From Candidatus Latescibacterota bacterium (GTDB taxonomy: Bacteria; Latescibacterota; UBA2968): a stretch of 42,555 bases of DNA. Below the pieces are notes generated by a model. That model made no database searches, was not told the origin of the DNA, and saw only the letters and a program-made list of their open reading frames with translations. Position 1 is the stretch's first letter. Each line of letters begins with the position of its first letter. The position numbers and the translations under genes were made by a program. This document shows, piece after piece, positions 1-42,555 of this stretch. Location of the stretch: the NCBI GenBank assembly GCA_022821275.1, contig JAJEDY010000052.1:1-42555 (forward strand), given 5' to 3'.

Positions 1-44
1 TGCCAAGTGGGACTTGTTCTCTTAAGCCCTTATAAGGACACTTC

Positions 45-272
45 ATGGCAAATCTCATTAACCCGCAATCAGATTCTGAGCGACTGGCAAAACTGGAAGG
101 TCTAATTGAGCAAATCGCCCAAAGACTGACCAGCATCGAAAACCGCCTGAATAACATGGAAAGCCGCTTGAACAACCTGGAAAACCGTATGGACAAACAC
201 TTTCTTTGGGTTGTTGGTCTTATCCTTACAAGCTGGCTTTCGCTTGCGACGCTGATCTTGCTTAAAACCTGA
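45..272 (+). CDS. small coiled-coil protein with C-terminal membrane anchor
   Basis: A 75-residue protein of unknown function. Residues about 10-50 form a heptad-repeat coiled coil with recurring N-R-L-N-N and L-E-N-R units. Residues about 54-73 are a single hydrophobic helix, so it is probably a tail-anchored inner-membrane protein with the coiled coil in the cytoplasm. The ATG is preceded by AAGGA at 34-38. A perfect stem terminator follows 19 nt after the stop, so this is the last or only gene of its transcript; the promoter lies at or beyond the window edge. Coding is supported by the SD, the regular heptads and the terminator. The function is not inferable. Confidence 0.7.
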   Translation: MANLINPQSDSERLAKLEGLIEQIAQRLTSIENRLNNMESRLNNLENRMDKHFLWVVGLILTSWLSLATLILLKT

Positions 273-290
273 TAAGACCCACCAAACACA

Positions 291-327
291 AAAAAACTCC
301 TTGTGCGCGTCGCGTAAGGAGTTTTTT
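291..327 (+). terminator. rho-independent terminator after the small coiled-coil gene
   Basis: AAAAAACTCCTT (291-302) pairs perfectly with AAGGAGTTTTTT (316-327) around a 13-nt loop. The A/T flanks let it work in both directions, so it could also stop minus-strand transcription coming from the HTH gene that ends at 488. Confidence 0.85.
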
Positions 328-487
328 GATTCATGATGCACGTCAGAAAATCCACGAGTTAGGTTTGCCCAAGTGGAAATTGACACGTCCCAAAATGCGG
401 TATAATATACATTATGTAAACTTAAGGAAATTCGCCTAAAATTCCCGCCCTGAACACCCTGCTTAAATCCTCTAAAATCAATCCACA

Positions 488-1087
488 TCATTTCGCGTCC
501 TCTTCCACAAGTCCGAGAGCCTGGCGATATAACAGATCTGACAGCCGTTTATTCTCTTCGCGTAGTTTCAGAATCGTTTCGGCGCTTCTCTGAGTGCTCT
601 CCTGCTGTTCTTCTTGCTGTCTGCGCAGCCAATTTGCATCTTCTTCCGCTTGTTTTTCCCTTTCTTTTGCTATATTCAGCTCTTCTCGTGCCTTTTCGAG
701 TTCTTCTTTTAGTGCACGCGCCTCCGTCCATCCAGAAGCCGATGACGCCTCTAATTGTGCATTGCGTTCGTTTGCGCTGCGAATTTCTGCTCTCAGTTCC
801 TTTTCGGCTATTTCAATCGCTGCCAATTTTCCCAATTTCTGTTGTTGTGCTTCAAATTCGGATTTTTCCACGAGAATTTGATCGGGATTATAGCTCATTT
901 CAATATAATTTTCTATCATTTTTTTTCCAAATTTTTTCCTAAATAATTCCTCAATTTCATCTCGGGATATTCGCCAGGTTCCATTCCATTTTTCAGGCTT
1001 TAAAAAACCTCTATTAATATAATTTCTTATTGTTTTATCAGTTACTTTGAGAATTTTCGCGGCTTCGGGAATTCCGTAATTTTCCAT
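488..1087 (-). CDS. MerR/excisionase-type HTH DNA-binding protein with long coiled coil
   Basis: A 199-residue protein. Residues 1-50 are a winged helix-turn-helix of the MerR/HTH_17 type: I-P-E-A-A-K-I-L recognition start, K-T-I-R-N-Y-I helix, then W-R-I-S-R-D-E-I wing. Residues about 72-190 are a charged, Glu/Lys/Gln-rich coiled coil for oligomerisation. The architecture (N-terminal HTH plus coiled coil, no ligand domain) resembles small partition or nucleoid-type DNA-binding proteins and some phage or plasmid regulators. Seen: a strong GGGGGAG SD at 1091-1097, 3 nt before the ATG. The gene and its upstream region are much more AT-rich than the neighbours, which hints at horizontal acquisition. 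A specific regulatory target cannot be named. Confidence 0.8.
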   Translation of the reverse strand: MENYGIPEAAKILKVTDKTIRNYINRGFLKPEKWNGTWRISRDEIEELFRKKFGKKMIENYIEMSYNPDQILVEKSEFEAQQQKLGKLAAIEIAEKELRAEIRSANERNAQLEASSASGWTEARALKEELEKAREELNIAKEREKQAEEDANWLRRQQEEQQESTQRSAETILKLREENKRLSDLLYRQALGLVEEDAK

Positions 1088-1452
1088 CTTCTCCCCCTTT
1101 TTATATTCTATTATTTTTACAATTTATTTCCATTAAATTAGTATTATTTTTCCATATTGTCAAGGGGCAAAATAACAAAAAAAGAGGCATAAATAACGAA
1201 TTTTTGTTATTTTTCGAGAAAAGACACATTTTACACGAATTTTCAAAAAATAAATGTCCTGAAAACGAAAAAACTGAAATATGGCAAAATACAAGCAGAA
1301 GCCTCAAAAAATGAATACTTCAAAAAATATGGGACAAAAAACAAAATGGGAGCGGTCCTGACTTAAAAAAACAGGCGAGAAACTAAATTTTTTTAAAAAC
1401 AAGAACCAAAGAGGAGAAAACTGAAATTTAAAACAAAGAGAGGAGAAAATAG
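1088..1452. other. AT-rich intergenic region between divergent HTH gene and gcvT
   Basis: 365 bases without a convincing gene; the one minus-strand reading frame (1101-1307) is low-complexity and lacks an SD. It contains a perfect 13-bp inverted repeat, AAAATAACAAAAA (1169-1181) and TTTTTGTTATTTT (1201-1213), separated by 19 nt. This could be an operator for the adjacent HTH protein or a weak hairpin. Near gcvT there are two similar purine tracts, AAAGAGGAGAAAA (1408-1420) and AAAGAGAGGAGAAAA (1435-1449). The second is the gcvT SD and the first looks like a duplicated copy. Confidence 0.5.
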
Positions 1453-2544
1453 TTGGAAAACTTAAAAAAAACGCCGCTAAACGAAATACACCACAAAACC
1501 AATGCTCGAATGGTTCCGTTTGGAGGCTGGGAAATGCCAGTCCAGTACGAGGGGATAGTCGCGGAACATCAAGCGGTGCGATCGCAAGCTGGACTATTTG
1601 ATGTCTCGCACATGGGAGAATTTGAATTTAAAGGCAAGGGAGCCAGGAAACTGGTCCAACATCTAACAGCGAATGATATAGACCGCATCGGCATTGGGCG
1701 CGGGCAGTATTCTTTATTCCTCAACAAAAATGGCGGCGCAATTGACGACATCATCGTTTACCGCCTCGGCGAGACAACCTACCTGATCGTCGTAAACGCC
1801 TCAAATGTCGATAAAGACTGGAAACATGTCCAATCGGTGGCAAAATCATTTCATAACGTTCAGATAACCAATCGCAGTGAAGAATTTGCCCTCATCGCGC
1901 TTCAAGGCCCAAAAGCAGAGGCAGTACTCTCCCCTATCGCAAATCGGAATCTCTCTGAAATCGGTTCTTTCCGCATTCGCAAAGCAGAGCTCGCGGGAAT
2001 ACCCGTTCATATTGCCCGCACGGGATATACTGGCGAAGGAAGGAATGGGTTTGAAATATTTACGCGAACAGAAGATGCTGCGGCAACATGGAATGCCCTC
2101 ATCGCATCACCCGATGTATCACCTGCAGGGTTGGGCGCACGGGATACACTCCGCATCGAAGCCTCCCTCCCCCTCTACGGCCAGGAACTCGACGAGGCAA
2201 CAACGCCATTAGAAGCCGGATTGGATAGATTCGTCTCACAGGCGGGCGGATTCTCGGGTGCCGAAGCCCTTGAGAAGCAGCGTGCGGATGGCCCGACAAA
2301 GACACTCGTGATGATCGAAATGATCGACCGCGGTATCCCCAGACATGGTTACGAAATCCTGGATTGTTCCGGAAATACAATTGGCCAAGTCACCAGTGGC
2401 ACAACCGCGCCCTATCTAAAAAAGAATATCGCAATGGGTTATGTCCCTCCCAATCATTCAGAAATTGGGACAGAACTCGCCATTGCGATCCGAACCCGCG
2501 CCCTCAAAGCGCGAATTGTTCCCAGGCCATTTTTCAAGCGGTAA
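1453..2544 (+). CDS. gcvT: aminomethyltransferase, glycine cleavage system T protein
   Basis: 363 residues, the usual GcvT length. It transfers the methylene group from the aminomethyl-lipoyl arm of H protein to tetrahydrofolate, releasing ammonia. Visible family features: the N-terminal H-A-R-M-V-P-F-G-G-W-E-M-P-V-Q-Y block, L-F-D-V-S-H-M-G-E near residue 50, the folate/catalytic V-N-A-S-N-V-D-K-D-W segment, the A-R-T-G-Y-T-G-E-G-G-type loop, and G-L-G-A-R-D-T-L-R-I-E-A near residue 240. The start is a TTG with AGGAG (1441-1445) 7 nt upstream; no better ATG exists in this frame. No gcvH or gcvP is nearby, so the other subunits must lie elsewhere. It stands alone, between an HTH gene and the LRR gene. 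Confidence 0.95.
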   Translation: MENLKKTPLNEIHHKTNARMVPFGGWEMPVQYEGIVAEHQAVRSQAGLFDVSHMGEFEFKGKGARKLVQHLTANDIDRIGIGRGQYSLFLNKNGGAIDDIIVYRLGETTYLIVVNASNVDKDWKHVQSVAKSFHNVQITNRSEEFALIALQGPKAEAVLSPIANRNLSEIGSFRIRKAELAGIPVHIARTGYTGEGRNGFEIFTRTEDAAATWNALIASPDVSPAGLGARDTLRIEASLPLYGQELDEATTPLEAGLDRFVSQAGGFSGAEALEKQRADGPTKTLVMIEMIDRGIPRHGYEILDCSGNTIGQVTSGTTAPYLKKNIAMGYVPPNHSEIGTELAIAIRTRALKARIVPRPFFKR

Positions 2545-2814
2545 ACTCCCTAATGAGCTTATGAACCAAGGCAAAAACCAAGACCATGCACGTATTCTGG
2601 TCTTAGATACGTCCTTAGATATTACAAGGCACGCTTCCAGGAGGATAATAGGGTTGGGGTGGATGAGGCGATCCGGCAACGTCTTTTTGAGCTTTTTTTA
2701 CGAAAAAAGAGCTGATCGGGGTACGGATTTGACGAAGGTTAAGGTGATATTGTCGATGTTGGAGAGGGGGTTACCCCAAGCCCCTCCCAAATAGGACTAT
2801 GATTTTAGATTTTA
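2545..2814. other. intergenic region between convergent gcvT and LRR gene
   Basis: 270 bases. A 77-codon frame (2561-2794, plus) can be read but has no SD and no family resemblance I recognise. Near the end, a G-rich run (2761-2770) and a C-rich run (2779-2788) can fold into a bulged GGAG(A)GGGG/CCCCTCC hairpin, but no T-tract follows on either strand. I therefore do not call a terminator. No RNA gene is seen. Confidence 0.4.
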
Positions 2815-4740
2815 TTACATCTCTGCGTTGATGGGCAGATTTGATTTTTGTCTGATCACGTCCTTCTTTTTATTCATCTGCCTGCGATAAATATAGTAGT
2901 CTGCTTCCCATCCTTCACCCCCAATAGGTTCCCTCACCGCCGGAAGTATGTCTCGTCCTTTCTTCTCCGATTCAGACTTCGACGTGTCATAAAGCACAGC
3001 GATCCCTCTGTTTTGAAGTGCTGGAATGTGCGTGTTGATTGATGTAGCACTCAAAGGGTTATTCCTCACATCAACTCTGTCTCCACTACCCAATCCCATA
3101 TTTGCGACCAATGGCGCAATATCCGAGATCTTGTTGCCAAAAAGAATCAACTTTTCCAGGTTGTTCAATCCTGACAGTGGAGACACATCCGAGATGTTAT
3201 TGCCGCTAAGACCTAAAGATAGCAGGTTTATCATTCCTGACAGCGGAGACGCGTCCGAGATGTTATTCAAGGCAAGATCTAGAATTACCAAGTTGGTTAA
3301 TCCTGACAGTGCCGACACATCCGAGATGTCGCTGCTGAAAAGGACCAACCAGTGCAAGTTGATCAATTCTGATAGTGGAGATACATCTGAGATGCTGTTG
3401 TGGGAAAGCACCAGATATTCCAGATTTGTCATTCCTGACAGCGGAGACACATCTGAGATATTGCTGCTGAGAAGATCCAGCCATTCTAGGTTTGTCATTC
3501 CTGATAGCGGAGACACATCCGAGATACTGTTGTAGCCAAGAGTCAGAAATTTCAAGTTTATCATTCCTGACAGCGGAGACACGTCCGAAATGTTGTTGTC
3601 GGAAAGCGCCAGAACTACCAGGTTTATCAATCCTGATAGAGGCGAGATATCCGGGATGCTGTTGTTGGAAAGGTATAGTTCTCCTAGTCGGGCTAATCCT
3701 GATAGTGACGACACATCCGAGATGTTGTTGTCGGAAAGATGCAGCCATATTAGGCTGGTTAATCCTGATAGCGAGGACACATCCGAGATGCTGTTGTTGG
3801 AAAGGTATAGTTCTTGCAGATAGGTCAATCCTGATAGCGACGACACATCCGAAATATTGTTGTCGGAAAGTTCCAGCGTTTCCAGACGGGTCGCAAACTC
3901 AAGTCCAGTCAAGTCGCTAATGTTCGCATCTGATGCCTCGAGGCGAGTTAAGGTTGACATCTCACCCCTGGTGATCGGCGAACCGCGCGCCTTGCTTAGG
4001 TTATTCTCGATAACAGCGCGCAGGTTCGCATCTGGAATGTCAACGTTCGGAGAAGATACCTCTTTGCCAAAACTGCTGCCAAAAATCAGAAAATCGGAAA
4101 ATCCAATTGCACCGTTGCTGTCCAGATCATACCGGGCTTCATACCTACCATCTCCTTGACGTGCTCCAAACAGACCTGCAAACGCCAAAAAGTCAGAGAA
4201 ACCGACTCGACCATCGCCATCAAAATCCGGGGTAAGGACTTGTAACAGTAACGCAATGCGCAAATTCAGGGTCGTGCTTTCAATTTGCCCGCCTCGGCCA
4301 AGATCAGCACGCACCAGCCGAATCGCAGTGCTCGAAAACGCAGTTAGTGTGCGAAAACGAATCGTGCCTACCAGACCACTGTTGACAGCGGCTTGACCGC
4401 CAAAAGACGCAGTGCTAATTTCCACAAAAGTCGGATTTGTACCCTGTTCGGGGAGCGCTTGTGCATTGGGCAACACATCACCCACCTCAAACCCTTCGTA
4501 CACAACCTGTGATGCATCGTATTCAAAACGCACAGCAAGGCCATTCGCATTCTGAATATCTTTGCCGAAGATCTGAATAGTAACAATCTCATCTGCGGAC
4601 ACATTAACAGACGTAATCGCTTGATCGCCCGCCGCACCATTCGCATCCAGCGAAATGGAAAAGCTATTCTGTGACGCAAGAGACAACGGATGTATCAAAA
4701 GCGCGAGCGTTGATAGTGTAAACAAAATCAGGTTATGCAT
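2815..4740 (-). CDS. secreted leucine-rich-repeat protein with cohesin-like and dockerin-like domains
   Basis: 641 residues. Residues 1-22 are a signal peptide ending near L-A-S-Q. Residues about 26-165 form a beta-rich domain resembling cohesins (the family that binds dockerins): V-T-I-Q-I-F-G near 53 and V-R-F-E-Y-D-A-S-Q-V-V-Y-E-G near 70. Residues 172-220 carry two Ca2+-loop/helix units (D-F-D-G-D-G-R-V-G-F-S-D-F-L and D-L-D-S-N-G-A-I-G-F-S-D-F-L), a type I dockerin pattern. Residues about 261-548 are some 13 internalin-like 22-residue leucine-rich repeats with consensus L-x-x-L-x-L-S-x-N-x-I-S-D-V-S-P-L-S-G-L. The last about 70 residues are charged and non-repetitive. SD GGGAG lies 9 nt upstream. 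It is likely an extracellular or surface interaction protein; the ligand is unknown. Confidence 0.85.
   Translation of the reverse strand: MHNLILFTLSTLALLIHPLSLASQNSFSISLDANGAAGDQAITSVNVSADEIVTIQIFGKDIQNANGLAVRFEYDASQVVYEGFEVGDVLPNAQALPEQGTNPTFVEISTASFGGQAAVNSGLVGTIRFRTLTAFSSTAIRLVRADLGRGGQIESTTLNLRIALLLQVLTPDFDGDGRVGFSDFLAFAGLFGARQGDGRYEARYDLDSNGAIGFSDFLIFGSSFGKEVSSPNVDIPDANLRAVIENNLSKARGSPITRGEMSTLTRLEASDANISDLTGLEFATRLETLELSDNNISDVSSLSGLTYLQELYLSNNSISDVSSLSGLTSLIWLHLSDNNISDVSSLSGLARLGELYLSNNSIPDISPLSGLINLVVLALSDNNISDVSPLSGMINLKFLTLGYNSISDVSPLSGMTNLEWLDLLSSNISDVSPLSGMTNLEYLVLSHNSISDVSPLSELINLHWLVLFSSDISDVSALSGLTNLVILDLALNNISDASPLSGMINLLSLGLSGNNISDVSPLSGLNNLEKLILFGNKISDIAPLVANMGLGSGDRVDVRNNPLSATSINTHIPALQNRGIAVLYDTSKSESEKKGRDILPAVREPIGGEGWEADYYIYRRQMNKKKDVIRQKSNLPINAEM
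3099..3960 (-). repeat. tandem 66-bp repeats encoding leucine-rich repeats
   Basis: About 13 consecutive 66-bp units inside the LRR gene, visible on the plus strand as recurring blocks with a CCTGA[CT]AG core followed by GA[CG]ACATCCGAGAT. Units are highly similar at DNA level, implying recent duplication or gene conversion, and the copy number is likely to vary between strains. Confidence 0.9.
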
Positions 4741-4824
4741 CGCTTTCTTCTCCCATTGGCGTTTGATGTCTCTCTTTTCTTTTTAGGACGTGCGCTGAAA
4801 ACAGGACGGTTTTTGGAGCCATAT

Positions 4825-7800
4825 CTATAGTTGAACTTCTATTTCCTTCAATTCCTGCTTACGTTTCGGTGAAATGTTCAGTTGAAGTAGCTTATTGATG
4901 AGTTCCTTCAGTTTAACATACCGCAAATTGCATTCAAACAAATAAATTATCAATTTCGCTACTGCTTCGGGATAATTTTGCCATAGATCGCTTTGATTTA
5001 TTTTGTTTATCATCCCCCAATTCTGTAGAGGTATATCCTGGGGTATCTGCATCTGGACTGCTAAATCGACGGCTTCGGGAAATACCGTTGTCAAGGGCGG
5101 TAGCCAATTAAGCATATTTTTGATCTCGCCAGGTTCAAGAACTGCTGGCACGCCTTGTAAGCGGTGCTCCCAATATTGCTTGAGCCAACGTTGCCATAAT
5201 TCTTGTTGTGCAGCTTCATCCATGTTCCGCAAATGGCCGTTCATATTCAACGCAAATTCTTGTCCGGCTTCTTGAATACCAGATTGAAAAAGCGCGAGAA
5301 TCCATTTATCAAAAGGGTCTTCTTCAACAAAATACACAAGCATGTCGGTGTAGTATTTGATAAACCGCCTGCGTTGATGGGATAGATCGCTGTCGATCCG
5401 CTCAATAGCTTTGGGAAAATAATCAGCCATAACCTCAGCCACAGCCGGATTGAGGCGTTCCTCGGCGAGAAAACCATCCCAGACCGCTTGGAAATTGTCA
5501 TTGGCTGGATCAAAAATCGGGAGCAGATTTTCTCGAGTCCAAGCTTTATCGACGGCCCAAAGAAAAGTAAATTGGCTCGCAAGAATCCTTTGTCCAAGCC
5601 TGCCCGGTAGCTTCTGGTTCTGTAGGATATCTGACAGAATCTGGCGATACTCTTCATTAAGGGCCGTTGGCTCAGGGTCTTGTTGCTTACGCCAGAGCGA
5701 AAATCCCGATAGCCAAAATTCGGTAAGAATACTCGCAGGGTGCTTGGTAGCCTGCTGTAGCCAGTCGTTAGGTTCTTCTCCATTACTATCAAGATGATGC
5801 CACAAAGCCCCGGCGATCTTGTTGGCCTGAGGGAGTAAGTTCAAGGCATAGGTAGTATTGCCCCCCTTCATCAGCGCGTAAAGCGCGTTGGCAATTATAC
5901 GGCTATGTTCTGGGTATAACTCGGTCTTGCCGAGCCAGTAGAACACTTTATAGTGCTTGTCTTCATCTAACACTATTTTTGACCAGGATGATATCAAGGC
6001 GGGCCAGAGGCCAACATCCCACTTTTCAGCCTTGGCTAATGCCTCGGCCAAATCCAGACCCCAGTCAAAATTCTGTCTCACAGCTCCTGCGACATTAACC
6101 AGGAGTTCTCTACGGTTAGGGCCACCCCATCTCCTGCCTTGGAATGACAACAAATCGTCAAGACAATCTCCGGCTGGTTTTGCCAGTAGTTCTTCAATAG
6201 TCCACGGACTTTTATACCTGACAGGGCGACTTGCAGATGGCAGGTCTGGATGTTCGCTTGGCTTGAATTGAGGGTATTCTGCTGACACTCTATCCAGGGC
6301 TTGTTTGGCTAAGTTACAACAGGGGTCTAATTTATGGAGCCTATCAAACCATGTAAAATGATGATGGGCTGTGTCTTCTTTTTCCTTTTGGGGATATTCA
6401 TCGTTCCTCCAACAATAATCCCACACAGCCTTAATAAGGGATTCCCGGTATTGCAAACTGGCATTGGGATAGGCTTTTCCTACTGCCTGGAATATTTCGT
6501 GGTGAGCACAAATATCATGCAGGTCTATGTGTGTTAGAATCCAATCAATCTTGTCATCCGCCGTCATGCTTTCGAGATTGGACACGCCATGCACTGATAG
6601 GCGGCGCAGCAGTGGTGCATCCGAACTTACAAGCCGATTACACCACCACATCGCCGTTTCTACCTGATTCGAGGCCAGCCATTCAAGACAGTCGCGGGCG
6701 ACATCAATTAACACGTCAACCGGGTAGGGATACCAGTCCTTTGGGTGTGGCTCAATGGCCCAGCGACTATCGCTCTCGCTTTCCCACTCCCGATCTGCCT
6801 TCTGCCAGGCGTGTAATGTGAGATATCGTTCTTGCAGACGCTTGACAACCTGTTCAAGTAAAGGTTCGGATACTCGAGACAATTTTGGCTTCAGACCGTC
6901 TGTCCACAGTTCTATTAATTGGTAGTCTTCACCTATCAGCGGCAATTCCACATCAACGGGCGGATTCTCATTATCGTCCTCATTATCAGGCCACTTGAAG
7001 CCCTCCTCGATCAGCAGGCGGCTACCCGTCATCGTATCGAAAACCTGCAACAGATTGTCTAACATTCCGTGCTTGAGACAAAATTTTCCGATCTGGTACA
7101 GTAGATCATCATCAGCGTTTTCAGGCATTGGAGCGGTGTCAAGCAAAAGTGAAATCCAGCGGGATAAAATGTTATTATCCAAAGGAGAGTTATCTTCTAC
7201 GATAGTCCAAATTAGGTCATTCCAGAAATGCGGATTCAGACGCATATTGTGTCTGCCAATCAACAGGAATAGCTTATCAGCCTGGTTGCATGCGAAGTTC
7301 TCTGCCAACCACCCAGACAAGGCTCGATCCCGATCACTGAGCGTACCATCCCCAAATAATGCATTTAGAATCCCGCGCTCGTCAAGCCAATCAATCCATT
7401 TCGGATCAGAAGCCGCTTTGGTGAAAAAACGGGCCTTTGTCACATCTTCAAGCGCATCCTCAATAAGGTCTGCTGTTTCCCCATCAAGGGACGGCGGTTT
7501 TTCTGCGATCGCGGCAATCTCGCGTTGCCAGCCAAGGACATCGCGCCTGACATATTCAGCCATACGACGAATACCTTCGTAGAGTACGCTGTAATCATGC
7601 TCGTTTGGTTGCAGATAGCTGATAGGTTCGATCCCGAGTAAACGCCAACGGTCTGCGTCATTATCCGTTTCACCGATTAAAACAAAACGCCGAGTAGCCT
7701 CGCCTACTGGCAGAGCTCGCGCCAGATAGTTCATAATCGTGTCTTCGTGGCTATAGCCGACGAAAAGCACGGTAAAAGAACGGAACAAATCGACGAGAAA

Positions 7801-8328
7801 ACGTTGCGCCCATCCCTCAGTCAGATAGGCGCGGCCGAAATCTGCGTCCGTAATTATCATCTCGTCAGAATGGCTGACTGCACCATGGATGTGGACAATG
7901 CCGTTGAACTGATGTCCCAAGGGCAATGCAGGTGCCCGAAACACCTCGGGCTGGTTACTGGTGAAAACGTCCTTTGCAGCCTGCTCGAACAAAAGGTCAA
8001 AATTGGTGGTAACGACGCGAACTTGCTCGGCTTTGGAATAGAGCCGCAGAAGATTCTGATGTAGATCAGTCGCTTGCAGACCTAGTGGAGATAGATTTTT
8101 TGCGGCGAGGGTGTGAACATTTACCCCATCATGTTGCAGTTGTCCGAGGAAACGGTCTATCGGCTCTCTGTCCTGCAAAGTTTTGCCGGTTCTTTCCGCG
8201 ATCTTATTCGCTAAATCTTTGAAACTCGGCAGGTAGGCAGGTTCACTCATCGAAACGCCTGCGCCAGCGAAAACCACCAGTTCGCCATCGCGCAAGGCGT
8301 TTAATAGAGGTTTGGGAAAGTTTTTCAT
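4825..8328 (-). CDS. SIR2-domain anti-phage NADase, probably SIR2-DUF4020 type
   Basis: 1167 residues. Residues about 10-250 are a SIR2-like (SIR2_2) NAD+-binding domain: V-F-A-G-A-G-V-S at 19-26, T-T-N-F-D at 107-111, I-V-H-I-H-G-A with candidate catalytic His148, and V-G-Y-S-H-E-D at 190-196. The remaining about 900 residues are largely helical and Trp-rich; the size and layout match SIR2 proteins with a C-terminal DUF4020. Established knowledge: defence-associated sirtuins of this kind sense phage infection and hydrolyse NAD+, causing abortive infection. Start: ATG with GAGGA 8 nt upstream. It is transcribed toward the LRR gene 84 bp away. A MITE-like insertion lies 12 bp upstream and touches the SD. 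Domain assignment is strong for SIR2 and inferred for DUF4020. Confidence 0.85.
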   Translation of the reverse strand: MKNFPKPLLNALRDGELVVFAGAGVSMSEPAYLPSFKDLANKIAERTGKTLQDREPIDRFLGQLQHDGVNVHTLAAKNLSPLGLQATDLHQNLLRLYSKAEQVRVVTTNFDLLFEQAAKDVFTSNQPEVFRAPALPLGHQFNGIVHIHGAVSHSDEMIITDADFGRAYLTEGWAQRFLVDLFRSFTVLFVGYSHEDTIMNYLARALPVGEATRRFVLIGETDNDADRWRLLGIEPISYLQPNEHDYSVLYEGIRRMAEYVRRDVLGWQREIAAIAEKPPSLDGETADLIEDALEDVTKARFFTKAASDPKWIDWLDERGILNALFGDGTLSDRDRALSGWLAENFACNQADKLFLLIGRHNMRLNPHFWNDLIWTIVEDNSPLDNNILSRWISLLLDTAPMPENADDDLLYQIGKFCLKHGMLDNLLQVFDTMTGSRLLIEEGFKWPDNEDDNENPPVDVELPLIGEDYQLIELWTDGLKPKLSRVSEPLLEQVVKRLQERYLTLHAWQKADREWESESDSRWAIEPHPKDWYPYPVDVLIDVARDCLEWLASNQVETAMWWCNRLVSSDAPLLRRLSVHGVSNLESMTADDKIDWILTHIDLHDICAHHEIFQAVGKAYPNASLQYRESLIKAVWDYCWRNDEYPQKEKEDTAHHHFTWFDRLHKLDPCCNLAKQALDRVSAEYPQFKPSEHPDLPSASRPVRYKSPWTIEELLAKPAGDCLDDLLSFQGRRWGGPNRRELLVNVAGAVRQNFDWGLDLAEALAKAEKWDVGLWPALISSWSKIVLDEDKHYKVFYWLGKTELYPEHSRIIANALYALMKGGNTTYALNLLPQANKIAGALWHHLDSNGEEPNDWLQQATKHPASILTEFWLSGFSLWRKQQDPEPTALNEEYRQILSDILQNQKLPGRLGQRILASQFTFLWAVDKAWTRENLLPIFDPANDNFQAVWDGFLAEERLNPAVAEVMADYFPKAIERIDSDLSHQRRRFIKYYTDMLVYFVEEDPFDKWILALFQSGIQEAGQEFALNMNGHLRNMDEAAQQELWQRWLKQYWEHRLQGVPAVLEPGEIKNMLNWLPPLTTVFPEAVDLAVQMQIPQDIPLQNWGMINKINQSDLWQNYPEAVAKLIIYLFECNLRYVKLKELINKLLQLNISPKRKQELKEIEVQL

Positions 8329-8337
8329 GCCTTTTCC

Positions 8338-8495
8338 TCAGAAGCTGTTTTAAAATTATCGGTAAGCCCTGAATCGGAGCAAAAAATTAGGCAAATAGGG
8401 TGGATATATCGGCGATATGGGGCGTTTTGGCTAGCATCAGGCGGTTGATTTGACAACTTTTCAAAGGCTGTTCGGGTTTTTAAAACAGCTTCTCA
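8338..8495. mobile_element. MITE-like element with 15-bp terminal inverted repeats and TCA target duplication
   Basis: A 152-bp non-coding element (8341-8492). The left end GAAGCTGTTTTAAAA (8341-8355) and right end TTTTAAAACAGCTTC (8478-8492) are perfect inverse copies, and the bases just inside are partly similar. Both ends are flanked by the trinucleotide TCA (8338-8340 and 8493-8495), as expected of a 3-bp T-N-A target duplication. Such duplications are typical of some IS5-family transposases, which would have to act in trans. The insertion lies directly upstream of the SIR2 gene's SD, so any promoter for that gene is now inside or beyond the element. Confidence 0.75.
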
Positions 8496-8731
8496 GAAAG
8501 ATCGGCAAACAGTGAATTTGAGATTCGTAGGTGCCATGCGTCTATATATTGTATTTCTTCAGCCAATGTATTCCACAATATACTGTATGCCTATGGCCAG
8601 CGTCAATGAACAGATAAAAGAAAGCCCGTCGATCGGTGATGACCGCCGGGCTTTTAATGTGGAGGATTTCGGCAAATTAACGCCACTTGATTTGATTGAG
8701 TTTTGCCCTACCTCCGTTATACATGCGGGGC
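8496..8731. other. intergenic region between MITE and RES operon terminator
   Basis: 236 bases without a convincing gene. A 79-codon plus-strand frame (8512-8751) has no SD and runs through the terminator at 8614-8655. An 8-bp inverted repeat TATATTGT/ACAATATA (8545-8552, 8575-8582) is present. The SIR2 promoter may originally have lain here. Confidence 0.4.
8614..8655 (-). terminator. rho-independent terminator of the antitoxin-RES operon
   Basis: AAAGCCCG (8621-8628) pairs with CGGGCTTT (8647-8654), and an inner CGGT/ACCG pairing closes the loop. Read on the minus strand, the stem is followed by a TTTCTTTT tract, about 78 nt beyond the RES toxin stop codon. Confidence 0.75.
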
Positions 8732-9322
8732 TTATGGTATTGTCAATGTGATGTCATAGTCGTTTAGAGCGTCCCAGAAAGAGATGTATTGAGTCAATGG
8801 GACTGGTGCCGCCGACGTCTGCAAGTTGTTGAACGACCGGTCAAATATAGCGCAGCACAAATCCCCCGTAAAACGTGAGTGATACAGAAACCCATCGACT
8901 TGTGTATGAGCATGGACATCCTCGGATAATGAACGGCCTTCTCGATGGTTCGAGTCGTGGACAACATCCGGGGGAGCACCAATCCTGACCGGTCTATCCT
9001 CCCGAAGGTCCACAAGATTCAAGTCCTGCTGAGATTGGAACGACACGACCTGCCAAAGGTTAATAACTGATAGTGAGATTACGCGAGGCTGGCGGCGTGT
9101 CAAGCTATTACGCACCACAGCCTCCCATAAGCAGCACGGCACTGTTTCGGCGCCGTACAGTACAGCATAATTTCTGGCCGGATCGCTGAATCGACTCGGT
9201 GCAGGAACGGCATTAAGCGGTGTGGCGGCGTGACGTTGGTGAATTACACGAAACATTCGCCCGATTCGGACCGTGCAAATCTGCGCCTGAATGTACCTTC
9301 TAAGGGGTAAGTAGCCAGCCAT
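8732..9322 (-). CDS. RES-domain NAD+-degrading toxin
   Basis: 196 residues with the RES-domain signature: Arg25 in M-F-R-V-I-H, S-R-F (43-45), Y-G-A near 56-58, Glu67 in L-W-E-A-V and Ser149 in L-Y-H-S-R. Conserved Arg, Glu and Ser gave the family its name. Characterised members are ADP-ribosyltransferase-like toxins that phosphorolyse or hydrolyse NAD+ or modify targets with ADP-ribose. The start overlaps the antitoxin stop as TAATG, so toxin translation is coupled to the antitoxin. The fold and partner make this a type II toxin-antitoxin toxin. The key residues are all present, so it appears intact; whether it phosphorolyses NAD+ or modifies a protein cannot be told from sequence. Confidence 0.85.
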   Translation of the reverse strand: MAGYLPLRRYIQAQICTVRIGRMFRVIHQRHAATPLNAVPAPSRFSDPARNYAVLYGAETVPCCLWEAVVRNSLTRRQPRVISLSVINLWQVVSFQSQQDLNLVDLREDRPVRIGAPPDVVHDSNHREGRSLSEDVHAHTQVDGFLYHSRFTGDLCCAIFDRSFNNLQTSAAPVPLTQYISFWDALNDYDITLTIP

Positions 9323-9624
9323 TACCCAAAGTCACCCTGGAGGTACCCTGTAGCGGCAGCCTCAACGCGGGCGATTTTTCCTTTGCGAAGAAGGGCAAGC
9401 GGTTTCGCTCCGTCGAGTGCGTCGTTTGGCACTGTTAGCCAATGCCGCGCTGCATCGGCGTTGCCGAATAGTTCGGTGATACGATCAAACCCTTCGGGCT
9501 GCTCGTGTTCGTTGAAATGCCCAGCCTTTTTCATCTTCCGAGTACGTGCCTTGATCCTCTGTTTCGCCTCTTGCTCATTGATCAGATCTTCGGTCCCACC
9601 AATGATCATCTCTGGCATTTTCAT
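9322..9624 (-). CDS. Xre/MbcA/ParS-like antitoxin (DUF2384) of the RES pair
   Basis: 100 residues. The C-terminal half has the DUF2384 toxin-binding pattern: L-F-G-N-A-D-A-A-R-H-W-L-T-V-P-N-D-A-L-D-G, then K-P-L-A-L-L-R-K-G, then helix to the C-terminus. In this family that segment blocks the RES active site. The N-terminal 45 residues are basic and short, so the usual Xre HTH is reduced or absent. Start: ATG with GGAGG (9632-9636) 7 nt upstream; a second ATG two codons later is possible. A good sigma70-type promoter lies 45-80 bp upstream. It is expected to autoregulate the operon. Confidence 0.85.
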   Translation of the reverse strand: MKMPEMIIGGTEDLINEQEAKQRIKARTRKMKKAGHFNEHEQPEGFDRITELFGNADAARHWLTVPNDALDGAKPLALLRKGKIARVEAAATGYLQGDFG

Positions 9625-9675
9625 TTTCTAACCTCCGATGCTCGAGTACGTATTCTCAGAACTCCCCAACACAGG

Positions 9676-9703
9676 AAAATAGCAGGCTGCGGGCGTCTGT
9701 CAA
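9676..9703 (-). promoter_or_regulatory. sigma70-type promoter of the antitoxin-RES operon
   Basis: On the minus strand TTGACA (9703-9698) is followed after 16 nt by TATTTT (9681-9676). The predicted start near 9669 leaves a leader of about 45 nt before the antitoxin ATG at 9624. Confidence 0.65.
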
Positions 9704-9749
9704 CACTTGTCGCAGCATGGCTTATTCACTTTCCGTTGTGCAATGTCAG

Positions 9750-12188
9750 TTACACAACAATATTGACCAGCCGATTGGGGATAACGATTATCTTTTTCGG
9801 GTCTTGATCCTGGACATGCGCTTGTACATTCGGCTGTTCCAGCGCCAGGCTTTCTATCTCCTCCTGTCCTGCATCGACCTCAACTTCCATTCGGGCACGA
9901 ACTTTGCCATTGACCTGAACCGGCATCTCAATTGTTACGGGCCGAGCGAGATCTTCGTCCCATTCGGGCCAATTCTGTTGATGAACGCTGTACTCTCCCC
10001 CAATGTGCGACCAAAGCTCTTCGGAGAGATGTGGCGTTATCGGTGCCAGAAGCAAGATAAGCGCCTGAATGGCTTCTTTCCACGCATCTGTATGCACAAC
10101 AGGTGTATTTTGAGCCGCCAATAAACCATTGCTAAACGTCATAAGCGCGGCCAATGCTGTATTAAACCCGAAAGTCTCAAAATCTTCGGACACCTTGCGG
10201 ATGGTCTGATGTGTTAAGCGCCGCAGATCATCCTGGGCTTCTTGCGTAGCATCGCCCTTTTCTGGCGCACCATTTTCAACTACTATACGCCACACGCGGT
10301 TCAAAAATCTCGGAATACCTTCCACACTCGATGAATTCCAGGGACCCCCCTGTTCCCACCGACTCAGAAACATCAAATAAGCCCGAATGCAATCTGCTCC
10401 ATACTGTGCAATCAGATCGTCAGGATTGACAACATTGCCTTGAGACTTGCTCATTTTTTCTTGATCTTCACCCAGAATAACGCCCTGATTAAACAAGCGA
10501 GTCATCGGCTCATCATCACTGACAAGGTCCATATCGCGCATGGCTTTGGTGAAAAAGCGCGTGTAAAGCAGATGCATAGTCGCGTGTTCTATACCCCCTG
10601 TATATTGATCAACGGGCAACCAGTATTCACCCTCATGAGGTTCAAAAGGTCCCGCATCATAATGTGGGCTTAAATAGCGATATTGATACCAGGAAGAACA
10701 CATAAAGGTATCCATTGTATCCGTCTCTCGCTGGGCTGGTGCGCCGCATTTGGGACAGGTCGTGTGCAGAAAACCATCGTGGTATTTGAGAGGAGATTCA
10801 CCCGTCGGCAAAAATTCTGCATCATTGGGCAGCATTACGGGTAGATCGCGTACTGGCACGGGAACAATGCCACATGCATCACAGTAAATAATCGGTATGG
10901 GACATCCCCAATAACGCTGGCGGGAAATCAGCCAATCGTGAAGGCGATAATTGACTTTTCGCTCGCCAATACCCTGTGATCCCAAGTCATCGGCCACTGC
11001 ATCTTTTCCATCTTCAGAGGACAAACCATCGAATTGTCCCGAGTTTACCATGCGTCCCGCACCAGTATATGGTTGGGTGAGTGCTTTACCGTCCCAATCA
11101 TCCGGAGCAATTACAACGGGAATGGGCAACCCATACTTGTTTGCAAAATCAAAATCGCGTTCATCGTGTGCAGGCACAGCCATAATGGCTCCGGTGCCAT
11201 ATTGAAGCAACACATAGTCGGCGATGTAAATGGGCACATCGGCATTGTTCATGGGATTAATCGCATAAGCACCAGTGAAGATGCCATCCTGTTCTCTATC
11301 TACAGAAAGCCGCTCGATTTCCGATTGCCGTTCGGCTTTGACACAATATGCTTTGACGGCTTTCCGTTGCTCGGGCGATGTTATCTCATCAACCAATGGA
11401 TGTTCGGGGGCCAAAACCGCAAAAGACATGCCAAAAATGGTATCCGGGCGCGTTGTGAACGCGCGAAACGATGACTCGGAATTTTTGACGCGCATTTCAA
11501 ATTCAACGCCCTCACTGCGTCCGATCCAATTTTCTTGCATGGCCTGTACGCGGTTGGGCCACTCAATTTTTGAAAAATCGAGTAATTCTTCAGCATATTG
11601 AGTAATCCGAAACAGCCATTGGTCCAGGTCTTTTTTAATCACAGGTGTATTGCACCGCTCACAGTGCCTGTCCTCCCCCCAAACCTGCTCTCTGGCCAGC
11701 GTGGTATTGCACTGTGGGCACCAATCGACGGGGGCTTTCTCTCGATAGGCCAGACCATTGGCGTAAAATTTGAGGAATAACCACTGCGTCCATCTATAAT
11801 ATTCGGGCAAACAAGTGATCGCTTCGCGCGTCCAATCAAACATTGCACCCATTGTTTTCAGTTGTTCGCGCATGCGTTCCACATTGTCTAACGTCCATTG
11901 GGCCGGGTGAATATCCCGTTGGATTGCAGCGTTTTCAGCGGGCAATCCAAAAGCATCAAAACCGATGGGAAACAGTACATTATGTCCCTTCATCCGCATA
12001 TATCGCGCCCGAACATCAGAGGGAACAATCGCATACCAGTGACCAATATGGAGATCACCCGAAGTGTAAGGCAACATAGTCAAAGCATAGTGCTTGGGGC
12101 GGCTGGGATCGATTTGACTGCGGTACAGATCAGTATCTTCCCAGCGTTGACGCCATTTTTTTTCAATCTCAGAAAACTCGTAAGCCAT
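9750..12188 (-). CDS. leuS: leucyl-tRNA synthetase
   Basis: 812 residues, class I synthetase charging tRNA-Leu. Visible: L-H-I-G-H (46-50), the zinc-knuckle-like C-P-Q-C and C-E-R-C pairs near residues 155-180, the CP1 editing domain with T-T-R-P-D-T-I-F-G and Y-G-T-G-A-I-M-A-V-P-A-H-D-E-R-D, and K-M-S-K-S near 576-580. The start was chosen at M-A-Y-E-F-S, with AGGAG about 10 nt upstream; longer readings run into asnS and have no homology. The SD overlaps the asnS stop codon (13-nt gap), so the two synthetases form an operon. Length is at the short end for the family but no domain looks missing. Confidence 0.97.
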   Translation of the reverse strand: MAYEFSEIEKKWRQRWEDTDLYRSQIDPSRPKHYALTMLPYTSGDLHIGHWYAIVPSDVRARYMRMKGHNVLFPIGFDAFGLPAENAAIQRDIHPAQWTLDNVERMREQLKTMGAMFDWTREAITCLPEYYRWTQWLFLKFYANGLAYREKAPVDWCPQCNTTLAREQVWGEDRHCERCNTPVIKKDLDQWLFRITQYAEELLDFSKIEWPNRVQAMQENWIGRSEGVEFEMRVKNSESSFRAFTTRPDTIFGMSFAVLAPEHPLVDEITSPEQRKAVKAYCVKAERQSEIERLSVDREQDGIFTGAYAINPMNNADVPIYIADYVLLQYGTGAIMAVPAHDERDFDFANKYGLPIPVVIAPDDWDGKALTQPYTGAGRMVNSGQFDGLSSEDGKDAVADDLGSQGIGERKVNYRLHDWLISRQRYWGCPIPIIYCDACGIVPVPVRDLPVMLPNDAEFLPTGESPLKYHDGFLHTTCPKCGAPAQRETDTMDTFMCSSWYQYRYLSPHYDAGPFEPHEGEYWLPVDQYTGGIEHATMHLLYTRFFTKAMRDMDLVSDDEPMTRLFNQGVILGEDQEKMSKSQGNVVNPDDLIAQYGADCIRAYLMFLSRWEQGGPWNSSSVEGIPRFLNRVWRIVVENGAPEKGDATQEAQDDLRRLTHQTIRKVSEDFETFGFNTALAALMTFSNGLLAAQNTPVVHTDAWKEAIQALILLLAPITPHLSEELWSHIGGEYSVHQQNWPEWDEDLARPVTIEMPVQVNGKVRARMEVEVDAGQEEIESLALEQPNVQAHVQDQDPKKIIVIPNRLVNIVV

Positions 12189-12201
12189 TGAAATACAACT
12201 C

Positions 12202-13497
12202 CTAAGGATATAATCTTTGCAAAAGTCGGGGAAATGGAATCGTCTCGCGGACATGGGACAAGCCGCATATCCACGCGACTGTACGCTCAATACCCAATCC
12301 GAAACCGGAATGCGGCACCGATCCATAGTGCCTGAGGTCCAGGTACCACTGGAACGGCGCCTCGTCAAGACCGTGTTCGGCGAGCTTCCGCCGTAAGACC
12401 TCCAGATCGTCCTCGCGCTGTCCCCCACCGACGATTTCGCCATATCCTTCGGGTGCCAACACATCCATACACAATGCCAGTTGGGAATCTTCCGGATCCC
12501 CCTTCATATAAAAAGCTTTGCAAGCTGCCGGATACCGATGCACGATCACGGGGCGATCGTGTGCATTGGCCAACACGGTCTCATCCTCAGCACCGAAATC
12601 ATCCCCCCATGTGTGATCGCGACCCGCGTCTTTTAGCAACTCATGTGCATCTGAATAAGATATCCTGGGAAATGGTTTTTGCACCCGTTGTAGGGGCGCG
12701 AGGTCGCGTTGCAAGCTCGCAAGTTCAGACCGACAGGTTTCTATCACGCGCTGAACAACACAACAAATAAAGTCTTCAGCCAGATCCATATTACCCGACA
12801 GGTCCATATAGGCCACCTCTGGCTCGACCATCCAAAATTCGGTTAAATGACGCCGCGTCTTGGATTTCTCAGCCCGGAAAGTCGGTCCAAAGCAGTACAC
12901 CTTGCCAAACGCCATCGCCGCGGCTTCCATATATAGCTGGCCACTCTGTGTCAGAAATGCTTTCTCATCAAAATAATCGGTTTCAAAAAGCGTGCTGGTG
13001 CCTTCGCAGGACGACGGTGTAAAAATGGGCGCATCAATAAGTGTAAAACCATTGTTGTCGTAATAATCGCGACAGGCTTTGACAATTTCAGCGCGCACGC
13101 TTAAAATGGCATATTGGCGCGATGAACGCAGCCACAAATGGCGGTGATCCATCAAAAATGCCGTGCCGTGTTCTTTGGGCGTAATCGGATAATCCTCTGC
13201 ACAATGTACAATTTCGATATCGCTGACGCCAATTTCAAAGCCGATGGGCGAGCGCGCATCAGCTCGAACCGTGCCCGTCACCCTGAGGGACGACTCTTGC
13301 CCCAGGTCTGAAGCCCTTTCAAAAACGTCTGGCGATACATCGCCTTGAAACACCACGCACTGAATCGTACCAGAGCCATCTCTGACCTGAAGAAAGTGCA
13401 ATTTTCCGCTCGAACGTTTGTTGTACAGCCATCCCTCGATCACAACTTCTTTATCTTCCCATGCACTGACGTCGTTTATCCTGATGATATCGGGCAT
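12202..13497 (-). CDS. asnS: asparaginyl-tRNA synthetase
   Basis: 431 residues, class IIb synthetase. Residues about 15-105 are the OB-fold anticodon-binding domain ([19 protein letters not shown]). Motif 2 appears as F-R-A-E at 207-210 with [11 protein letters not shown], and motif 3 as G-F-G-L-G-I-E-R at 398-405. The R-F/Y-L-Q and E-F-W patterns match AsnRS rather than AspRS, and the length is typical. ATG with AGGGA 8 nt upstream. It begins 31 bp after the pnp terminator, so it needs its own promoter, and is followed by leuS. Its presence suggests Asn-tRNA is charged directly. Confidence 0.95.
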
Positions 13498-13521
13498 ATA
13501 CCGTTCCCTGAGAGAGTAAAA

Positions 13522-13568
13522 ATAAAAAAAGACGACCGGGTATCACCTGATTGCCCACCGATCGTCTT
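13522..13568 (-). terminator. rho-independent terminator at the end of the rimP-pnp operon
   Basis: On the minus strand AAGACGATCGG (13568-13558) pairs with CCGGTCGTCTT (13539-13529), with one mismatch, and is followed by TTTTTTTATTTTT. It lies 27 nt beyond the pnp stop and separates pnp from asnS. Confidence 0.85.
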
Positions 13569-13594
13569 ATCCTTTCGTTAAATATATGCAAATC

Positions 13595-15712
13595 TCACGA
13601 TCTTTGGGGAGGGCGTTGCCTACCCTGCTGATTTGAACCACCATTGGGTTTGTCGATAAGGACTTTGCGGCTCAGTCGAATTTTGCCCTGATCATCGATA
13701 GCGATCACTTTGACCTGAACTTTTTCGCCTTCACTGAGTACGTCGTTTACCTTGCGCACCCGGTGATGTTCAAGCTCGGAAATATGGCAAAGCCCATCCT
13801 TGCCGGGCAATATTTCGACAAACGCGCCAAAGTCCGTGATCCGGCGCACTGTGCCATCATAAATCCGTCCCACTTCTGGTTCTTCGACGAGAGCTTCAAC
13901 CATGCCCATTGCGGTTTCACCGGCTTGCGCATCTAAAGAGGTGACCGTAACCAGCCCGTCATCCTCGACTGAAACCGTCGCGCCTGTCTCTTCAATGCTG
14001 CGAATGGTCTTCCCGCCCGGACCAATAACTGCGCCGATTTTTGCCGGATCAATTCGGATGGACAAAATGCGTGGCGCGTATTCCGACAATCCCGCTCTCG
14101 GCGCGGAAATAGCTTCTTCCATAAGACCGAGAATGTGGTTTAATGCATCTCGGGCGCGGTCAAATGCCGTACTGAGAATCTCAAAACTTATGCCACCGAT
14201 CTTTATATCCATCTGAATCGCAGTCAGGCCCGATCGCGTGCCCGCTATTTTGAGGTCCATATCGCCCAAATGATCTTCTTCGCCTAAAATATCTGTGAGA
14301 ACCGCCCACTGATCCCCTTCCATGACCAATCCCACGCCAGCCCCGGCAACATGGCTTTTGATGGGCACGCCCGCATCCATCAAAGCGAGAGAGCCGCCAC
14401 ACACCGTGGCCATTGAAGAAGAACTGTTGGATTCTAAAATCTCGGAAACCAGCCGGATCGTATATGGAAAATGCTCTTCACTGGGCACGACAGGCTCGAG
14501 TGCCTTTTCTGCTAAAGCTCCGTGACCGACTTCGCGACGGCCGGGCGCTGCGATCCGCCCCGTTTCCCCAACACTGTAGTTGGGAAAGTTGTAATCGAGC
14601 ATAAAGCTCTTGAACGATTTGCCCTCGAGATCATCTACCATTCGGGTATCCATCTTGCTTCCGAGCGTCGCCACACACAAAGCCTGCGTCTGCCCGCGCG
14701 TAAAAATACCGGACCCGTGTGCGCGAGGCAATATACTCAGATCGATGTCAATGGGCCGAACCTCTTTGAGATCGCGCCCATCAATACGCTGATTTTCCGC
14801 AAGGATCATCGCGCGCATATCCTTTTTGATCAACCGATCTATTTCACCGCCAATTTCACCATCTTCAAAGTCTTCTGCGAGTGCTTCCCGCACCTCGGCG
14901 CGAATCGCGGACAATGTCTCTGCACGCGCCGCCTTATCCGGCATGCGATTGGCCGCGTGAATCTGCTCTGAAGCGCGTTCGGCAACAGCAGCGACAAGAG
15001 CCTCATTTTCTTCAGGCTCGTCGAAAGACCGTTTGGGTTTTCCAACACGGGCAATCAGATCATCCTGTAATTCAATCAGTTGTACAATCCCTTGATGGGC
15101 GACGCGCAGTGCTTCTACGACATCACCATCGGCTACTTCGTGAAAATCGCCTTCAACTGAAATAATGGACTCGCGGTTGCCAGACACCATCAGGTGGACA
15201 TCGCTTTCTTCGAGTTGGAAAAGTGTGGGATTGACCACAAATTCTCCATCGACTCGTCCAACGCATACAGCGCCAATGGGGCCGTCAAACGGAATATCAG
15301 AAATGCACAGTGCAGCCGAAGCACCCGTCATTGAGAGCACCGCAGGATCATTTTCACCGTCAAAAGACAACACAGTGACATAAACCTGCGTTTCAAAATC
15401 ATAAGCCTCTGGAAATAGGGGCCTGATTTGATGATCGATTAAACGCGCATGCAATTTTTCCGTTGTTGAAGGTGCGCCTTCTCGCTTAAAAAAGTTGCCG
15501 GGAATGCGCCCGCCTGCATACATCTTTTCGCGATAATCGACTTGTAGTGGAAAAAAATCAAAATCCGAAGGTTTGTTATCGGAAACGGCTGCTACCAGCA
15601 CAATGGTTTCACCGTACTGCATCCACACCGCCCCATGTGACTGTTTGGCCACCCGACCCGTTTCAATGGACAGTGGACGACCCGCATATTCAAGCTCTAC
15701 TTTTGCTATCAT
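13595..15712 (-). CDS. pnp: polyribonucleotide nucleotidyltransferase (PNPase)
   Basis: 705 residues, the usual PNPase length. It degrades RNA 3'-to-5' by phosphorolysis and works as a trimer in RNA turnover. Domains: two RNase PH-like domains (the first with [11 protein letters not shown] and [12 protein letters not shown]; the second with [14 protein letters not shown]), a KH domain at about 548-605 ([11 protein letters not shown]) and an S1 domain at about 614-685 (D-F-G-A-F-V-E-I), then a short basic/Gln tail. SD AGGAGATAGA precedes the ATG. It follows rpsO by 94 nt, the classical rpsO-pnp arrangement. A small hairpin in that spacer may serve as an mRNA-processing site. Confidence 0.97.
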
Positions 15713-15753
15713 TCTATCTCCTAATATTTACAAAACACATCTATTCCAGCGCC

Positions 15754-15769
15754 CTGGCAAAAGGGCCAG
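15754..15769 (-). promoter_or_regulatory. small hairpin in the rpsO-pnp spacer
   Basis: CTGGC (15754-15758) and GCCAG (15765-15769) form a 5-bp stem, with an overlapping GCCCT/AGGGC alternative. In E. coli a pnp leader stem is cut by RNase III for autoregulation; an equivalent role here is only inferred from position. Confidence 0.3.
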
Positions 15770-15806
15770 AGATACGACCAACTGCCGGAATACATACATG
15801 AAAAAC

Positions 15807-16076
15807 TCAACCGCGAATATCCAGTGCCGCAATCAAGCTACGATAACCTTCTAAGTCTTCGCGCCGCAAATACCGCAACAGACGACGGCGGCGGCCAACC
15901 AGTTTGAGCAGCCCTCGACGCGAGTGATGATCCTTCTTGTGGGTTTGAAAGTGTTCGATAAGTTGTACAATACGCTCTGTAAGTTGCGCAATCTGGACTT
16001 GTGGCGATCCTGTATCGCCTTCTTTGCGCCCGTATTGTGCGATCAACTCTGCTTTCTTTTCCTTTGTTAATGCCAA
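15807..16076 (-). CDS. rpsO: 30S ribosomal protein S15
   Basis: 89 residues, exact family length. Binds the central domain of 16S rRNA early in 30S assembly. Typical blocks: [46 protein letters not shown]. The start codon is TTG: GGAGG lies 6 nt upstream and no ATG fits the conserved N-terminus. The TTG sits inside the ribF coding end, and the two genes overlap by 10 nt. That suggests translational coupling of S15 to ribF. Confidence 0.96.
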
Positions 16077-17020
16077 AATTTACCTCCATCGGTATAATGC
16101 CGCGAAAGCCTATCTTCCGCAGTCTGTATATCTGCTTGAATCTGCGCGATTAATGCTTCTTTGCTGTCAAATTCACGCTCTCTCCGAATGCGATACCAAA
16201 TCTCAAGGGGTAAAATTTTTCCGTAGAGATTTTGTGAAAAATTGAGCAAATGCACTTCACAACGCGCAGAATGTCCTCCAAATGTCGGACGTTTGCCGTA
16301 ATTTACAACGGCGATGTGGGGCTGATCCAGTCTGGCAACACCAGCATAAACCCCCGGCGCTGGCAAGAGTTTTCCCGGCGTTTCAAACAGAAGATTGGCA
16401 GTGGGAAAACCAAGCGCTCTGCCCCGCTTTTCTCCCTCTACCACACGCCCCCACAAAGGGTAAGGATGCCCCATAAGTTGAACAACAGCATCCATATCCC
16501 CATCTAAGAGTGCGTTGCGGATGCGAGTACTGCTCACGGGTTTTTCGGCGATGCACACAGCAGGTGGAGAAAAGACCGAAAAACCGAGCTGTTTCCCCAA
16601 CCTTTTCATCGTCTCAAAACCGCCCTGACGCCCTCTGCCAAAACCGTGGTCGTAACCTATGATCACAGACCTGGCGCTGAGTTTATCAACCAGAAAGCAT
16701 TTGACAAATGCCTCGGGAGACAACTGCCGGAGTGCATCATCAAATCTAACAACAGCCAGAATATCTACCCCCAAAGCGGCAAGACAATGCTTTTTCTCTT
16801 CAAGCGATGTCAACACCCCGGGAGCATCGGCGCCGTCGATAAACTGGCGGGGATGTGGATCAAAAGTGACAACGACAGATGTGCCCCTCCGCGCCCGTGC
16901 CATATTGGTCATAGCTTCAATGACAGAGACATGCCCGACGTGAATGCCGTCAAATGTTCCAACTGTTACCACCGGGTGGGCAAGCGCAACCGGTTCTTCA
17001 AGCATTATGGTGCGCATCAT
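16067..17020 (-). CDS. ribF: bifunctional riboflavin kinase / FAD synthetase
   Basis: 317 residues. It phosphorylates riboflavin to FMN and adenylylates FMN to FAD. The N-terminal nucleotidyltransferase domain shows [10 protein letters not shown] at 21-30 and S-S-T-R-I-R. The C-terminal kinase domain shows [11 protein letters not shown] and the late [13 protein letters not shown] block. The start chosen is the ATG overlapping the truB stop (TGATG); a TTG one codon earlier and an ATG one codon later are alternatives. It sits in the common truB-ribF-rpsO order. Confidence 0.95.
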
Positions 17021-17895
17021 CAATTCTGGATCACGCGAATGGGCTTCAAGACGCCCTCGACGATATGACCGAGACCGAGCAAATTACCCCGGGAATTTTG
17101 CACTGTTACAATATCCTGGACATCTGATAAAATATCGGTCACGGGATTGCCATTTGAAAAACGCCCCTGCTGCGCCTCTGTCAAACAAACCGATGACAGC
17201 TCAGATAAAACAGCGTGGGGATTGAGCAACACGTCAGAAATACTTTCTACACGCTCGAGTTCATAAACCGCAACACATTGTCCCAATCCAACACGCCCCA
17301 CAGCGACTCTGCGAAGCGTTGATAGATGAGCACCACATCCAAGCCGTTTGCCAATGTCGTCTGCAAGCGACCGAATATAAGTGCCTTTAGAACAATGTAC
17401 ATTCAGGTGCAAGAGCGGTGGTGCATAAACCGCAATATCGAGCTTATGGACACACACATTACGCGCGGGACGTTCAATTTCAACACCTCTTCGGGCCAGA
17501 TCGTAAAGCCTGCGCCCTCCGATGCGTATGGCCGAATACATAGGCGGAACCTGTGCGATCTCCCCTCTAAATTCGGCAACAGCGGTCTCGACTTGTGCAT
17601 AATCGACGGGAATATCCCCCGATCTACTGGTAATTACACCATCGGCATCGAGAGAATCGGTCGTCATTCCCAAACGCACAACCGCGCGATATTTTTTATC
17701 ACCGCTCGTAATATAGGAACTCAGGCGCGTATAAGCTCCCAGACAAAGTGGCAAAACGCCCGTTGCCATGGGATCAAGAGTACCTGTGTGCCCAACTTTT
17801 TTGATCCCAAAGTGCTTACGCACCCAACTGACGACATCTTGAGAGGTCCAGCCAGCGGGTTTGTCTATGCAAAGAAAGCCGTTTATTGGCACCAC
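17020..17895 (-). CDS. truB: tRNA pseudouridine-55 synthase
   Basis: 291 residues. Converts U55 in the T-loop of tRNAs to pseudouridine. The active-site block G-H-T-G-T-L-D-P-M-A-T-G-V-L-P places catalytic Asp41. K-Y-R-A-V-V-R-L-G, the R-G-E-I-A-Q-V-P-P-M-Y-S-A-I block and K-G-T-Y-I-R-S-L-A-D-D are also present, and the C-terminal part fits a PUA-like extension. Start is GTG directly after the rbfA TAG; a second GTG follows at once. The SD is weak, consistent with coupling to rbfA. Confidence 0.96.
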   Translation of the reverse strand: MVPINGFLCIDKPAGWTSQDVVSWVRKHFGIKKVGHTGTLDPMATGVLPLCLGAYTRLSSYITSGDKKYRAVVRLGMTTDSLDADGVITSRSGDIPVDYAQVETAVAEFRGEIAQVPPMYSAIRIGGRRLYDLARRGVEIERPARNVCVHKLDIAVYAPPLLHLNVHCSKGTYIRSLADDIGKRLGCGAHLSTLRRVAVGRVGLGQCVAVYELERVESISDVLLNPHAVLSELSSVCLTEAQQGRFSNGNPVTDILSDVQDIVTVQNSRGNLLGLGHIVEGVLKPIRVIQN

Positions 17896-18237
17896 CTATG
17901 TGTTGAGATTATTGAGCAATTGATCAATTTTCGCCCCCTGTGTGATGGAATCATCCCAGGCGAAAACCAACTCGGGCACATGTCGCAATTGAACGCGCTG
18001 TGCGAGCGCACGTCGCAAGAAAGACATTGCCCCCATCAGGCGCTCGAGCACCTGTGGTTGTGATCCAGAGCCGCTCATCACGCTGACATAAACCCTGGCT
18101 GTGCGCAGGTCACGAGACATCGTGACAGCCGTAACCGTGACTTCGGACAGGGCGGGGTCACGGGTTTCTGTGTGTAAAATTTCACTCAGGGCAACCTGAA
18201 TGGCTTTTCCCACACTTTCCGGCCGATAAGATGGCAT
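17896..18237 (-). CDS. rbfA: ribosome-binding factor A
   Basis: 113 residues. A KH-like 30S maturation factor that acts on the 5' end of 16S rRNA. Family marks: R-P-E-S-V-G-K-A-I-Q near the start, L-S-E-V-T-V-T-A-V-T-M-S-R-D-L-R-T-A-R-V-Y-V-S-V, and a late L-R-H-V-P-E-L-V-F-A-W-D-D-S. It starts one nucleotide after the DUF503 stop and runs directly into truB, in the standard infB-DUF503-rbfA-truB order. Confidence 0.95.
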   Translation of the reverse strand: MPSYRPESVGKAIQVALSEILHTETRDPALSEVTVTAVTMSRDLRTARVYVSVMSGSGSQPQVLERLMGAMSFLRRALAQRVQLRHVPELVFAWDDSITQGAKIDQLLNNLNT

Positions 18238-18238
18238 A

Positions 18239-18520
18239 TCAGAGCAACTCCAACGAATAATCTACTACAATAAGGCGATCTTCGCGCTCGATTAAATCGA
18301 CCACCTTTGACAATATCTGATTGGCATACCGCGAGTCGTTGGCAACTGTTGCAACACCTAATTGTGCGCTTTGCCAGCGGTCATTATCGCCCAGCTCAGA
18401 AACAGATACATTGAATTTGTTGCGCGTACGCGTCGTGATGCTCTTGATTACGCTGCGTTTCTGTTTCAACGAAGCGCATTCGGGCAAGTATAGGTCGAGA
18501 CGACAAAAGCCAATGGTCAT
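18239..18520 (-). CDS. DUF503 (YlxP-like) protein
   Basis: 93 residues. The family is a small conserved protein of unsettled biochemical role found between infB and rbfA in many bacteria. Visible pattern: the L-P-E-C-A-S-L-K-Q-K-R-S-V-I-K-S-I helix, then N-K-F-N-V-S-V-S-E-L-G-D-N-D-R-W-Q-S-A-Q-L-G-V-A-T-V-A-N-D, matching the family throughout. The start overlaps the infB stop as TAATG. Its position in the translation operon suggests a ribosome-linked role. Confidence 0.9.
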   Translation of the reverse strand: MTIGFCRLDLYLPECASLKQKRSVIKSITTRTRNKFNVSVSELGDNDRWQSAQLGVATVANDSRYANQILSKVVDLIEREDRLIVVDYSLELL

Positions 18521-20952
18521 TAGATCGTGCGAGTAGTTTCAACGAGTTCGTAAGTTTCAATAACATCGCCGACTTTGACATCGCTAAAGTTTTCGATACC
18601 AATGCCGCATTCAAAACCGTTTTGCACTTCGCGAACATCATCCTTAAAACGCCGCAAAGACCCAATACGGCCTTCATACACAATAACGCCATCGCGCAAA
18701 ACGCGCGCATGGGTCGTGCGGTGGATGAGTCCTTGAGAAACGAGACATCCGGCAATTGTACCAACACTTGGCACCTGGAAAAGCTCGCGCACCTGTGCTT
18801 CGCCCTGTACATTTTCTTCAATTCTGGGTGCCAACAATCCAGAAAGGGCAGCGCGAATGTCTTCGACGACTTCGTAAATTACGCGATACAAACGAATATC
18901 AACGCGTTCTCGTGCCGCAACCTCTCTTGCATTTGCATCGGGACGTACATTAAAACCGATGATGATGGCATCAGAGGCTGATGCGAGCAAAATGTCAGAT
19001 TCGGAGATAGCACCCACAGCGCGGTGAATCACCGATAATTGCACTTCTTCGTGCTCAATTTGCAATAGCGCGTCTTGCAGAGCCTCGACGGACCCATCGA
19101 CATCGCCTTTAATAATCAGGCGCAACTCCTCCATATTGCCCGTCTCAATCTGGTCGTGAATGTCGGACAATGATACCCGACGTACCCGATGAAATTCTTG
19201 TTCGCGCCTGAGTTGCTGCCGCTTCCGGCTGATATCGCGGGCTTCGCGCTCATTTTCAACCACATGAAAAGTATCCCCTGCCTGCGGCAACCCGGCCAGA
19301 CCGAGAACCTGAACCGGACGAGAAGGCCCTGCTGTTGTCACAGATAAACCACGCTCATCGAGCATTGCGCGGACGCGCCCACTGAACATGCCTGTAATAA
19401 ACGGATCACCGACTTGTAGCCTGCCTTCTTGCACGAGAACTGTTGCCACATTTCCTCGTCCGCGGTCGAGTTTTGATTCTACGATCGTGCCTTTGGCGTG
19501 CTTATCGGGATTGGCCACAAGTTCGAGCATTTCTGTTTCAAGAGCCAGCAACTCGAGCAAAGCATCGACATTTTGTCCGGTTTTGGCGGAAATTTCGCAG
19601 ACTTGAACATTACCGCCATAATCTTCTACGATGACATTGTGCTCGGTCAGTTCCCGTTTGATTTTGTCGGGATCGGAAGTTGGCAAGTCGATTTTGTTAA
19701 TTGCCACGACGAGGGGCACATTGGCCGCTTTGGCATGATCGATGGCTTCTACTGTTTGTGGCATCACGCTATCATCTGCTGCCACGACCAGAACGACGAC
19801 ATCGGTTACGCTGGCACCTCTGGCGCGCATTGCCGTAAAAGCTTCGTGCCCAGGCGTATCGAGAAAACAGATTTCACGATCATTACCGAGTTCAACGTGA
19901 TACGCACCAATATGCTGCGTAATACCACCAGCTTCACCTTCCATCACATTGGTCTCTCGGATATAATCCAAAAGAGATGTTTTTCCGTGATCCACATGCC
20001 CCATAATTGTAACGACCGGAGGCCTTGGTTTTAGACTATCTCCAGATGTTTCTATCTCTACTGCTGCCAATACCTCTTCGCCGTATTCTTCGAGTTCCTC
20101 AACGCCGAAACCAAATTCATCGGCAACAAGTGTGATAGTGTCCATATCGAGGCGCTGGTTGATCGTCACCACCATACCCAATTTGAGACATTGTGTGATG
20201 ACTTCTGTGGGGCGCACATCCATCTGAGAAGCGAGTTCACCAATGGTTGTAAACTCATTGACTTTGAGAACTTGCCCCTCTATGGTCTCGCCTTCGGGCT
20301 TTTCACTGTCTTGACGACGGCGACGGCGCACCCGTGATGGGGCAGCACCACTCGACATTTGCGCCAGTGTTCGACGCACATTTTCTGATACTTCACGCTC
20401 ATCAGGGACGGGACGTTTGCGCCTGCGACGGCGTTTTCGCGGAGGCCGCGTGCGACTTCTCTTTTCCCGCACAGGTTCTGCTTTGGGCTTGGCCTCTTCT
20501 TTTACTACGGGTTTTTCTTTTTCAGGTTCTGGCACTTTTGTTTCAGGCGCCTGCACGGGCGTCTGACTGATATCTTCAACGACAACAGTCGGATAATCCG
20601 TGCGGCGTCTTCTGCGCCTTGGGCGTTGCCTGCGTTCGCCGCTGGTCTCAGTTTTTTTCTCAGACCGAACCGAACGGACCCGGCTCACGCGAGGTTTTTG
20701 CTCCTGAGTCTCGCTTTCTTTCTTTTTATCATCTTTGCGTCTGAGTTTTCGTCGCGTCGCCTGGCGTTCTGAATCAAATTTCTCTCGCACCGCCTCGACC
20801 ATTTCAGTCGTACAGACCGCCATGTGATTTTTGACTTCAAAACCGAGGCTTCTAATCTGTTCAACCATTGCGACGCTCGACAAATTAAACTCGCGCGCAA
20901 TCTCATAGACTCGTTTTTTCTTAACTGTTGTTTTGCCTGTTGTCTTCGTCAA
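18520..20952 (-). CDS. infB: translation initiation factor IF-2
   Basis: 810 residues. GTPase that places initiator tRNA on the 30S subunit. An N-terminal IF2_N helix domain (about 10-60) is followed by a long Arg/Lys/Glu/Pro-rich linker (65-225) with runs of arginine, then a second IF2_N motif and the G domain: G-H-V-D-H-G-K-T-S near 318-326, [22 protein letters not shown] and S-A-K. C-terminal beta-barrel domains follow. Start: TTG with GGAGG (20961-20965) 8 nt upstream. An in-frame GTG three codons earlier overlaps that SD and is less likely. It follows nusA by 15 nt. Confidence 0.96.
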
Positions 20953-20967
20953 TAGGCTCACCTCCGC

Positions 20968-22308
20968 TCATTCGTCATTTTCAGATGTATCTTCAGTAGA
21001 TTTTGCTGCTTCTGCTTCTGCTTGCAAAAGCGCTTGTTCTTCGCGGTAAGCAGATACTTTTGCATTGACCATTCCCTGCGCGGTCTCCCGCAATTTTTCA
21101 GCCGTTGTTTCACCGATACCAGGTACATTGAGCAACGTATTCAAGGATACGCGGACGAGGTCATTGGCAGATAAAATACCCGCGGCCTCAAGGCGGTCTC
21201 GCGTCACCTGACCAGTGCCGGGCACTTCGACCAATGGCACTGTCGTAGCCAGGCGTTCGGCTTGTATTTCATCATAACGGGTTTCCGTCATAATATCGAC
21301 GTGCCAGCCTGTCAACTGTGAAGCCAAACGCGCATTCTGCCCCTCTTTGCCAATAGCCAGAGAAAGCTGATCATCATCGACTATAGCCGACATGCGTTTT
21401 TCGCGTCGGTCAATCACCACGCGGCGAACTGTGGCTGGGTTCAACGCACGCGACAAAAAGATCGCTTCGTCGTCGCTCCAGGGCACAATATCTATGCGTT
21501 CGCTGCTCAATTCACGCACCACAGCCTGTACTCGCGAACCTTTCATACCCACGCAAGCCCCTACGGGATCAATGCGCGCATCATTGGAATAAACAGCTAT
21601 TTTGGCCCGCACACCCGGTTCGCGAGAAACGGCTTTTATTTCGATAACACCTTCATAAATTTCAGGGACCTCAAGCTGGAAGAGCTTATCGAGAAATGCG
21701 GGATGTGTACGGCTCAATACCACCTGGGGACCTTTGGCTGTACGCAAAACATCGAGCAAATAGGCACGAATGGGATCCCCCTGTCGATAGCGTTCTTTTC
21801 TGATTTGCTCTTTAAGCGGAATAACGGCTTCCGTTCGCCCCAGGTTGACGAGAATATCACCCCGGCTAATTTGCTGCACAGTTCCCGAAATAATTTCTCC
21901 AATACGTCCCTGATAATCTTCGTAGATTTTCTCGCGCTCGGCTTCTCTGACCCTCTGGACGAGTACCTGCCTTGTCGTCTGAATCGCATTGCGCCCAAAA
22001 TCGGCAAAGTTGAGGCGGAGCCTCACTTCTCCGCCGACCTTTGCACCGGTGTCTGATTTGCGCGCCTGTGTAACGCCAATTTGAATTCCCGGATCTTCGA
22101 CTGAGTCATCGGCGACGATTTCTTTGACTGCTTCAACGATGATTTCTCCAGAGTTGTTGTCGAAGTTGACTTCGACATTATCCCCGGTCCCAAATCGCTT
22201 TTTTGCAGCAGAGATCAGTCCCATCTCAAGGGTTTCGACAACCAGATCGCGGTTGACATTTTTTTCCTGGGCAATTTGCCTTAATGCTTCGAGAACTTCG
22301 TAATTCAA
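20968..22308 (-). CDS. nusA: transcription termination/antitermination factor NusA
   Basis: 446 residues. Binds RNA polymerase and modulates pausing, termination and antitermination. The N-terminal domain starts N-Y-E-V-L-E-A-L-R-Q-I-A-Q-E-K-N, followed by an S1 domain (about 125-195), two KH domains (V-G-A-C-V-G-M-K-G-S-R-V-Q and A-I-G-K-E-G-Q-N-A-R-L-A), and a helix-hairpin-helix-like segment with L-L-N-V-P-G-I-G-E-T-T-A-E-K-L. The tail is acidic. Start: TTG, 8 nt after GAGGAGG. The frame can be extended seven codons upstream, but those codons contain the SD itself. It lies 21 nt after rimP. Confidence 0.95.
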   Translation of the reverse strand: MNYEVLEALRQIAQEKNVNRDLVVETLEMGLISAAKKRFGTGDNVEVNFDNNSGEIIVEAVKEIVADDSVEDPGIQIGVTQARKSDTGAKVGGEVRLRLNFADFGRNAIQTTRQVLVQRVREAEREKIYEDYQGRIGEIISGTVQQISRGDILVNLGRTEAVIPLKEQIRKERYRQGDPIRAYLLDVLRTAKGPQVVLSRTHPAFLDKLFQLEVPEIYEGVIEIKAVSREPGVRAKIAVYSNDARIDPVGACVGMKGSRVQAVVRELSSERIDIVPWSDDEAIFLSRALNPATVRRVVIDRREKRMSAIVDDDQLSLAIGKEGQNARLASQLTGWHVDIMTETRYDEIQAERLATTVPLVEVPGTGQVTRDRLEAAGILSANDLVRVSLNTLLNVPGIGETTAEKLRETAQGMVNAKVSAYREEQALLQAEAEAAKSTEDTSENDE

Positions 22309-22329
22309 GTGAGGTACCTCCTCGACCAA

Positions 22330-22770
22330 TTACAACTCAAAATGCACAGTGGCTTTCTGAATTTTTGCGCGTTCAATAGTGGTTCGCTCCCCCCGTAACT
22401 CGACATCGAGATGATCGGATTTGACCTGCAAGAGCGTTCCAACCACAACACCGAGGCCATCTACAACAAGCCGCAGTACTGTGCCAACTACCCGCTCAAA
22501 ATCGCGGTCCGTCTTTAAGGGACGCGTCAAACCCGGAGATGAAACTTCGAGCAGGTATCTGCCATCAATCGGATCTCGCGTATCCAATATATCCGCAATA
22601 TCCCGACTGAGTGCAGCACATTCATCAACTGTAATCCCATCTGGACGATCGACGAAGATACGTACGATTTTTCGCCTGTGATCGCCAGAGACAGCCAACT
22701 CAACCAATTCGACATCCCGACGATTGAGAAGCGGAAGAATCAGAGAGGTCAGGGTGTCTTCAATAAGCAT
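22330..22770 (-). CDS. rimP: ribosome maturation factor RimP
   Basis: 146 residues with this start (M-L-I-E-D-T-L), close to the family norm of about 150. Needed for 30S maturation. Visible: E-L-V-E-L-A-V, R-I-F-V-D-R-P-D-G-I-T-V-D-E-C-A-A-L-S-R-D-I, and Y-L-L-E-V-S-S-P-G-L-T-R-P-L, the family signature. An upstream in-frame ATG at 22803 (M-R-G-K-A) is an alternative; neither has a strong SD. It is the first gene of the nusA operon and is preceded by two leader hairpins and a TATAAT box. Confidence 0.93.
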   Translation of the reverse strand: MLIEDTLTSLILPLLNRRDVELVELAVSGDHRRKIVRIFVDRPDGITVDECAALSRDIADILDTRDPIDGRYLLEVSSPGLTRPLKTDRDFERVVGTVLRLVVDGLGVVVGTLLQVKSDHLDVELRGERTTIERAKIQKATVHFEL

Positions 22771-22843
22771 TGGATAACTCAAAATTGCCGCTTTACCGCG
22801 CATTGTACCATCTGGAGCGCTAACTACACCCCATATACTCAAA

Positions 22844-22884
22844 AGAGTGGGCAGAAGCCCACTCTATGTTTAGAACTTAAACAT
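22844..22884 (-). promoter_or_regulatory. double hairpin in the rimP-nusA operon leader
   Basis: Read on the minus strand: first ATGTTTA-AGTTC-TAAACAT (22884-22866), then at once AGAGTGGGC-TTCT-GCCCACTCT (22865-22844), both perfect stems. The second ends in TTTTGAG, so it resembles an attenuator or weak terminator. A hairpin before rimP is common in bacteria; whether it regulates is not shown here. Confidence 0.65.
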
Positions 22885-22889
22885 AAGAA

Positions 22890-22895
22890 ATTATA
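22890..22895 (-). promoter_or_regulatory. candidate -10 box of the rimP-nusA operon
   Basis: TATAAT on the minus strand, just after the merR stop and just before the leader hairpins. No clear -35 hexamer is seen at 17 nt, so confidence is modest. The position, at the start of the nusA operon, fits. Confidence 0.4.
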
Positions 22896-22911
22896 TAGTA
22901 TAATGCAAGTT

Positions 22912-23298
22912 TTATTTCCTTGCCTCCGATGCCTCGGCCCCGTCTATCAATCGCTTGAGTTCAAGCAACATGCGCCGTAATTCAGCCAGCGGATTTTCTA
23001 CATAAGACATCGCGTCTTCAATACTCTGATTTTCCCATAAACTGCGGTCTATCTTCAACCTTTCAACCGCCCCTTGAATCGTGTATTTCTGGGCGTAGAG
23101 CAAGTCCTTAATTGCCAAAATGACCTTGATATTTCGCTCTGTGTACTCGCGATTGCCCGACCGGCCGCGTCTGGGATTCAGCTGGGAAAATTCCTTCTCC
23201 CAAAATCTCAGAACATGGGATTCTACGCCAGTGAGTTCCGATACTTCGCGGATCGAATAATAGAGCTTTTTTATGCCACCTGGACGCATAGATATCAC
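22912..23298 (-). CDS. MerR-family transcriptional regulator
   Basis: 128 residues. N-terminal MerR HTH: Y-Y-S-I-R-E-V-S-E-L-T-G-V-E-S-H-V-L-R-F-W-E-K-E-F, then the R-R-G-R-S-G-N-R-E-Y-T-E-R-N wing and I-K-D-L-L-Y-A-Q-K-Y-T-I-Q-G-A. This R-F-W-E-K-E-F variety is the short class common next to translation or IHF-type genes. A helix of about 40 residues ends the protein with no metal or ligand domain. The first possible start is a GTG overlapping the der stop; an ATG three codons later (23289) is equally likely. It lies between der and the nusA operon; its target is unknown. Confidence 0.88.
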   Translation of the reverse strand: MISMRPGGIKKLYYSIREVSELTGVESHVLRFWEKEFSQLNPRRGRSGNREYTERNIKVILAIKDLLYAQKYTIQGAVERLKIDRSLWENQSIEDAMSYVENPLAELRRMLLELKRLIDGAEASEARK

Positions 23299-24599
23299 TT
23301 CTTTTTAAATAAGATGCGGATGGGTGTTCCGTAAAAGTCAAACACCTGTCTGAGCCTGCGCTCTAAAAAACGACGATAATGCACGGGAACATCCTTGGGC
23401 CGCCCGGTAAAAAAGAGAATGGTTGGCGGAGCACTGCGCGGCATAACGCAGAAAGACATGCGAAAAACCCTTCCATTTTTTGTTGGCGGAGCCGTTGTCG
23501 CATTGAGATGCGTCAAAAAGTCGTTCAAATCGCCCGTTGAAATGCGAAGGCGACGTTTCTGTGCCACATCCAGAGCCAGATCGACAATGCGCCACGCGCG
23601 TTGCCCCGTAAGTGCCGAGAAAAAAACAATGGGATAGTTTTCCAGATGCACAAAGCGCGCGCGGATCTGTTGGGCTATTTTGTCGGCTGTGTGGCCGTCT
23701 TTTTCAATCAGGTCCCATTTGTTAATGCCCACAATCAGCCCTTTGCCCAGCGCGACAGCGCGTTCCGAAATTTTGACATCCTGTACTGTACATCCTTCCA
23801 TGGCATCAACCAGCACAATCGCCACATCGCATCGCTCAAGGCTTTCTACAGTACGCAGCGAACTGTAAAAATCGACTTGCTCTTTGATGCGCGTCCGCCG
23901 TCTCAAACCCGCCGTGTCAACGAGTATAAATGGCTGTCCATTGCGTTCCACCGAGAGATCAATCGCATCCCGCGTCGTACCTGGAATCTCGCTTACCACC
24001 ACCCGTTCCCGTCCCAGCAGGCGGTTCACAAAGGTAGATTTGCCCATGTTCGGGCGGCCCAATACCGCAATTCGAGGGGGTAGGTCCTCTTCTGAATCGC
24101 CTTCTTCTTCTGGAAGACAGGTAAGGATTTCATCCAGCAAGTCGCCCGATTGCCGCCCATTAATAGCAGAAACGCATAGTGGATCGCCCAAGGCAAGACC
24201 GTAAAACGCCGTGCCATCGGCCACGTTCTCATCTCTATCGACTTTGTTGACAATCAACCGATAAGACGCACCAGAATCGCGGATCTTGCGCGCCATAATT
24301 GCGTCGTAATCCGTAGGTCCTGTCTGTGCATCAACCACAAAGAGCAACAGGTCCGCTTCCCCCAAAGCAAGCTCGACCTGTCGGGCAACCAGTTCGGCGA
24401 TTATCTCGTCAGAATTGGGCACATATCCACCCGTATCGACCAGCGTGAAAGTTCTGCCATTCCAGGTACATTGCGCATAGTTGCGATCACGCGTGACACC
24501 GGGAAAATCATCCACTACGGCTTTGCGCTCGCCAATCAGCCGATTAAAGAGCGTTGACTTACCGACATTTGGCCGCCCCACAATCGCCACGACGCCCAT
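23295..24599 (-). CDS. der: ribosome-associated GTPase Der (EngA)
   Basis: 434 residues, typical. Acts in 50S subunit assembly. It has two tandem G domains: G-R-P-N-V-G-K-S-T at 8-16 with D-T-G-G and N-K-V-D, and G-R-P-N-M-G-K-S-T near 181-189 with D-T-A-G-L and N-K-W-D. A C-terminal KH-like domain follows (F-Y-G-T-P-I-R-I-L-F-K-K-K). ATG preceded by GGAG 9 nt upstream, inside the end of the DUF512 gene (3-nt gap), so the two are co-transcribed. Confidence 0.97.
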   Translation of the reverse strand: MGVVAIVGRPNVGKSTLFNRLIGERKAVVDDFPGVTRDRNYAQCTWNGRTFTLVDTGGYVPNSDEIIAELVARQVELALGEADLLLFVVDAQTGPTDYDAIMARKIRDSGASYRLIVNKVDRDENVADGTAFYGLALGDPLCVSAINGRQSGDLLDEILTCLPEEEGDSEEDLPPRIAVLGRPNMGKSTFVNRLLGRERVVVSEIPGTTRDAIDLSVERNGQPFILVDTAGLRRRTRIKEQVDFYSSLRTVESLERCDVAIVLVDAMEGCTVQDVKISERAVALGKGLIVGINKWDLIEKDGHTADKIAQQIRARFVHLENYPIVFFSALTGQRAWRIVDLALDVAQKRRLRISTGDLNDFLTHLNATTAPPTKNGRVFRMSFCVMPRSAPPTILFFTGRPKDVPVHYRRFLERRLRQVFDFYGTPIRILFKKK

Positions 24600-24602
24600 T
24601 GC

Positions 24603-26027
24603 CTAATTCTCCATCTGATGTGACGAAATATACGGGTGCACCACAATTTCACTGCCTGCATCTACAAAAGCAGATACACCCCCTACGGCATTTTGAATGG
24701 TCTCCACCAGATCGTAAGTGCCCACAATAGCCCGACACCCCACCTTTTGCTCCAGGTCTTTGAGCAAGATATCGTCTAAAAATAGCCCATTGTGATTCAG
24801 GCAGTTGGGAGGCAAGAGAACAGTCTCATCGCTTCTGATACGCGCATCTATAAGTGCGCGACCAATATCGTTGCCAGATAGCAATCCAGAAACCGTTATC
24901 CCTTCGCCAAGAAAGTGATTGACCACAGGTACAACACGGGCATCAATCCACGAAATACGGTTCAGTCGTTTGACCATTGTATCCAAAAAATGCGTGCCCA
25001 ACATACCCGTTACGAGTACAAAGCGCTGTGGTGGCAATGCCAAATTTTCGAGTTCCTCAATACGATTCTCAAATCCATCGATAAAACGACGAACCATGCC
25101 GATTCCGTTTTCGACAAGCGGAAACCCATCGTATTCAGATCGCAGCGGCACAGATTGGCCCGCCATCAAATACATTTCATCGCCCAAATACACAAAACGC
25201 GTGCCCAGGCGTTTCTTTAACATACCCTGCCAGGCTCTTATCTCGCGGATTGCTATAGCAGCATCGGCGCGTGTCACGGGATTCAATTTGGGAAGATTTT
25301 TGCGAAATTTGGTCAATCCCAGCGGCACAACGCCCAGGGATTCAACGCGCGGATGACGCGCTGCAAGATCAAAAACCGTCTGTTTGAGTGCCTGACCATC
25401 ATTGATACCCGGGCACAAGACCACTTGCGCGTGCATCTGAATCCCCTGTTTGGCCAGGATATCAATCCGATCTAAAACAGGCGTTGCCCTCCTGCGACCG
25501 AGCAACTCCGCTCGCAATTTGGGATCCGTGGCGTGGACCGAGATGTACATTGGACTCAATTTCTGGTCAATAATGCGCTGAAATTCATCCTCAGACAGAT
25601 TTGTCAGTGTGACATAAGCCCCGTGCAGAAAAGACAAACGATAGTCGTCATCCTGGTAATACAGGGTCTTGCGCAGACCTTTGGGCATCTGATGCAAAAA
25701 GCAAAAAACACACTTGTTATCACATTTGAGAATGGGCATATCTTCAAAATCCACACCCAAATCGTCTTCGATATCTTTTTCAATTTCAAATAAAAATCGA
25801 TCCTCGCCTCGCCGCACCAAAGCCGACACATCTTCTTCGCCCATGTAAAAACGGTAATCAATGGGGTCTCGCACGGGGTGTCCATTAATGGTCTCTACGA
25901 CATCGCCGCGCTGTAACCCAATGGCTTCTCCAATCCCATCGGGATGTACCAAACAGATTTGCAAACCGGTATCAACGCGTTCAACACTGCGTCGTCCCTC
26001 GACTTGTGCCCCTCTTATAACATCCAT
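24603..26027 (-). CDS. DUF512 family protein: PDZ domain plus radical-SAM-like Fe-S domain
   Basis: 474 residues. Residues about 22-85 are PDZ-like (H-P-D-G-I-G-E-A-I-G-L-Q-R-G-D-V-V-E-T-I-N-G). C-D-N-K-C-V-F-C-F gives Cys102, Cys106 and Cys109 in CxxxCxxC spacing, the [4Fe-4S] cluster motif of radical SAM enzymes. The TIM-barrel-like middle has Y-I-S-V-H-A-T-D and V-V-L-C-P-G-I-N-D-G; the C-terminal DUF512 follows. The family is widespread next to der in Firmicutes and others, but its substrate is not established. It is the first gene of the DUF512-der-merR transcript, divergent from the glycosyltransferase. Confidence 0.9.
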   Translation of the reverse strand: MDVIRGAQVEGRRSVERVDTGLQICLVHPDGIGEAIGLQRGDVVETINGHPVRDPIDYRFYMGEEDVSALVRRGEDRFLFEIEKDIEDDLGVDFEDMPILKCDNKCVFCFLHQMPKGLRKTLYYQDDDYRLSFLHGAYVTLTNLSEDEFQRIIDQKLSPMYISVHATDPKLRAELLGRRRATPVLDRIDILAKQGIQMHAQVVLCPGINDGQALKQTVFDLAARHPRVESLGVVPLGLTKFRKNLPKLNPVTRADAAIAIREIRAWQGMLKKRLGTRFVYLGDEMYLMAGQSVPLRSEYDGFPLVENGIGMVRRFIDGFENRIEELENLALPPQRFVLVTGMLGTHFLDTMVKRLNRISWIDARVVPVVNHFLGEGITVSGLLSGNDIGRALIDARIRSDETVLLPPNCLNHNGLFLDDILLKDLEQKVGCRAIVGTYDLVETIQNAVGGVSAFVDAGSEIVVHPYISSHQMEN

Positions 26028-26089
26028 TTCAATTCCAGTAATTGATTGTTAGACAATACAATATTTCAATAACTTGCAAGTATTCCTGA

Positions 26090-26107
26090 ATCGTAAAAAC
26101 TTACGAT
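26090..26107. promoter_or_regulatory. short palindrome in the DUF512/GT2 divergent spacer
   Basis: ATCGTAA (26090-26096) and TTACGAT (26101-26107) are a perfect 7-bp inverted repeat around AAAC. No T-tract follows on either strand, so an operator is more likely than a terminator. The 224-bp spacer (26028-26251) must hold both divergent promoters. Confidence 0.35.
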
Positions 26108-26251
26108 AAAGCCAAAACAAGGTCAAGGGAAAAGCCGACTTCCCAAGATACCGACGCTTTTAATATCTGACAAGCCCAGAATATCTCTTTATCTTGAATA
26201 CCATCAAAATACGGAAAAAGATTCTCCAGTCAACATGGGAGGACACACCTT

Positions 26252-26944
26252 ATGCCCGCCCCCCCACGCATCTCAGTTATTATTCCGGTTTTTAACGAGC
26301 AGGACGCCATAGAAAAAGTTATTGGCGATATTCCCAGTCATTTACCCACCGAAATCATCGTCGTCGATAATGGATCAACCGACCAAACTGCAAAATTAGC
26401 CGCAGCAATGGGCGCACGCATTGTTCGAGAAAATCGCCGTGGATACGGTTCTGCCTGCCTCGCTGGCATAGCAGCAACCAATAATCCGGACATCGTCGTC
26501 TTTCTCGATGGCGACTACAGCGATCACCCCAACGAAATGCCAGACCTGATTGCGCCCATCCTGGCAAACCGGGCTGATCTCGTGATTGGCTCGCGCGTTT
26601 TGGGCAATAGTGAACCCGGTGCGCTGATGATTCAGGCGCGTTTTGGCAATCGTCTGGCTACCACGCTCATCAAAATCCTCTTTGGCGTATCCTACACAGA
26701 TCTGGGACCTTTCCGGGCAATTCGCTATCGGGCACTCATAGACCTGGATATGCGAGATAAAACTTTTGGATGGACAGTAGAAATGCAGGTCAAAGCAGCA
26801 AAAAAGGCGTTAAAAATACAAGAAATGCCAGTAAGTTATAGAAAACGCATCGGCGTTTCCAAAATTACTGGCACTCTAAAAGGCACCCTTAAGGCAGGGT
26901 GGAAAATTTTATTTACAATTTTTAAGTACTGGTTTACGAGGTGA
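26252..26944 (+). CDS. family 2 glycosyltransferase, polyprenyl-phosphate sugar synthase type
   Basis: 230 residues. GT-A fold with V-I-I-P-V-F-N-E near residue 9, V-V-D-N-G-S-T-D at 37-44 and the D-x-D motif in V-F-L-D-G-D (83-88). G-S-R-V-L and a C-terminal F-G-W-T-V-E-M-Q segment follow. It resembles dolichyl/polyprenyl-phosphate mannose or glucose synthases without the membrane tail. It probably uses a nucleotide-sugar donor at the inner membrane. Strong SD GGGAGGA upstream of the ATG. It is the only plus-strand gene in the middle block and runs head-on into zapA with an 18-bp gap. Confidence 0.88.
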   Translation: MPAPPRISVIIPVFNEQDAIEKVIGDIPSHLPTEIIVVDNGSTDQTAKLAAAMGARIVRENRRGYGSACLAGIAATNNPDIVVFLDGDYSDHPNEMPDLIAPILANRADLVIGSRVLGNSEPGALMIQARFGNRLATTLIKILFGVSYTDLGPFRAIRYRALIDLDMRDKTFGWTVEMQVKAAKKALKIQEMPVSYRKRIGVSKITGTLKGTLKAGWKILFTIFKYWFTR

Positions 26945-26962
26945 GATATAAGAGCACCACGC

Positions 26963-27259
26963 TCACTTCTTTGCGCTATCTGTCTGCTGTTCCAAACGCC
27001 TGAGAGCATCATCTATGCGAATGCGGTCTTCCCGACGTCGAGTGCGTTGATGCACAATTTGATTGGCAATATCAAATGCAGCCATCAGTGCAATCTGAGT
27101 GGTATCTCCTGTATTTTCGATCTCGGCAATCTGGTTCATTTTTTGATCGACAAAATTTGAAATTTTGGAAGTATATTCCCCCGATTCCTCACTGCTCAGT
27201 ACATATTCAGAGCCAAAGATCCTCACCTTGGTATTATGTAAATCACGAGAATGGGACAT
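26963..27259 (-). CDS. zapA: cell division protein ZapA
   Basis: 98 residues. FtsZ-ring-associated stabiliser. N-terminal K-V-R-I-F-G-S-E-Y-V-L-S-S-E-E-S matches the ZapA start pattern. It is followed by the T-T-Q-I-A-L-M-A-A-F-D-I-A-N-Q-I helix and a charged coiled coil to the end. ATG without a clear SD; an AT-rich stretch lies directly upstream. Last gene of a minus-strand series starting at bamD. Confidence 0.85.
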   Translation of the reverse strand: MSHSRDLHNTKVRIFGSEYVLSSEESGEYTSKISNFVDQKMNQIAEIENTGDTTQIALMAAFDIANQIVHQRTRRREDRIRIDDALRRLEQQTDSAKK

Positions 27260-27327
27260 AATATAGCTTTACTAAAGTTATGCCGTGCGTCCAGCAGTCA
27301 GCCCCCAACCTCCCTACCCGACTATTA

Positions 27328-27579
27328 TCACGGCTTTGCCACAAGGTCCATGCGAACCACGCCATCGGTAGCGGGTACTTCCAATTCCACGACCCATCCT
27401 TTGACGTCCTCACCTCTTACAACAATTTCTTTGGCTTCTTTTGAAAGGATTTTGGCATCTTCTGATACACGTGCCAGCGCGCGGCACTTGTCATCATCCA
27501 CACAGAAATAACGCTGAATCCGCGCTTCGGGCATTCCCCCCAGTCTGGGACATTCAGCTTCATGTTTTTCTTCGCTCAT
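27328..27579 (-). CDS. hypothetical protein, 83 residues
   Basis: I do not recognise the family. The chosen ATG (M-S-E-E-K-H-E-A-E-C-P-R-L) starts 28 bp after the nadD stop; the frame is open further upstream but would overlap nadD. It has two cysteines near each end of the first half (E-C-P-R-L and Y-F-C-V-D-D-D-K-C), possibly a small metal site, then an alternating hydrophobic C-terminus (G-W-V-V-E-L-E-V-P, V-V-R-M-D-L-V). No strong SD. Its place between nadD and zapA on the same strand supports coding. Confidence 0.6.
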   Translation of the reverse strand: MSEEKHEAECPRLGGMPEARIQRYFCVDDDKCRALARVSEDAKILSKEAKEIVVRGEDVKGWVVELEVPATDGVVRMDLVAKP

Positions 27580-27607
27580 AACAAAACCAGCCAAAAGTTG
27601 TGGGTCT

Positions 27608-28195
27608 CTATCCCTGAAGATATAACCCGTGGGTTTTAATATAATCTGCGACAACATCGGGCACCAAAAAAGAAATCGGTCTTCCGGTGCGCACGCGTTC
27701 TCTAATCGCCGTTGACGAAATATCTATCAGAGGTGTTTCAACAAACTGCATTCTGGATTTGAAAGCGGGATCAACGCGCTCTCGCTCAAAACCCGGGCGT
27801 TCAGCCACGAGTACGTGAGCCATATCCAACACGCCTTCAGGGTCAAACCAATCGCCCATATCAACGGCATTATCGGCGCCAATAATCAAGAATATCTTTG
27901 TGTCCTCACTCGTATTCCGACGCAAATGGCGCAAAGTATCAATCGTATAGGATTTCCCGGGGCGCGACAACTCAAATCGACTCAGTTCAAACCCGGGATA
28001 ATCACGCACAGCCAGGCTGACCATCATGACGCGGTCTTCAGCCGAAGTCATAGTGTGTTTGAGCGGCGGGTCGCCCGACGGCATAAATACAACCCGATCG
28101 AGCGCGCATTGCAACATAATTTCCTGCCCAATAATTAAATGCCCGATGTGAATGGGGTCAAATGTCCCGCCGAAAATGCCAACGCGCTTTGTCAT
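27608..28195 (-). CDS. nadD: nicotinate-nucleotide adenylyltransferase
   Basis: 195 residues. Adenylylates nicotinate mononucleotide in NAD+ synthesis. The nucleotidyltransferase signature G-G-T-F-D-P-I-H-I-G-H is at 9-19 and I-S-S-T-A-I-R at 159-165; I-I-G-A-D-N-A lies between. The ATG follows the bamD TAG after one nucleotide; a TTG five codons upstream is a less likely alternative. The bamD-nadD neighbourhood looks co-transcribed. Confidence 0.95.
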   Translation of the reverse strand: MTKRVGIFGGTFDPIHIGHLIIGQEIMLQCALDRVVFMPSGDPPLKHTMTSAEDRVMMVSLAVRDYPGFELSRFELSRPGKSYTIDTLRHLRRNTSEDTKIFLIIGADNAVDMGDWFDPEGVLDMAHVLVAERPGFERERVDPAFKSRMQFVETPLIDISSTAIRERVRTGRPISFLVPDVVADYIKTHGLYLQG

Positions 28196-28196
28196 C

Positions 28197-28970
28197 CTAA
28201 GGTTTTTCAACGCGCAATTTGGACTGCGCTTTTTTTATTTTTTCCAGCTCTTCAATGACTTTTTCCTTCAACTTCTCGGGCAAATCCCGCCCTATCAAAA
28301 ATGTAAGCTCGTCAAGTGCCTCATCGAGTGCCCCAGTCTTAAAATTGACCTGTGCAATGATAAAGCGCGCCTCCAAAGCAGACTCTGTGTCGGGATATTC
28401 CTCCAATATGCCTTTGGCGTAGAGTTTGGCAGAGGAATAATATTTCCACAAGATATAATCGTATGCAATCATGATTTCCTTGCGGGCCAACTGATTGCGC
28501 AATGCTTTAATTCTATCCTGTGCCTGGGAGGCGAGATCGCTTTGTGGATAGTCTTCGATAAACCGCGCAAATTCTCGAATCGCCTTGTGCGTTTCATCCT
28601 GGTCGTGATGAATATCGCGCGCATCCTGATAATAACACTCACCTATCTGGAACCGGGCTTCGGCGGCATAAGGACTCACGGGATATTCGTTGAGCAGGCG
28701 TTCGTATTCAAAAATAGCCGTCACATAATCTTTTTGACACTGGAAAGCTTTGCCCAATCCAAATTGCGCCTCATCTGACAAATGAGATCCAGGGAAATCC
28801 GATAGCATATTTCTAAACAATAACTCGGCGTCGTAGCACTTCTTATTTTTTAGTGCATCTTGCGCGTCTTTGTAATAAACCTCTGGACTCAATCGCCTGT
28901 ATTTTTTTTGTGCACACCCCACACTCAACGCGATCAGACACGCACAACAGATATAGAAAAATCGTCTCAT
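28197..28970 (-). CDS. bamD: outer-membrane assembly lipoprotein BamD-like (TPR)
   Basis: 257 residues. The start M-R-R-F-F-Y gives a lipoprotein signal with lipobox L-S-V-G-C and lipidated Cys19; the longer reading lacks sense. SD GGCGGA upstream. TPR-like helical repeats follow: Y-Y-K-D-A-Q-D-A-L, F-P-G-S-H-L-S-D-E-A-Q-F-G-L-G-K-A, Y-P-V-S-P-Y-A-A-E-A-R-F-Q-I-G-E-C-Y-Y and Y-P-Q-S-D-L-A-S-Q-A. The pattern matches BamD/YfiO, the essential Bam-complex subunit, and implies a diderm envelope. A general TPR lipoprotein is the alternative. Confidence 0.85.
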   Translation of the reverse strand: MRRFFYICCACLIALSVGCAQKKYRRLSPEVYYKDAQDALKNKKCYDAELLFRNMLSDFPGSHLSDEAQFGLGKAFQCQKDYVTAIFEYERLLNEYPVSPYAAEARFQIGECYYQDARDIHHDQDETHKAIREFARFIEDYPQSDLASQAQDRIKALRNQLARKEIMIAYDYILWKYYSSAKLYAKGILEEYPDTESALEARFIIAQVNFKTGALDEALDELTFLIGRDLPEKLKEKVIEELEKIKKAQSKLRVEKP

Positions 28971-29296
28971 AATCCGCCAATCTGCATGATCCCAAAGAAC
29001 TATTAACACGTCGTCCTGTCTGGTAAACGATGCAGATTCTGTAATGTTCCCCAGTTCTAAAATAAAAAAGGGCGCGTTTTTCCCGCGCTTGATTTTAAAA
29101 TCCTGAAAAATATAAGGCTCTCACAACATAAGCAAACCCATTTATCAAGTCAAGAATGACAGACGTACAAGTGGCGTTAAAAAATAAAAAAGTTTCTGAA
29201 AAATATAGGGGATTTTCCGGTATATTTTTCAGTATATATTATATTGATCGATAATATACGTTATTTGTGTAATATTTTAAGAGAAGAGGTTCTTCT
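28971..29296. promoter_or_regulatory. bamD/rbsK divergent regulatory region with three CTGAAAAATATA copies
   Basis: 326 bases with no gene. CTGAAAAATATA occurs at 29103-29114 and 29196-29207, and inverted (TATATTTTTCAG) at 29221-29232. The last two form a perfect 12-bp inverted repeat with a 13-nt spacer. An AT-rich near-palindrome TATATTAT/ATAATATA lies just beyond (about 29235-29258). At 29072-29088, on the minus strand, a GCGCG/CGCGC stem is followed by TTTTTTATTTT: a terminator-like attenuator in the bamD leader, or the end of a short RNA. Confidence 0.6.
29065..29090 (-). terminator. terminator-like hairpin in the bamD leader
   Basis: On the minus strand GCGCG (29088-29084) pairs with CGCGC (29076-29072) and is followed by CC and a TTTTTTATTTT tract. 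No minus-strand gene lies between it and the divergent rbsK start at 29297, so it would act on a leader or a small RNA. Confidence 0.55.
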
Positions 29297-30211
29297 ATGC
29301 CCCGCGTCCTCGTCATCGGGAGTTCCAATACCGACCTGGTTATTCGCACCAATAAATTACCATCGCCGGGTGAAACAGTAATCGGCGGCACATTTTTTAC
29401 TGCAGCAGGTGGCAAAGGCGCCAACCAGGCTGTTGCCGCAGCCCGCGCGGGGGCACAGGTCACATTTATAGCGCGCACAGGTTGTGACGATTTTGGCGCA
29501 CAAGCCCTATCGGCCTTTCAACGCGAAAGGATCGATACTCGGTGGATTGTATCCGATCCCGATTTGCCATCAGGTATCGCATTTATCCTCGTGGATGATC
29601 GCGGTGAAAACAGCATTGTGGTCGCTTCAGGCGCGAATGCGGCCCTGTCACCCGATCAAATTCGGGACCGGGCCTATGAAGACGCAGAAATATGCTTGCT
29701 TCAACTCGAAACCCCGCTTGAAACTGCCGTTCATGCCGCATCACTATCGACAAAAAACGAGACCCGCGTTGTACTCAATCCAGCGCCAGCAGCAGATCTG
29801 CCAGCGGAAATCTGGCCTCACCTGTTTCTTATTACACCCAATCAAACAGAGACCGAACACCTCACGGGAATCCCTCCCAACAGCCCTCAAAATATCGCAA
29901 AAGCGGCCGACAAACTCCTCGAAAAAGGCGCTCAAAACGCCATCATCACCCTCGGAGCACAGGGCGCATTTTTAGCAACGCCCGATCATGCCTTACACAT
30001 ACCGGCTTTTAAGGCTACACCAATAGATACCACCGGTGCCGGTGATGCTTTCAATGGTGCGCTGTCCAGCGCATTAAGCGAAAACTATTCCCTTGAAACC
30101 GCCATTCGTTTTGCGTGCGCCGCAGGCGCACTTACCGTCGGCAAAGCCGGTGCTCAGCCCGCGATCCCTACCAGAGACCAAATCGACGCGCTGTTGGCGA
30201 ATCCCCCTTGA
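29297..30211 (+). CDS. rbsK: ribokinase (PfkB family)
   Basis: 304 residues. Phosphorylates ribose to ribose-5-phosphate, feeding the pentose pool and PRPP. PfkB marks: G-G-K-G-A-N-Q-A at 38-45 and D-T-T-G-A-G-D-A-F-N-G near 244-254, the latter carrying the catalytic Asp. The N-terminal G-S-S-N-T-D-L-V and T-P-N-Q-T-E match ribokinase rather than fructokinase. SD AGAAGAGG upstream. No ribose transporter is nearby. A promoter for the next small gene overlaps its stop codon. Confidence 0.92.
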   Translation: MPRVLVIGSSNTDLVIRTNKLPSPGETVIGGTFFTAAGGKGANQAVAAARAGAQVTFIARTGCDDFGAQALSAFQRERIDTRWIVSDPDLPSGIAFILVDDRGENSIVVASGANAALSPDQIRDRAYEDAEICLLQLETPLETAVHAASLSTKNETRVVLNPAPAADLPAEIWPHLFLITPNQTETEHLTGIPPNSPQNIAKAADKLLEKGAQNAIITLGAQGAFLATPDHALHIPAFKATPIDTTGAGDAFNGALSSALSENYSLETAIRFACAAGALTVGKAGAQPAIPTRDQIDALLANPP

Positions 30212-30236
30212 CGACATCCCCGGCTTGTCCTATATT
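30208..30236 (+). promoter_or_regulatory. sigma70-type promoter overlapping the rbsK stop
   Basis: TTGACG (30208-30213), a 17-nt spacer and TATATT (30231-30236). It would start transcription near 30243, 57 nt before the small gene at 30300. Confidence 0.65.
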
Positions 30237-30299
30237 CCTATTCCCTTTCCCAGACTCCCCTCTCTCCCTGATGCCATCCCGTATCAGAAAGGAAATCTA

Positions 30300-30476
30300 A
30301 TGGGTTTGAGGAAAGCGAACGCGATCAGGCTCGATTTCGATGATCTCGTCAAAGAACTCGACGATTTCGAGCAAGATATTAAAACCCTTCAGGAACGCAT
30401 AGACCAACTCATCACCAACGCACGGCAAAAATCAGTTGAAGCCGTTGCAAGAGAAGGCGATATGGGCACAACCTGA
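30300..30476 (+). CDS. 58-residue coiled-coil microprotein
   Basis: An acidic helical protein: R-L-D-F-D-D-L-V-K-E-L-D-D-F-E-Q-D-I-K-T-L-Q-E-R-I-D-Q-L-I, with hydrophobic residues in heptad spacing, then a polar tail. No family recognised. ATG with AAAGGA about 7 nt upstream. It has its own TTGACG-17-TATATT promoter and a strong terminator, so it forms a transcript of about 275 nt. These signals support a real expressed gene although the function is unknown. Confidence 0.75.
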   Translation: MGLRKANAIRLDFDDLVKELDDFEQDIKTLQERIDQLITNARQKSVEAVAREGDMGTT

Positions 30477-30483
30477 ACACACA

Positions 30484-30518
30484 AACAGGCGGGCATTCTT
30501 CCCGCCTGTTATTTTTTT
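30484..30518 (+). terminator. strong rho-independent terminator after the microprotein gene
   Basis: AACAGGCGGG (30484-30493) pairs perfectly with CCCGCCTGTT (30501-30510) over a 7-nt loop, followed by ATTTTTTT. It closes the 30243-30518 unit. Confidence 0.9.
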
Positions 30519-30525
30519 GTAAGCG

Positions 30526-30720
30526 ATGTTCTATACCACCATCTTTGCCATCGTCCTCATTATTGTCATATTGGCTAAATACCTCTACAAGCCCGTTGAA
30601 CGTTGCCCCGAATGCAACACCCCGCGCGAGTCCGATCATCCGATATGCCCGTGCGGCTATGTTTTTGAATTTCCCGATGATGACGATCCCCTCGAATACG
30701 GCGATCCGGAAGATCAATAA
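30526..30720 (+). CDS. small membrane protein with zinc-ribbon motif
   Basis: 64 residues. Residues 4-20 are a single hydrophobic helix. C-P-E-C (27-30) and C-P-C-G (41-44 region) form a two-knuckle zinc ribbon, and the tail is strongly acidic (D-D-D-D-P-L-E). No known family can be named. It starts 8 nt after the terminator T-tract and ends 10 nt before purB. The SD is weak. The cysteine spacing and a proper membrane helix make a chance reading frame unlikely. Confidence 0.65.
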   Translation: MFYTTIFAIVLIIVILAKYLYKPVERCPECNTPRESDHPICPCGYVFEFPDDDDPLEYGDPEDQ

Positions 30721-30730
30721 AGGAATCCCC

Positions 30731-32089
30731 ATGCCCCTCACCGCACTCTCTCCCCTCGACAACCGCTATACCAGTCGCCTGACCGACCTCGTCCCCTGTC
30801 TCTCGCATTTTGCGTTGATAGCCTACCGCGTGCAGATTGAAATCGAATGGTTGCGCTTTCAATCAGAACATCCCGAACTCACACACGTCCGTGCATTTAC
30901 AGATGCTGAACACCAGGTGTTGAAGTCCTGGATAGACACGTTCGATGAACAGCAGGCTCAGCGCGTTGTCGCAATTGAAAAGGTCACCAATCACGATGTC
31001 AAATCCGTCGAATACTACGTCAGAGAACGCCTTGAGGAGACATCGCTCGCCGACGTATGTGAAGCCGTGCATTTTTGTTGCACTTCTGAAGACATCAGCA
31101 ATCTCGCCCATGCGCTCATGCTCAAATCTGCTATAGAAGATGTCTTTCTTCCTCTGGCACAAAAAGTTACTCAGATCACTTCAAAACTCGCACGAGATAC
31201 TAAAAATCTTCCTGTACTCGCACGCACGCACGGCCAACCCGCTACCCCAACCACAATGGGTAAAGAACTCGCCGTATTTGTCTATCGCTGGCAGCGACAA
31301 ATCAAACAGGCGACACAGCTCGAATACCTCGGCAAATTTAATGGTGCCACCGGCAATTACAACGCGCATGTCGCGGCTTATCCCAATGTGTGCTGGCACG
31401 ACCTCGCCCGCGATTTTGTTCAGCGTCTCGGTCTCACATTCAATCCCCTCACCACACAGATTGAATCGCACGATTATATGGCTGAAATTTTTCACATGAT
31501 CGTCCGTTTCAACACCATCTCGCTCGACTTTGCCCGCGACATGTGGACCTATATATCCCTATCCTATTTTCGCCAGAAAACAGTCGCATCAGAAGTCGGG
31601 TCCTCGACCATGCCCCACAAAGTCAATCCCATCGACTTTGAAAATGCCGAAGCCAATCTGGGCATCAGTACAGCCCTGCTCGAACACTTATCGACCAAAT
31701 TACCCGTCTCGCGTCTCCAGCGCGACTTGTCCGACTCTTCAGCCAGTCGCAATATTGGCCCGGCCATCGGCCATGCGTGTCTCGCCTTGAAATCCATCCT
31801 GAATGGTCTGGGCAAAGTCGCCGTCGATAAACAGGCCATTGCCAGCGATCTCGAAAATGCCTATGAAATCCTCGGTGAAGCCCTGCAAACCGTCATGCGA
31901 AAAGCCGGATATGAGAACGCCTACGAACTTATGAAAGACCTCACCCGAGGCACAGATATTACAAAGGACGATCTCGACAACTTCCTCAATACTCTCGATC
32001 TTCCACAAGCAGACCTCGAACATCTGAAAAATCTAACGCCTCAATCCTATATAGGGCTTGCCCCAAAACTTGTGGACGATATCTTGTAA
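30731..32089 (+). CDS. purB: adenylosuccinate lyase (E. coli type)
   Basis: 452 residues. Cleaves SAICAR and adenylosuccinate in purine synthesis. The N-terminus P-L-T-A-L-S-P-L-D-N-R-Y matches the E. coli-type family, which is distinct from the shorter Bacillus type. The fumarase-superfamily signature S-S-T-M-P-H-K-V-N-P is near 289-299, and T-H-G-Q-P-A-T-P-T-T-M-G-K-E near 160. The start at 30731 was chosen for the SD AAAGGA upstream; the longer frame overlaps the zinc-ribbon gene. It is followed by rfbC and purL. Confidence 0.96.
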   Translation: MPLTALSPLDNRYTSRLTDLVPCLSHFALIAYRVQIEIEWLRFQSEHPELTHVRAFTDAEHQVLKSWIDTFDEQQAQRVVAIEKVTNHDVKSVEYYVRERLEETSLADVCEAVHFCCTSEDISNLAHALMLKSAIEDVFLPLAQKVTQITSKLARDTKNLPVLARTHGQPATPTTMGKELAVFVYRWQRQIKQATQLEYLGKFNGATGNYNAHVAAYPNVCWHDLARDFVQRLGLTFNPLTTQIESHDYMAEIFHMIVRFNTISLDFARDMWTYISLSYFRQKTVASEVGSSTMPHKVNPIDFENAEANLGISTALLEHLSTKLPVSRLQRDLSDSSASRNIGPAIGHACLALKSILNGLGKVAVDKQAIASDLENAYEILGEALQTVMRKAGYENAYELMKDLTRGTDITKDDLDNFLNTLDLPQADLEHLKNLTPQSYIGLAPKLVDDIL

Positions 32090-32200
32090 GGACGAGGGGC
32101 TGGGGACTGGTGGAGACAAGCCCCGTCTGTCCATCGTGGACTGGACTGAGACCAGTTGGACACCGCTTCACACTTCATCCTTCACACTTCACACTTCATC
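32090..32200 (+). other. structured purB-rfbC spacer with CTTCACACTTCATC repeats
   Basis: GACGAGGGGCT (32091-32101) pairs with AGCCCCGTC (32119-32127) with a two-base bulge, and ACTGG/CCAGT (32140-32144, 32152-32156) forms a second small stem. The 13-mer TTCACACTTCATC occurs at 32167-32179 and 32188-32200, with a partial copy between, running right up to the rfbC ATG. Confidence 0.6.
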
Positions 32201-32755
32201 ATGCCCTTTGAATTTGAGCACCTCACCATACCCGACGTCATTCTCGTTCGCGCAAAGCGATTTTCCGATGATCGCGGTTTTTTTGTCGAAACGTACAAAC
32301 GAGACGATTTCGAAGCCAATGGCATTTTAGAAACATTCGTCCAGGATAACCACTCCCGATCTACCCTCGGCGTGCTGCGTGGATTGCACTATCAAAAAGC
32401 CCCTCGCGCACAGGGCAAACTCATCCAGGTGCTCAAAGGCGAAATATACGATGTCGCCGTCGATATTCGTCGAGGATCCCCCACTTATGGTCAATGGACC
32501 GGCATTCACCTTTCCGAAGCGCGATCCGAACTTCTTTATGTCCCCCCCGGCTTTGCACACGGTTTTTGCGTGCTCAGTGAGGTGGCGGACTTCACATACA
32601 AATGCACAGATATTTATGCACCAGAGACCTATCGCGGCATCTCCTGGGATGATCCCGACTTAGACATCTCCTGGCCCATAAAAAACCCAATCCTTTCCAG
32701 GCGCGATCAAAATCTCCCTCCGCTCAAAGACGCAGACAACAATTTTATTTACTGA
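32201..32755 (+). CDS. rfbC: dTDP-4-dehydrorhamnose 3,5-epimerase
   Basis: 184 residues, the usual length. Epimerises dTDP-4-keto-6-deoxyglucose on the way to dTDP-L-rhamnose. Cupin features: R-G-F-F-V-E-T-Y (25-32), R-G-L-H-Y-Q with catalytic His63, Y-V-P-P-G-F-A-H-G-F with His120, and F-T-Y with Tyr133. The start at 32201 fits the family N-terminus, but no SD is visible: the upstream bases are pyrimidine-rich repeats. No rfbA, rfbB or rfbD is adjacent. It is wedged between two purine genes. Confidence 0.93.
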   Translation: MPFEFEHLTIPDVILVRAKRFSDDRGFFVETYKRDDFEANGILETFVQDNHSRSTLGVLRGLHYQKAPRAQGKLIQVLKGEIYDVAVDIRRGSPTYGQWTGIHLSEARSELLYVPPGFAHGFCVLSEVADFTYKCTDIYAPETYRGISWDDPDLDISWPIKNPILSRRDQNLPPLKDADNNFIY

Positions 32756-32762
32756 GGACCCC

Positions 32763-35700
32763 ATGAGCCTGAAGCATTTCTTTCGCATATCCCCCACGCA
32801 ACAACACCCCCTGATCCAATTGTCACAGCAACACGTCTCTACACATATTCAAAATATTGAAACCGAATACTGTTTCAACGTACAAACGGACAGTCCGCTT
32901 TCCACCGACCAGCAAAACCGGCTCACCTATCTGCTATCCGAAACCTTTGAGGCAGATCGGTTTTCAGAGCAGTCCTTTCTCACAGGACCTGGCACAATTC
33001 TCGAAGTGGGACCGCGCATGAATTTTTCCACGGCATGGTCCACAAATGCCACGGCAATATGCCATGCCTGTGGGATCACGCAAATTTCGCGCATCGAACG
33101 GTCGCGGCGTTACCTCATTGAACCCGCCTTGAGTCTGGATCAGCAAAATATCTTTTTGTCCCTCATACACGACCGCATGACCGAATGTCTGTATCCCCAC
33201 CCTCTCACCTCCTTTGACTCCGACGCAAAACCAGAACCCGTATTCGAAATACCTCTTATAGAAGAAGGCCGCCGCGCCCTCGAAAAAATTAATCGCACCA
33301 TGGGTCTGGCATTCGACGAATGGGATCTCAATTATTACACCGACCTTTTTCTCGACCAGATCGGGCGCAACCCCACCAATGTCGAATGCTTTGACATTGC
33401 CCAATCCAATAGCGAACATTGCAGGCACTGGTTTTTCAAAGGCCGCCTCACCATCGACGGCGAAGAGATGCCCGACCACCTCATCGCCATGATTCAATCG
33501 ACGCTCAAAGCCAACCCCAACAACAGCACCATCGCCTTCAAAGACAATTCCAGCGCCATCCGGGGGTATCCAATACGGACTATTGTGCCCACCACCATTG
33601 GAGAACCCTCTCCATTTGCGTTCTCAGACCGCACCTGTGACATCATCTTCACAGCGGAAACGCATAACTTCCCATCGGGTGTTGCCCCTTTTCCCGGTGC
33701 AGAAACAGGTACCGGCGGGCGCATCCGAGATGTGCAGGCCACGGGTCGCGGCGCGCTCGTCATAGCGGGTACAGCGGCGTATTGCGTGGGGAATTTGTAT
33801 ATCCCCGGATACGATCTGCCCTGGGAAAATCCCGAATTTCAATATCCCGACAACCTCGCCACTCCCTTGCAAATCGCAATTGAGGCCAGCAATGGGGCTT
33901 CGGATTACGGCAATAAATTCGGCGAACCCCTCATACAGGGTTATACGCGATCCTATGGTATGCGCCTGCCCAATGGAGAACGCAGAGAATGGATCAAACC
34001 CATTATGTTTAGCGGCGGAATCGGTCAAATGGACGCGCGTCATACAAACAAAGAAAAGCCGGAGCCCCAAATGCTCGTCACCAAAATCGGGGGACCAGCC
34101 TATCGCATCGGCATGGGGGGCGGCGCTGCTTCGAGCATGGTGCAGGGCGAAAACGAAGCCGAACTCGATTTCAATGCCGTGCAGCGCGGCGACGCAGAAA
34201 TGGAACAAAAACTCAATCGCGTGATCCGCGCTTGTGTCGAACTCGGCGATCAAAACCCCATTGTCAGCATCCACGACCAGGGCGCGGGAGGCAACTGCAA
34301 TGTCCTCAAAGAAATCGTTGAGCCTGCGGGTGCCCGCATCGATATCCGCGCCGTGCCCGTTGGAGATGAAACCCTATCAGTACTCGAAATCTGGGGCGCC
34401 GAATATCAGGAAAACAATGCCCTGCTCATCCGCCCCGAACACGCCCATCTCTTCGACGCCCTCTGCAAACGCGAAAAGGTCATCTACGCGTTTGTCGGCG
34501 AAGTGACCGGTGATGGACAGGTGGTTGTCTTCGACAGCAAAGACAACACCACCCCCGTTGATCTCGATCTGGAAAAGGTCCTCGGCGATATGCCGCAAAA
34601 GCCATTCAAACTCGACCGCTTTCCCACCCGCACAGAACCGCTCACCTTCCCCGAAAATCTGACCGTTAAAAAAGCACTCGACCGCGTGCTTCGCCTCGTC
34701 TCTGTGGGTTCCAAACGCTTTCTCACGAACAAAGTTGACCGCTGTGTAACCGGGCTTGTCGCACAACAGCAATGCGTGGGACCACTCCAGCTAACCGCAG
34801 CAGACGCCGCCGTTATTGCACAAAGCCATTTTGGCACAACAGGCGCCGCCACCGCCATTGGCGAACAACCCATCAAAGGCCTGATCAATCCCGCGGCGAT
34901 GGGACGCCTGTGCGTGGGCGAAATGCTCACCAATATCGCCTGGGCACGACTGAGTGCGATCGAAGACATCAAGTGCTCTGGCAACTGGATGTGGGCGGCC
35001 AAATTGCCCGGAGAAGGCGCGGCACTTTACGATGCGGCCCACGCCCTTACAGATATTCTGCTCGAATTGGGCATTGCTATAGATGGCGGCAAAGACAGCC
35101 TCTCAATGGCTGCGATCGCGCCGGGAGAGGATGGCGACGAAACCGTTAAAACGCCCGGCACACTCGTCATATCGGGCTATGTCACCTGTCCCGACATCAC
35201 GCAGACCGTCACGCCCGACTTAAAACATCCCGATGAAGGCATCGTACTTTACGTCGATCTCGGCACGGACAAACATCGCCTCGGTGGGTCTTCTCTCGCC
35301 CATGTGTACGAGCAACTCGGCAACGAGTCGCCAGATGTAGATGATCCCACCCTGCTCAAACGCGCAATTGGCGCACTCCAATCCTGCATCGCAAAAAATT
35401 ATATCGCCTCGGGACACGACCGCAGCGACGGCGGCCTCATCACCGCGCTTTTGGAAATGGCTTTTGCAGGCAACTGCGGTATTCAGATCGATCTTCAAAC
35501 CCGCACCAATGCGATACCCGCGCTCTTTTCCGAAGAACTCGGCCTCGTCTTTGAAGTGCATCCCAAAAATCTGATGATCGTGCGAGAAATTTTTGAAAAA
35601 GTCGCCGTACCCATCCAGACCATTGGAAAAGTAACCTCCAGTCCCGATATCCAGATTTCTGTCAACAACCAGCGCGTTCTCAAAAGTCCTATGCCCGAGT

Positions 35701-36659
35701 TGCGCGACTTATGGGAAGCTACGAGTTTCCAACTCGAACGCCGACAAACCAATCCATCCTGCGTCGCGCAAGAAGAGACTTCCCTGCACGCGCGCACAGG
35801 TCCCAAATTTACCGTACCCTTCACGCCAATGCCCACGCCGCCCGCCATCCTCAATGCCAGTCGCAAGCCCGCAGTCGCCATCGTGCGCGAAGAGGGCAGC
35901 AATGGAGATCGCGAAATGACCTCTGCGTTTTTCGCAGCGGGCTTTGAACCCTGGGATGTGACCACCAGCGATCTCTTATCTGGCACCATCGCACTCGACC
36001 ATCGGTTCAGAGGCGTTGTATTTGTGGGCGGCTTCAGCTATGCCGATGTGCTCGACTCGGCCAAGGGCTGGGCTGGCGTGATTCGCTTCAACGACGGTCT
36101 TCGCGCTCAGTTCGATGCCTTCTACAACCGTCCCGATACTTTCAGCCTCGGCGTATGCAATGGCTGTCAACTCATGGCTCTGCTCGGCTGGGTTCCGTTC
36201 CCCGGCCTTGCCAATGCGGCACAACCCCGGTTTATCCGCAACGAATCCACGCGTTTTGAGTCCCGCTTTTCCACTGTGCAAATCCAGGACAGTCCAGCGA
36301 TTATGTTCAAAAACATGGCTGGCGCATCCCTCGGCGTGTGGGTCGCGCACGGCGAAGGCCGCGCATTCTTTCCCCGCACAGACGTACTCGACCGCGTCAT
36401 AGACGAAAATCTCTCCCCTGTGCGCTATGTCGATGACAATAATACCGCAACCGAAGCCTATCCCTTTAATCCAAATGGTTCGCCACACGGCATTGCCGGT
36501 CTTTGCTCCCCCGATGGGCGCCACCTCGCCATGATGCCACACCCCGAACGCACCTTTCTCAAGTGGCAATGGGGCTATATGCCAACGAACTGGAAACGCG
36601 ATCTTCAAGCATCCCCGTGGCTTCAAATATTCCAAAACGCCCGCGAATGGTGCGAATAA
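32763..36659 (+). CDS. purL: phosphoribosylformylglycinamidine synthase, single-chain form
   Basis: 1298 residues, the long single-polypeptide PurL that fuses the ATP-dependent synthase to a glutamine amidotransferase. The synthase core shows S-E-H-C-R-H-W-F, T-E-T-H-N-F-P (as A-E-T-H-N-F-P-S-G-V), G-T-G-G-R-I-R-D and G-G-G-A-A-S-S. The amidotransferase carries G-V-C-N-G-C-Q-L with nucleophile Cys1132 and M-M-P-H-P-E-R with the His/Glu pair. The start follows rfbC by 7 nt. Many phyla instead use split PurS/Q/L; the long form here matches gammaproteobacterial and Bacteroidetes practice. Confidence 0.97.
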   Translation: MSLKHFFRISPTQQHPLIQLSQQHVSTHIQNIETEYCFNVQTDSPLSTDQQNRLTYLLSETFEADRFSEQSFLTGPGTILEVGPRMNFSTAWSTNATAICHACGITQISRIERSRRYLIEPALSLDQQNIFLSLIHDRMTECLYPHPLTSFDSDAKPEPVFEIPLIEEGRRALEKINRTMGLAFDEWDLNYYTDLFLDQIGRNPTNVECFDIAQSNSEHCRHWFFKGRLTIDGEEMPDHLIAMIQSTLKANPNNSTIAFKDNSSAIRGYPIRTIVPTTIGEPSPFAFSDRTCDIIFTAETHNFPSGVAPFPGAETGTGGRIRDVQATGRGALVIAGTAAYCVGNLYIPGYDLPWENPEFQYPDNLATPLQIAIEASNGASDYGNKFGEPLIQGYTRSYGMRLPNGERREWIKPIMFSGGIGQMDARHTNKEKPEPQMLVTKIGGPAYRIGMGGGAASSMVQGENEAELDFNAVQRGDAEMEQKLNRVIRACVELGDQNPIVSIHDQGAGGNCNVLKEIVEPAGARIDIRAVPVGDETLSVLEIWGAEYQENNALLIRPEHAHLFDALCKREKVIYAFVGEVTGDGQVVVFDSKDNTTPVDLDLEKVLGDMPQKPFKLDRFPTRTEPLTFPENLTVKKALDRVLRLVSVGSKRFLTNKVDRCVTGLVAQQQCVGPLQLTAADAAVIAQSHFGTTGAATAIGEQPIKGLINPAAMGRLCVGEMLTNIAWARLSAIEDIKCSGNWMWAAKLPGEGAALYDAAHALTDILLELGIAIDGGKDSLSMAAIAPGEDGDETVKTPGTLVISGYVTCPDITQTVTPDLKHPDEGIVLYVDLGTDKHRLGGSSLAHVYEQLGNESPDVDDPTLLKRAIGALQSCIAKNYIASGHDRSDGGLITALLEMAFAGNCGIQIDLQTRTNAIPALFSEELGLVFEVHPKNLMIVREIFEKVAVPIQTIGKVTSSPDIQISVNNQRVLKSPMPELRDLWEATSFQLERRQTNPSCVAQEETSLHARTGPKFTVPFTPMPTPPAILNASRKPAVAIVREEGSNGDREMTSAFFAAGFEPWDVTTSDLLSGTIALDHRFRGVVFVGGFSYADVLDSAKGWAGVIRFNDGLRAQFDAFYNRPDTFSLGVCNGCQLMALLGWVPFPGLANAAQPRFIRNESTRFESRFSTVQIQDSPAIMFKNMAGASLGVWVAHGEGRAFFPRTDVLDRVIDENLSPVRYVDDNNTATEAYPFNPNGSPHGIAGLCSPDGRHLAMMPHPERTFLKWQWGYMPTNWKRDLQASPWLQIFQNAREWCE

Positions 36660-36686
36660 TCTCTATCTCTGATGTTGGAGGTTTTT

Positions 36687-38363
36687 ATGCAGACCAACTA
36701 CGACGTCAACATGCAATTAGACGTAAAAGTGCCCATGCGAGATGGTATCAACCTCTCTGCCGACATCTACCTGCCTCGAACACACGGCAAATTTCCCACT
36801 GTGCTCATGCGAACACCTTATGACAACAACGCCGACAACATGGTTGAAAAAGCCAGGCGACTCGCCAACAATGGGTATGCCTGTGTTCTTCAAGACTGCC
36901 GAGGGCGGTGGGACTCAGAAGGAGAATATTACGCCTTTCGGGAAGGCGAAGACGGGTACAACACTCAGGAATGGATCGGCAAACAGGAATGGTGCAATGG
37001 CAAAATCGGCATGGCCGGCAGTTCCTATGGCGGCACGGTTCAGTGGCGTAGCGCGCCGTATCGCAGCGAATACCTCAAATGCATCACACCCCGCGTTATA
37101 TGCGCGGACTATTACTCGGGTCTGGTTCACCCAGGCGGAGCTTTCCAGCTCAACGTCATGATGACCTGGGGCATGCGCACCAACGCCCGCACCGCACAAA
37201 CCATTGAATTCCACAACTGGACCGAAGCCTTCCGCGCACTGCCCCTCATAGAAATGGACGAACAGGCGGGCCGCAACCTGAATTTCTGGAAAGACTGGGT
37301 CGAACACGATGCTTACGACGACTACTGGGCACAATTCAACGACGAAACCAAATGGGGTGAGATCGCCGTCCCTGCGTTCAACATGGGCGGTTGGTACGAT
37401 CTGTACGCGGCACAGACCTTCACCAACTTCAACGGCTTGCGCCTGCACGGTCGCACCGAAGAAGCAAAAAAGAGCAAACTCATCGTCGGTCCCTGGCCCC
37501 ATTCTCTCAGCCTATCCTCAAAAACCGGTGACATTGACTTCGGCGCACCGTCAATGGTCGATTTGGAAAGCCTCGAACAGCGCTGGTTCGATCACTGGCT
37601 CAAAGGCATTGACAACGGCATCGCGGATGAACCGCCTTTGCGCCTCTTCATCATGGGCATCAACCAGTGGCGCGACGAGTGCGAATGGCCGCTTGCGAGA
37701 ACCCAGTGGCAAAAATGGCAACTGCACTCGGGCGGCAGTGCCAATACACTACTCGGCAACGGTACGCTCTCCACAGCATCACCTGAGGACGAATCGCCCG
37801 ATCACTACACCTATCACCCGCACTATCCCGTCCCGACGATGGGAGGCAACAATTGTTGTTCCCCCCACATCGTACCGTGGGGTCCCTATGACCAGCGTCC
37901 CATAGAGATGCGGAACGATGTCCTCTGTTATACCAGCGATCCCCTTGAAACAGACCTGGAAGTCACGGGGCCTATCAAAGCCGTCATCTACGCTGCTACC
38001 GACTGCACAGACACGGACTGGACCGCCAAACTCGTCGATGTATCGCCCACCGGGTATGCGATGAACCTCTGCGACGGCATCTTGCGCGCGCGCTTTCGGG
38101 AAAGTCTCACCAATCCCACCTTACTCAAACCCGGCGACGTCTATGCCTATGAAATTGACCTCGGCGTAACCGGAAACGTCTTCAAAAAGGGCCACCGTAT
38201 CCGCCTCGAAATATCTTCTTCCAATTTTCCCCGGTTCGACCGCAATCTGAATACAGGCGGTTCTTTGGGCCGTGAGACCGAGATGCGTCAGGCCCATCAA
38301 ACCGTCTATCACTCAAAAGCATACCCATCCCACATCACGCTACCCGTCATTCCCTCGGCATAG
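36687..38363 (+). CDS. CocE/NonD-family hydrolase
   Basis: 558 residues. Alpha/beta-hydrolase resembling cocaine esterase and glutaryl-7-ACA acylase. N-terminal V-P-M-R-D-G-I-N-L-S-A-D-I-Y-L-P opens the fold; Ser113 in G-S-S-Y-G-G is the nucleophile; Asp in G-G-W-Y-D-L-Y and His in G-P-W-P-H-S complete the triad. A C-terminal X-Pro dipeptidyl-peptidase-like jelly roll follows. Start: ATG with GGAGG 5 nt upstream; an ATG five codons earlier overlaps that SD. No signal peptide, so cytoplasmic. It is followed by the sulfatase after 14 bp. The substrate is probably an ester or amide of unknown origin. Confidence 0.9.
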   Translation: MQTNYDVNMQLDVKVPMRDGINLSADIYLPRTHGKFPTVLMRTPYDNNADNMVEKARRLANNGYACVLQDCRGRWDSEGEYYAFREGEDGYNTQEWIGKQEWCNGKIGMAGSSYGGTVQWRSAPYRSEYLKCITPRVICADYYSGLVHPGGAFQLNVMMTWGMRTNARTAQTIEFHNWTEAFRALPLIEMDEQAGRNLNFWKDWVEHDAYDDYWAQFNDETKWGEIAVPAFNMGGWYDLYAAQTFTNFNGLRLHGRTEEAKKSKLIVGPWPHSLSLSSKTGDIDFGAPSMVDLESLEQRWFDHWLKGIDNGIADEPPLRLFIMGINQWRDECEWPLARTQWQKWQLHSGGSANTLLGNGTLSTASPEDESPDHYTYHPHYPVPTMGGNNCCSPHIVPWGPYDQRPIEMRNDVLCYTSDPLETDLEVTGPIKAVIYAATDCTDTDWTAKLVDVSPTGYAMNLCDGILRARFRESLTNPTLLKPGDVYAYEIDLGVTGNVFKKGHRIRLEISSSNFPRFDRNLNTGGSLGRETEMRQAHQTVYHSKAYPSHITLPVIPSA

Positions 38364-38377
38364 CAGCGGAGAATAAT

Positions 38378-39823
38378 ATGTCAGACTCCCGACCAAATAT
38401 CCTGCTCATCATGACCGACCAGCAACGCGGCGACTGCATAGGTCTCGATCCGTGTAGTCCCCCGTGCCTGCAAACACCCAACCTGGACTGGATTGCCCGC
38501 ACGGGCACGCACTTTCACCGCGGATACTCCGAATGCCCCAGTTGCATACCCGCGCGTCGCTGCCTGATGACCGGCACAGCACCCGCAGCAAATGGCGTTG
38601 TCGGATTTAAAAGTGCTCAGTGGAACCCGCCTCACACCCTCGCTGGCGAATTGTCCAGAGCAGGATACCAGACAGAAATGATCGGCAAACTCCACCTGAA
38701 CCCCATACGCAAGCGCTATGGCTTCGACCACATGCAACTCGCCGACGCCACCCGGGGCGACCACAACGACTATGTCGAATGGCTACGGCAATACCACCAC
38801 CGCAATGAAGTACATCCCGGCATGGCCCACGGTATTTCATCCAACGGATGGATTGGCCGCCCACACCACTTGCCCGAAGAACAGATGCACACCTTCTGGT
38901 GTATCGACAGAGCTATGGACTTTCTCCAAAAACGCGATCCCACGGTCCCATTTTTTCTCAACATATCCCTTATCGATCCCCATCCCCCGCTTACTCCTCC
39001 GGCCCTCTATTACGACCGCTATATCCAGCGGAACTTGCCCGATCCCGTCATCGGAGATTGGGCACCCGAATACGACGGTCCCCAAAAAGGTCTCGACCCC
39101 AATGCCTGGCAAATTTGCCTCGACGAACACGACATGCGCTGTTCTCGCGCGGCTTATTACGGTATGATTAACTTTATAGACGACCAGATCGGCCGCCTCA
39201 TCCAATATACCGGTGGACTCAACAACTGCCTGACCATCTTCACATCAGACCACGGCGAAATGCTGGGCGATCACAATCTCTTTCGCAAAACCTGGCCCTA
39301 TGAAGCGTCTGCTCGAATTCCATTTCTCATACGCGCGCCAAAAAACTGGGGATACCCCGAAGAGAGCACTTGTAAAAGTCCCGTCGGTATCCAGGACATT
39401 ATGCCCACCATCCTCGATGCGGCCGACATCGACATCCCCGATACCTGCACGGGCAAAAGCCTCCTGCCCATCATGCAGGGCAACACCGATAACGTCAGAG
39501 AATTACTACACGGAGAACACGCCGGCTGCTATGCCTACGACCACGGCAACCACTATATCACCGATGGACACCACAAATACATCTGGTATTCTCAAACGGG
39601 CGAAGAACACCTTTTCAACCTGGACGAAGACCCCCATGAAATGCGCGACATCACGCGCAATCCCGACTCTGAAGCGGAAATACAAACCTGGCGGAATCAC
39701 CTCATCGAATTTCTCAAAGACCGTCCAGAAGGTTTTACCGATGGCACGCGTTTAATCCCCGGTCAGCCCCACGAAGAACTCCTGCCGGACTACACTCCCG
39801 AAGCGACCTATTCGTATTTGTGA
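38378..39823 (+). CDS. type I sulfatase (formylglycine-dependent)
   Basis: 481 residues. N-terminal P-N-I-L-L-I-M-T-D-Q-Q gives metal-ligand Asp14. C-I-P-A-R at 56-60 is the CxPxR site whose Cys becomes formylglycine; T-S-D-H-G-E-M-L-G-D-H supplies further metal residues near 287-297. Such enzymes hydrolyse sulfate esters of polysaccharides or small molecules and need a separate formylglycine-generating enzyme, which is not in this window. No signal peptide is seen. It forms a two-gene unit with the upstream hydrolase. Confidence 0.93.
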   Translation: MSDSRPNILLIMTDQQRGDCIGLDPCSPPCLQTPNLDWIARTGTHFHRGYSECPSCIPARRCLMTGTAPAANGVVGFKSAQWNPPHTLAGELSRAGYQTEMIGKLHLNPIRKRYGFDHMQLADATRGDHNDYVEWLRQYHHRNEVHPGMAHGISSNGWIGRPHHLPEEQMHTFWCIDRAMDFLQKRDPTVPFFLNISLIDPHPPLTPPALYYDRYIQRNLPDPVIGDWAPEYDGPQKGLDPNAWQICLDEHDMRCSRAAYYGMINFIDDQIGRLIQYTGGLNNCLTIFTSDHGEMLGDHNLFRKTWPYEASARIPFLIRAPKNWGYPEESTCKSPVGIQDIMPTILDAADIDIPDTCTGKSLLPIMQGNTDNVRELLHGEHAGCYAYDHGNHYITDGHHKYIWYSQTGEEHLFNLDEDPHEMRDITRNPDSEAEIQTWRNHLIEFLKDRPEGFTDGTRLIPGQPHEELLPDYTPEATYSYL

Positions 39824-40055
39824 GGGATCATCAACTCACCATCTAATGGGTATTAACCGACAAAAAAAGAACACCAGGAGAATCGCGCCCCTGGCGTCAG
39901 AATTGCCATTTTGTATTTTTTTACATTTCATCTCATAGTATAAGCCCTATTGTGTTGTTATCTTCTCTCGAAACGCACTTGCCCTACCTGTCTGAAAGAT
40001 AGACAGAAATACCAATCGGCAATATCATCCGATGAGGTGCTATCGTGTACACGCC
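39824..40055. other. convergent intergenic region with terminator
   Basis: 232 bases without a gene. ACACCAGG (39871-39878) and CCTGGCGT (39890-39897) form a stem with one mismatch. Confidence 0.6.
39862..39897 (-). terminator. terminator for the minus-strand DUF1611-ACP-BtrH operon
   Basis: On the minus strand the CCAGG/CCTGG stem (39897-39871) is followed within two bases by TTTTTTT (39868-39862). It lies about 160 nt past the stop of the BtrH-like gene; for the plus-strand sulfatase the T-tract is poorer. Confidence 0.7.
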
Positions 40056-41075
40056 TCAAAGAACCTTCAAAACATTCCTCAAAATGCGCTCTTCCCTTTG
40101 AGAAATATCATCTAACAAGGTGATGATCTTCAGAATACGATCTATATCCCACGCTCTCTTGACTTCCACTAACGCTCGTAATTTAAGCATCATCAGATGA
40201 ATCTGATGCGCCCTGTGTTCAACCTCCTTATACGCCTGATGAAACTGGTCTGACGGACGCAAATATCCGTGCTCCTCCAGATAAGCAAGCCTGTTCAACA
40301 TACAGCGCTTGTGCTCCCAAAGCGTGAACAAATGCCGCCGATCCCACAACCGGGGATGAACAAACAAATGCGTAAAATACTCTCTCAAAAGCTTATACGT
40401 CGCCATCCCAAAGACGCCTTCAACTGGCTTGCGCAATGTCCGATAGTGGATAGACGGATTCTCAGAATGGATGTATGCTCGCAACTGATCTCTGACAGCG
40501 TCAATGTCAAACTCATAGACACCGTCCTCGTTATACTCAAAAAGATCTATCCGATACGATCTGCGTTTCTCGGGATCAATCCAGCGAAACGCCGCTTCAA
40601 AATCTGAATACGCAACCCCTGAAACAGAGTAATCCCGCGCTCGATTAAATCCCAGAGTCTCCAGCGTTTCCGTATCGTCATCGTATCCGAATACCATAAT
40701 AGCATGTGGATGATGTATCTTCTCATAAAATGGCGTATGCGGCAGAAAATACTCATCGGCCATCAACTGGACATAGAAGCCCTCATCAATTTGATCGCGA
40801 ATAAACGGCACAATCTGGTGATAGACTTTAGCGATTGATCGCCTCGGAACAGTGTAGATAGACAGCCACGGCGGGAAATACTGGCCTTGAAAATAGAAGT
40901 TGAATCGGATATTATGTTTGCTCTCATGCAACAGATCAACGGCGAATAGCTGGATGTAATTGCAGAAGAACCAGGGAATATAGGCATCGTGAAGCGACAT
41001 AATCGAAAGCCGATAGCCATGGCGAGGATAGCCGTGTATGGGTGGGGATAATTGGATGGGAAGCGATTTTTTCAT
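40056..41075 (-). CDS. BtrH_N / peptidase C39-like papain-fold protein
   Basis: 339 residues. The N-terminal half resembles the BtrH N-terminal (papain/C39-like) family: P-P-I-H-G-Y-P-R-H-G-Y then H-D-A-Y-I-P-W-F-F-C-N-Y-I-Q-L-F (29-44, with Cys38) and H-A-I-M-V-F-G-Y-D-D-D (His124 onward), the recurring H...GYDDD motif of C39-like folds. The C-terminal about 120 residues are helical and charged. In butirosin synthesis BtrH moves an acyl chain from an acyl carrier protein to an amine; the adjacent ACP here supports a comparable transfer. Start: ATG 2 nt after the ACP stop; an upstream frame extension overlaps ACP. The family call is moderate and the nucleophile is uncertain. Confidence 0.6.
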   Translation of the reverse strand: MKKSLPIQLSPPIHGYPRHGYRLSIMSLHDAYIPWFFCNYIQLFAVDLLHESKHNIRFNFYFQGQYFPPWLSIYTVPRRSIAKVYHQIVPFIRDQIDEGFYVQLMADEYFLPHTPFYEKIHHPHAIMVFGYDDDTETLETLGFNRARDYSVSGVAYSDFEAAFRWIDPEKRRSYRIDLFEYNEDGVYEFDIDAVRDQLRAYIHSENPSIHYRTLRKPVEGVFGMATYKLLREYFTHLFVHPRLWDRRHLFTLWEHKRCMLNRLAYLEEHGYLRPSDQFHQAYKEVEHRAHQIHLMMLKLRALVEVKRAWDIDRILKIITLLDDISQREERILRNVLKVL

Positions 41076-41077
41076 TT

Positions 41078-41347
41078 TCAGGCAGTCAAAACGCACTCAC
41101 GCACAGACTGGATATAGTCTTCAATCGTCTGCACACTCTTAAAAATATCGCTACTCAGGTCTTCATCAGAGATTTCAATGCCAAATTCATCTTCTATGCC
41201 CACGACAAGTTCTACCATTGCCATTGAGTTGAGACCCATTTCTCCACCAAAAAGTACGTCTGAATCTCCTATCTCCTCAGGCGCAATTTCAAGGTTTAAC
41301 GCACGCACAATCGTCTGTTTTATCTGTGGCTTTAGATCATCATTCAT
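41078..41347 (-). CDS. acyl carrier protein
   Basis: 89 residues. Four-helix ACP with phosphopantetheine Ser in G-L-N-S-M-A-M-V-E-L-V-V-G-I-E-D-E-F-G-I (Ser near 41), where the usual D-S-L is replaced by N-S-M. The later E-I-S-D-E-D-L-S and T-I-E-D-Y-I are typical helix III/IV. Start overlaps the DUF1611 stop as ATGA, with AGGAGG 7 nt upstream. It is away from any fatty-acid-synthesis genes, so it is likely dedicated to this small operon and not the housekeeping ACP. Confidence 0.9.
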   Translation of the reverse strand: MNDDLKPQIKQTIVRALNLEIAPEEIGDSDVLFGGEMGLNSMAMVELVVGIEDEFGIEISDEDLSSDIFKSVQTIEDYIQSVRECVLTA

Positions 41348-42549
41348 ACATCCCCTCCTTGTTGCTCATCCGCAAAGTAGCTTATGATGAGGTCAACCAT
41401 CCTCTGTTGTCCTTCCTCTGAGACAATTTCTACGGCGGGTATCTCAAATCTATCCTCCAAATACGCCAATTTCTCCCTGATTTCTTCTTTTGACATTTGA
41501 CGTGGACTGATCAGTGTTCGCCCATAAGCTGCTCGGATATGTTTTTCTTTGTCACTCATTGCGAGGCATAACACGGGGCCTTTGGTAATTGCCTTGAGCG
41601 TGTTCATGGTGTCGCGTATATACTCACCATCATCAACGCTATTCACGACCAATATGTTGGCATCGGGTTTTGTGCCCAGCATAAAAGCGAGTGTTGTAAG
41701 CGTATGATTTCCCGGCTCCTGGACGTCATAGGGTATGCTTCCCGACTGTGCGCCCACAAGCATTAAATCCGGTTCCTTCTTGGCACAGACCTCGCGCATT
41801 TTGAAATCCAGATAAGGCGCGTGAAGCTGTATTGGAAATTGCAATGGAGAGGCATATCCTGTAGGAAATGCCACATCCATGCCAAATAACTGAGAATGGT
41901 GTTCGGTGCCGATTTGCCCAACCCTATATCCTTCTTTTATCAGCTTTGACCTCAAGGCGAGTTGAACAGTGAACTTACCTTGTTGAGCACTCGTGCCAAA
42001 AACACCGATAACTGGCACATCAACGGCTGGATACTGGTGGGGCTGAAGTGTTTTGAGCAGGTCGTTTTGATGAATGTCGGGCGAATAAATATAGAGGTTC
42101 TTTTTGCGTGCCCTTTCGATCAGATCTCTTAAATCCTTTTGGTAAACGGATAAAAAGCTGAATACATTTAAGTTGGCATCAATGGCTTTCTCAATACTCT
42201 CGCGCAGGACATTCTTTTTCGTGATTCGACTCAGTTCATCTACATAGCCCAGAATGAGTGTATCAGCCTCTTTCAATATCTCTTGAAATCGCGGCTGAAT
42301 CCGTATGTCAACAGGCGGTATGCCTATCGCTTCACCAGCGTCCTTCCCAACATAACCTTTGGCGATGGGATCAGCGATACCCACAATTTCAAAATTTAAT
42401 AACTCCCGAAAACGCATTAGGCTATGCATTTCCTTGTTATAGGGATAAATAGCTGCTTTTTTGATTTTATTTGGATCAAAGGACTGAGGCGTTGGAAAGG
42501 TCTCCGGTTGCAAGCGAATCTTACGACCTGACGGAATTTCTTGCTGCAC
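41344..42549 (-). CDS. DUF1611 family P-loop protein, 5' end at window edge
   Basis: 401 residues visible. N-terminal Rossmann-like part (A-A-I-Y-P-Y-N-K-E, I-V-G-I-A-D-P); from about residue 178 a P-loop domain with G-V-F-G-T-S-A-Q-Q-G-K-F-T (183-194). Later V-G-A-Q-S-G-S-I-P-Y-D and V-N-S-V-D-D-G-E match the DUF1611 C-terminal domain. A DUF1611 member (DgcN) was described as a D-glutamate N-acyltransferase in D-amino-acid catabolism; other members are uncharacterised. The first visible start is a GTG only 6 nt from the window end, so the true start may be outside. It couples to ACP by an ATGA overlap. Confidence 0.75.
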   Translation of the reverse strand: MQQEIPSGRKIRLQPETFPTPQSFDPNKIKKAAIYPYNKEMHSLMRFRELLNFEIVGIADPIAKGYVGKDAGEAIGIPPVDIRIQPRFQEILKEADTLILGYVDELSRITKKNVLRESIEKAIDANLNVFSFLSVYQKDLRDLIERARKKNLYIYSPDIHQNDLLKTLQPHQYPAVDVPVIGVFGTSAQQGKFTVQLALRSKLIKEGYRVGQIGTEHHSQLFGMDVAFPTGYASPLQFPIQLHAPYLDFKMREVCAKKEPDLMLVGAQSGSIPYDVQEPGNHTLTTLAFMLGTKPDANILVVNSVDDGEYIRDTMNTLKAITKGPVLCLAMSDKEKHIRAAYGRTLISPRQMSKEEIREKLAYLEDRFEIPAVEIVSEEGQQRMVDLIISYFADEQQGGDV

Positions 42550-42555
42550 TTCTCG

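Follow-up and report, generated by a model that had tools for sequence, protein, structure and literature searches.

What does a P-loop DUF1611 protein do beside a stand-alone acyl carrier protein (ACP) and a protein resembling BtrH, in an operon that runs off the end of its contig? The window (the whole stretch of Latescibacterota DNA that was analysed, 42,555 nt, here contig C52) ends within such an operon. The original prediction took the three genes for a possible undescribed system that loads an amino acid or acyl group on the ACP and releases it to an amine. We assign a probability of roughly 0.65 to a different reading as the best explanation of the whole: the window holds the promoter-distal end of a RiPP maturation and export operon, a variant related to the CLI_3235/Clo7bot systems but without a nearby radical-SAM maturase. 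That this is a RiPP operon of some kind is very likely. The features concerned are as follows, with the basis of each in parentheses.

41344..42555, minus strand: DUF1611/TIGR04066 P-loop part, the C-terminal 403 codons of a 645-aa fusion (open reading frame, TIGR04066 profile)
41078..41347, minus strand: stand-alone acyl carrier protein, attachment Ser in GLNSMA (PP-binding, AmcB and, weakly, TIGR04069)
40056..41075, minus strand: BtrH-fold protein of 339 aa, with conserved His124 and non-conserved Cys38 (Pfam, family alignment, predicted fold)
42415..42555, no strand: exact 141-bp overlap with the start of contig C16 (sequence identity between contigs)

The tight coupling of the three genes was borne out: on the minus strand, 40056-42555, they are linked by an ATGA overlap and then a 2-nt gap, and the BtrH-like gene begins with an ATG at 41075 and ends at 40056. 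The DUF1611 and ACP identities were likewise confirmed by Pfam (DUF1611, 1.4e-12; PP-binding, 6.9e-11). The operon also extends past the right edge, as had been predicted, since the DUF1611 frame is open there and its remainder lies on contig C16; the genomic context had been concealed because the contig ends at this point. The last 141 bases of the window equal the first 141 of C16, which looks like an assembly-graph overlap. When joined, the DUF1611 frame encodes a 645-residue S8 subtilase-TIGR04066 fusion, with the N-terminal subtilase on C16 (L009 142-867). In a relative (L090), the fusion gene, the ACP gene and the BtrH-like gene are contiguous on one contig, with 97% identity across the DUF1611 part. 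Upstream of the fusion, C16 carries genes for a DUF2059 protein, a Zn-ribbon protein, a CPBP protease, a candidate precursor peptide, a second Zn-ribbon-type protein, an ABC exporter and an HlyD-type adaptor. Within the joined C52-C16 region, no ligase, PPTase or fatty-acid genes were seen in the operon.

The subtilase half of the fusion matches Peptidase_S8 (2e-33), contains the motifs DSG, HGT and GSSFAAP, and resembles QhpE in a comparison made with the C55 paralogue. The P-loop half has a Walker A motif, GT...QGK.T, that is invariant in the relatives compared, and covers positions 1-360 of the 361 in TIGR04066 ('peptide maturation system protein') at 148.7 bits (2e-43), below the curated cut-off of 200. 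Among solved structures, its sequence matches the hypothetical protein 2g0t and, marginally, a Mur ligase. DgcN/DUF1611 proteins (e.g. PDB 2g0t) share the Rossmann-like and P-loop domains, whereas the window's protein is fused to a subtilase. We rejected a DgcN-type N-acetyltransferase, whose model has a cut-off of 480 bits and scored 18.7, as the identity of the DUF1611 protein.

Near the fusion lie small ORFs whose N termini carry a common motif, M..L.K[PR]...V.[AG]Y, ahead of cores that vary. Leader-type precursors of this kind were found in cassettes from Latescibacterota, Firmicutes, Treponema, Bacteroidetes and KSB1, and four leader-motif ORFs occur consecutively on one contig (L075/L119). 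An earlier, looser leader expression was barely enriched, and a tighter one with strand and shuffle controls was used instead. At mostly Latescibacterota (non-Firmicutes) loci, this tight pattern had 30 matches on the operon strand, compared with 5 on the opposite strand and 4.1 in shuffled sequence. The pattern was drawn by eye, mainly from Latescibacterota, and some Firmicutes peptides were already known, so that its modest enrichment at Firmicutes and other loci (13 operon-strand matches versus 6 opposite and 5.7 shuffled) is not fully blind; about 10 of these 13 resemble real short precursors. The operon's own candidate, on contig C16, consists of the leader MQKLVKRKMHYETIMPVEAY and a core; the leader carries a leader-like motif and the core is free of Cys, a residue present in the cores of other Latescibacterota precursors. 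No family model matched this candidate. Elsewhere, one Latescibacterota precursor matches both TIGR04333 (Clo7bot) and FlmA, and one Firmicutes precursor matches TIGR04065 across its leader, all below cut-off.

The association of the three genes proved to be recurrent in a neighbourhood survey of related loci. In the window's own genus, the recurring order is HlyD, ABC, small genes, S8/TIGR04066, ACP, in some cases a glycosyltransferase, and BtrH-like. TIGR04066 matches occur in 35 of the 64 genomes of the phylum searched, mostly in long frames, and a GTDB scan added related loci from Firmicutes, Treponema, Bacteroidetes and KSB1. Where the flanking sequence sufficed, 33/34 Firmicutes loci and 31/38 others have a fusion-length frame, 32/34 and 27/38 an ABC protein, and 26/34 and 13/38 a BtrH-like protein. 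At the genome level, TIGR04066 and the BtrH-like protein co-occur (Fisher 22/5/13/24, p = 2e-4), a test that ignores phylogeny and is supportive only. An iterated ACP model detected the carrier in at least 21 of the 34 Firmicutes loci and at least 45 of 79 overall, both lower bounds because many loci are short. Against NCBIfam, the window ACP scores 57.5 bits with AmcB and only 24.4 bits with TIGR04069 (cut-off 70). Its phosphopantetheine attachment Ser is present and is retained in relatives. The N-S-M pantetheine site, which had been called unusual, is a real motif, but many relatives carry the usual D-S-I or D-S-L.

The nearest known systems are the CLI_3235/Clo7bot RiPP systems of Firmicutes (TIGR04065/04333, 04066, 04068/04334 and 04069; e.g. 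SacP23 of Paenibacillus polymyxa), which share with the window operon a TIGR04066-like protein, an ACP-like protein, a subtilase, an ABC exporter and a short candidate precursor with a similar leader. Because this kit of S8, TIGR04066, ACP and ABC proteins matches CLI_3235/Clo7bot peptide maturation, the system is not undescribed as a whole, contrary to what had been proposed. The window operon differs in having no radical-SAM maturase, a Cys-free candidate core, an HlyD adaptor and sub-cut-off scores. The scores with TIGR04066 and TIGR04069 count against our reading, as do the unmatched precursor and the looseness of the leader expression. Clusters from Firmicutes that combine TIGR04066 and TIGR04069 with a subtilase and an ABC exporter have been described in the literature as sactipeptide or sactipeptide-like. 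The one heterologous-expression study found gave the ACP no more than a general modifying role and suggested immunity for TIGR04066 (PMC10731318).

No radical-SAM maturase (TIGR04068/04334) was seen in the joined C52-C16 region. Within a test range of 9 kb, whose reach is restricted by short contigs, a protein with the radical-SAM-type motif CxxxCxxC lies nearby at 1 of 40 mostly Latescibacterota loci versus 30 of 39 loci from Firmicutes and elsewhere. Weak TIGR04068 matches elsewhere in the genome were rejected as the maturase, being below cut-off and located in other loci. That natural operons exist without a nearby radical-SAM protein suggests that the ACP and TIGR04066 have a function of their own. 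In the literature we found, their role in CLI_3235/Clo7bot systems does not seem to be explained.

A separate comparison concerns the flm/ohk 'DD(I/V)LF' RiPP clusters, which comprise an FlmA precursor, the radical-SAM protein FlmE and the peptide arginase FlmR (compare PMC12703449). One Latescibacterota locus outside the set of 40 (L086:4588-16864) is a flm-like cluster with a radical-SAM gene. It encodes an FlmA-like precursor ending in ...GDILF, an FlmE/OhkG-type radical-SAM protein, a UPF0489 protein (peptide-arginase family), S8-TIGR04066, an ACP, an ABC protein and a canonical BtrH. The window operon, in contrast, shows no FlmA-type precursor, radical-SAM protein or arginase. Elsewhere in the window's own genome (L179:2141-7443, contig C56), small proteins repeating '...ISPQEMSM(V/A)RGGN' lie near a radical-SAM protein; they may represent another RiPP-like system of a different kind.

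We then consider the BtrH-like protein. Pfam BtrH_N scores 26.4 bits on it, below the gathering threshold of 29.7, with an alignment that covers the His half alone. The BtrH/papain-like fold was nevertheless upheld by modelling: AlphaFold2 gave a pLDDT of 47 with 8 close relatives alone, and a pLDDT of 91.3 and a pTM of 0.90 with 35 sequences that included distant relatives. Foldseek matched the resulting model to AziU2/U3 and CtaG (E 1e-9 to 1e-8), and the best solved match was the AziU2-U3 complex, at 12-13% identity and a TM of about 0.5-0.6. A search of PDB sequences with the family gave chance matches only, and a search of a viral fold library gave no significant match.

The proposed catalytic pair of Cys38 and His124 did not survive comparison with relatives, since His124 is conserved and Cys38 is not, being Ser in the C55 paralogue. 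In the family alignment, Cys occupies any given column in at most 11 of 38 members, while His is kept in 34 of 38, together with a W...N.IQ motif. The residue in place of the catalytic Cys would be Arg or Pro when aligned by eye and Tyr according to MAFFT, an ambiguous alignment. In other lineages, canonical BtrH_N-DUF4872 proteins found in this same setting do keep their residues C16, H118 and D136. When profiles were compared, the Cys-less family aligned with two canonical BtrH proteins in the His region alone, at 5% probability, and the kinship to BtrH that we infer is based on the predicted fold and on weak HMM matches to canonical members. Among members from Firmicutes and Bacteroidetes, five diverse ones had no Pfam match, and the four compared with NCBIfam had no match there. 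This is thus a BtrH-fold family without the catalytic Cys and largely without Pfam or NCBIfam models, and it lies near 26/34 Firmicutes TIGR04066 loci.

The known BtrH-fold enzymes BtrH (butirosin) and CtaG (closthioamide) are carrier-protein acyltransferases; CtaG has been assigned the transfer of a carrier-bound acyl group (PMC6772006). They resemble the window protein in fold and carrier association, whereas its family has no conserved Cys. As the catalytic Cys is absent, the protein is most likely a docking partner for the carrier or the peptide, or else it works by non-Cys chemistry; we regard scaffolding or non-Cys chemistry as its probable mode of action. AziU3/U2, reported to be the azinomycin aziridine synthase and to act via sulfate displacement, is the nearest solved fold, and the likeness here is one of fold only.

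On the RiPP reading, a ribosomal precursor (MQKLVKRKMHYETIMPVEAY and core) would be recognised through its short leader. Homology and conserved context suggest that the subtilase half cuts off the leader near the AY motif and that the product leaves through the ABC/HlyD pair. An acyl or aminoacyl group bound to phosphopantetheine may be carried by the ACP and then joined to the peptide, and we consider the chances that such a group ends up on the peptide to be about even. The P-loop TIGR04066 domain is a candidate, tentatively put forward, for ATP-driven activation or ligation, and the BtrH-fold protein might dock the carrier and the peptide or contribute non-Cys chemistry.

Several related loci offer hints of carrier-bound chemistry. 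In Paenibacillus polysaccharolyticus (L131:3404-19313), a same-strand run combines fatty-acid genes with the S8-TIGR04066/radical-SAM kit: an ACP, two ketosynthases, a FabA-like dehydratase, FabG/FabI-like reductases, a PPTase and a second ACP, together with S8-TIGR04066, a radical-SAM protein, a canonical BtrH_N protein, an AMP-binding-ACP protein and an ABC protein. From its gene content, this is a possible lipidated RiPP cluster, and its acyl-chain synthesis genes may point to lipid or acyl attachment as the function. A fatty-acid gene set within the operon was found at just this one surveyed locus; this counts against our reading, as do the ligase, PPTase and fatty-acid genes not seen in the window's own operon and the missing conserved Cys of its BtrH-like protein. 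Elsewhere, an ACP is fused to a transglutaminase core (Transglut_core) directly after S8-TIGR04066 (L109:8264-9616), and a formyltransferase-like gene lies between the ACP and BtrH-like genes (L136). By analogy with these three loci, carrier-bound acyl chemistry is plausible in the window operon; this part of the predicted acyl-transfer system is retained as plausible, while a stand-alone system is rejected as the best reading.

Such a stand-alone pathway would yield a small molecule bearing an N-acyl group, the BtrH-like protein acting as a Cys/His acyltransferase. It draws on the adjacency of a BtrH fold, an ACP and DUF1611, and on canonical Cys-His-Asp BtrH_N proteins in like contexts elsewhere. 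Yet Cys38 is not conserved, and the subtilase fusion, the exporter and the leader peptides indicate a ribosomal peptide, a likelier acceptor than the small amine first suggested; we consider this pathway very unlikely. A different role for the ACP/BtrH-fold pair, modelled on AziU3/U2, would have a carrier-tethered residue cyclised or substituted by non-Cys chemistry before being joined to the peptide. The best fold match and a family that retains His without a conserved Cys favour this role, but given the identity and TM values of that match, and with neither a sulfotransferase nor a kinase seen next to the genes, we think it unlikely.

The BtrH-like protein might alternatively serve glycosylation, aiding a glycosyltransferase that acts on the peptide or its sugar. 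A glycosyltransferase gene directly precedes the BtrH-like gene in L058, L012, L067 (GT28-like) and L187 (GT4), and a GT2-like gene adjoins it in L062; in the window operon there is no glycosyltransferase beside the BtrH-like gene, and this role has little probability here. The last alternative is that the window copy is a decaying, functionless duplicate. Compared with an intact relative, the operon's own ABC exporter gene (L009:3800-5515, contig C16) is interrupted by one in-frame TAG, at codon 218, and this operon copy may therefore be decaying; the TAG may mean a broken exporter or an assembly error in the base. BtrH copies 93-95% identical to the window's, with no S8-TIGR04066 seen, and truncated BtrH pieces in relatives also fit decay. 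Against it, none of the three window genes is disrupted, and conservation among their relatives extends to both sequence and gene order; we doubt that this copy is functionless. The RiPP maturation and export operon remains our preferred reading. More tentatively, and with rather less than even odds, the constant core of these systems could be an ACP-tethered group that is joined to or rearranged on a leader peptide by TIGR04066 and the Cys-less BtrH-fold family, with the radical-SAM protein optional and absent from most Latescibacterota operons.

The two full further BtrH-like copies in the window's own genome lie at C35:3730-4734 and C51:72814-73818; one of them adjoins an ACP, and S8-TIGR04066 was seen by neither. 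A BtrH-like fragment (C96:24076-24510) lies close to a contig end. We read these extra copies as recent duplication or gene conversion. A protein of about 210 aa is encoded directly before canonical BtrH_N genes at L069:8278-8907, L086:15240-15869 and L112:11441-12055, with no Pfam match in the two tested. Finally, BtrH-like genes often stand after or beside glycosyltransferase-type genes of differing families (L012, L058, L062, L067, L186, L187 and L190), and some of these glycosyltransferase-linked genes occur without a nearby S8-TIGR04066.
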